From contig JAGGVB010000221.1 of assembly GCA_021158245.1 (NCBI GenBank), positions 1 through 39,237 of the forward strand: a stretch of DNA of 39,237 nucleotides, read 5' to 3'. This DNA comes from a bacterium. GTDB lineage: Bacteria; Zhuqueibacterota; QNDG01. The position numbers and the translations under genes are program-made. This document shows positions 1-39,237 of this stretch, in pieces. The notes under the pieces were generated by a model that did not search any database, was not told the origin of the DNA, and saw only the letters and a list, made by a program, of their open reading frames with translations. Position 1 is the first letter of the stretch. Every line of letters starts with the position of its first letter.

Positions 1-40
1 AAGGTGATAATACAACAAAAGCTTAAAAAAAAATCAAATA

Positions 41-79
41 AAAAAAGCCTTCCGTTTTTGTGTATTAGGAAGGCTTTTT
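41..79 (-). terminator. Intrinsic terminator after the SPT-like gene
   Basis: A 12-base inverted repeat, AAAAAGCCTTCC and GGAAGGCTTTTT, flanks a loop of about 14 bases. Read on the - strand the stem ends in a run of T residues. It sits about 30 bases past the stop codon of the - strand gene ending at 110, so it is the natural terminator of that gene. Because A and T runs flank both arms it could also stop transcription coming from the left on the + strand. Confidence 0.85.
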
Positions 80-109
80 AAAAATCTAATCGGTTTACAC
101 TCTTTTTAA

Positions 110-1294
110 TTAAATTATTCCAAACTGCTTTCCCAGTTTGCCGAATGTTTCCAGAACAATATCCAGTTCTTCATCTGTATGAGTTGCCATGTAGCTTGTA
201 CGTATAATTGCTTCTCCAGGAGGGACTGCAGGAGTTATTGACGGATTAGCAAAAATACCGTTATCAAAGAGAAGTTTCCAGAATCCCATACATGTGTTCT
301 CATCGCCTATTTTGATAGGAATAATAGGAGTTTTACTTGCACCTGTATCAAATCCCAGGCTTTGAAAACCTTCTCTCATTTTTTTAGTGTTTTTCCAGAG
401 TTTATCAATTCGCTCAGGTTCTGATTCAATTATGTCAAGGCATGCAATAACAGTCGCGACTGCTGAAGGAGGCATACTTGCACTGAAGATAAGAGCACGT
501 GCATTATGTTTTATAAAGTGGATAATCGCTTCGTCAGCAGCAACAAAACCGCCGAGGCTTGAAAAGGACTTGCTGAACGTACCCATTGTAATATCTATTT
601 TATCTTCAAGCCCGTAATATTCCGGAGTGCCTCGGCCGTGTTTTCCGAGCACTCCTACTGAATGAGCATCATCTACATAAATACGTGTATTGTATTTTTC
701 TGCAAGTTCAACGATTTTAGGAAGGTCAGCGATATCTCCCTCCATACTGAATACACCGTCAGTCACAATAATCTTCCCTTTGTCAGTATCCTGATTTGCC
801 TTAAGCATTTTTTCAAGATCTTCCATATCATTATGGCGGTATTTAACTATTTTCCCGAAAGCCAGCCTGAATCCGTCAACAATAGAAGCATGATCCGCTC
901 TGTCAGTAAAAGCAATGTCTCCCTTGCCTACAAGTGATGATATGGCACCTTGATTAGTCTGGAATCCAGTACTAAAACAGAGAGCAGCTTCTCTGTTTAA
1001 AAATTTTGCAAGACGATTTTCAAGCTCAACGTGAATGTCAAGGGTTCCGTTTAGAAACCGAGAACCTGTACAGCCGCTGCCGTATTTTTTTGTAGCTGCA
1101 ACAGCAGCTTCAATTACTTTCGGGTGGCCTGCAAGCCCCAGGTAGTTATTGGATCCTATCATAATCATTTTTTTACCATGAATTATAACCTCTGAGCCGG
1201 GTCCGGATTCAATGGGCTGAAAATATGGATAAAACCCTGCTTCCATTGCTTCTTTGGCTTTTGTGAAATTATAACACTTCGAAAAAATATCCAC
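110..1294 (-). CDS. Serine palmitoyltransferase-like alpha-oxoamine synthase (PLP enzyme)
   Basis: This 394-residue protein belongs to the alpha-oxoamine synthase family of PLP enzymes (SPT, KBL, BioF, HemA), which condense an amino acid with an acyl-CoA and release CO2. Visible landmarks are the glycine-rich GSGCTGSRFLNGT around residues 72-84, DHASIVDG around 134-141 (His135 would stack on PLP), DDAHSVG around 208-214, and the PLP lysine in GTFSKSFSSLGG (Lys242). The FLNGTLDIH stretch and the C-terminal MATHT are like Bacteroides serine palmitoyltransferase; KBL and BioF normally differ there. SPT makes 3-ketodihydrosphingosine, the first step of sphingolipid synthesis, so that is the favoured role, with 2-amino-3-ketobutyrate CoA ligase as the alternative. 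The start is GTG, preceded by an AGAGGAG ribosome site 6 bases away. No other sphingolipid gene is in the window, and it is transcribed away from thiC. Confidence 0.85.
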   Translation of the reverse strand: MDIFSKCYNFTKAKEAMEAGFYPYFQPIESGPGSEVIIHGKKMIMIGSNNYLGLAGHPKVIEAAVAATKKYGSGCTGSRFLNGTLDIHVELENRLAKFLNREAALCFSTGFQTNQGAISSLVGKGDIAFTDRADHASIVDGFRLAFGKIVKYRHNDMEDLEKMLKANQDTDKGKIIVTDGVFSMEGDIADLPKIVELAEKYNTRIYVDDAHSVGVLGKHGRGTPEYYGLEDKIDITMGTFSKSFSSLGGFVAADEAIIHFIKHNARALIFSASMPPSAVATVIACLDIIESEPERIDKLWKNTKKMREGFQSLGFDTGASKTPIIPIKIGDENTCMGFWKLLFDNGIFANPSITPAVPPGEAIIRTSYMATHTDEELDIVLETFGKLGKQFGII

Positions 1295-1769
1295 TGTATG
1301 CTCCTCTTGTTAATGATACTTCCTAAGCAGTTCCAATCAATTTACAATCAAATTATTAATATTATGACACAAAAAATTTCTCTAAAATCACAAGAGCTTT
1401 ATACATATTCATTGTAATTAAAAAATGGGAATAGTATAAACTTAGAAAATATAAACAATGGAAATATTTATGTCAATAGAAACATAGATAAATTTTATTT
1501 AAATTTTGAATATAATTTAAATTTAATAACCACTTAAGATTGCATTTTTAAAAGAATTTTTATAAATATCATGCGATATTTTCCGGCTATTTTTTCCGAA
1601 GTTATAATTAATTTCCTATTATTGAAGATTTTTATAAACATAAAGGAATGCTGCCTAATTTAATTAATTTCATGGATTTTAAATCTTTTATTTTGTATAT
1701 TTAATCGAGAGAATTTTATGAAATTATAATTGATGTAGAGTGAGGATAACGGGAAAAGGAGTTCGGTTA
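1295..1769. other. AT-rich divergent intergenic region without a gene
   Basis: These 475 bases separate the SPT-like gene (- strand) from thiC (+ strand). No convincing reading frame, tRNA or structured RNA is visible. Neither the CTGAGA box nor the second conserved box of a TPP riboswitch was found ahead of thiC. A TATAAT hexamer at 1725-1730 could be a -10 element for thiC, but the matching -35 is poor. For the SPT-like gene, a weak - strand promoter could use TTGATT (1335-1340) and TATCAT (1313-1318), 16 bases apart. The region also holds one perfect inverted repeat, listed separately. Confidence 0.5.
1564..1581. repeat. Short perfect inverted repeat, possible operator
   Basis: AAATATC and GATATTT form a perfect 7-base inverted repeat around a 4-base ATGC spacer, within the AT-rich region between the SPT-like gene and thiC. 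The size and near-symmetry are compatible with a dimeric regulator's site. In such AT-rich DNA a repeat of this length can arise by chance, so this is only a candidate. Confidence 0.25.
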
Positions 1770-3056
1770 ATGACCCAGATGATAGAAGCGAGGGCAGGAA
1801 GATTGACACCTGAGATGCAGATTGTTGCGCGGGATGAGAAAATAGATCCGGAGCTTCTCAGAGAGAGGATTGCAAAAGGTGAAGTAATTATACCTAAGAA
1901 TCGTTTACATGATATTCACCCTATTGGAATAGGAACAGGATTAAAAACAAAAGTAAATGCAAATATAGGTACATCCACAGATTATCTTGATATTGATAAT
2001 GAAATAGCAAAGGCAAGGGCTGCCGTAGAAGCAGGGGCTGATGCAATTATGGACCTGTCAACAGGTGGTGATATAAAGGAAAATCGCAGAAGAATTATGA
2101 GTGAGGTAACCGTTGTTATAGGAACAGTACCGATTTATGATGCAGCTATTTCTGTTGTGGAGTCCAAAGGTGCAATTGTCAAAATGACTTCTGACGATCT
2201 TTTTTCAGTAATAGAAGATCAGGCAAAAGAGGGAGTTGATTTTTTTACTGTACACTGCGGGCTTACACGTGCAGCTTTTGACCGTTTGAAGAATCAAGGC
2301 CGCACTATGGATATTGTAAGCAGGGGCGGATCTTTTCTTGCTACATGGATGGTTGCAAATGACAGAGAGAACCCTCTGTATGAAGATTTTGACAGACTCT
2401 TGGAAATCTGCCGTGAGTATGATATTACATTGAGCCTCGGAGACGGCCTGAGGCCCGGTGCAATTGCCGATGCAACAGACAGAGCACAGATAGAAGAACT
2501 TCTAACTCTCGGCGAATTAACGCAGAGAGCATGGGAAAAGGATGTACAGGTTATGATCGAAGGGCCCGGGCATGTACCGCTTAATCAGATAAAAACAAAT
2601 ATTCAGATTGAAAAAAAGTTGTGTAATAATGCCCCGTTTTATGTGCTGGGCCCTCTGGTTACGGATATTGCTCCGGGATATGATCATATTACATCTGCAA
2701 TAGGCGGAGCAATCGCTGCGGAAGCAGGCGCTGATTTCCTCTGCTACGTTACAGCAGCAGAACACCTTAAGCTTCCCAATGTGGAAGAAGTGCGCCAGGG
2801 AGTCATTGCAACACGAATTGCTGCACATGCAGCGGATATTGCAAAGGGAGTTCCCGGAGCAATGGAGTGGGACAACAGAATGTCTCAGGCAAGAAAAAAC
2901 CTTGACTGGGATGAGCAGATTCGAATTTCAATTGACCCTGAAACAGCAGCGAGATTAAGAGCAGAAGGCAAACCGGAGCTGAATGAAGTGTGCTCAATGT
3001 GCGGTGAGTACTGTGCGGTCAGGCTTGTAAGCGAACTGCTGGAAAAGGGAAAGTAA
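1770..3056 (+). CDS. thiC: Phosphomethylpyrimidine synthase ThiC
   Basis: ThiC is the radical-SAM enzyme that rearranges 5-aminoimidazole ribotide into hydroxymethylpyrimidine phosphate, the pyrimidine half of thiamine. The protein has 428 residues, the usual length of the short bacterial form. It shows the family signatures [23 protein letters not shown] and [14 protein letters not shown]. The C-terminal CSMCGEYC (Cys408, Cys411, Cys415) is the CX2CX4C motif that holds the SAM-cleaving 4Fe-4S cluster. The ATG at 1770 was chosen because AAGGAG lies 8-9 bases upstream; a GTG at 1740 would add ten residues but has no ribosome site. Its stop codon overlaps an ATG at 3056, tying it to def. No thiazole-branch gene or TPP riboswitch is visible. 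The thiamine diphosphate it helps make is the cofactor of the POR and IOR enzymes encoded further on. Confidence 0.96.
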
Positions 3057-3100
3057 TGGGATATCATAAGCCAATTTTTTATAGAGACAATAAAGGAAGC

Positions 3101-3619
3101 ATGGAAATGGAAGAAGTGAAATCACAAGTTGTTACATATCCCGATCCTGTTTTGAGGCTTGAGGCTGAGCAGGTTAGTGATATAACAGATGAAATTAAAA
3201 AGCAGCTTGATGAGATGGTAGAGATAATGTATGAAGCAGATGGTGTTGGCCTTGCCGCACCGCAGATAGGCGATTCGAGAAGAATTGTTGTCCTGGATAT
3301 CGGTGACGGCCCGATAAAAGTGATTAATCCTGAAATTATTGAAAAAAGCGATGATCTGGATACGGAAGAGGAGGGATGCCTGAGCCTTCCCGGTATTACC
3401 GTTAAAGTAAAACGGCCTGTACAGATATCAGTTAAATGTATTGATGAAAATGGTAAAGAGATTGTTTACAATGCAGATGGCCTTATGGCAAGAGCTTTTC
3501 AGCATGAGATTGACCATTTAAACGGAATTTTGATAATTGATCATACATCTTCTGCGCACCGGGCTCTGCTTCGTACAAAATTGCGTAAACTGGAAAAAGA
3601 GTACAGAGAACGAAAATAA
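3101..3619 (+). CDS. def: Peptide deformylase
   Basis: Peptide deformylase removes the N-formyl group from new proteins in the cytosol. All three catalytic motifs are present in a protein of 172 residues: GVGLAAPQIG (48-57), EEGCLSLPG with the metal-binding Cys93, and QHEIDHLNG with metal ligands His135 and His139 and catalytic Glu136. The start is uncertain. ATG at 3101 (or 3107) follows AAAGGA and gives the normal family N-terminus before TYPDPVLR. An ATG at 3056, overlapping the thiC stop as TAATG and preceded by a purine-rich GGGAAAG, would add 15 residues and imply translational coupling. The gene lies between thiC and ptsI with no terminator, so the three are likely co-transcribed. The tail is rich in Lys and Arg, as is common in deformylases. 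Confidence 0.95.
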   Translation: MEMEEVKSQVVTYPDPVLRLEAEQVSDITDEIKKQLDEMVEIMYEADGVGLAAPQIGDSRRIVVLDIGDGPIKVINPEIIEKSDDLDTEEEGCLSLPGITVKVKRPVQISVKCIDENGKEIVYNADGLMARAFQHEIDHLNGILIIDHTSSAHRALLRTKLRKLEKEYRERK

Positions 3620-3640
3620 AATGACGTTTTCGGAGTAAGT

Positions 3641-5446
3641 TTGAAAGAACAGGGACAATTAACAAAAGGACTTTTACAGGGGATTCCGGTTTCAGAAGGA
3701 ATTGCCATAGGAAAGGTGTGGCTCCTTAAAAGTCCGTGGGATGAGGTTAGATCATTTACAATTGCTCCTGAAAATATTAAAATAGAAATACTTAGATTTG
3801 AAAAAGCATGCGATGAGGTGGCTGAACAGCTTAAAGAGTACCAGGATAGAGTTGAATTGGAGATAGGTAGTGACGAAGCCCAGATTTTTAATGCTCATTT
3901 CGCGATATTAGAAGATCCGACACTTAAGGATGAGGTACCTCGGCAGATACAAGATAAGTTCATAAATGCTGAGTCTGTGCTGAAAGACAGTATTGAGAAG
4001 CTGACCCATACTTTTAATTCCATGGAAAATGAGTTTTTCCGAAGCCGCATTGATGATATTAGAGACGTGGGTGAACGGATTTTAAGGGCTCTGTTGCGCA
4101 GTGATAAAGAAAAGCATCCGTTTTTTGAAGAGACAATCCTGGTATCCCACACTCTTTCACCCTCTGATACTGCAAGAATATCGAATGAGAAAATTATAGG
4201 CTTTGTTACAGAAGTAGGAGGCATTACATCCCATGCATCTATTCTTGCACGCTCCCTCGGTCTGCCTGCAGTGGTCGGAGTAGAGAAAATAATACGCAGT
4301 GCTTCAACAGGCGATATAATAATTGTTGACGGAAATTCCGGAATAGTATTTTTAAATCCTCATGAAAAAGTACTGAAGGGATACAGGAAGCGTAAAAAAC
4401 AATTTGATGTATATTGGGAGCGGTTATCCAAAGACATCGACCTTCCATCTGTAACTGCTGACCATGTTGATATTTTGCTTCAGGCAAACATATCTATGAC
4501 AGCAGATTTGAGTATGGCTGTACGCTATAAAGCTCAGGGTATAGGGCTTTTCCGTACAGAGCTGCCTTTTTTAATTGCAAGCCGTTTATTAAACGAAGAA
4601 GAGCAGTTTACAATTTACAAAACAATTGTTGATGCAATGCAGGGAAAGGATGTAACAATTCGGACCCTTGATCTCGGAGGAGATAAATTTCTGCCTTTTC
4701 AGGGGGTGGAGAGAGAAAAAAATCCATTTATGGGATGGAGATCAATAAGAATTTCACTTCTTGAGAGAGATGTCTTTAAGGTACAGCTTAGAGCTATTTT
4801 ACGTTCAAGTGTATTTGGAAAGGTAAAAATACTTTTCCCTATGATTTCAAGCATAGAAGAAGTTGTTGAAGCAAAAGAGGTGCTGAGCGAAGTAATGGAT
4901 GATCTCGATAAAGAGGAAATATCTTTTGATAGGGATATTAAAACAGGTGTCATGATTGAAGTACCGAGTGCAGCAATCATGGTTGAGAGATTTCTTGAAT
5001 ATTTTGATTTTATCAGCATAGGTACTAATGATCTTATTCAGTACACGCTTGCAGTTGACAGAAATAATGAAAGAGTTGCTAAATTTTATCAGCCTCTGAA
5101 TCCATCTGTTCTGTATCTTGTGGAGAAATCCATTAAAGCGGCAAATAAACAGGGCAAAGAAGTTTCTGTGTGCGGAGAGATGGCGGGTAATCCTCTCTAT
5201 ACACCTATGTTTATCGGATTTGGGCTGAGAAGGTTCAGTATGAGCCCGCTTATGCTTCCGGAAGTAAAAGAGAGGGTCAGGTTTATTACTGTAAAAGAGT
5301 GTGAAGATATTGCAGAGAAGATTATGAAAATGCACTCAACCGCTGAGATTGAAAAACTTTTATGGGATTTTAATAATGAGATAAATAAAAGGCAGGAGGT
5401 TCCTTTTATTGATAAATACAACCTTGACTTTGAAGGAACAGAGTAA
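3641..5446 (+). CDS. ptsI: PTS enzyme I (phosphoenolpyruvate-protein phosphotransferase)
   Basis: Enzyme I takes phosphate from phosphoenolpyruvate and passes it through its own histidine to HPr. The 601-residue protein has the full architecture. An N-terminal helical HPr-binding region (about 40-150) is followed by the phosphohistidine domain with GGITSHAS (His198) and the C-terminal PEP-binding barrel with LFRTE, LDLGGDK, MIEVPSAA, SIGTNDLIQYTLAVDR and VCGEMAGNP (Cys511). The start codon is TTG, chosen because GGAG lies 6-7 bases upstream and the protein then begins at the normal place. It follows def by 21 bases. Neither HPr nor a sugar-specific EII gene lies in the window, so it may serve a regulatory (PTS-Ntr-like) role or partner with genes elsewhere. 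Confidence 0.95.
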   Translation: MKEQGQLTKGLLQGIPVSEGIAIGKVWLLKSPWDEVRSFTIAPENIKIEILRFEKACDEVAEQLKEYQDRVELEIGSDEAQIFNAHFAILEDPTLKDEVPRQIQDKFINAESVLKDSIEKLTHTFNSMENEFFRSRIDDIRDVGERILRALLRSDKEKHPFFEETILVSHTLSPSDTARISNEKIIGFVTEVGGITSHASILARSLGLPAVVGVEKIIRSASTGDIIIVDGNSGIVFLNPHEKVLKGYRKRKKQFDVYWERLSKDIDLPSVTADHVDILLQANISMTADLSMAVRYKAQGIGLFRTELPFLIASRLLNEEEQFTIYKTIVDAMQGKDVTIRTLDLGGDKFLPFQGVEREKNPFMGWRSIRISLLERDVFKVQLRAILRSSVFGKVKILFPMISSIEEVVEAKEVLSEVMDDLDKEEISFDRDIKTGVMIEVPSAAIMVERFLEYFDFISIGTNDLIQYTLAVDRNNERVAKFYQPLNPSVLYLVEKSIKAANKQGKEVSVCGEMAGNPLYTPMFIGFGLRRFSMSPLMLPEVKERVRFITVKECEDIAEKIMKMHSTAEIEKLLWDFNNEINKRQEVPFIDKYNLDFEGTE

Positions 5447-5528
5447 TTTACAGGTTATTTATTAATTACCCGTTTTACAGGAAAATAATTATCGTATGCG
5501 AAAAAGTTAAAATAGGTACTGAAAATTC

Positions 5529-5557
5529 TTGACTTTAAAAGAAAAAATAATTAAAAT
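5529..5557 (+). promoter_or_regulatory. Sigma70-type promoter of the tRNA gene
   Basis: TTGACT at 5529-5534 and TAAAAT at 5552-5557 are separated by exactly 17 bases and differ from the consensus at one position each. Transcription would begin about 7 bases past the -10 box, only a few bases before the mature 5' end of the tRNA at 5568. This is the best promoter seen in the window. Confidence 0.7.
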
Positions 5558-5567
5558 AACAACCCAT

Positions 5568-5641
5568 GGCGGTGTAGCTCAGCTGGTTAGAGCAGCGGAA
5601 TCATAATCCGCGTGTCCGGGGTTCGAATCCCTGCACCGCTA
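5568..5641 (+). tRNA. tRNA with anticodon CAT, probably elongator tRNA-Met
   Basis: The 74 bases fold into a full cloverleaf. The acceptor stem is GGCGGTG with CACCGCT, including a G-T pair at 1-72. The D stem is GCTC/GAGC, the anticodon stem GCGGA/TCCGC with loop ATCATAA (anticodon CAT), and the T arm contains TTCGAAT. The discriminator base is A, and a full CCA end is not encoded. It is not the initiator, because it lacks the three G-C pairs in the anticodon stem and the 1-72 mismatch typical of initiators. Elongator Met is favoured. A tRNA-Ile2 read as AUA after lysidine modification of C34 cannot be excluded, which matters because the next gene is tilS, encoding the lysidine enzyme. Confidence 0.93.
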
Positions 5642-5678
5642 CAAAGAAAAAGATATGTAGAAATTAACTTTTTTAATG

Positions 5679-5713
5679 CGGCCTCTGATAAATAAAGAAG
5701 GCCGTTTTTTTTT
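5679..5713 (+). terminator. Intrinsic terminator between the tRNA and tilS
   Basis: CGGCCT (5679-5684) and AGGCCG (5699-5704) form a GC-rich stem followed directly by nine T residues. It ends only a few bases before the ATG of tilS, leaving no room for an ordinary ribosome-binding site. It therefore terminates the tRNA transcript and may attenuate read-through into tilS. Confidence 0.85.
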
Positions 5714-5716
5714 ATT

Positions 5717-7114
5717 ATGGAAAAACAAATATTTGAAAACAATTTCATTGATTTTGCATCAGGACAAAATCTGATCTTTCCGGAACAGAAAATAGTTGTT
5801 GCTGTTTCCGGAGGGCCCGATTCTATAGTACTGCTGCATCTTTTATATCAAATAAAGAAAAGATACAGGCTTAAACTTGCTGTAGCCCATCTTAATCACT
5901 GCCTTAGAGGAGAAGAATCTGACAGAGACGAAGATTTTGTCAGGAATCTCGCTGAGAAATACGGCATTATGTATGTTTCGCAAAAATCTGATGTCAAAAA
6001 ATTTTCAAAAGAGAATCGGTTTTCCATTGAAGAGAGTGCCAGAAAAGTAAGATATGCTTTTCTTGAGTCTGTAAGGCAAAAGCTGATGTTTGACAGCATT
6101 GCGACAGGGCACAATGCAAATGATCAGGCTGAAACTATCCTGATGAATCTTGCAAGAGGTTCCGGTATAAGAGGCCTGGGCGGTATAAGGAGTAAACGGG
6201 GCTGCATTATAAGGCCTTTATTGTTTGCTGAACGAAAAGAGATAGAAAATTATGCATATAAACTAAATCTTCCTTATGTAATAGATTCTTCTAATGTCAG
6301 CCAGGAGCATAAAAGAAACAGGTTTAGAATGAAAGTTTTTCCTGCAATTCAGGAAGCATCGGGGCATGATGCGGTCAGCAGCATTGCAAAGACAGGACGT
6401 ATTGTTCAGGATGCCTTTGACTTTCTTGTGCATGAAGCGGAAAATGCATACAGACAGATTGTAATTCAGGAACATTCCGATGAAATTATTCTTGATATTG
6501 TGGGTTTTATATCTTATTTTAGAATAATTCAGGAAATTATGCTTATAAGGGTCGTTGAGGAATTTTTCGGCTGCAGAGAACAAATATCAGTTCATTTAAT
6601 AAACAGGCTTATTAACCTGATACGGAACGGGAAAAGCGGATCTGTTGTTGAGATTGGTAGTTCCTTAAAAGCTTATAAAAGTGGGAGTACACTGGCATTT
6701 ATTAATAATACCAGGCCTATTGAGGACATTATAATAGAGACAGGGAAAAGTTACACGATCCCTGGTACATTGCAGACATTCAGCACTTATCTTATTAAAA
6801 AGGAAGAAGCAGCCATTTCTTTCTCTGAAAACCCCTTTGTTGAATATGCGGATTTTTCCAAATTAAACAGTCAGTTAAAAATTAGATCATGGCTGCCCGG
6901 TGACTGGTTTGTGCCTCTTGGTATGAAAAAGAGGAAGAAGATAAAGGATTTTTTTATTGATGAGAAAGTACCTGTATACAAGAGGCATTCTGTACCTTTG
7001 CTTACAGACGGTACTCAAATTGTGTGGATAGCAGGTAAGCGCCTTGATGACAGATATAAAATAACAGAAGATACCGAAATTATTCTTAAATTAGAACTTA
7101 AAGAGAAAAATTGA
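5717..7114 (+). CDS. tilS: tRNA(Ile)-lysidine synthase TilS
   Basis: TilS uses ATP and lysine to convert C34 of tRNA-Ile(CAU) to lysidine, changing both decoding (AUG to AUA) and charging (Met to Ile). The 465-residue protein has the PP-loop SGGPDS (31-36) for AMP-forming chemistry, then HLNHCLRG, ATGHNANDQAET and RNRFR typical of the family. It ends in a complete TilS C-terminal domain around residues 385-460 (SWLPGDWFVPLGM, IAGKRLDDRYK). The ATG at 5717 lies 3-4 bases after the T-run of the preceding terminator and has no Shine-Dalgarno sequence. It could be translated as a near-leaderless message from a promoter inside the tRNA region. The usual neighbour hpt is missing; ftsH follows directly, 29 bases on. 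Confidence 0.95.
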   Translation: MEKQIFENNFIDFASGQNLIFPEQKIVVAVSGGPDSIVLLHLLYQIKKRYRLKLAVAHLNHCLRGEESDRDEDFVRNLAEKYGIMYVSQKSDVKKFSKENRFSIEESARKVRYAFLESVRQKLMFDSIATGHNANDQAETILMNLARGSGIRGLGGIRSKRGCIIRPLLFAERKEIENYAYKLNLPYVIDSSNVSQEHKRNRFRMKVFPAIQEASGHDAVSSIAKTGRIVQDAFDFLVHEAENAYRQIVIQEHSDEIILDIVGFISYFRIIQEIMLIRVVEEFFGCREQISVHLINRLINLIRNGKSGSVVEIGSSLKAYKSGSTLAFINNTRPIEDIIIETGKSYTIPGTLQTFSTYLIKKEEAAISFSENPFVEYADFSKLNSQLKIRSWLPGDWFVPLGMKKRKKIKDFFIDEKVPVYKRHSVPLLTDGTQIVWIAGKRLDDRYKITEDTEIILKLELKEKN

Positions 7115-7143
7115 TATAAATATAAAACAGGATAAAATATACT

Positions 7144-9138
7144 ATGGCAGAACAACAGAAGAATAAAAACAGTTCTTCCGACAATAAGAATAATTTTCAA
7201 TGGAAGAAAGCCACAAGAACACTATTTTTCTGGATAATACTTTTTTTGGGAGCAGCTTATATCTTTCAGCTTTTCAGTTCTCAGAAGACACGGGAAGTGG
7301 AGGTTACATTTTCAGAATATCAGCAATATCTGCAGAGCAATGCAATTGAAAAAGCAAATATTCAGAGTGGTATATTTCATGGTGTGCTTAAATACGAAGA
7401 GAGCCTGGTGCAGGGCAATAATGTTGAAAAGTTCAAGAGGTTCAGAACAAATCTGCCCTTTATAGACAGAAACATGGTAGAGCAGTGGGATGCTAAAGGC
7501 TTTAAATATGAATTTAAAAAGAAACCTGCTGAGATCTGGAATTTCATTATACCTATGCTGCCGTGGCTTCTTCTAATTTTTCTTTATTTTTTCTTTATTA
7601 AACGTATGCAGTCAGGCGGAGGCACAAAAGGCATTTTTAATTTCGGCAAGAGCAGGGCAAAAATGCTTAATGCCAATATGACGAAGGTCACATTTAAAGA
7701 TGTTGCTGGAGCAGATGAGGCAAAGCAGGAGCTTCAGGAGATAATAGAATTTTTAAAAAATCCCCAGAGGTTTCAAACACTTGGCGGCCGTATTCCCAAA
7801 GGCGTACTTCTTTTGGGGCCTCCGGGCACAGGAAAAACTCTTCTTGCGAGAGCTGTAGCCGGAGAAGCAGGGGTTCCCTTTTTCAGTCTTTCCGGAGCTG
7901 ATTTTGTTGAGATGTTTGTGGGAGTAGGTGCTTCAAGGGTAAGAGACCTTTTTGAACAGGGCAAGAAAAGCGCTCCATGCATAGTTTTTATTGATGAAAT
8001 AGATGCTGTAGGCAGGCACAGGGGAGCAGGGCTCGGCGGCGGGCATGATGAGAGAGAACAGACATTAAACCAGCTCCTTGTTGAAATGGATGGATTTGAG
8101 ACTAATGAGGGCGTGATACTTCTTGCGGCTACAAACCGTCCGGATGTTCTTGATAATGCACTTTTAAGGCCGGGCAGATTTGATCGTCAGGTTGTTGTTG
8201 ACAGGCCTGACATGAGGGGAAGAGAAGGAATATTAAAAGTGCACACAAAAAAGATACCCCTTGCCAAAGATGTAAAACTTGACATTATAGCTAAGGGTAC
8301 TCCGGGTTTTTCCGGTGCGGATATTGCAAATCTTGTAAATGAAGCAGCCCTTCTTGCAGCAAGGAAAGGCCAGAAAAAAGTATTCATGCCGGATTTTGAA
8401 GAAGCTAAAGACAAGGTTATGATGGGTGTGGAACGGAAAAGCATGTTAATCAATGATGAAGAAAAGAGAAGTACTGCTTATCATGAATCCGGCCATGTCC
8501 TTGTTTCAAAATTTATTAAGGGCTCGGATTCTGTACACAAGGTGACAATTATACCAAGAGGCAGGGCACTCGGATTGACATCTTTTTTGCCGATTGATGA
8601 AAAACACAACTATACAAAAACTTACTGCAAAGCACTTCTTGCTCACATTCTCGGAGGGCGGGCTGCAGAACTCCTCATTCTTAACGAATTGAGTACAGGA
8701 GCAGGAAACGATATTGAGAAAGCAACTGAGATAGCAAGAAAAATGGTGTGTGAATGGGGTATGAGTGACAAACTCGGGCCTGTTACTTTCGGTAAAAAAT
8801 CAGAAGAGATTTTTCTCGGCAGAGAAATATCCCAGCATCGTGATTACAGTGAAAAAACTGCAATACTGATTGATGAAGAGATAAAAACAATTGTAAATGA
8901 AGCAGCTGATATGTCCTTTAAAATTTTAAAGGATCATGTAGATATTCTTCATCGCCTTGCAGAGGTGCTGCTTGAACGGGAGACACTGGACGGCGAAGAG
9001 GTTGATTTAATCATAGATGGAAAAACTCTCCCGGATAAAATTAAAACAAATTCCAGAAAGCGTAAAACTCCCGGCAGAGCAAAAGCGCGGAAACCTGCGG
9101 CAACTAAAGCATCGGGGAAAAAGGACAAAAAGGCGTAG
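7144..9138 (+). CDS. ftsH: ATP-dependent zinc metalloprotease FtsH
   Basis: FtsH is the membrane-anchored hexameric AAA+ protease that degrades misfolded membrane proteins and some regulators. Of the 664 residues, two membrane helices (about 26-43 and 133-152) enclose a small periplasmic domain. Then come Walker A GPPGTGKT (225-232), Walker B VFIDEIDA (281-288), the second region of homology [20 protein letters not shown] (329-348) and the zinc-binding HESGH (447-451), a tolerated variant of HEAGH. The C-terminal 30 or so residues are very rich in Lys, Arg, Ala and Pro, an unusual basic tail. It lies between tilS and a TPR membrane protein with 29-base gaps on both sides, and no terminator was seen, so co-transcription with tilS is likely. 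Confidence 0.97.
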
Positions 9139-9167
9139 TTTTTAATTGACGGCAGAGACAGCATCCA

Positions 9168-10700
9168 ATGGAACCGGTAAATGTTGTTTATAATATTGGC
9201 ATTATCACAGGAATATTATTCTGTATCTCAATATTCCTGTTTTATCTGAGCAGAATTGCTGTCTTTTTTAATAGAAAAAGATTTAAATTAACTTTATATT
9301 CTGTATGGTCAGCAGGCCTGATTCTGATTGTTTTGCTTCTTCTTCTGCATGGGAAAAAAGAATTCCGTACACGAGTGTCCTATTTCCCGCTTTTTGATAA
9401 TACTAACCTTAACAGTATTTTTTATGCAGATGCAGCGAACCGGTTTACTGATGATAAGTGCAAAAAAGATATCCTGGTTTATCCTGTTGATTGGTATTTT
9501 TCATCTCTGCATCCTGATTCTGTTAGCAATATTGAACATATAAGACGAAGAGCCGAAAAATTTGGACTTGACTATATTGTGTTTGTATCAATTGAAAAGG
9601 CCGGAAATAAAAAGGTTAAATTTGTTATTTACAATGCAGAAGAAAAGGCTTTAAAGGATTCTGTTTATTCAGAATATGATTATAAAAGCATTATTTCCGG
9701 CGTTCGAAAGATTTCAGAAATTTTAAAAATAGAATTAAATGATTCTGCATCATTTAAATTTATTCCTTCCTGTAAAATCCACTCTTATTCAATCGGCCGA
9801 AAAGCTCAGCTTGAGAATAATTATAAAAAAGCTGCTGAAAGTTTCCAAAATTGCCTTTCGGTAAAGGATAACTTTAATGTCCGCCTGTTATATGCCCGCT
9901 GTTTAATTGATGAGGGGTTTGAATGTATGCGTAGAGGTGATTCAGGAGATTACTATTTTATACTTGCAAGAGATGCTTTGAGAAAGGCAGATAAATCGTT
10001 TGTAAATAACCCTGATTACAATCTTCTTTGGGCGGAGCTTTACATTTATAAGGAGATGTGGAATAAGGCCTCTCTAAAACTTAAAAAGGTTTTTAAATAC
10101 AACCGGAATATTCCGGAAGCGTATTTTTTTCTTTCACGCCTGCACAAGTCAAGATACAAAAATATAAGCTACGGCAGTAAAATAAAATTGCTTAAAAAAG
10201 CTGTGTATCTGAATCCTGCATATAAAAAGGCCTGGCTGTCCCTTGCACAAAATCTTTTTGCAAAAGGCTTTTATAAAGAAGCTGAAAAGAGATACGGAGA
10301 ATTGATTTCTTTAATACCTGAGTGCCCGGGTGCTTATATCGGCCTTGCTGCAATTTCAGCATCGAAAAACAATATTGAGGGGCTGTTGGATATTTATAAG
10401 AAGTTAATATCTGCAGATCCTGATGACGGCCTGCCTTATTATAACCTTGGAATCCTTTTATGGAAGACAAAAGATTTTGATAAATCTGAAAAGTTATTTC
10501 AAAAAGCAGTATCTCTGAACGGCTCTGTAAACAGTTATTTCTATTTGGGATTAATTGAATCTGAAAAGGGCAATAAGATACAGGCTCTCAAATATTTTCA
10601 AAAACGTGTTTCTCTCAGCACAGGTGTTGATGACCATTTTGCAGATGTGGCTGGGGATAAAATAAAGGAACTGCTTTCTACGGAGAAAAAAGGTGAATAG
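9168..10700 (+). CDS. Membrane-anchored TPR protein with TolB-N-like domain
   Basis: No named family was recognised with certainty. The 510-residue protein has two N-terminal membrane helices (about 10-32 and 42-61), so most of it faces one side of the membrane. Residues about 65-195 resemble the pattern of TolB-N/CyaD-like domains: a beta strand ending YFPLFDNTN, then IRRRAEKFGLDYIVFVSIE and a strand that ends before a short helix. From about 205 to the end there are several tetratricopeptide repeats, for example GRKAQLENNYKKAAESFQ, YKKAWLSLAQNLFAKGFY and PYYNLGILLWKTKDFDKSEK. TPR arrays bind other proteins, so a scaffold role is plausible, but no partner is shown. Its end overlaps the folP start by 8 bases. 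The start site is only moderately supported. Confidence 0.75.
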   Translation: MEPVNVVYNIGIITGILFCISIFLFYLSRIAVFFNRKRFKLTLYSVWSAGLILIVLLLLLHGKKEFRTRVSYFPLFDNTNLNSIFYADAANRFTDDKCKKDILVYPVDWYFSSLHPDSVSNIEHIRRRAEKFGLDYIVFVSIEKAGNKKVKFVIYNAEEKALKDSVYSEYDYKSIISGVRKISEILKIELNDSASFKFIPSCKIHSYSIGRKAQLENNYKKAAESFQNCLSVKDNFNVRLLYARCLIDEGFECMRRGDSGDYYFILARDALRKADKSFVNNPDYNLLWAELYIYKEMWNKASLKLKKVFKYNRNIPEAYFFLSRLHKSRYKNISYGSKIKLLKKAVYLNPAYKKAWLSLAQNLFAKGFYKEAEKRYGELISLIPECPGAYIGLAAISASKNNIEGLLDIYKKLISADPDDGLPYYNLGILLWKTKDFDKSEKLFQKAVSLNGSVNSYFYLGLIESEKGNKIQALKYFQKRVSLSTGVDDHFADVAGDKIKELLSTEKKGE

Positions 10701-11550
10701 CCGCAGAATATTATGCAGAGGGAAAGCCCTCGATTTTTCTAAACGTACCTGTATAATGGGTATATTAAATGTAACTCCTGATTCGTTCTCTGACGGAGGT
10801 TTGTTCTATGATAAAGAAAAAGCTGTGTCCCATGCTCTTGAAATGGCCGGCCAGGGTGCTGATATTATAGATATCGGGGGGGAATCAACGAGGCCGGGAG
10901 CCGATGAAATCTCAATTGATCAGGAGATTGACAGGGTTGTGCCGGTCATTGAAGCTTTAAGAAATCAGTCTGATATTATAATATCGATTGACACATACAA
11001 GTCAAAAACGGCAAGATATGCACTTGAGGCCGGAGCTGATATTATCAATGATATAAGCGGGCTTAATTTTGATCCTGAAATGTCAGAAGTTGCGGCAAAG
11101 TACGATACGCCTGTTATTATTATGCATATAAAAGGTACTCCGAAAAATATGCAGAATAACCCCCATTATAATAATCTTATAGATGAGATTAAAGGCTATC
11201 TCAAAAACAGTATTAAAAAAGCAGTTGAAGCCGGAATCAACAGGCAAAAAATTATCATTGATCCGGGAATAGGGTTTGGAAAGAGTGTTAAAGATAATTA
11301 TATTATACTAAATCGGCTTAATGAATTTTTAGATATTGATTGCCCTGTACTAATGGGAGTTTCGAGGAAATCTTTTATAGGTAAATTGTTGGATTTATCT
11401 GAAAATGAACGAATTATGGGCACTGCTGCTGCTGTTGCCGTAAGTGTTGTAAACGGGGCGGACATTGTCCGCGTACATGATGTTGCTGAAATGGCAGAAG
11501 TGGTCAGAGTGGCTGATTCAATAAAAAGGCCGTATGATCTGACACTTTAG
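10693..11550 (+). CDS. folP: Dihydropteroate synthase
   Basis: FolP joins p-aminobenzoate to the pterin pyrophosphate in folate synthesis and is the target of sulfonamides. The 285-residue protein carries all the signatures: MGILNVTPDSFSDGG (22-36), DIGGESTRPGA (60-70), SIDTYKS, INDISG, DPGIGFGKS, GVSRKSFIG and RVHDV near the end. The start is GTG, overlapping the last codons of the upstream TPR gene by 8 bases, with GGAG about 7 bases before it. The overlap suggests translational coupling. The folP-cdaA order is recurrent in several bacterial groups, though a mechanistic link is not established. Confidence 0.97.
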   Translation: MNSRRILCRGKALDFSKRTCIMGILNVTPDSFSDGGLFYDKEKAVSHALEMAGQGADIIDIGGESTRPGADEISIDQEIDRVVPVIEALRNQSDIIISIDTYKSKTARYALEAGADIINDISGLNFDPEMSEVAAKYDTPVIIMHIKGTPKNMQNNPHYNNLIDEIKGYLKNSIKKAVEAGINRQKIIIDPGIGFGKSVKDNYIILNRLNEFLDIDCPVLMGVSRKSFIGKLLDLSENERIMGTAAAVAVSVVNGADIVRVHDVAEMAEVVRVADSIKRPYDLTL

Positions 11551-11567
11551 CATAAAGGGAATAAATC

Positions 11568-12350
11568 GTGAATTTCAATATTTTCCATATAGGATTTCTT
11601 CCTGTCACGTTTATTGATCTGCTGGATATTCTGCTTGTTGCATTAATCCTTTATAAACTATATTTTATTATGCATAAAACAAGAGCTGTTCAGATGTTTA
11701 TAGGATTGATTATTATTTTTAGTATATCTTTTCTTGCTGAAGCTCTTAACATGCAGGAAACAACCTGGATTTTCCGTAATCTTCGTACAGTGTGGATAAT
11801 AGCATTTGTTATCCTGTTTCAGCCTGAGCTGCGAAGAGTATTAACTTTGATGGGGCAGAGTAAATTTATCAGATTCTTTACAAAGGAACAGAACAGTCAG
11901 GTAATTGATGAAATTGTGCAGGGCGCTGTAGAGTTGAGAAGAAGAGGATATGGTGCATTAATGGTTTTTATGAGGGATACTGGATTGAGGACAATTGTTG
12001 AGAGCGGAATTGCTCTGGAATCAATGGTCAGCTCTTCACTGATAGTTTCGATATTTAATCCAAGGTCTCCGCTTCATGATGGAGCAATCGTCATAAGTAA
12101 TGATATAATAAAAGCTGCAAAATGCATTTTACCCTTAACGCGAAATCCTACTGCAGAACACAGATGGGGTACAAGACACCGTGCAGCTCTCGGTATATCG
12201 GAAGAAACTGACGCTGTAGTACTTGTCGTTTCCGAAGAAACCGGAAAAATTTCCATTGTGGAAAACGGAGATATGAGATTCGATCTTAACAAGGAAGAAC
12301 TTCAGCATCAGTTAAAACAAGCTCTAAGAATTGAAAAAATAGTGTCGTGA
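11568..12350 (+). CDS. cdaA: Membrane diadenylate cyclase CdaA (c-di-AMP synthase)
   Basis: CdaA makes the second messenger c-di-AMP from two ATP molecules and in other bacteria controls potassium, osmolyte and cell-wall homeostasis. The 260-residue protein has three N-terminal membrane helices (about 15-34, 40-58 and 74-86) and a DisA_N catalytic domain. The catalytic DGA motif is at 171-173 and the nucleotide-binding RHR motif at 203-205, both intact. The start is GTG, with a purine-rich AAGGGA about 10 bases before it. The gap to folP is 17 bases. The porU-like gene begins one base after its stop, so transcription, and probably translation, is coupled to the secretion genes. No regulator CdaR or c-di-AMP phosphodiesterase is present in the window. 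Confidence 0.95.
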   Translation: MNFNIFHIGFLPVTFIDLLDILLVALILYKLYFIMHKTRAVQMFIGLIIIFSISFLAEALNMQETTWIFRNLRTVWIIAFVILFQPELRRVLTLMGQSKFIRFFTKEQNSQVIDEIVQGAVELRRRGYGALMVFMRDTGLRTIVESGIALESMVSSSLIVSIFNPRSPLHDGAIVISNDIIKAAKCILPLTRNPTAEHRWGTRHRAALGISEETDAVVLVVSEETGKISIVENGDMRFDLNKEELQHQLKQALRIEKIVS

Positions 12351-12351
12351 T

Positions 12352-15300
12352 ATGAAAATAATAATAATGAATATTAAGCAAACAGCATTTTTCCTGAGAA
12401 GGAATTTTCCTCTTCTGTTTTTTCTTATAGCTGTATTCTGTATTGAAGTAAAAGCCTCAAATTTATCTTCGGAAAAGATACTTTTAAAATTAGATTCAAC
12501 ATCCGTAAACGGCCAGACCTCACCTAATGGAAATATCTCAGATCAGAGTATAATATTTGTACTTTCTTCGAGCGATACAATAAGCGTTGCGTTTATCAGC
12601 AAATCAGGCAGCAGAACAGATATTCCCGCTTTTATTTATGATACACCTCTCGGACTTGATACCACAGCTCAAATTACCGGGGGAAATGAGGATCTGCTGA
12701 AATTGGCTGTTGTTAAAAAAGTAGGAAAGGCCGGATCAAAGAATCTTTTCAGAATTATTACAGGACCCATATTAAATAATATGCAGGAGGAAAAAGCCTA
12801 TATTGAAATCACAGGTGAAAATCCCGAGCAGATAATTAATCCAAGACAAATTCAAGGTTTTTTAAGCGGGGCAGCGCAGAAATCATCAATCAGTTCAAAA
12901 TCAAGAATGCCTGGTTCTGAAAAGATAAATTTAAATTATACTAAAAACAGGGTAAAAATATATATCAGAAAAGAAGGGCTGTATGCTGTTAGCGGAAAAG
13001 ATCTCGAAGACAAGGGCTGGGATATAAGCAGAATAAACCGTAATTATTTAAGATTGTATAATCTCGGAAGAGAAATTCCCATAGAAATAATAGGTTCAAA
13101 AAAAAGAGGGCTGCAGAGAGACGATAAAATTGTATTCTTTGGGGAAAAATTATCAGATATTGATGTAACTCATTACAGGCCGCTGACAATGTATTCTTTG
13201 GAAAATGTATACATACTTGAACTGTCTGACTCCCCTGGGTTGAGATTTTCACAGGAAGAGGGTATGATAAAAAGCTCTTCGGGTGAACCCTTTTCCTATC
13301 CCTTTACAAAAAAAGTATATGATAAAAATAGCCTTATCAGGCTTAGAAATGCAAATTTTGCAAAACCTGAAGAACATTTGGTGTATTCCGGAGCAATTAA
13401 CGGCGGTGAAAAATGGGAGAGTTCAGTAACACTGCCTGATCCTGATATTTGGTCTACCTTATATGTAAAATTTAAAATGATGGTTAGAGGAGATGCTGTA
13501 AATCAGGAAGAAGCTAATCCTGTTGATGTATATCTCGGAGGAAGGTTAATTGCATCCGGAGAGTGGACAGGTGCAAATTTATCTATGATTCAAAGTTCAG
13601 ACTTCAGCCCCGCATTTTTGGATGAAGAAGGGAAAAACAGCATTACTGTAATCAACAGGTCTTCCGGAGGAGAGTTTTCACCAATGTATGTGGATTGGTT
13701 TGAAATAACATACCCCCGGCTGTTTAAAGCTGATGAGAATTTCCTCAGGTTCAGAGCTCCTGAAAAATACTCGGGGGCTTTCTGCAATTTTACAATTGAA
13801 AATTTTTCTTCCCCGGATATTATACTGTTTAAAAAAGATATAAGCAGAATTATAGGGGGAGTTGTAAAAAGCGTTACAGACTCTCTTAATAATAAAACTT
13901 TTACACTTTCTTTTGAAGACAGTATTGTATCTCCTGATGCAGAGTACCTTGCAGCAACTGTCAGATCACTTTTAATGCCTGACAGCATAAATAGTATACA
14001 GTTTCCTGCTTCATTTCTTGCAAATAACAGAGCGCCTAATATAATTATTGTGCCTGTTGATTCATTCCTGACTGATATTAACAGGCTTGTAAAGTATAGG
14101 GATGAGAATGGTATAAAAAGCGCGGTTGTGATGCTTGATGATATTTACAATGAGTTCGGATACGGTATTCCCGGACCGGAACCGATCAGGCTTTTTCTGA
14201 GATGGGCATATAATGTGTGGAATCCTAAGCCTGTAACTGTGCTTCTTGCAGGAAGCGGTACCTTCTGGGGAAGAAAGTCTCAGTCAGAGGGAAATCTGAT
14301 CCCTGTCCCAATATTCCATTCAATTAAATTCGGAGCTTGCGCTGCAGATCATTTTTACAGTTTGCTGGAGGGAGGCGATAATAAACCGGACCTCGGAGTG
14401 GCACGTTTTCCTGTAAAAACTATAGAAAATTTGAAAACTATTGTTGATAAAACAATCGAGTATGGGAATGTTCCTGCTCAGCAGTGGCAGAACAGTTACT
14501 GCTTTATTGCTGCAGGAGGGCACGGAAATATTTTTCTATATCAGACAGAAGAATTTATTTCAAAAGATATTTCGCCTGATCTGAGTCCTGTAAGGCTTTA
14601 TTTAAGCTCTGCTAAAGGTGCGTCCTATGTAGGCACAAGGGATAATCTTGTATCATATATTAATAACGGGCTGTTTTTGCTGAATTTCAGAGGGCACGGA
14701 GGCGGAGCTGTATGGTCAGACGGAGGTACGTTTGTAATAGAAGATATGGACCTGCTTCACAATAAAGGGAAGTATCCGTTTGTAACGAGCATGACATGCT
14801 TTACAGCGGATTTTTCCTCAACGCGTGAAGGCCTTGGAGAAAGCATGCTGGTTTCAAAAGATAAAGGTGCTGTTGGCTTCTGGGGTGCTACTGGAGTAGG
14901 CTGGATATTTAATGATTATAATCTTCTTACGGAATTTTTAAGAGTTATGCGTACGGAACCGGACATGTATGTCGGGGAGATGATAAAAGAGGCTAAGAGA
15001 AATTTCCTGACATTGTACGGCGGAAGTATAGCAAGGTCTGATGCATATCAATACACGCTTCTCGGCGACCCATGCCTTAAACTTGCATTCCCTTCTGAAT
15101 ATGCTGATGCAGTACTTGAAAAAAGGGCAGTCTCTGATTCGGTTATTATAAAAGGAAATTCCACAGGATCCCAATCTAATGTTAATATTGAAATTACAGG
15201 TAGTGATCTTCAGCCTGTATACAAAACTGATTTTACATTTATGAGTAATAAATGGAAAACAGCTATTCCTGTGCCTGATACTTTGAAATCCGCCTCAGAA

Positions 15301-16971
15301 ACAGGTGGAGTAAGAATCTGGGAGAAGAACGCTCAATCCGATAATGGTAAACACAAGTATATCCCATTCTCATTATCAGAAAGTTATTTTGATTCCTTAG
15401 AAACTGATCCCCTGATTGTTAACCCGGGGTTTAAATTCAGAATTTCCATTTTAGCTGATTCAGAAGAATCTATTGATTCTATGTGGTGCAGGATAACTAA
15501 TCCTTCTGCAGATATTTCTTTAATGCAGCGTACTAACAGCCGGAGATTCGTCACAGATAAACAATTCGGGCCATATGAACCGGATTCGGATATAATTTTA
15601 AATTTTTACTATGTAACAGATCAAAAAAGAAAAACAGAGAGTGATGTTTATAAAATACATATTCCGGGAATGCCTGATTTGAGCTGCAGAAGAGTAGAAC
15701 TGACCGGTACTGATGAGGTGCTGCTCTCGGCTTTTATTGCAAATACAGGGGCATCAGGCGTAGATTCATTGGTTGTAAAGTTCATCTGCCCTGATTTATC
15801 CTTCACAAGTTTTGATACAATATCAATAGGCAAGGATTCATTTGAAACTGCAGAAGTACCGTTTTCTCCGGTTCCGGGAAATTTGAATATCTCAATAACA
15901 GTTGATCCCGAATCTGAAATCGGGGAGACAAACGAGGAGAACAATAACTCAGATTTTAAATTGATCCCATCAATATTTAATGTGACTAATAAATCCGGTA
16001 CAATATCGGGTTCTGTAAAAGATACAGTCGGAGTTGAGGGAATTGGATACTGTTTTATTCCTCCTGAAAGCGGGATTGAGAACTGGTGTGTAAGGATATC
16101 AAAGAGTACGGATCCTGTTCTGTATCAGCAGAATGGTGTGGATATTAAATTTACAAAAGATACTCAATGCAGCGGTACGGTTATTCTTCCTGTTTCAGAC
16201 GATTATAAAAAACCTGCTTTGTACAGATGGAGTGAAGCTTCCAAAAGATGGATTATATGCAGCGGTGTTGTTAAAAAAACTAAAGTTATTGCTACTGTTT
16301 CCATGCCCGGCAGTTTTTCAGTCAGGGAGCAATCAGATGATATCCCGCCGGGAATTGAAATTCAGGTTCAGGGGCAGCCCTTTGCGTCAGGGAGTTATGT
16401 AGCAGAAAATCCAACTATAACGATACTTGTTGAAGATAGTTCAGGCGTAAATATAAATCCTGATAAAATAAATATATATCTTGATGATATTCCTGCAAAT
16501 AAATCAGAGATTGTAATCCCCGACAGTGTTAAAAATCCAAGGTCATTAACGGTTTTATACAGGCCTTGTCTTGAAGATGGAGAGCATTACCTTGTTGTAA
16601 CAGCCGAGGATGTAAATGGCAACGAGAAAAAAACAGAACCTGTTGAACTTCTGGTATCGTCACGATTTGAAATAAAATATTTGGGAAATCATCCCAATCC
16701 GTTTTCTCCTTTTAAGGAAAAGACCATTTTTGCATATATCCTGACAGGCCCTGCAGAGAAAGTTTCACTGAAGATATTTACCGTATCAGGCAGACTTGTA
16801 AAAGAATTTGATGATTATTTGATGCATGGTGCTGATTACCATGAGATTGAATGGGACGGCAGCGATATGGCAGGAGAAAAAGTCGCAAACGGTGTCTATT
16901 TTTTCAGTATTGAAGCTGAATCAGATAAGGGGAAAGAGGTGGTAAGGGGGAAGATTGCAATTATTCAATAA
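12352..16971 (+). CDS. PorU-like C25 (gingipain-type) peptidase with type IX sorting domain
   Basis: In Bacteroidota PorU is the surface sortase of the type IX secretion system: it cuts the C-terminal signal from cargo and attaches the cargo to lipopolysaccharide. This 1539-residue protein has a signal peptide (about 1-35; a second ATG at 12367 is equally possible). Next come a long beta-rich N-terminal region, the C25 peptidase domain (about 560-915) with RGHGGG holding catalytic His782 and TSMTCFTADF holding Cys816, a CARDB-like adhesion domain (about 1108-1207) and a C-terminal domain (about 1438-1539). That last domain contains NHPNPFSPF, VSLKIFTVSGRLVKEF and NGVYFFSI, as in FlgD-Ig/type IX sorting domains. 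The His-Cys spacing matches gingipains. It is longer than P. gingivalis PorU. A porV-like gene overlaps its end, the same order as porU-porV. It could instead be a secreted C25 protease cargo. Confidence 0.88.
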   Translation: MKIIIMNIKQTAFFLRRNFPLLFFLIAVFCIEVKASNLSSEKILLKLDSTSVNGQTSPNGNISDQSIIFVLSSSDTISVAFISKSGSRTDIPAFIYDTPLGLDTTAQITGGNEDLLKLAVVKKVGKAGSKNLFRIITGPILNNMQEEKAYIEITGENPEQIINPRQIQGFLSGAAQKSSISSKSRMPGSEKINLNYTKNRVKIYIRKEGLYAVSGKDLEDKGWDISRINRNYLRLYNLGREIPIEIIGSKKRGLQRDDKIVFFGEKLSDIDVTHYRPLTMYSLENVYILELSDSPGLRFSQEEGMIKSSSGEPFSYPFTKKVYDKNSLIRLRNANFAKPEEHLVYSGAINGGEKWESSVTLPDPDIWSTLYVKFKMMVRGDAVNQEEANPVDVYLGGRLIASGEWTGANLSMIQSSDFSPAFLDEEGKNSITVINRSSGGEFSPMYVDWFEITYPRLFKADENFLRFRAPEKYSGAFCNFTIENFSSPDIILFKKDISRIIGGVVKSVTDSLNNKTFTLSFEDSIVSPDAEYLAATVRSLLMPDSINSIQFPASFLANNRAPNIIIVPVDSFLTDINRLVKYRDENGIKSAVVMLDDIYNEFGYGIPGPEPIRLFLRWAYNVWNPKPVTVLLAGSGTFWGRKSQSEGNLIPVPIFHSIKFGACAADHFYSLLEGGDNKPDLGVARFPVKTIENLKTIVDKTIEYGNVPAQQWQNSYCFIAAGGHGNIFLYQTEEFISKDISPDLSPVRLYLSSAKGASYVGTRDNLVSYINNGLFLLNFRGHGGGAVWSDGGTFVIEDMDLLHNKGKYPFVTSMTCFTADFSSTREGLGESMLVSKDKGAVGFWGATGVGWIFNDYNLLTEFLRVMRTEPDMYVGEMIKEAKRNFLTLYGGSIARSDAYQYTLLGDPCLKLAFPSEYADAVLEKRAVSDSVIIKGNSTGSQSNVNIEITGSDLQPVYKTDFTFMSNKWKTAIPVPDTLKSASETGGVRIWEKNAQSDNGKHKYIPFSLSESYFDSLETDPLIVNPGFKFRISILADSEESIDSMWCRITNPSADISLMQRTNSRRFVTDKQFGPYEPDSDIILNFYYVTDQKRKTESDVYKIHIPGMPDLSCRRVELTGTDEVLLSAFIANTGASGVDSLVVKFICPDLSFTSFDTISIGKDSFETAEVPFSPVPGNLNISITVDPESEIGETNEENNNSDFKLIPSIFNVTNKSGTISGSVKDTVGVEGIGYCFIPPESGIENWCVRISKSTDPVLYQQNGVDIKFTKDTQCSGTVILPVSDDYKKPALYRWSEASKRWIICSGVVKKTKVIATVSMPGSFSVREQSDDIPPGIEIQVQGQPFASGSYVAENPTITILVEDSSGVNINPDKINIYLDDIPANKSEIVIPDSVKNPRSLTVLYRPCLEDGEHYLVVTAEDVNGNEKKTEPVELLVSSRFEIKYLGNHPNPFSPFKEKTIFAYILTGPAEKVSLKIFTVSGRLVKEFDDYLMHGADYHEIEWDGSDMAGEKVANGVYFFSIEAESDKGKEVVRGKIAIIQ

Positions 16972-17995
16972 ATTATTATTTAAGATAAACAATAGGGTCT
17001 TATCCTTCATTATCGTATTTTTTCTTGTACCTGTTCTGTTTGCAGGTGATTACGGAGCGTCGTTTCTTAGAATCGGTGTAGGCCCGAGAGCACTTGGTAT
17101 GGGTAGTGCTTTCTGCAGCCTTTCAGATGATGCCTCTTCTTTTTTCTGGAATCCTGCAGGTTACGGGCTACTTAAAAAAAGAGAAGCTGCAGAGATGTAT
17201 GGGCCTCAGTTCGGTACAATTGCTGATCCAATGGCAAATTTTAATGCGATCAGTATTGGTATACCATTAAAGAACAATGCGACAATTGCGGTAAACTGGG
17301 TAAGGCTTGCCATTGATGATATCCCTCTTTACGGTGATCTTTCAGGAAATTCCTATTATGAGAGGCTTCACAACCTTTCACTTCGGCCTACAGGAGAAAA
17401 AGAGGGCTCTATAAGCGATGCTGAAGATGCTATTATTTTTTCATTTGCGAAGCTTAACACTTTAAGAATTGATCTTGGCTGGATTTACAATGATTTTATA
17501 GTGGATGTCCCTTTTGGAGTCAATTTTAAGTGGATACATCAGGCTCTCGGAGAATACAAGGCTTCAGGGTTCAGTATTGACGGAGGAGTGCAGTTCCGTA
17601 TTGATATGGGGAAGACTTTTGATACACAGCATTTGGGAGTGTTCTCTCTCGGGCTTTTTTTAAGAGACATGACCGGATTAACAGTCGGGTGGAATACTAA
17701 TCACAGAGATGTAGTTCCTGCAAGCCTTGTCTGTGGTTTATCCCAATCAATACCTGTTGCAGGTAAAAAGAATTATCTGACCATATCATACGATTATGAC
17801 AATCAGTGGTCAGGAGAGAAACGGTTTGGTATTGAGTTCAGCGGGGGAGGGGTTTTTGCTTTAAGGGCAGGAGTGAACGGCAACGGATTTACAGCAGGGG
17901 CAGGCATAAAAATATGGAAGTTTCATTGCGATTATGCATTTCTCTCACATGAACTGAATAATCTTCACAGGGTAGGCTGCAGAGTAAATTTTTAA
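16955..17995 (+). CDS. PorV/PorQ-family outer-membrane beta-barrel protein
   Basis: PorV is the outer-membrane shuttle that carries cargo from the type IX translocon to PorU. The 346-residue protein has a signal peptide (about 1-31, ending VLFAG) followed by the family hallmark GASFLRIGVGPRALGMGSAF and DASSFFWNPAG (about 34-70), as in PorV/PorQ and FadL-type barrels. The remainder alternates beta strands ending in an aromatic-to-phenylalanine C-terminus (CRVNF), as expected of an outer-membrane barrel. The TTG start at 16955 overlaps the preceding gene by 17 bases and is supported by a strong AAGGGGGAAG site. The overlap and order match porU-porV in Bacteroidota. PorQ or an unrelated PorV paralogue cannot be ruled out. 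Confidence 0.88.
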   Translation: MQLFNKLLFKINNRVLSFIIVFFLVPVLFAGDYGASFLRIGVGPRALGMGSAFCSLSDDASSFFWNPAGYGLLKKREAAEMYGPQFGTIADPMANFNAISIGIPLKNNATIAVNWVRLAIDDIPLYGDLSGNSYYERLHNLSLRPTGEKEGSISDAEDAIIFSFAKLNTLRIDLGWIYNDFIVDVPFGVNFKWIHQALGEYKASGFSIDGGVQFRIDMGKTFDTQHLGVFSLGLFLRDMTGLTVGWNTNHRDVVPASLVCGLSQSIPVAGKKNYLTISYDYDNQWSGEKRFGIEFSGGGVFALRAGVNGNGFTAGAGIKIWKFHCDYAFLSHELNNLHRVGCRVNF

Positions 17996-18015
17996 AAAAA
18001 GGGGGGTGATTTTAC

Positions 18016-18720
18016 ATGCGTAAACTATTATTTTTTTACTTGCTCTTTTTTATAGTAATTGCTATCTTTATACAATCCTGTAATTTAAATCAGGTTTTGG
18101 ATCTGCCTCAAAGAGTGAAAATAATTGCAAATGCAAGTGAGACATCTGCAGATGAGGTTGGCATTGACGCAGTTCCGGAGAAAAATGCAATTTTAGTACA
18201 ATGGCGCTGTAATGATGATAAAATGACTATTTCGTACAGGGTTTATCGGTCAAAAACGAAAAAAGGGAAATATGCAGTTGTAACTGTTGTACCTGATACA
18301 TTCGTTATTGATGAGGCAGTTCTTTTAAATCAAAGATATTATTATTACGTAACAGGTATTTCCGGAAATGGTTCGGAAGGGCCGCAATCAGATACTCTTG
18401 ATTATAAACTTCTGCAGAAAGCGGTTTGTGTGGAGCCTAACGGAAGCGTTTCAGCAGTACCGGAATTTAAATGGCTTGATCCTAATGAGGAAAATATAAA
18501 TTTCCTGAGAGTTATTGATTCCGGAACAGGTGATTATATCTGGACATTCCGAATGATCTATAACTATTCCGGTGCCTGGACTTTGGCTTTTAATGTTGAC
18601 GGATCAGCATCTGTAGATTCGCTGATAAAAGGAAAAGAATATTTATGGCGTGTTGATGTAATAGGATCAGGCAGTAACAGCGGTTCGGAAAGTGCCTGGA
18701 CGTTATTTAGAATTGAATAA
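18016..18720 (+). CDS. Putative lipoprotein with fibronectin type III fold
   Basis: No specific family was recognised. The 234-residue product begins with a hydrophobic signal segment (about 3-19) and a lipobox-like IQSC, placing the lipidated cysteine at residue 22. Residues about 40-118 look like a fibronectin type III domain: AILVQWRCNDD, YRVYRSKTKKGKY and LNQRYYYYVTGISGNGSEG show the usual strand pattern. A second beta-rich domain follows (about 130-234). The ATG is preceded by an exceptionally G-rich AAAGGGGGGTGAT site. It sits 20 bases after the porV-like gene and 10 bases before the SLBB gene, so a role at the cell surface next to the secretion genes is likely, but this is inference. 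Confidence 0.7.
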   Translation: MRKLLFFYLLFFIVIAIFIQSCNLNQVLDLPQRVKIIANASETSADEVGIDAVPEKNAILVQWRCNDDKMTISYRVYRSKTKKGKYAVVTVVPDTFVIDEAVLLNQRYYYYVTGISGNGSEGPQSDTLDYKLLQKAVCVEPNGSVSAVPEFKWLDPNEENINFLRVIDSGTGDYIWTFRMIYNYSGAWTLAFNVDGSASVDSLIKGKEYLWRVDVIGSGSNSGSESAWTLFRIE

Positions 18721-18730
18721 GGGGATATAT

Positions 18731-19225
18731 ATGAAAAAGTCATCAGGATTGACAAAAGGTTTTGTTGTAGTGTTTTTAATTTTTTTATCACAGGCACTAT
18801 TTGCCCAGCAGGGAGTATATCCGCGTGCTGCAAGATACTATCTCGGCACTGAAAACGAACTTTTAATACCTGTAAATGTGTGGGGTTTTGTAAAATCTCC
18901 CGGGCAGTACATGGTTCCGAATAACACGGATTTACTTTCTCTTCTCTCTTATGCCGGAGGCCCGCTGGAAACAGCAAAGATAAATAAGATTGTTATTGTG
19001 AGAAGCTACAATAATATGGAAAGAACAATTATTCCTGTTAATGTTAAAAAATATTTGAAAACCGGGGATGAAAGGCTTATTCCTGTTATGAAGCCGGGAG
19101 ATACAGTCATTGTAAAAGGTACTACTTTTCACTGGATACAAAAATTCATTTCTTTCCTTGGCGGATTTGCAGTATTTGCACAAATTTTGTACTTTGTTGC
19201 TATTGCCCAGGAACGGTTGAAATAG
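18731..19225 (+). CDS. Exported SLBB-domain protein, possibly for polysaccharide export
   Basis: The 164-residue protein has a signal peptide (about 1-26, ending ALFAQ), a single SLBB domain (about 45-130, with VWGFVKSPGQYMVP, LLSLLSYAGGP and MKPGDTVIVKG) and a C-terminal hydrophobic helix (about 140-157). SLBB domains form beta-grasp modules in outer-membrane polysaccharide exporters such as Wza. Unlike those, this protein lacks the leading Poly_export domain, so it is a minimal version whose pore-forming ability is doubtful. The ATG at 18731 follows GGGGAT by a few bases and begins MKKSSG before the signal segment. A nucleotidylyltransferase follows 14 bases on, in line with surface-glycan work. 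Confidence 0.75.
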   Translation: MKKSSGLTKGFVVVFLIFLSQALFAQQGVYPRAARYYLGTENELLIPVNVWGFVKSPGQYMVPNNTDLLSLLSYAGGPLETAKINKIVIVRSYNNMERTIIPVNVKKYLKTGDERLIPVMKPGDTVIVKGTTFHWIQKFISFLGGFAVFAQILYFVAIAQERLK

Positions 19226-19239
19226 AAGGAGAGACAGTT

Positions 19240-19965
19240 GTGAAAGGTATTGTACTTGCCGGCGGATTGGGATCGCGTTTATTTCCTTTGACAAAGGTGA
19301 CAAATAAGCATTTACTCCCAATTTACAATAAACCGATGATTTACTATCCTATTGAAACTCTTGTGAATGCCGGCATAAAGGATATTCTTATTGTTACCGG
19401 AGGTAAGAATGCGGGAGATTTTGTAAGGCTTCTTGGAAACGGCAAAGCATTCGGCCTTAACCACATTAATTTTGTTTATCAGGAAGGTGAGGGCGGTATT
19501 GCAGAGGCTTTGGGGCTTGCCGAATATTTTATTGAAAATGACAAAATCGTCGTTATTCTTGGAGACAATATTATTGAGGGAAGTATAAAATCCGCTGTTG
19601 AGGATTTTACAAATCAGCCTGGCGGTGCAAAAATATTATTAAAAGAAGTTGACGATCCTGAAAGATTCGGAGTAGCAGAGCTTAAAGGCAGTAAGATTGT
19701 AAGTATTGAAGAAAAACCGGATGTTCCAAAATCGAATTATGCGGTTACAGGTATTTATATGTACGACGGGAATGTGTTTAATATAATAAAAGGGTTGAAG
19801 CCTTCTGATAGAGGAGAACTTGAGATAACTGATGTGAATAATGCCTATATTCAGCAGGACTCTATGACCTATGATTTTTTAGAAGGATGGTGGACTGATG
19901 CAGGTACTTTCGAATCCCTTTTTAAGGCAAGCTGTCTTATTGCTGAAAAAGTTACAAAAACATGA
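19240..19965 (+). CDS. Glucose-1-phosphate thymidylyltransferase-like enzyme (short RmlA type)
   Basis: This enzyme joins a sugar-1-phosphate to a nucleoside triphosphate to make an activated sugar for cell-surface glycans. The 241-residue protein opens with LAGGLGSRLFPLTKVTNKHLLPIYNKPM (about 6-33), the nucleotide-binding signature, and carries VVILGDNIIEG and EEKPDVPKSNYAVTGIYMYD. It lacks the C-terminal 45 or so residues of classical RmlA (about 290), but the chain ends cleanly with WWTDAGTFESL, as in the shorter RmlA-like class. The substrate may be dTTP with glucose-1-phosphate but is not proven. The GTG start has AAGGAG about 9 bases before it. No rmlBCD genes are adjacent. Confidence 0.88.
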   Translation: MKGIVLAGGLGSRLFPLTKVTNKHLLPIYNKPMIYYPIETLVNAGIKDILIVTGGKNAGDFVRLLGNGKAFGLNHINFVYQEGEGGIAEALGLAEYFIENDKIVVILGDNIIEGSIKSAVEDFTNQPGGAKILLKEVDDPERFGVAELKGSKIVSIEEKPDVPKSNYAVTGIYMYDGNVFNIIKGLKPSDRGELEITDVNNAYIQQDSMTYDFLEGWWTDAGTFESLFKASCLIAEKVTKT

Positions 19966-19999
19966 ATTGAAAAAAAACTCGTGTTTGTCGGAGGAAATG

Positions 20000-21151
20000 A
20001 TGCGTAAATTATATCTTATTTTAGTCGCTGTTATCCTGCTTGCAGTATCAGCCGGATATGGATCCACCCGGTTTGGCGGAAACGGGCTTGTGTACGTTAA
20101 TTCTGCCAGAGTTGTAAATCAGGGCCATCTATGGTTTTACGGAGGAACGAGGTTTTTCGGAAAGGTGGCAACCGGAACATCTGCATACACATTGTGGAAT
20201 GTTCAGGGATTTTCCTCGTTTAACTACGGAGTAAACAAGAATTTTGAAATAGGCATTTCACCTGTCTTTTATCAGGACACAAATTCTGATGGTGGAAATG
20301 TACTAGACGGCCAGGGTAATGCACCTGATGATCTCTATCTATCTATGAAGATAGGCTCAATAGGTGCTGAGGAGAGCCCGTTTCTTTACGGATTGCAGCT
20401 CTATACCCGGATACCTACAGGGAAGGAGCATAATATAATTTATGAGCCTTATTCTGCAGGTACTGTTGAAGTGGGGCTGACAGGCCTTGTATCTTATTTT
20501 AGTAATACAGTATTTCCGAAAGACGGATGGTCTCTTCATGCTAATCTTGGCTATCTTAATCATAATGATGTGGGAGTAGAACTCACAGGTAATCCGGCTG
20601 ATCCAAAACCGCAGGCTATGAGTTCTGAGTTCCTTGCAGGCGCAGGATTTCTCTATCCTGCGGGGACATTCGATTTTTCTGTTGAAATTAATGCAAGAAC
20701 ATTTTTAACAAAACCTCCTGTAACTGCATACAGCAGGGAATTCTGTTCATATCTGACCATTGGAATTTATTACAAACCTTATAAATGGGTTACATTTGAG
20801 ATGGGAGTAGATATGAAACTTATGTCAGGGGATGAATCTACAGACTGGGCAGGTACAAGCCTCAAATCTCCGCCTTCCAATTTTCCGAATTTCCCTACGT
20901 GGAGAGGGCTGCTTGGTGTAAAGCTTGCCATTCTTCCGACAAGCATGTATGTTCCTGAAGATAAGTTAAAGCTGGAAAAGAAAGCAGCAAATCAAAAACA
21001 GCTTCTGCAGAGAATGATGGATGAGCAGATCAATACAAATACTGCTGATGAAGAGCTTTTAAGAATTAAAGCAGAAAGAAAAAAAGTTGAGAAAGAACTT
21101 GAAAGGCTTCGGAAATTATTGGAAGATGACAAGAAAAAGAAGAAAAAATAG
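20000..21151 (+). CDS. Outer-membrane beta-barrel protein with C-terminal coiled coil
   Basis: Not assigned to a named family. The 383-residue protein has a signal peptide (about 1-22, ending VSAGYG). A long stretch (about 25-320) of alternating beta strands rich in Gly and aromatic residues suits an outer-membrane barrel. The last 65 residues instead form a highly charged helical region (VPEDKLKLEKK, ADEELLRIKAERKKVEKELE) ending in a run of lysines. A barrel followed by a coiled coil could reach into the periplasm. The ATG at 20000 was chosen because GGAGG lies 5 bases upstream; an ATG at 19997 is too close. It is the last gene of the long run that starts at tilS, with a strong terminator at 21180. 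Confidence 0.75.
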   Translation: MRKLYLILVAVILLAVSAGYGSTRFGGNGLVYVNSARVVNQGHLWFYGGTRFFGKVATGTSAYTLWNVQGFSSFNYGVNKNFEIGISPVFYQDTNSDGGNVLDGQGNAPDDLYLSMKIGSIGAEESPFLYGLQLYTRIPTGKEHNIIYEPYSAGTVEVGLTGLVSYFSNTVFPKDGWSLHANLGYLNHNDVGVELTGNPADPKPQAMSSEFLAGAGFLYPAGTFDFSVEINARTFLTKPPVTAYSREFCSYLTIGIYYKPYKWVTFEMGVDMKLMSGDESTDWAGTSLKSPPSNFPNFPTWRGLLGVKLAILPTSMYVPEDKLKLEKKAANQKQLLQRMMDEQINTNTADEELLRIKAERKKVEKELERLRKLLEDDKKKKKK

Positions 21152-21179
21152 GTAGTTAAGATATTTTTTATCATAAGGT

Positions 21180-21211
21180 AAAACCCTATCTGTTTCACAG
21201 ATAGGGTTTTA
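21180..21211 (+). terminator. Strong intrinsic terminator
   Basis: A perfect 14-base stem, AAAACCCTATCTGT paired with ACAGATAGGGTTTT around a TTC loop, lies 28 bases past the stop of the outer-membrane protein gene. The right arm ends in four T residues. It closes the long co-directional run that begins at tilS. Flanking A and T tracts mean it could work in both directions. A TATAAT at 21223-21228 just beyond might serve as a -10 for the next gene. Confidence 0.9.
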
Positions 21212-21250
21212 TTGCTAAAAATTATAATATTTTAATAAAGAGGTAATAGG

Positions 21251-24200
21251 TTGACTCCTGAAAAGAAAATAGTTAGTTTCTTTTTTGTGGTTTTGTTGTT
21301 TTTTGTTTCCGTTTCCGTAAATGCACAGGATAAAAATGAAGTCAAAGCATTTTCATACGGTATGCGGCTTTATAATGACGGCCTTTTTGATATGGCTGCT
21401 CTGCAGTTTAATGATTTTATTAAAACCTATTCATCAAGCCCGAGAAGAGAAGAGGCTTTTTACCTTGTCGGCAAGTGTGCATTTAAACAAGCCGATTATG
21501 ATAAGGCTTCAAGAGCATTCCTTGAATATCTGTTAAATTTTCCAAAAGGAAAGAGAGCTGCAATTTCACAGTATTCTCTTGCAGAATGTTTCGAGGCTGA
21601 AAATAACCTTGATGGAGCTGTTGAGGCTCTTCAGCGCCTGATACTGGTATATCCGGACAGTGATTTAAAGGAAGAAGCTCTGTTTAAAAAAGCATTTATC
21701 CAGATTAAATTAAAGAAGATAAAAGATGCGGAGACTACGTTAATACAATTAAGAGACATATCAAAAGGAGTTTACAAACAAAAAGCTGTTTCTCAACTTG
21801 TTAAATTATATATTAAGGATAGGGAATATCGGGCGGCAGATTCAGGGATAAACCAATTGTTGTCTATTTCAAAAAATATGGGAAACAGGTCTGAAGTGCT
21901 TATACTATCCTACGACCTTTACAGAAAAACCGGCAGAATCAGCAAAATTATAGATATGTACAATGAATATCTATCTAAAAATAAGCCGGGGGCTAATACG
22001 GACAAGCTGTGGCACCTTCTTGGAAAAGCATATTATTCCATAGCAAAAAACAGAGAAGCTTTGGCATGTTTTGACAAGAGTATTTCTTTGTCGGAAAGCA
22101 GGGAGTTAAAGGCTGAAGCGCAAAAAAATGCCGGATTAATTTATCTTGATTTAAAGAGATTTAAAAAGGCGGCTCTTTCGTTTAAAGAGGCATCTTTTAA
22201 TGCAGATAATCACTTTTTAAAAAATAAAATAGATTACTATTTAACTATTGCATACAGCGGAATGAATGAATTTTACAAAGCAGGGCAGGTCTGTGAATCT
22301 CTTCTGAATTCAGACAGCCTGAATCCTGATATTAAAAAGCAGTGCATTCTTGCCGATGCTATGTATAATTTTAAAACAGGCGATTTTCTTCGTGCAGTTT
22401 CTTTTTATAAAAAATTTACAGAGCTTTATCCTGATGATCCGCTCTGTCCTGCAGTACTTGTTAAATCGGGCAGAATTCTTGCTGATAAAATTAATGACTT
22501 TGACGGTGCTGTAAATTGTTTTAGAAAAATTCTGAATGAATACCAAAATTCTGATTTTTTACCGGAAGCTATATATTTATACGCAAGAGTTTTTGAACAG
22601 TCCTCCCGTTCCGTAGAGGCGGCAAATCTTTATAAAAGGCTTAAAAGAGATTTTTCATATACACAATGGGCTGATTCTGCAAAAATTCGTGCAGAAAATT
22701 TAATTAGTTTGTCTCCTTTGTCATATCAAAAAATATTAATAAAAATGGGCTCTCTTATTAATGCCGCACTTACCGAAGAGGCTGGTGCAAAGATATATCT
22801 TGATTTGGCTGGTATATCTTTTTTCAGCCTTAAAGATTATAAAAGTGCTCTGTCATATTATAAAGGATACCTTAAGGAAAAACCGGATATTTCAGGAGAA
22901 GATTCAATCCTATACAGAATAGGTATTACCTGCCTGAACCTTTACAAATCGGAAAATAATAAAATTTATGCTGACAGCGCACGTTCTTCTTTAAGACTTG
23001 TAATAAAAAAGTACAAATCAAGCCCGTTTGCTGAAAAAGCGGAATTCGCTCTTGCGGAAATAGAAGAGAAAGAAAATCCTCATAACGCTGTCTCTATTTA
23101 TAGAAAGATTATTAATTCATATCCTGAAGATGCTCAATCTGCAAAAGCCATGCTCTATATTGGGGAGAGATTTGAAGAAGGCGGAAAACCGGATTCGGCG
23201 CTCTTTTTTTATCATCGCATTAATTCAAGTTTTCCCGGAACAAGTGAAGCAGAAAAAGCTCTTTATAAAGCCGGTATGCTGAGTTTCACAAATAGAAATT
23301 TCAGTGAAGCAGATTCTGATTTTACGGCTTTTGAAAAAAAGTTTCCGAATGATGGGAAAATTTCCCGTATTTATTATGCACATGCAATTCTTTTTGAGGA
23401 AAACAATGATCTTAAAACAGCCGAGTTCTATCTAAATGATATTGCAGCAAGATTCCCCTTTTCAGCCTGGTCTGACAGTGCCCGCTACCACCTTGCTTCC
23501 ATACACATGCAGAAAAAAGAATTCGATGAAGTTATAAACCTATGCTTACAGATGCTTAATTCTGACAGCCTTAAAAAAGCAGGGAACCGGCTTGAGTTAA
23601 TGAAAGGCCCGGGATTAAATAGAAATAAAATAATCAGAATGCTTGGGAAAGCCTATGAATTAAAGGGCGATTTTGAAAAAGCCAGTTCCGCTTATGGAAA
23701 AATGGATATCAGAGTAAACACAGCAGACAGGATGTTCTATTATGAATCTATTGCAGAAATAGCGGAAAAAACGCACAGGTTTCAGGAAGCTGTATACTTA
23801 TTAACGGAGATATACAATGAGAATCCTGATTCTTATAAGGCTGCCAGATTAGGACGCCTTTTTTTTCGCCTGAAAAAGTTTGCAGAAGCTGAAAAATACC
23901 TTGGTTTGGCAATTACAAATACAAAAGAGGACGATGAGAAAATCAAACTTGAATCGGAACTTATTTTATCACTTCTGAAACAGGGCAAGGTGCCGCAGGC
24001 AGATGTAAGGATAAAGATGTTTGCGTCAGGCAGAAAATCCAATAAAAGTTATAAAAATTATATTGCAAAATTTCTTCTTGAAAAAGGCAAAGCATATCTT
24101 AATGATAAAGAATTTACCCCAGCTCTGACTCAATTTCAAACAATTAAGAAAAAGTATAAAAATACCCCTTATATTGCTGAGGCGGAACTGCAGACAGGGC

Positions 24201-24913
24201 GTGCTCTTTTAATAACAAACAAGATTGAGGATGCGCTGCAGCTCCTTACGCGTATGGTAGATGTATATAAAAATGATCCCATAATTTATAAAGTTTATCT
24301 GAATCTCGGAGATTACTATTTCAGGTCGAACCAGTACAATATTGCTTTGGAAGCTTTATCAAAAGCTGTAAAAGATCCGGATGACAAAAATATATCCCGC
24401 CTTGCAATGAGATACCTGATAAGGGTTCATGATATGCTCCGTATGTATGACAGCGGGCTTTATCTTGTCAGAGAGTATATCAGGAAATTCCCGTACGCTG
24501 ATGATATTTCTCAGAAAAGGGTTCAAATAGGAACATTCCTGATGAAATTGAATGAGTATCAGAGAGCAATTGAGGCATTGAGAAAGGCAAAGGAGACAGC
24601 GGATTCTGAAACTCAAGCTGAAATTCAGTACTGGATAGGCAAATCGTACGAAAGTATGGGAAGGTTCAGGGAAGCTGTATTTGAATTCCTCAAGGTAAAA
24701 TATCTTCTTCCGCGAACGAAACTCCCCTGGGCGGCAACTGCTATGTATGAAGCAGGCCAATGCTATGTAAAATTGAAAGAGCCTGATAATGCAAAAAAGA
24801 TTTTCAGAAAAATAGTTGTTCAGGAGGGCGCTGCAAGTGATCTCGGCCGGATTGCTCAAAAGAAAATAGAAGAGATTGAAAAATTACAGAACACAGGCAG
24901 ACAGAATGATTAA
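21251..24913 (+). CDS. Giant exported TPR protein
   Basis: No named family was recognised. The 1220-residue product has a signal peptide cut after about residue 25 (VSVNA). The rest is one long array of tetratricopeptide repeats. YbgF/BamD-like units recur, for example FYLVGKCAFKQADYDKASRAF, YSLAECFEAENNLDGAVEAL, ALFFYHRINSSFPGTSEAEKALY and YWIGKSYESMGRFREAVFEFL. The recurring Y-P-ss spacing between repeats (IKTYSSSP, ILVYPDSD, NSYPEDA) is typical of periplasmic TPR proteins of the Tol-Pal/BamD type. Such proteins act as scaffolds; in Bacteroidota the type IX component PorW/SprE is also a TPR protein, which is only a suggestion here. The start is TTG after AGAGGTAA. It overlaps nadC by 8 bases. 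Confidence 0.85.
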   Translation: MTPEKKIVSFFFVVLLFFVSVSVNAQDKNEVKAFSYGMRLYNDGLFDMAALQFNDFIKTYSSSPRREEAFYLVGKCAFKQADYDKASRAFLEYLLNFPKGKRAAISQYSLAECFEAENNLDGAVEALQRLILVYPDSDLKEEALFKKAFIQIKLKKIKDAETTLIQLRDISKGVYKQKAVSQLVKLYIKDREYRAADSGINQLLSISKNMGNRSEVLILSYDLYRKTGRISKIIDMYNEYLSKNKPGANTDKLWHLLGKAYYSIAKNREALACFDKSISLSESRELKAEAQKNAGLIYLDLKRFKKAALSFKEASFNADNHFLKNKIDYYLTIAYSGMNEFYKAGQVCESLLNSDSLNPDIKKQCILADAMYNFKTGDFLRAVSFYKKFTELYPDDPLCPAVLVKSGRILADKINDFDGAVNCFRKILNEYQNSDFLPEAIYLYARVFEQSSRSVEAANLYKRLKRDFSYTQWADSAKIRAENLISLSPLSYQKILIKMGSLINAALTEEAGAKIYLDLAGISFFSLKDYKSALSYYKGYLKEKPDISGEDSILYRIGITCLNLYKSENNKIYADSARSSLRLVIKKYKSSPFAEKAEFALAEIEEKENPHNAVSIYRKIINSYPEDAQSAKAMLYIGERFEEGGKPDSALFFYHRINSSFPGTSEAEKALYKAGMLSFTNRNFSEADSDFTAFEKKFPNDGKISRIYYAHAILFEENNDLKTAEFYLNDIAARFPFSAWSDSARYHLASIHMQKKEFDEVINLCLQMLNSDSLKKAGNRLELMKGPGLNRNKIIRMLGKAYELKGDFEKASSAYGKMDIRVNTADRMFYYESIAEIAEKTHRFQEAVYLLTEIYNENPDSYKAARLGRLFFRLKKFAEAEKYLGLAITNTKEDDEKIKLESELILSLLKQGKVPQADVRIKMFASGRKSNKSYKNYIAKFLLEKGKAYLNDKEFTPALTQFQTIKKKYKNTPYIAEAELQTGRALLITNKIEDALQLLTRMVDVYKNDPIIYKVYLNLGDYYFRSNQYNIALEALSKAVKDPDDKNISRLAMRYLIRVHDMLRMYDSGLYLVREYIRKFPYADDISQKRVQIGTFLMKLNEYQRAIEALRKAKETADSETQAEIQYWIGKSYESMGRFREAVFEFLKVKYLLPRTKLPWAATAMYEAGQCYVKLKEPDNAKKIFRKIVVQEGAASDLGRIAQKKIEEIEKLQNTGRQND

Positions 24914-25760
24914 TTTCGAAAATCTTGACTGGCTTATTGAGAAAAGTTTCAGGGAGGATTTGAGCTTTCTCGGTGATGTTACTACGAGAGCGATTATTCC
25001 TGATTCAAAGAGCGGGCAAGCCAAACTTGTTGCAAAACAGGATGGAATTTTAGCAGGCCTGTCAGTACTTCAAAAAGTTTTTATATATAACAACTCAGGG
25101 GTTTCAGTAAACCTGTTGAAAGATGACGGAAGTATTGTGAAAAACGGGGATATTATCGGCACAGTCGAAGGAAGTGTGTATGAGATTCTTCAGGCTGAGA
25201 GAATTGCACTGAATTTTTTGCAGAGGCTTTCCGGTATTGCAACACTTACGGGAAAATTTGTCCGGGAAGTAGAAGGTACAGGCGCTAAAATACTTGATAC
25301 AAGAAAAACAACTCCCTGTTACAGGGAGTTGGAGAAATATGCAGTCAAAATGGGCGGCGGGGAAAATCACAGATTCGGGCTTTTTGATATGATGCTGATT
25401 AAAGATAACCATATTAAAAGTGCAGGCTCTGTTGCAGCGGCAGTGCAGGCCGGAAAGGAATATCTTTTTTCAATAGGTAAAGAGAATGAAATTCAGATTG
25501 AAGTGGAAACATGCAGCCTTAAACAGGTTAGAGAAGCTCTTGCTCTTCCTGTTCATCGAATAATGCTTGATAATATGTCAATTGAAATGATGAAAGAGGC
25601 AGTAGTTCTCATTAACAATAAAAAAGAAACCGAAGCCTCGGGAAACGTATCCCTTGATAATGTTAGAGAAGTTGCTGAAACCGGTGTTGATTATATTTCC
25701 ATAGGATATTTGACTCATTCCGCACCGAGTTTTGATGTATCTCTGCTGCTCGTTGATTAA
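24906..25760 (+). CDS. nadC: Nicotinate-nucleotide pyrophosphorylase (carboxylating)
   Basis: NadC converts quinolinate and phosphoribosyl pyrophosphate to nicotinate mononucleotide, a step of NAD synthesis. The 284-residue protein shows EDLSFLGDVTT, the AERIALNFLQRLSGIAT helix, DTRKTTPCYRELEKYAVKMGGG with its active-site lysines and arginine, HRFGLFDMMLIKDNH and EVETCSL. It ends in the glycine-containing DYISIGYLTHSAPSFD. The ATG at 24906 was chosen over a TTG at 24876 because it begins just before the family N-terminus and overlaps the TPR gene's stop by 8 bases, a coupling arrangement. NadA and NadB are not in the window, so their genes are elsewhere. Confidence 0.96.
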   Translation: MINFENLDWLIEKSFREDLSFLGDVTTRAIIPDSKSGQAKLVAKQDGILAGLSVLQKVFIYNNSGVSVNLLKDDGSIVKNGDIIGTVEGSVYEILQAERIALNFLQRLSGIATLTGKFVREVEGTGAKILDTRKTTPCYRELEKYAVKMGGGENHRFGLFDMMLIKDNHIKSAGSVAAAVQAGKEYLFSIGKENEIQIEVETCSLKQVREALALPVHRIMLDNMSIEMMKEAVVLINNKKETEASGNVSLDNVREVAETGVDYISIGYLTHSAPSFDVSLLLVD

Positions 25761-25797
25761 AAGTAATATTTTGTATGTTTATTTCGATTTTAATCCA

Positions 25798-25892
25798 GAT
25801 AATTGATAAATGTTCTAATTATATTCAAATATTAATGATGATATAAGGCTAAAAATTATCGGAAATGGAAAATATTTATTTGATAATTGATA
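25798..25892. repeat. Paired 11-base direct repeats upstream of the POR operon
   Basis: GATAATTGATA occurs at 25798-25808 and again, identically, at 25882-25892, in the 234-base AT-rich region between nadC and the POR genes. The copies start 84 bases apart, about eight turns of B-DNA, so a protein bound at both would sit on the same face. This fits a regulator site, possibly with looping, but no regulator or clear promoter was identified. Chance occurrence in AT-rich DNA is possible. Confidence 0.35.
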
Positions 25893-25994
25893 TGTAATGT
25901 ATTTTATTGAAAATTTCTTGTAATACTGACATGGATTGTTTAAGTTTATAGCGTACTTTTTTATTTGTACTTACATCATTATTGGAGGAGCAGA

Positions 25995-26549
25995 ATGTTA
26001 GAAATAAGATTTCACGGGCGTGGAGGACAGGGAGCAGTGAAAGCGTCCGACATTCTTGCCATGGCAGCTTTTGCTGAGGGAAAAGAAGTACAGGCTTTTC
26101 CCTTTTTTGGCGTGGAAAGAAGAGGAGCTCCTGTTACAGCTTTTACACGGATAAGTGACAACGAAATTAGAATTCATTCTTATATTTATGAACCTGATAT
26201 TCTTGTTGTTCTTGACCCTGGCTTAATAGGCGCAGTTCCGATTACAGACGGCCTTAAACCCGGCGGCAAGATAATTATCAATTCTTCGAGGAAACCTGAT
26301 GAGTTTTCATTCCCGGAAGTAAAAGATGTATCGGTTTTTACAGCTGATTGTTCTATGATAGCTCAAAAATACGGGCTTGGAAGCAAAGCCGCTCCAATTG
26401 TTAACACAACAATTTTAGGCGCAGTTGCCAAAGCAACAGGAATCATTAAAATAGATTCTATCTGTGATGCGATTATGACAAAAATACCTATTAAAAAGGA
26501 AGAAAATGCTCAGGCAGCTCGTGAAACATTTGAGAATGTATTGAGCTAG
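25995..26549 (+). CDS. porC: Pyruvate/2-oxoacid:ferredoxin oxidoreductase, gamma subunit
   Basis: This is the gamma subunit of the four-subunit POR complex, which oxidatively decarboxylates pyruvate or another 2-oxoacid to acyl-CoA with reduction of ferredoxin. The 184-residue protein opens with EIRFHGRGGQGAVKASDI (3-20), the family hallmark that helps bind CoA, and carries FPFFGVERRGAPVTAF and ILVVLDPGLI. The ATG at 25995 is chosen because GGAGGAG lies 4 bases upstream; an upstream start at 25965 would add ten unlike residues. It is the first gene of the POR/IOR/Buk/Ptb block, and delta follows 9 bases on. The true 2-oxoacid is not fixed by sequence, though the four-subunit order gamma-delta-alpha-beta fits pyruvate synthases. 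Confidence 0.93.
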   Translation: MLEIRFHGRGGQGAVKASDILAMAAFAEGKEVQAFPFFGVERRGAPVTAFTRISDNEIRIHSYIYEPDILVVLDPGLIGAVPITDGLKPGGKIIINSSRKPDEFSFPEVKDVSVFTADCSMIAQKYGLGSKAAPIVNTTILGAVAKATGIIKIDSICDAIMTKIPIKKEENAQAARETFENVLS

Positions 26550-26558
26550 GAGGTCGGA

Positions 26559-26852
26559 ATGGCTGAAAAAGATGATAAGAAAATAGATATAAAAGGTGCT
26601 TCTGATATGCCGCCAATGGCTGCTTCACTTGGCAGTATGCGGCAGAACAAGACAGCTTCATGGCGATCAATTCGTCCGATAATTGACGAAGATAAGTGTA
26701 AAAACTGTATGATTTGCTGGAAATTTTGTCCGGAGCCTGCGATATTTCCTACTGCTCCGCCGACAATTGACTATGATTTTTGCAAAGGCTGCGGAATATG
26801 TATTGAAGAATGTCCCTTTGATGCTATCTCATCAGTAAAAGAGGGAAAGTGA
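26559..26852 (+). CDS. porD: POR delta subunit (2x 4Fe-4S ferredoxin)
   Basis: The delta subunit passes electrons from the POR core to ferredoxin. It has 97 residues and two cluster motifs: CKNCMICWKFCPEP (Cys47, 50, 53, 57) and CKGCGICIEECP (Cys75, 78, 81, 85). The first 40 residues form a lysine-rich, flexible leader before SWRSIRPIIDEDKC, typical of this subunit. An AGGAGG ribosome site stands 5-6 bases before ATG. It lies 9 bases after gamma and 13 before alpha. Confidence 0.95.
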   Translation: MAEKDDKKIDIKGASDMPPMAASLGSMRQNKTASWRSIRPIIDEDKCKNCMICWKFCPEPAIFPTAPPTIDYDFCKGCGICIEECPFDAISSVKEGK

Positions 26853-26865
26853 GAGGAGGTAGAAT

Positions 26866-28020
26866 ATGAAAAAAGTACTAACAGGGAATTTTGCAGCAGC
26901 CTATGGAGCTACAGCTGCACGAGTTAATGTTGTGGCAGCTTATCCTATTACTCCTCAAACTACTATTGTTGAAATTCTTTCGGAGATAGTAGCTGACGGA
27001 AAGCTTAAAGCGGATTTTGTTAAGGTAGAATCGGAACATTCAGCTCTTGCAGCAAGTATTGGTGCTGAAGCTGCCGGAGCAAGAACTTTTACTGCAACAT
27101 CATCTCAGGGCCTTGCTTTAATGCATGAAGTACTTCATTGGACTGCACGTGCAAGGCTTCCCATTGTATTGACTAATGTAAACAGGGCACTGGCGCCTGG
27201 ATGGTCAATTTGGGCAGATGCCACAGATTCAATTGCACAGCGGGACACCGGCTGGATGCAGGTTTATTGTGAAAATAATCAGGAAGTTTTTGATACTGTT
27301 ATAATGTCTTATAAAATTGCTGAGAATAAAGATGTCCTGCTTCCGGTATTGGTAAATCTTGATGCATTTTTTCTTTCACATACGTCGCAAGTTGTTGATC
27401 TGTATGATGAAGAAACTATTGATTCATTTTTGCCTCCTTACAACCCTGAATATAAACTTGATGTTAATAATCCGCGGTCTTTCGGGGCTTTGACATCTCC
27501 TGAACATTATTTTGAGTTTTCATATAAAATTCAGAATGCTCATAATGATGCAAAAGAAATTATACGAAGTGTCGGAAAAGAATTCGGAAAGATTTTTGGC
27601 AGAGAGTATGGGTTAGTGGAAGAATACAGATGTGATGATGCTGAAGAGATTTTAGTAACATACGGTACTATTGCAGGTACGACAAAAGATGCAGTTGACC
27701 GATTAAGAGAGAAAGGCCACAAAGCCGGAGCACTCAAAATAAGGTATTTCAGGCCGTTTCCAGAAGAAGAAATAAGAGAAGTACTGTCAAAGGCAAAAAA
27801 AGTCGGTGTTATTGACAGGGCTATTTCGTTTGGCCATGAAGGCCCATTCTTTACTGAAGTTAAAGCCGCACTTTATAAAACAGGAGCGGCTGTTCCTGTT
27901 TACGGTTTTGTAACAGGGCTTGGCGGGCGCGATGTATCTATTGCAGATATAGAAAAAATTCATAGCCATATGAAGAATAATGAGCCTGAGAACCTTATTT
28001 GGATAGGAGTAAAGAAATGA
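26866..28020 (+). CDS. porA: POR alpha subunit
   Basis: The alpha subunit holds the pyrimidine-binding domain that contacts thiamine diphosphate and the 2-oxoacid. Of 384 residues, visible hallmarks are AYPITPQTTIVE (25-36), VESEHSALAASIGAEAAGARTFTATSSQGL (57-86), with a glutamate at the cofactor, NRALAPGWSIWADATDS and, in the third domain, GHEGPFFTEVKAAL and YGFVTGLGGRD. It resembles thermophile PorA in size and order. Substrate preference (pyruvate against another 2-oxoacid) cannot be settled from sequence. The ribosome site is AGAGGAGG, and the last codon overlaps the beta start (ATGA). Confidence 0.95.
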   Translation: MKKVLTGNFAAAYGATAARVNVVAAYPITPQTTIVEILSEIVADGKLKADFVKVESEHSALAASIGAEAAGARTFTATSSQGLALMHEVLHWTARARLPIVLTNVNRALAPGWSIWADATDSIAQRDTGWMQVYCENNQEVFDTVIMSYKIAENKDVLLPVLVNLDAFFLSHTSQVVDLYDEETIDSFLPPYNPEYKLDVNNPRSFGALTSPEHYFEFSYKIQNAHNDAKEIIRSVGKEFGKIFGREYGLVEEYRCDDAEEILVTYGTIAGTTKDAVDRLREKGHKAGALKIRYFRPFPEEEIREVLSKAKKVGVIDRAISFGHEGPFFTEVKAALYKTGAAVPVYGFVTGLGGRDVSIADIEKIHSHMKNNEPENLIWIGVKK

Positions 28021-28928
28021 ATATTGAAAAAAAGGTAAAACTCACTATACCAGAGCATGAGGTTATGTCACCTGGCCATCTTGCATGTCAGGGCTGCGGT
28101 GCTGCTCTTGGAATGCGTTATGCGCTGAAGGCTCTGGGAGAAAAAACAATAGTATCAATCCCTGCCTGTTGTTGGGCTGTAATTGACGGGCCTTTTCCAT
28201 ATTCGGCAGCGGGAATACCCGTATTCCATTGTGCATTTGAAACAGCTGCATCAACTGCTTCGGGAATAACACATGCTTTAAGCCAGCTTGGTAAGGATGA
28301 TGTTACAACTCTTGCATGGGCAGGTGACGGCGGTACATTTGATATCGGACTCCAAGCTCTTTCAGGAGCTGCTGAAAGAGGCGATAATCTTATCTATATT
28401 GTTTATGATAACGAAGCTTACATGAATACAGGCATTCAGCGATCTTCTGCAACCCCTCATGGTGCATGGACAACTACTACACCTGTGAAACATTATAAAA
28501 CGGGCCCGAAGAAGAATATTGTAGAAATTATGGTTGCACATCATATACCGTATGTTGCGACAGCAAATATAGCCTATCCCGAAGATTTTATTAAAAAGCT
28601 CAAAAAAGCAAAAGAGATAAAAGGAGCAAAGTTTATCCATTTGTATGCTCCATGTCCGACAGGTTGGAAGCATCCTCCGGGAATTACAGTGAAGGTTGCA
28701 CGTCTTGCTACTGAAACAAATGTATTCCCGCTTTATGAGGTAACTGACGGTGTATACAAAATTAACAAGTATATAAAAAATGTTAAACCTGTTGAAGAAT
28801 ATCTTAAGCTGCAGGGCCGTTTCAGGCATCTTCATGCAGACGAGATTGATTTCATTCAAAAAGAAGTAAATAATAATTGGGCTAGGATTGAAAAGATGGA
28901 AAAAGCTTTTGGCGAGAATGCAGATTAA
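28017..28928 (+). CDS. porB: POR beta subunit (thiamine diphosphate and 4Fe-4S)
   Basis: The beta subunit binds the thiamine diphosphate pyrophosphate and one 4Fe-4S cluster. It has 303 residues. The thiamine motif is GDGGTFDIGLQALSGA (103-118) with YDNEAYMNTG (130-139). Cys24 and Cys27 (CQGC), Cys51 or Cys52 and Cys213 (APCPTGW) are placed as the four cluster ligands known in this family. The ATG at 28017 overlaps the alpha stop as ATGA; a TTG 18 bases upstream would add six residues. It closes the POR set and is followed by IOR after 33 bases. Confidence 0.95.
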   Translation: MNIEKKVKLTIPEHEVMSPGHLACQGCGAALGMRYALKALGEKTIVSIPACCWAVIDGPFPYSAAGIPVFHCAFETAASTASGITHALSQLGKDDVTTLAWAGDGGTFDIGLQALSGAAERGDNLIYIVYDNEAYMNTGIQRSSATPHGAWTTTTPVKHYKTGPKKNIVEIMVAHHIPYVATANIAYPEDFIKKLKKAKEIKGAKFIHLYAPCPTGWKHPPGITVKVARLATETNVFPLYEVTDGVYKINKYIKNVKPVEEYLKLQGRFRHLHADEIDFIQKEVNNNWARIEKMEKAFGENAD

Positions 28929-28961
28929 GCTCCTTGTATGTAAGTAAAACATGAGGTAAGT

Positions 28962-30737
28962 ATGAAAGAGATACTATCAGGAAATGAAGCTATTGCGAGA
29001 GGATGTTACGAATATGGCGTTCATGTTGCTACTGCGTACCCTGGTACTCCCAGTACAGAGATACTTGAAAATATTGCCAAATATTCTGAAATCTATAAGG
29101 AGTGGTGCCCTAATGAAAAAGTAGCTCTTGAGGTTGCAATAGGAGCAACTTTTGAAGGAGCACGAACTCTCGTTGCAATGAAACATGTAGGGCTGAATGT
29201 TGCCGCAGACCCGTTTATGTCTGTAAGCTTAATAGGATCACCGGGCGGCCTGATTATTGTCAGTGCTGATGATCCGGGCATGCACTCTTCACAAAATGAG
29301 CAGGATAACAGATTATATGCACGCTTTGCAGGATATCCCTGCCTTGAGCCATCTGACAGCCAGGAAGCAAAAGATTTTGTCGGGGAAGCTTTAAAGTTAA
29401 GCATTGATTATGATGTTCCTGTACTCCTTCGGATTACAACCCGTGTCTGCCATGCAAAAGGTGTTGTGGCTACAAAAGATCGTAAAGAGTATCCTGTGGC
29501 AGGATTTAAAAGAAACCCTCAGAAATTTGTTATTTTGCCTTCTATTGCAAGAGATCTTCACGTAAAAGCTGTTGACCGGCTGGAAAGATTGAAACAGGCT
29601 TCGGAAAATAGTTCAATTAACAGGCTTGAGCAGGGGACAATGGATGTGGGAGTTATTACGAATGGTGTTTCCTATCAGTATGTTAAGGAGGTATTACCAG
29701 ATGCCTGGGTCCTGAAACTCGGCATGAGCTATCCGCTTCCAATGAAAAAGATTGAACTTATTGCATCTAAAGTTAAAAAGCTTTTTGTTGTTGAAGAGCT
29801 TGAACCTGTAATTGAAGAACAGATTAAAGCTGCCGGAATAAAGTGTGAAGGGAAAAAATACTGGTCAAATCTTGGTGAATTTTCTCCTGAGAGAGTTGCA
29901 CAAGGCTTTGCAGAAGCCGGTGTGATTGACGTAGAAAAAAGGATTGAAACAAATGATAAAGAGGATGTAGTTCCCCGCCCTCCGATTTTTTGTCCGGGAT
30001 GCCCTCATAGAGGGCTCTTCTATTCTTTGAAGAAAGTTAAAGCACTTGTAACAACTGATATAGGATGTTATACTCTGGGCGCGCTTCCTCCTATTGAAGC
30101 AGGCGATACTTGTGTGGAAATGGGTGCATCAATAGGCGTAGGAGTAGGTATTGCCAAAGCGAGGAAAGACGGAAGAGGAATTGTCGCTACTATTGGAGAT
30201 TCCACTTTCTTCCATTCAGGCATGACTGGGCTTCTGAATGCTGTAAACGATAATTCGGGAATTACAGTGGTAATTGCAGATAACAGTATTACTGCAATGA
30301 CAGGCGGCCAGTTTCATCCGGGCACAGGCGAAACTCTTGATGGAGACATTGGTGCAAAAGTTGATAAAGTCAAAATATGTGAAGCTCTAGGTGTAAAACA
30401 TATCAGAAAAGTTGATCCGTATGATTTGACTGCAACAAGAGAAGCTTTAAAGGAGGAAATGGAACGTGACGAGCTTTCAGTTATTATTACAACACGTCCG
30501 TGTGCACTATTCCCGCCTGAGATGAGAAAGCTTGTAAAACAGACACCATTTACAGTTGACCTTGATAAATGTATCGGATGTAAAACATGCTTCCAGGTAA
30601 GTTGCCCTGCAATAGGGCTTTCTGATGAGAAGACAGATAAGGGCCTGAACAAATCACATATTGATGCATCTTTATGTACAGGATGCTCGGTATGCGCACA
30701 GGTTTGTCCGGTAAATGCAATCGTTCCTATGAAATAG
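28962..30737 (+). CDS. iorA: Indolepyruvate ferredoxin oxidoreductase, alpha subunit
   Basis: IOR oxidises aryl pyruvates from Trp, Phe and Tyr to arylacetyl-CoA, reducing ferredoxin. The 591-residue alpha subunit has the N-terminal pyrimidine-binding domain (YPGTPSTEILE, KVALEVAIGA and MKHVGLNVAADP), CPGCPHRG in mid-protein and the thiamine domain with GDSTFFHSGMTGLLNAV and ADNSITAMTGGQFHPG. It ends in a ferredoxin tail: CIGCKTCFQVSCP and CTGCSVCAQVCP, two cysteine quartets. The combination is the standard IorA arrangement. With POR beside it, several amino-acid-derived 2-oxoacids could be handled. GAGGTAAGT lies upstream of the ATG. Its partner iorB begins 11 bases past its stop. Confidence 0.95.
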   Translation: MKEILSGNEAIARGCYEYGVHVATAYPGTPSTEILENIAKYSEIYKEWCPNEKVALEVAIGATFEGARTLVAMKHVGLNVAADPFMSVSLIGSPGGLIIVSADDPGMHSSQNEQDNRLYARFAGYPCLEPSDSQEAKDFVGEALKLSIDYDVPVLLRITTRVCHAKGVVATKDRKEYPVAGFKRNPQKFVILPSIARDLHVKAVDRLERLKQASENSSINRLEQGTMDVGVITNGVSYQYVKEVLPDAWVLKLGMSYPLPMKKIELIASKVKKLFVVEELEPVIEEQIKAAGIKCEGKKYWSNLGEFSPERVAQGFAEAGVIDVEKRIETNDKEDVVPRPPIFCPGCPHRGLFYSLKKVKALVTTDIGCYTLGALPPIEAGDTCVEMGASIGVGVGIAKARKDGRGIVATIGDSTFFHSGMTGLLNAVNDNSGITVVIADNSITAMTGGQFHPGTGETLDGDIGAKVDKVKICEALGVKHIRKVDPYDLTATREALKEEMERDELSVIITTRPCALFPPEMRKLVKQTPFTVDLDKCIGCKTCFQVSCPAIGLSDEKTDKGLNKSHIDASLCTGCSVCAQVCPVNAIVPMK

Positions 30738-30748
30738 ATGAGGTTTTC

Positions 30749-31327
30749 ATGAGCAGAGGAAAAAATGTTCTTATTGTAGGCGTTGGCGGGCAGGGTGTCC
30801 TCCTGGCCAGTGAAATATTAAGTTCTGTTGCTGTTGAAGCAGGCCTTGATGCAAAGAAGAGCGAAGTGCATGGAATGTCACAGAGGGGCGGTGTAGTATC
30901 AAGCCATGTACGATTTGGTGAAAAAGTATTTTCTCCTCTTATTAAAGAGGGCGAAGCTGATGTGATTCTTGCGTTTGAAGAGGCTGAAGCTTTAAGGTGG
31001 CTCCATTTTCTTGACAAAGATGGAGATATTATTGTGAATGAGTACAGGCTCGTTCCTCCTATTGTTGTTACAAAAAAATTGAATTACCCGGAAGATCCTG
31101 TTTCTATTATCAAGAGTAAGGTGAATAATGTAAAGAGTATTGATGCTGAAGCTGCTGCACGGGAAATCGGTAATCCGAGATTGGTAAATACCATCCTTCT
31201 CGGGGTCTTGTCGCAATCTATTGATATTGATGAAAAAGTGTGGAAAGACGTTATTAAACGGCGTGTACCCAGGGGTACGGAAGATATTAATTTACAGGCA
31301 TTTGTGAGAGGTAGAGAATATAAGTAA
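30749..31327 (+). CDS. iorB: Indolepyruvate ferredoxin oxidoreductase, beta subunit
   Basis: IorB is the gamma-like small subunit of the IOR enzyme. Its 192 residues start with NVLIVGVGGQGVLLASEILS, then KKSEVHGMSQRGGVVSSHVRFG, both family signatures, and it contains PRLVNTILLGVLS. The ATG at 30749 was chosen because GAGG lies 6 bases upstream and the sequence then starts at the usual place. Longer reading would begin inside iorA in another frame. It lies between iorA and the first butyrate kinase with a 19-base gap. Confidence 0.94.
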   Translation: MSRGKNVLIVGVGGQGVLLASEILSSVAVEAGLDAKKSEVHGMSQRGGVVSSHVRFGEKVFSPLIKEGEADVILAFEEAEALRWLHFLDKDGDIIVNEYRLVPPIVVTKKLNYPEDPVSIIKSKVNNVKSIDAEAAAREIGNPRLVNTILLGVLSQSIDIDEKVWKDVIKRRVPRGTEDINLQAFVRGREYK

Positions 31328-31346
31328 ATCTACGGAGAATGGAAAT

Positions 31347-32411
31347 ATGGAGAAAGTCCTTGCAATTAATCCCGGATCTACTTCCACAAAGATTGCTCTT
31401 TATGACGGGGATTCTGAATTGTGGGCAGAAAAAATATCTTACTCAAAAGAGAGAATAAGTGCTTTTGAAAAGATAACAGATCAAATGGATATGAGAAAAT
31501 CTGACATTGAGAATGTTCTTAAAGAAAAGAATATTTCTGCCGGAGGCCTTGATGCTGTTGTGGGAAGAGGGGGGCCGTTTAAACCTCTTGCCAGCGGAAC
31601 TTACAGGGTAACGCCTGCCTTGATTAAAGATGTTAAAGAAGGCAGGGTTCAGGCGGAACATATATCTAACATCGGCCCATTGCTTGCATTTGATTTGTCT
31701 GAGAAAGACGGGATACCGTCCTTTTTTGTAGATCCCGTATCTGTTGACGAATTTAATCCAGTTGCACGTTTTTCCGGAATTCCGGAGCTTGAACGGAAAA
31801 GCCTTGTTCATGCTTTGAACGTAAAGGCTACTGCACATAAAGAAGCCATGAGACTGGGAAAATCGCTTAATGAATTGAATTTTATTGTTGCCCATCTCGG
31901 AGGCGGGATATCTATATGCCCTGTGATGCAGGGAAAGATTGTTGATGCAAATAATGCCAATGAAGGCGGGCCATTTTCACCGGAAAGGGCAGGTTCTCTG
32001 CCCTCGTCTTCTCTTGTAAAGCTATGTTATTCCGGGAAATTTTCATACAATGAATTGAAAAAAAGAGTTGTCGGAAATGGGGGGCTTTCTGCATATCTCG
32101 GCACAAATGATCTTATGGAAGTTGTTGATAGAATCAGAGAGGGTGATTCTGAATCTGAGCTTGTTTTCGATGCAATGATTTATCAGATTGCAAAAGAGAT
32201 TGGTGCTATGGCAGCTGTTTTAAGAGGAAAGATTGATGCTGTTATTCTTACAGGAGGAATGGCACGGGAAGAATTGCTGATAAAAAAACTTGAACCACTT
32301 ATATCCTTTCTTGGACCTGTTAAAGTTTATCCGGGCGAAAATGAGATGGAGTCGCTTGTAATGGGGGTACTAAGAGTGCTCAGGAAAGAAGAAAAGGAAT
32401 TAATATATTAA
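31347..32411 (+). CDS. buk: Butyrate kinase, first copy
   Basis: Butyrate kinase makes ATP from an acyl phosphate and ADP, the last step of substrate-level phosphorylation in many fermenters. The 354-residue protein is of the ASKHA acetate-kinase fold. INPGSTSTKIALYDGD (6-21) is the phosphate-1 loop, VVGRGGPFKPLASG follows near 70, HALNVKATAHKEA is central, HLGGGIS and GPFSPERAGSLPSS lie in the active site, and ILTGGMA is the adenosine motif. The ATG follows GGAGAATGG. The next gene is a paralogue of similar length, and both are followed by phosphotransbutyrylase genes. Real substrates could be branched-chain or aryl acids; sequence does not settle this. Confidence 0.95.
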   Translation: MEKVLAINPGSTSTKIALYDGDSELWAEKISYSKERISAFEKITDQMDMRKSDIENVLKEKNISAGGLDAVVGRGGPFKPLASGTYRVTPALIKDVKEGRVQAEHISNIGPLLAFDLSEKDGIPSFFVDPVSVDEFNPVARFSGIPELERKSLVHALNVKATAHKEAMRLGKSLNELNFIVAHLGGGISICPVMQGKIVDANNANEGGPFSPERAGSLPSSSLVKLCYSGKFSYNELKKRVVGNGGLSAYLGTNDLMEVVDRIREGDSESELVFDAMIYQIAKEIGAMAAVLRGKIDAVILTGGMAREELLIKKLEPLISFLGPVKVYPGENEMESLVMGVLRVLRKEEKELIY

Positions 32412-32455
32412 TTCTATATATTTTATAAATACTTGATGAAATAAGGAGATACAAG

Positions 32456-33535
32456 TTGGGAAAAGATTATAAGATTCTTGCTATAAACCCGGGCTCCACT
32501 TCAACAAAAATTGCTGTCTTTGAGAATGCGAAATGTTTATGTACTAATTCCATATCGCATTCTACAGATGAGATAGCAAAATTTCATAATATTGCAGATC
32601 AGTATGAATATAGAGCAAGACTTATTGAAGAACTGCTTGATAAAGAGAATGTAGATATAAATTCAATTGATGTTGTTGTGGGCAGGGGAGGTTTGTTGAA
32701 ACCAATTCCCAGTGGTGCGTACAAGGTAAATGATAAAATGGTAGAAGAACTACGGTCTGCGAAGTATGGAGAGCATGCTTCAAATCTCGGAGCTATGATT
32801 GCATCCAAGATTGGGAAAGATATTGGAGTAGAAAGTTATATTGTAGATCCTGTTGTTGTTGATGAAATGGAACCGATTGCTAAAATATCAGGTATGCCTG
32901 AAATTCAGAGAAAATCGATATTCCATGCATTAAATCAGAAGGCAGTTGCAAGAAAGGCTGCAGGAAAACTCGGAAAAGATTACAGTGAGGTTAATCTTAT
33001 AGTTACCCATCTCGGTGGAGGTGTTTCAGTAGGCGCTCATAAAAAAGGGCGTGTTATAGATGTTAATAATGCACTTTGCGGTGACGGGCCTTTTTCACCG
33101 GAAAGATCAGGCGGCTTGCCTGCGACCCAGCTTCTTGATCTTTTGCTAAGCGGACAGATGACCGAAAAAGAAATAAGAAAGCGGCTTATAGGTAATGGCG
33201 GGATTGTTGCGTATCTTGGGACAAACGATATGCGGAAGGTTGAAAACGATGTTAAAAATGGCGATGAGAAAGCAATTTTGTATCAAGAGGCAATGGCTTA
33301 TCAAATAGCAAAAGAAATAGGATCATGTGCAGCTGTCCTTAATGGCGAAGTAGATGCGATAATTTTTACTGGCGGGCTTGCCTATGACGAGTTATTTATT
33401 AAAAAATTAGAGAAAAAAGTTGCATGGATCTCAAAGATTCTTGTGTTCCCCGGAGAAGAGGAGATGGAATCTCTTGCTTGTGGTGTGCTTAGAGTGGTTC
33501 GGGGTGAAGAAGAGCCCAGAGAATATACCGGCTGA
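32456..33535 (+). CDS. buk: Butyrate kinase, second copy
   Basis: This is a 359-residue paralogue of the preceding kinase, clearly related yet diverged throughout, so it is not a recent duplicate. It has INPGSTSTKIAVFENA (9-24), VVGRGGLLKPIPSGAY, HALNQKAVARKAAGKLGK, THLGGGVSVGAH, GDGPFSPERSGGLPATQ and IFTGGLAYDE. All motifs look intact, so both copies should be active. The start is TTG, chosen because AAGGAG lies 8-9 bases upstream and the residues after it match the family start. It sits 44 bases after the first copy and 20 before ptb. A different chain-length preference from the first copy is likely but not shown. Confidence 0.95.
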   Translation: MGKDYKILAINPGSTSTKIAVFENAKCLCTNSISHSTDEIAKFHNIADQYEYRARLIEELLDKENVDINSIDVVVGRGGLLKPIPSGAYKVNDKMVEELRSAKYGEHASNLGAMIASKIGKDIGVESYIVDPVVVDEMEPIAKISGMPEIQRKSIFHALNQKAVARKAAGKLGKDYSEVNLIVTHLGGGVSVGAHKKGRVIDVNNALCGDGPFSPERSGGLPATQLLDLLLSGQMTEKEIRKRLIGNGGIVAYLGTNDMRKVENDVKNGDEKAILYQEAMAYQIAKEIGSCAAVLNGEVDAIIFTGGLAYDELFIKKLEKKVAWISKILVFPGEEEMESLACGVLRVVRGEEEPREYTG

Positions 33536-33555
33536 TAAAGCCGCAGGAGGGTATT

Positions 33556-34467
33556 TTGAAAATGATTGAAAGGCTTGATGAGCTTGTCAATGAAGTAAAG
33601 GACTCACCTACTAAAACAATTGCTGTTGCAGCCGGGCACGATTATGAGACTATGCTTGCTATTAACCGGGCTACAAATGAAAATGTTGTCCGCGCTGTAC
33701 TGGTTGGTGACAAAAGTAGAATGGAACAGGTTGCAAAAGAGCATTCTATTGATCTGACCAAATTTGAAATTGTCAACATTGAAGATGAAGTTGAGGCTGC
33801 TGTTGAAGCCGTAAAGTTAGTCGGAAGCAAGAAAGCCGACCTTCTTATGAAGGGTTCTGTAAAAACCGCGGAATATATGAAGGCAATTCTTCACAGAGAA
33901 TACGGGCTGCTTCCACCGGGAAGCCTTTTATGTCATATTGCAGCTCTTGAAATACCCACATATCATAAACTTTTAATAATTTCCGATGCAGCAATTATTC
34001 CGCTGCCTGATTTAACTCAGAAGATACAATTAATTAAATACACAACCGAGGTTGCAAGGTATTTGGGAATTGAATTGCCGAAGGTTGCTATTTTATCAGC
34101 AGTAGAAACTGTTAATCCAAGGATACCTTCATCGGTCGATGCTGCTATTATGACTTTGATGAATAGAAGAAATCAGATAAAAGGTGCAATACTTGACGGC
34201 CCTCTTGCACTTGATGTAGCTCTTTCAAAAGAGGGGTGCAGAATAAAAGACCTTGAGAGCCCTGTTGGCGGAGATGCAGATGTGCTTATTTTCCCAAATA
34301 TTGAATCTGCAAACATTTTTTATAAAAGCTCAACAGTAATTGCCGGAGGAAAAACTGCTGCAGTAGTTGCAGGCACAACAGCTCCTGTGGTTTTAACTTC
34401 ACGAGCTGATAATGATGATTCAAAATTCTATTCAATTGTTCTTGCTGCAAAACTTTCTGAAAAATAG
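33556..34467 (+). CDS. ptb: Phosphate butyryltransferase, first copy
   Basis: Ptb swaps CoA for phosphate on butyryl-CoA or similar acyl-CoA, giving the acyl phosphate used by Buk. The 303-residue protein is of the PTA_PTB family: IAVAAGHDYETMLAINRA, LLMKGSVKTAEYMKAILHREYGL, IISDAAIIPLPDL, GAILDGPLALDVALS and GGDADVLIFPNIESANIFYK are visible. An AGGAGG site at 33545-33550 is 5 bases before the TTG and 11 before an in-frame ATG at 33562; the TTG is preferred for spacing. It ends 13 bases before a hairpin. It belongs to the POR-IOR-Buk block. Confidence 0.94.
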   Translation: MKMIERLDELVNEVKDSPTKTIAVAAGHDYETMLAINRATNENVVRAVLVGDKSRMEQVAKEHSIDLTKFEIVNIEDEVEAAVEAVKLVGSKKADLLMKGSVKTAEYMKAILHREYGLLPPGSLLCHIAALEIPTYHKLLIISDAAIIPLPDLTQKIQLIKYTTEVARYLGIELPKVAILSAVETVNPRIPSSVDAAIMTLMNRRNQIKGAILDGPLALDVALSKEGCRIKDLESPVGGDADVLIFPNIESANIFYKSSTVIAGGKTAAVVAGTTAPVVLTSRADNDDSKFYSIVLAAKLSEK

Positions 34468-34479
34468 ATTTTTAATAAA

Positions 34480-34510
34480 TGCCCGGTGTTGTATTATGTA
34501 TAACCGGGCA
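34480..34510 (+). terminator. Hairpin between ptb and cobO
   Basis: TGCCCGGT (34480-34487) pairs with ACCGGGCA (34503-34510) around a 15-base loop. The stem is GC-rich, but the T tract after it is poor (TTGGTACGTTT), so it may be a weak terminator, an mRNA-stabilising hairpin or an attenuator that separates the upstream butyrate genes from cobO and the second ptb. No cobalamin-riboswitch box is visible in the 97-base gap. Confidence 0.55.
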
Positions 34511-34564
34511 TTGGTACGTTTGCTGTTAATTTTAATGCGTTTTGATATTTAGAGGGATGATTTT

Positions 34565-35104
34565 ATGGATACAAACGATAAATCCGGTTTAGGGCTGATT
34601 CATGTATACACGGGAAACGGCAAAGGGAAAACAACTTCTGCTCTCGGGCTTGGATTAAGGGCAACAGGCCATGGTTTCAGAGTACTAATGGTTCAGTTCA
34701 TGAAGGGAGACCCGTCTTACGGAGAAGTTATAGCAGTAAGTAAAATAGATAATTTTAACCTTATCCAGTCAGGACTGCCCACATTTGTGAAAAAGGGAGA
34801 ACCTTCCGAAGAAGACCTGAGCCTTGCAAAGGCAGGTTTTGAAAAATGTTATGAAGCCGTAACAAATGGAACCTATGATATTGTAATTATGGATGAGATA
34901 AATGTGGCAGTTAATTACGGATTAGTCCGGCTGCAAGACGTGCTGAGCCTTATTGATAAAAAATCAAAAAATGTTGAGCTGATTCTTACAGGCCGTTATG
35001 CAGATGAGAAAATTATTGAGAAAGCTGATCTCGTAAGTGAAGTGCAGGAAATTAAACATCCGTTTACAAAAGGTATTCCTGCACGCAGAGGAGTGGATTT
35101 TTAA
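34565..35104 (+). CDS. cobO: ATP:cob(I)alamin adenosyltransferase (CobA/BtuR type)
   Basis: This enzyme attaches the 5'-deoxyadenosyl group of ATP to cob(I)alamin, making the coenzyme needed by radical B12 enzymes. Its 179 residues contain the P-loop GNGKGKTTSALGLGLR (18-33), VLMVQFMKGD, the core IVIMDEINVAVNYGLV and LILTGRYADEKIIEKADLV and the closing EVQEIKHPFTKGIPARRGVDF. The ATG has GAGGGATGA upstream. It lies between two phosphotransbutyrylase genes, an unusual position, since the gene normally sits with cobalamin genes. This suggests that a B12-dependent mutase or similar step feeds the same acid-forming route. No such enzyme gene is in the window. Confidence 0.94.
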   Translation: MDTNDKSGLGLIHVYTGNGKGKTTSALGLGLRATGHGFRVLMVQFMKGDPSYGEVIAVSKIDNFNLIQSGLPTFVKKGEPSEEDLSLAKAGFEKCYEAVTNGTYDIVIMDEINVAVNYGLVRLQDVLSLIDKKSKNVELILTGRYADEKIIEKADLVSEVQEIKHPFTKGIPARRGVDF

Positions 35105-35127
35105 TTTTACAATTTAAGGAGGAGTCC

Positions 35128-36024
35128 ATGCTTGGCAATTTTAATGAAATTTTAAATGCTGCAGTAAAACATGGAGGAAGAAAGATAGCAGTTGCAGGGG
35201 CAGAGGGTGCAGCAGTGCTCACTGCACTTAAGATTGCAAAGGAAAAAGGAATTGCAGAGCCAGTGTTAGTTGGTAATCAGAAAAAGATTGAAAAAATTGC
35301 CCAAGATGTTAACTTTGATATAAGTGGTGTTCTAATTTGCAATAAAGAAGATGAAACGGATGCTGCAGAAAAAGCTGTGGAGATCGTGGATAATGGTGAG
35401 GCCTCCGCTTTAATGAAAGGCAAGGTAAGTACTCCGGTTCTTTTAAAAGCTGTACTGAATAAGAAATATAATCTCAGGACAGGAAGGCTGTTAAGCCATG
35501 TAACTCTGCTTGAGCTGCCTGAATACCACAAATTGATGATTATTTCAGACGGGGGGATGGTAATATATCCGACACTTGAACAGAAAAAAGAGATTATAAA
35601 GAACAGTATTGAAGTTATACATAAACTCGGAATTGATAGGCCGAAAATAGCTGTTTTAGCAGCTATTGAAAAGGTGAATCCCGGCATGGTTGAGACTGAA
35701 GATGCGCAGGCTTTGGCAGAGATGGCTAAAACCGGTGAATTCGGCGATGTTATTCTTGAAGGCCCTCTTGCTATGGATGTTGCCATGTCCAGAGAAGCAG
35801 CGGAGATTAAAGGTATAAGCAGCAAAGTCAGCGGGGATCCTGATATATTGATTGTACCAAACATAGCGTGTGGAAATATTTTGGCAAAGAGCCTGATATA
35901 TCTCGCAAAAGCAAGAATCGGCGGAGTAATTGCAGGTGCCAGGAAGCCTGTTATCCTGCTTTCACGGGCAGATAATGCAGAAACAAAGCTCAATTCTATT
36001 GCTCTTGGCGTTGCATCAAGCTGA
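35128..36024 (+). CDS. ptb: Phosphate butyryltransferase, second copy
   Basis: A 298-residue member of the PTA_PTB family, diverged from the first copy across its whole length. Landmarks are IAVAGAEGAAVLTALKIA, ALMKGKVSTPVLLKAVLNKKYNLR, LLSHVTLLELPEYHKLMIISDGG, DVILEGPLAMDVAMSREAAEIKG and GDPDILIVPNIACGNILAKSL. It follows cobO by 23 bases with a strong AAGGAGG site before ATG. Having two Buk and two Ptb genes suggests dedicated pairs for different acyl groups, but which Ptb works with which Buk cannot be read from the sequence. Confidence 0.94.
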   Translation: MLGNFNEILNAAVKHGGRKIAVAGAEGAAVLTALKIAKEKGIAEPVLVGNQKKIEKIAQDVNFDISGVLICNKEDETDAAEKAVEIVDNGEASALMKGKVSTPVLLKAVLNKKYNLRTGRLLSHVTLLELPEYHKLMIISDGGMVIYPTLEQKKEIIKNSIEVIHKLGIDRPKIAVLAAIEKVNPGMVETEDAQALAEMAKTGEFGDVILEGPLAMDVAMSREAAEIKGISSKVSGDPDILIVPNIACGNILAKSLIYLAKARIGGVIAGARKPVILLSRADNAETKLNSIALGVASS

Positions 36025-36053
36025 AATTTCTTATAAGCATAAGGATAGTTTGA

Positions 36054-37115
36054 ATGGTACAGGTAAACAGGGACTGCAAATTTTACAGGGGGGATATACC
36101 CTGCACTTTTCATAAATCCGAAGGTGTACACTGTTCGGAGTGCCCCTATTATACAAAGATCAGTAAAAAAATTCTTATTATTAAACTCGGCGCTATTGGC
36201 GATGTTATAAGGACAACTCCTCTGATAAGGAGATTTGAGAAAGAGTTCCCTGATGCGCAGATCCACTGGCTTACAAATTTTCCTGATGTTGTACCATCTT
36301 CTGTAGATTATATCTATTCCTTCAATCCAGAATCAATTGAAATTTTAAAGAACATGAAGTTTGACCTTCTCCTGAATCTGGATAAAGACCGCGAAGCATG
36401 TGCTCTTGCAAACAGAATTGATGCTGATGATAAAAAAGGATTTGTTTTAAAAGACGGATTTTGTTTTCCTGTTGATCAACCTGCTCATGATAAGTGGCTT
36501 ACAGGATTGTTTGATGACCTTAATAAATTAAATACAAAGAGCTACCCTGAAGAAATTTTTGCAATGTGCGGATTGGAGTATAATAAAGAGGAGTACATTG
36601 TTGAGGTAGAGGATAAAATTGAGTGGAATATACCCGGAACAGGGAAAATAATAGGGTTAAACACCGGGTGCGGAGACAGATGGGAAACACGGTTATGGCC
36701 TGTTGAGCGCTGGGTAGAGCTGTCAAAATTACTTGCTGACAAGGGGTACAGAGTCCTTCTTTTGGGGGGAGGCCAGGAAGATGAAAAGAACAGATACATT
36801 GCAAAAGAGACAGGTGCAATATATTTGGGGCATTTCCCGATAAATAGATTTTTTACACTTGTTAACCAATGCAGCCTGGTTGTTACAGCTGTAAGTATGG
36901 CTTTTCACGTGGCTCTCGGGCTTGGCAAACGGATTGTACTTTTCAATAACATTTTTAATCCTAATGAATTTGAGCTTTTCGGCCGTGGTATAATAGTTCA
37001 GCCTGATGTGCCGTGCAGAGGGTGCTTCAAAGGAAGCTGTGACAAAGATTGTATGATTTTAATTAAGGCAGGCCAGGTATTGAACGCAGTACAGAAGTTA
37101 ATTGAGCCTAAATAA
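36054..37115 (+). CDS. Glycosyltransferase family 9 protein (heptosyltransferase-like) with extra cysteines
   Basis: Family 9 glycosyltransferases add ADP-heptose or related sugars to lipopolysaccharide cores. The 353-residue protein has KILIIKLGAIGDVIRTTPLIRR (39-60), the usual N-terminal start of the fold, and VVTAVSMAFHVALGLGKRIVLF with GLNTGCGDRWETRLWPVERW in the second half. Unlike ordinary heptosyltransferases it begins with Cys8, Cys17, Cys27 and Cys30 in a leader before the fold. It ends with four more cysteines in PCRGCFKGSCDKDC. The eight cysteines could form a metal site or disulfides. An AAGGA sequence lies 8 bases before the ATG. The acceptor is unknown. It follows the second ptb by 29 bases. 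Confidence 0.85.
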   Translation: MVQVNRDCKFYRGDIPCTFHKSEGVHCSECPYYTKISKKILIIKLGAIGDVIRTTPLIRRFEKEFPDAQIHWLTNFPDVVPSSVDYIYSFNPESIEILKNMKFDLLLNLDKDREACALANRIDADDKKGFVLKDGFCFPVDQPAHDKWLTGLFDDLNKLNTKSYPEEIFAMCGLEYNKEEYIVEVEDKIEWNIPGTGKIIGLNTGCGDRWETRLWPVERWVELSKLLADKGYRVLLLGGGQEDEKNRYIAKETGAIYLGHFPINRFFTLVNQCSLVVTAVSMAFHVALGLGKRIVLFNNIFNPNEFELFGRGIIVQPDVPCRGCFKGSCDKDCMILIKAGQVLNAVQKLIEPK

Positions 37116-37157
37116 TCCTATCGCAAAAAGTGCTGTTTTTCCTGAAAACAAAAATAT

Positions 37158-37544
37158 ATGATTAAGCAAAAAGAAAATAAAATTTTAAAGCCAGGGGATT
37201 TTCTAATTGCTTTTGTACTGTTATGCATAAGCCTGGCATTTATGCTTATTCCAAAAGAAAAAGGCAGCACTCTTTATATTAAAGTAAACGAAAAGCTGGC
37301 AGCAGTTTATTCTCTTAATCAGGCGAAAGAGAAACATGTTACGGTTAAGGGCGCTGTAGGAGAGATGCATATCTGTATTGCTGATGGAAAAGCATGGGTA
37401 ACAGATTCAGCATGTAAAAATAAATTATGCGTCAGGATGGGGAAGATAAGCAGAAACGGAGAAGTTATTGTATGTCTTCCAAACAGAGTTGTAATATCTG
37501 TCAAGAGCATAAAGGATAGAGAAATAGACGCAGTTACAATGTGA
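37158..37544 (+). CDS. NusG domain II-containing membrane-anchored protein
   Basis: The 128-residue product has one N-terminal membrane helix (about 14-31) and a C-terminal region (about 60-125) of the NusG domain II type: VTVKGAVGEMHICIADGKAWVTDS, then CKNKLCVRMGKISRNGEVIVCLPNRVVISV. Domains of this type with a membrane anchor are found beside Gx transporter genes, as here, where the next gene starts 10 bases later. The function is unknown. Its cysteine pair CKNKLC is intact. No clear ribosome site was found before the ATG, so the start is the least certain part. Confidence 0.85.
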   Translation: MIKQKENKILKPGDFLIAFVLLCISLAFMLIPKEKGSTLYIKVNEKLAAVYSLNQAKEKHVTVKGAVGEMHICIADGKAWVTDSACKNKLCVRMGKISRNGEVIVCLPNRVVISVKSIKDREIDAVTM

Positions 37545-37554
37545 GCAGAAAAAA

Positions 37555-38055
37555 TTGACAAAAAAAACAACAGAACTTGCAGTACTTACTGCAATCAGTA
37601 CAATAATTTTTACAATAGAGAGTTTAATTCCCAGCCCTGTTCCTATGATCCGGATCGGACTGGCAAATGTTATTACATTGATTGTGCTTCAATCATGGGG
37701 GGTGAGTGAAGCCTTGACTGTTATGATATTAAGAATATTTTTGGGAAGTTTGCTGACAGGACGGCTATTTAGCCCGCTTTTTGTAATGTCCATAACAGGC
37801 GGTATTGCATCAACTTTTGTAATGGCAATACTGATTAAATATTTTCAAAAGAGTGTAAGCCTTGTGGGGGCAAGTATTGCAGGTGCAGCGGTACATAATA
37901 TTGTACAGATTTATACTGCTAATCTCTTGTTCATAAAGAATATAGGCACCACATCAATCCTGCCTTTGTTTATTTTTTCATCAATAATTACAGGTACGGT
38001 TGTAGGGCTATCTGCAATTTATTCCTTAAAAGTTGTTTCTTTGAATACATCTTAA
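37555..38055 (+). CDS. Gx transporter family membrane protein
   Basis: The 166-residue protein is very hydrophobic, with about five membrane helices. It starts with TELAVLTAISTIIFTIESLIPSP and RIGLANVITL, the signature of the family formerly called heptaprenyl diphosphate synthase component I, now described as a Gx or ECF-type substrate-binding component. It continues with ILRIFLGSLLTGRLFSPLFVMSITGG and GAAVHNIVQI. The start is TTG at 37555, without a convincing ribosome site; no in-frame ATG occurs between the upstream gene's stop and this codon. The substrate is not known. It follows the NusG domain II gene and converges with DUF116, their ends overlapping by four bases. Confidence 0.87.
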   Translation: MTKKTTELAVLTAISTIIFTIESLIPSPVPMIRIGLANVITLIVLQSWGVSEALTVMILRIFLGSLLTGRLFSPLFVMSITGGIASTFVMAILIKYFQKSVSLVGASIAGAAVHNIVQIYTANLLFIKNIGTTSILPLFIFSSIITGTVVGLSAIYSLKVVSLNTS

Positions 38056-38861
38056 GCTGTAGCTTTATCCTGAGTATTAAGGAATACTTTTAAAGCTTTT
38101 TCAATTTCAGATAGATCAACAATAGTATTTTTACAGGGGCCTTCTGGTCTGGCGTTTGGTATGCCGATTACAGGAATTTTATCCAGTACATCCTGCATAC
38201 CGCTTAAAAGATCCCGTTCGCATGCAACTCCTATAATTGCTTTTGGCCTTTTTTCGTAAATAAGTTCCCTGGCCCTGGACCCTCCGGAAACAATAAAGAC
38301 CGGAACATTCAAGGATTTTGTGAGAGCTTTTATCTTATCAATATACTCTTTTCTGAGGCATCTCGGAAGAAGAATCATTAATTTTTCAGGTTTCACTTTT
38401 CTTGCAGATGATGTTATTAATGTATTGACAACTTTGACAAATGAATGCCCTATGCGGTCACGTGATATTCCTATATTCTTTGCAAGTTCTAAAACAATAG
38501 GAATCGTAAATGTAAGAGTAAATTCTTTTTTGCCGAGTTTTAAGACAAGGTGTTTTTCAAATATAATTGAAAATACAATCAATAAAAACCAGATGCCGAA
38601 TAGCGACCAGATCAGGAAAAAAAGCACTCCTGCAATAAGAGGTGCAGAAGAATGGATCTGCTGCAGACGGGGGGAGATAAGGTACCAGAAAATGAAAAGG
38701 CCAAGGCCTGTGATAAAGAGTGCGAGAAGGAGAAGCCCTATGTATAGCCGTTTTCCCGTATTGATATTTTTATTTCCGGATAAATCTCCTGTCCATCCAA
38801 GCCATTCATCGCCGAGTTTTCTGTCTTTTGTTTTAATAATATTTTTATGATGTTTTTCCAT
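38052..38861 (-). CDS. DUF116 membrane protein
   Basis: The 269-residue protein has two N-terminal membrane helices (about 39-62 and 74-100) followed by a cytosolic DUF116 domain. The three cysteines of that domain are intact: Cys168 in LLPRCLRK, Cys214 in IGVACERDL and Cys243 in GPCKNT. They could bind a metal or cluster, but no function has been shown. VSGGSRARELI and IPVIGIPNARPEGPC are visible. On the - strand GAGGAATT lies upstream of the ATG. It converges with the Gx transporter gene, overlapping by 4 bases, so no standard terminator separates them. Confidence 0.9.
   Translation of the reverse strand: MEKHHKNIIKTKDRKLGDEWLGWTGDLSGNKNINTGKRLYIGLLLLALFITGLGLFIFWYLISPRLQQIHSSAPLIAGVLFFLIWSLFGIWFLLIVFSIIFEKHLVLKLGKKEFTLTFTIPIVLELAKNIGISRDRIGHSFVKVVNTLITSSARKVKPEKLMILLPRCLRKEYIDKIKALTKSLNVPVFIVSGGSRARELIYEKRPKAIIGVACERDLLSGMQDVLDKIPVIGIPNARPEGPCKNTIVDLSEIEKALKVFLNTQDKATA
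38073..38091 (+). terminator. Weak AT-rich hairpin at the convergent gene ends
   Basis: AGTATT and AATACT form a 6-base stem with an AAGG loop, followed by four T residues, just past the Gx transporter stop and inside the last codons of the DUF116 gene. It may terminate the + strand transcript. The stem is short and AT-rich, so support is weak. Confidence 0.35.
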
Positions 38862-38932
38862 TAATTCCTCAAGAAGATTTCAATATCTTTCGGAATAAAT
38901 TTAGCATATAATTATCAATAAAACAAGCGGTT

Positions 38933-39169
38933 TTAATCGAAAATACGTATTCTCTGAAGGCCGTATTGGCTCAAAAATAAAGTGCCACTGGCAGATATGG
39001 AATCCGCCCCTACCAGTATTTCCACAATGGCGTGAAAATGATTTGACATAAGTATATATTTATGTAATTTTGTGCCACGTTTTGGTTCGAAGCACGGATA
39101 AATAAAAGTCAGCTTTAGCTGAATGTGACTCAACGTTAAGTATATGAAAAGTAATCGATTTCGAAGCAC
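38933..39169 (-). pseudogene. Remnant of a REP-associated (Y1/IS200-like) transposase
   Basis: The 78-codon frame carries TKLHKYILMSNHFHAIVEI in its middle. HFH with hydrophobic flanks is the HUH metal-binding signature of the Y1 transposases, normally YVLMPNHFHAIIEI or similar in RAYT-type proteins. The flanks do not continue into the family, and the catalytic tyrosine is missing. Just before this frame on the - strand is a stop codon, and upstream and downstream parts of a full protein (150-200 residues) cannot be found. It is therefore best called a decayed remnant. No partner repeat or palindrome was identified around it. Confidence 0.6.
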
Positions 39170-39237
39170 TTGTTTTCCAATTTATAACAAAGTTCAATAG
39201 GACTTAAATGCTCTATTTTACTAGTGATTCGGCAATT
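39136..39237 (-). CDS. Possible C-terminal end of a gene cut by the window edge
   Basis: Read on the - strand from the window edge, 33 codons stay open to a TAA: the segment includes TSKIEHLSPIELCYKLENK and CFEIDYFSYT. It overlaps the transposase remnant's start in another frame. No family was recognised. It may be the end of a real gene outside the window or chance. Confidence 0.2.
   Translation of the reverse strand, partial: NCRITSKIEHLSPIELCYKLENKCFEIDYFSYT

Follow-up and report, generated by a model that had tools for sequence, protein, structure and literature searches.

A predicted corrinoid adenosyltransferase gene keeps its place between two phosphotransacylase genes within one bacterial order

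The DNA analyzed here is a stretch of 39,237 nucleotides (hereafter the window) from a genome of the bacterial phylum Zhuqueibacterota, of which 23 proteins were scanned against Pfam and NCBIfam profiles with curated cut-offs in bits (Table 1). The final third of the window is taken up by a block of genes that all lie on the + strand. The block runs from porC, porA, porB, iorA and iorB through buk1, buk2, ptb1, cobO and ptb2 to the genes for a glycosyltransferase family 9 protein, a NusG-domain-II protein and an Hpre_diP_synt_I-family protein, and it is followed by a DUF116 gene on the - strand. Throughout the text, G000 denotes the source genome, G001 a genome of the same genus, G002 to G011 other relatives in the order, C numbers contigs and L numbers compared loci.

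Table 1. Features of the block in the final third of the window, with profile scores given against their cut-offs.
Feature	Positions	Strand	Evidence
porC, 2-oxoacid:ferredoxin oxidoreductase gamma subunit	25965..26549	+	TIGR02175, 204.9 vs 81.1 bits
porA/vorA, 2-oxoacid:ferredoxin oxidoreductase alpha subunit	26866..28020	+	NF040682, 523.8 (cut-off 550, missed); NF006232, 493.4 (cut-off 646, missed); pyruvate and branched-chain substrate both possible
porB/vorB, beta subunit, TPP-binding	27999..28928	+	NF008818, 442.5 vs 405 bits
iorA, indolepyruvate:ferredoxin oxidoreductase alpha	28962..30737	+	TIGR03336, 707.5 vs 650.9 bits
iorB, indolepyruvate oxidoreductase beta	30674..31327	+	NF005322, 255.4 vs 237 bits, residues 30-215
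buk1, butyrate-kinase family	31347..32411	+	TIGR02707, 464.3 vs 289.1 bits
buk2, butyrate-kinase family	32456..33535	+	TIGR02707, 544.4 vs 289.1 bits
ptb1, Ptb/Pta-family phosphotransacylase	33556..34467	+	PF01515, 146.9 vs 24 bits; TIGR02706, 339.2 vs 410.5, missed
ptb1-cobO gap, 97 bases	about 34468..34564	+	10-pair GC-rich hairpin possible, without a T run
cobO, CobA-family corrinoid adenosyltransferase, 179 aa	34565..35104	+	PF02572, 212.3 vs 25.7; TIGR00708, 177.5 vs 167.75; NF004637, 193.2 vs 185
ptb2, second Ptb/Pta-family phosphotransacylase	35128..36024	+	PF01515, 168.1 vs 24 bits; TIGR02706, 350.1 vs 410.5, missed
Glycosyltransferase family 9 protein	36054..37115	+	PF01075, 38.8 vs 22 bits
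NusG-domain-II protein, conserved block end	37158..37544	+	PF07009, 98.7 vs 29.6 bits
Hpre_diP_synt_I-family membrane protein, conserved block end	37555..38055	+	PF07456, 135.9 vs 30 bits
DUF116 protein	38052..38861	-	PF01976, 112 vs 25 bits

Both buk products passed the butyrate kinase equivalog TIGR02707, which assigns their family by profile, with substrates that are predicted only. The two ptb products share 40% identity, and 'phosphotransbutyrylase' is a family-level name for them, as both scored below the cut-off of the equivalog TIGR02706. The real start of iorB probably lies inside the reading frame listed. Residues 9 to 179 of CobO aligned with the solved CobA structures 1g5r and 4hut, and the N-terminal P-loop GNGKGKTT was common to all. 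By family models and structure alignment, CobO is a CobA-type corrinoid adenosyltransferase with a predicted catalytic activity. This confirmed the starting observation of the original prediction, that cobO lies directly between two ptb genes, with the ptb assignment kept at the family level. Its companion claim, that cobO lies away from any cobalamin synthesis gene in view, holds among the 23 profiled window proteins.

The porC-porA gap near the beginning of the block (positions 26550-26865 in the window) measures 310 to 324 bases in the seven genomes for which the two genes could be located. A short ORF of 98-99 aa, probably encoding a ferredoxin-like delta subunit, lies in this gap in G005, G007 and G011. 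At the other end, the genes for the NusG-domain-II and Hpre_diP_synt_I proteins, a pair that we take to resemble EetA/EetB of flavin-based electron transfer, close the block in all 11 genomes in which that end was seen, with 1.5 kb between them in G008. The glycosyltransferase family 9 gene was found at the same place only in G004 and G009 besides the window. Past DUF116, the next gene in relatives is often nrdJ, on the same strand.

We compared this block across an order sample of 12 genomes, consisting of G000 and 11 relatives (G001 to G011). cobO was present in nine of them, G000 included, and was flanked by one gene of the ptb1 type and one of the ptb2 type in seven (G000, G002, G003, G004, G005, G009, and G011). 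The adjacency thus goes beyond chance, and the place of cobO, far from being random in relatives, is the same in six of the eight order relatives that possess the gene. In all 10 genomes with both ptb genes, ptb1 and ptb2 formed two separate orthologue groups, the upstream copy being closer to ptb1 and the downstream copy to ptb2. The slot was kept across five families of the order (f1 to f5), while the CobO proteins of the genomes that keep it have diverged to 42-56% identity. The remaining genomes depart from the arrangement in various ways. G006 and G008 have both ptb genes and no cobO was found in either; in G008, ptb1 is cut by the contig end, and most of a ptb1-type gene lies at the end of another contig. 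In G010, the ptb genes are adjacent (C212) and cobO is located elsewhere (C142), while in G007, cobO stays beside porB, and ior, buk, and ptb are gone from there. In G001, which is 80% complete, neither cobO nor a close ptb was found.

Outside the order, 38 of 87 genomes carried cobO, and none of these 38 had a Ptb match within 10 kb, as judged by eye among the matches listed, down to an E value of about 1e-9. The ptb-cobO-ptb order was likewise found in none of 23 named loci, and a search of open-licence papers, by titles and abstract openings, found no description of cobO between ptb genes. Thus, conservation of the arrangement was seen within one order and nowhere else among the genomes and loci compared.

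The intergenic distances were short in most genomes. The ptb1-cobO distance was -4, -17, 39, 9, 39, and 16 bases in the six relatives with the arrangement, compared to 97 in the window. The possible hairpin in the window's gap had a fold z score of -1.75, and 12 of 200 shuffled sequences folded equally well, so that it is weakly significant. Simple scans found no + strand promoter or terminator in this gap, and the hairpin was not called as a terminator. A cobalamin riboswitch was considered as a means of controlling the block and was rejected, since the window holds none; the sole Rfam match at gathering threshold there is a tRNA. From the layout, we infer that the genes of the block would be co-transcribed.

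The slot between the two ptb genes often holds a second cofactor gene. Seven of the 10 genomes that carry the ptb pair (G002, G003, G004, G006, G008, G009, and G011) have thiE, encoding thiamine-phosphate synthase, at this place, with two genes called by PF02581 and the rest by similarity. In G007, thiE adjoins cobO, while the slots of the window, G005, and G010 contain no thiE. Thiamine pyrophosphate (TPP) is the cofactor of 2-oxoacid oxidoreductases, and thiE has a direct reason to be in the slot because TPP serves the oxidoreductases at the front of the block. To our knowledge of these families, no enzyme of the block needs B12. Thus, unlike thiE, cobO has no reason within the block for its place.

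We also evaluated which genes supply and use adenosylcobalamin (AdoCbl). CobO is the sole adenosyltransferase detected in the source genome, which gave one CobA-family match and no PduO-type match genome-wide. PduO-type genes were found in the order only in G006 and G008, which are two of the three genomes without cobO; the third, G001, shows neither type. CobS was not found in any of the 12 order genomes, while the control was positive in 10 of 14. The lack of corrin-synthesis genes near cobO would be explained by B12 import, with CobS at least not present in the genome. The absence of CobS, together with the sole adenosyltransferase, suggests that members of the order are probably B12 importers, which need only the adenosylation step, via CobO. 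The sole cobalamin riboswitch in G000 is located on the - strand of C220 at about 8080-8265, ahead of a TonB-receptor gene (L145). Downstream on the same strand lies an ECF S-component-like gene and, four genes on, the beginning of a gene for a class III ribonucleotide reductase (NRDD). This layout would fit a repression by B12 of both its import and the B12-independent reductase.

The original prediction had called for a mutase that depends on AdoCbl, and one is indeed encoded in the source genome. A single MM_CoA_mutase protein was found, on contig C108 rather than on the window contig, in an operon with a mutase small subunit, MeaB, methylmalonyl-CoA epimerase, and a carboxyltransferase (TIGR00640, TIGR00750, and TIGR03081 over cut-off; PF01039). 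At the substrate-binding columns aligned to 1req, it carries Y and R, while 4r3u, a 2-hydroxyisobutyryl-CoA mutase, has I and Q there. In P. shermanii numbering, these columns presumably correspond to Tyr89 and Arg207, located at the carboxylate of the substrate. Judged by these residues, the enzyme is a methylmalonyl-CoA mutase. Its assignment as an isobutyryl- or 2-hydroxyisobutyryl-CoA mutase is ruled out by the Y/R pair, though 4r3u is the best match in the PDB by score. No second acyl-CoA mutase with F and Q, as in isobutyryl-CoA mutase, was found in G000. Six B12-binding matches were present in total: the acyl-CoA mutase small subunit (C108), MetH-type domains (C225), radical SAM proteins with a B12-binding domain (C195, C10, and C111), and a protein of 251 aa whose only recognized domain is B12-binding (C31). 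None of the six resembled a subunit of glutamate or lysine aminomutase. The isobutyryl-CoA, glutamate, and lysine mutases, which had been proposed as alternative partners, thus have no representative among the mutase and B12-binding matches of the source genome.

G000 also encodes the class II ribonucleotide reductase NrdJ (C173:3825-5501; TIGR02504, 753.6 vs a cut-off of 399.95 bits); among solved structures, it matches the B12-dependent reductase 1xjk best. NrdJ was found in 11 of the 12 order genomes, the exception being G006, and in G011 it is represented by two pieces at contig ends. MM_CoA_mutase was present in only four (G000, G002, G005, and G010). Among the seven genomes with cobO between ptb genes, all encode NrdJ, while three encode MM_CoA_mutase. 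The mutase was not found in G003 (95% complete), G004 (76%), G009 (84%), or G011 (84%); as these genomes come from two families, contigs absent from the assemblies are improbable as the explanation for every one of them. It was not found in G007 either. Among the B12-binding ORFs of the 11 relatives, 12 were profiled. Ten of these, spread over nine relatives with two in G007, encode small corrinoid proteins typical of methyl transfer; the other two encode MetH and a radical-SAM protein. Some further B12-binding matches in relatives were judged by ORF length and the start of the sequence. In the four genomes that keep the slot without a detected mutase, the B12-binding proteins covered were all corrinoid proteins of this type, MetH, or radical-SAM proteins. 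The diol/glycerol dehydratase profile PF02286 matched none of the 12 order genomes, and no control genome either. In G006, a PduO-type adenosyltransferase is present and neither NrdJ nor MM_CoA_mutase was found, so that some AdoCbl use there is unaccounted for.

The gene for NrdJ is found close to cobO in part of the order. It is located 3.3-4.9 kb beyond cobO on the same contig, on the opposite strand behind DUF116, in G003, G004, and G007; in G008, where no cobO was found, it occupies the corresponding position beyond ptb2. Contig C228 of G009 begins with the NusG-II gene, followed by DUF116 and nrdJ, an order that would fit the layout of G003, G004, and G007. The block and nrdJ occupy separate contigs in G002, G005, and G010. 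In the window, the sequence stops 376 bases past DUF116, and nrdJ of G000 lies on another contig, C173.

The relatives of CobO point to a different neighborhood. Of 55 other CobO proteins compared, those closest to the window's were L038 (62% identity), G002:C52 (60%), and L005 (from G084, 58%), all of which are linked to mutase genes. The gene order is cobO-meaB-mutase in L038, cobO-meaB-mutase large-small in G002:C52 and in L039 (52%), and meaB-cobO-mutase small subunit in L005. The mutases of L038, L039, and G002:C52 carry F and Q where methylmalonyl-CoA mutase has Y and R, a pair that we take to be the signature of isobutyryl-CoA mutase. In G002:C52 (4119-7699, L061), the mutase genes are followed by one for acyl-CoA dehydrogenase, and the mutase itself may be an unfused isobutyryl-CoA mutase. 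G002 is the only 1 of the 12 order genomes with such a mutase, which comes with a second cobO of its own. Among other genomes of the phylum, G038 and G041 have cobO next to a mutase gene, and G017 and G024 have it near nrdJ; outside the phylum, it lies 2.9 kb from a mutase gene in G095.

In the cobO tree, the ptb-linked trait covered seven rows with three changes; the least number forced by starred branches was one, and a single origin is compatible with the tree but not established by it. The set that unites the window's cobO with L038, L040, both G002 copies, G005, G007, and G011 had a support of 94/87, below the starred level, while G003 and the G004/G009 pair fell outside it, on long branches. 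By protein similarity, the kin of this cobO belong with mutases, and the tree does not decide whether the ptb-linked copies derive from them. The cobO of G010 (C142, L068), located behind a gene of the ZnuA family and one for an ABC transporter, was placed away from the rest, with CobO of other lineages (starred sets with L050 and L049), and may represent a replacement by transfer. Over the aligned residues, CobO of G021 equals that of JdFR-76 (L042), and CobO of G015 equals that of BMS3Bbin03 (L044); JdFR-76 is closest to Caldithrix by 16S (PMC5369317) and serves as a placeholder phylum name (PMC11382960), so that a Calditrichota-like phylum is a tentative guess.

We favor, with a probability of roughly 0.6, the reading that cobO is a housekeeping B12-activating gene, which belongs with thiE to a cofactor pair inside an amino-acid-fermentation operon and serves NrdJ generally and methylmalonyl-CoA mutase where it is present. 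Imported cobalamin would be reduced, and CobO, by its predicted activity, would add the adenosyl group from ATP. The resulting AdoCbl would go to NrdJ in nearly all genomes of the order, and also to methylmalonyl-CoA mutase in those that have it, such as G000. thiE, held in the same slot between the ptb paralogues in most relatives, would provide thiamine phosphate toward TPP for the oxidoreductases at the front. The block itself is predicted to convert 2-oxoacids from amino acids to acyl-CoA, then acyl-phosphate, and lastly acid plus ATP, with no B12 step. We infer both the import of B12 and which enzyme would take AdoCbl. The sole adenosyltransferase, the lack of CobS, the riboswitch at the TonB receptor, and NrdJ in 7/7 genomes with the arrangement count in favor of this reading, as do the PduO-type replacement in G006 and G008, the separate grouping of the G010 cobO found elsewhere in its genome, the nearness of nrdJ to cobO in G003, G004, and G007, the frequent presence of thiE in the slot, and the retention of cobO and thiE in G007 without ior, buk, and ptb. 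Against it count the closest CobO kin, which sit by mutase and MeaB genes, and a mutase adjacency that is at least as frequent phylum-wide as that of nrdJ. The location of nrdJ on another contig in G000, the missing AdoCbl user in G006, and the absence of thiE from the slot of G000 and G005 also count against it.

The kinship with mutase-linked CobO proteins, including those in the isobutyryl-CoA mutase-like operons L038, L039, and G002:C52, suits a narrowed form of the original prediction, in which the acid-forming route would work together with an AdoCbl-dependent acyl-CoA mutase and cobO would be co-expressed for the coenzyme. Either Ptb/Buk would receive propionyl-CoA from methylmalonyl-CoA mutase, or an ancestral isobutyryl-CoA mutase would have interconverted butyryl- and isobutyryl-CoA. 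The complete operon in G000, with MeaB, epimerase, and carboxyltransferase, agrees with the former, as does the joint response of ptb, buk, methylmalonyl-CoA mutase, and adenosyltransferase genes to cobalamin described for Xylanibacter ruminicola (PMC11575231). By analogy, a role of Ptb/Buk in propionate formation alongside methylmalonyl-CoA mutase is possible in G000. The presence of a mutase and the conserved place of cobO thus bear out part of the interpretation. Its core, the dependence of the acid route on the mutase, is contradicted, because four relatives (4/7 of the genomes with the arrangement) keep the cobO slot without a detected mutase, as G007 keeps its cobO, and the oxidoreductase-Ptb-Buk route requires no mutase at any step. 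Moreover, the G000 operon is on another contig and its enzyme lacks the isobutyryl-CoA mutase pair, while the only isobutyryl-CoA mutase-like enzyme in the order has its own cobO. We therefore regard this account as unlikely.

It is also conceivable, if rather improbable, that cobO and thiE have no functional tie to the block, were caught in an ancestral cluster, and were retained by common descent alone. The genes of the slot come and go while the block stays, with cobO missing from it in G006, G008, and G010, thiE in G000, G005, and G010, and ptb in G007, and the neighbors are mixed, including the glycosyltransferase, the NusG-II protein, and DUF116. However, the slot has been kept over five families with short or overlapping gaps, which have the look of co-transcribed genes, and over the same time CobO fell to 42-56% identity. 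A more elaborate reading would make the slot a regulon device, which wires amino-acid fermentation to two cofactors limiting for it and for growth, TPP through thiE for the oxidoreductases and AdoCbl through cobO for B12-dependent DNA-precursor synthesis. There, cobO would have been drawn from an isobutyryl-CoA-mutase operon, in which B12 once tuned the butyrate/isobutyrate balance of Ptb/Buk. We consider this scenario speculative and quite doubtful.

If cobO is a housekeeping gene, as we favor, a B12-importing fermenter can manage on a single B12-activating gene. It also calls for caution, as cobO alone is no basis for reading a mutase into a fermentation route. The conserved slot offers a way to ask whether uncultured anaerobes coordinate their amino-acid fermentation with B12 status.

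Among known systems, the window's CobO resembles the CobA/CobO/BtuR family (PF02572, TIGR00708; CobA 1g5r) in its near full-length match, with cut-offs passed and the P-loop kept, and differs in that its gene is solitary, in a genome that lacks CobS and probably belongs to a B12 importer, rather than amid corrin-synthesis genes. The grouping of VOR, IOR, Ptb, and Buk has a counterpart in the por/vor-ior-ptb-buk genes of Cloacimonadota metagenome-assembled genomes, where these enzymes occur together and were read as branched-chain 2-oxoacid catabolism (PMC8542988). In contrast to that system, the block described here has two copies each of buk and ptb, and the ptb pair encloses cobO and often thiE; the passage of that paper on these enzymes names no such genes, and its main text is without the word cobalamin. 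In X. ruminicola, ptb, buk, methylmalonyl-CoA mutase, and an adenosyltransferase gene all respond to cobalamin with an increase, and propionyl-CoA is proposed by the authors as a substrate of Ptb/Buk; in that species, however, the adenosyltransferase is of the PduO type and not near the propionate genes, whereas here a CobA-type enzyme is encoded between the ptb genes (PMC11575231). Last, the cobO-meaB-acyl-CoA mutase operons (L038, G002:C52, L005, and L039) hold the closest CobO relatives and differ from the window block, which has neither meaB nor a mutase gene, both being on another contig in G000. Thus, all parts of the block are of known kinds, and the arrangement alone is particular to this order.
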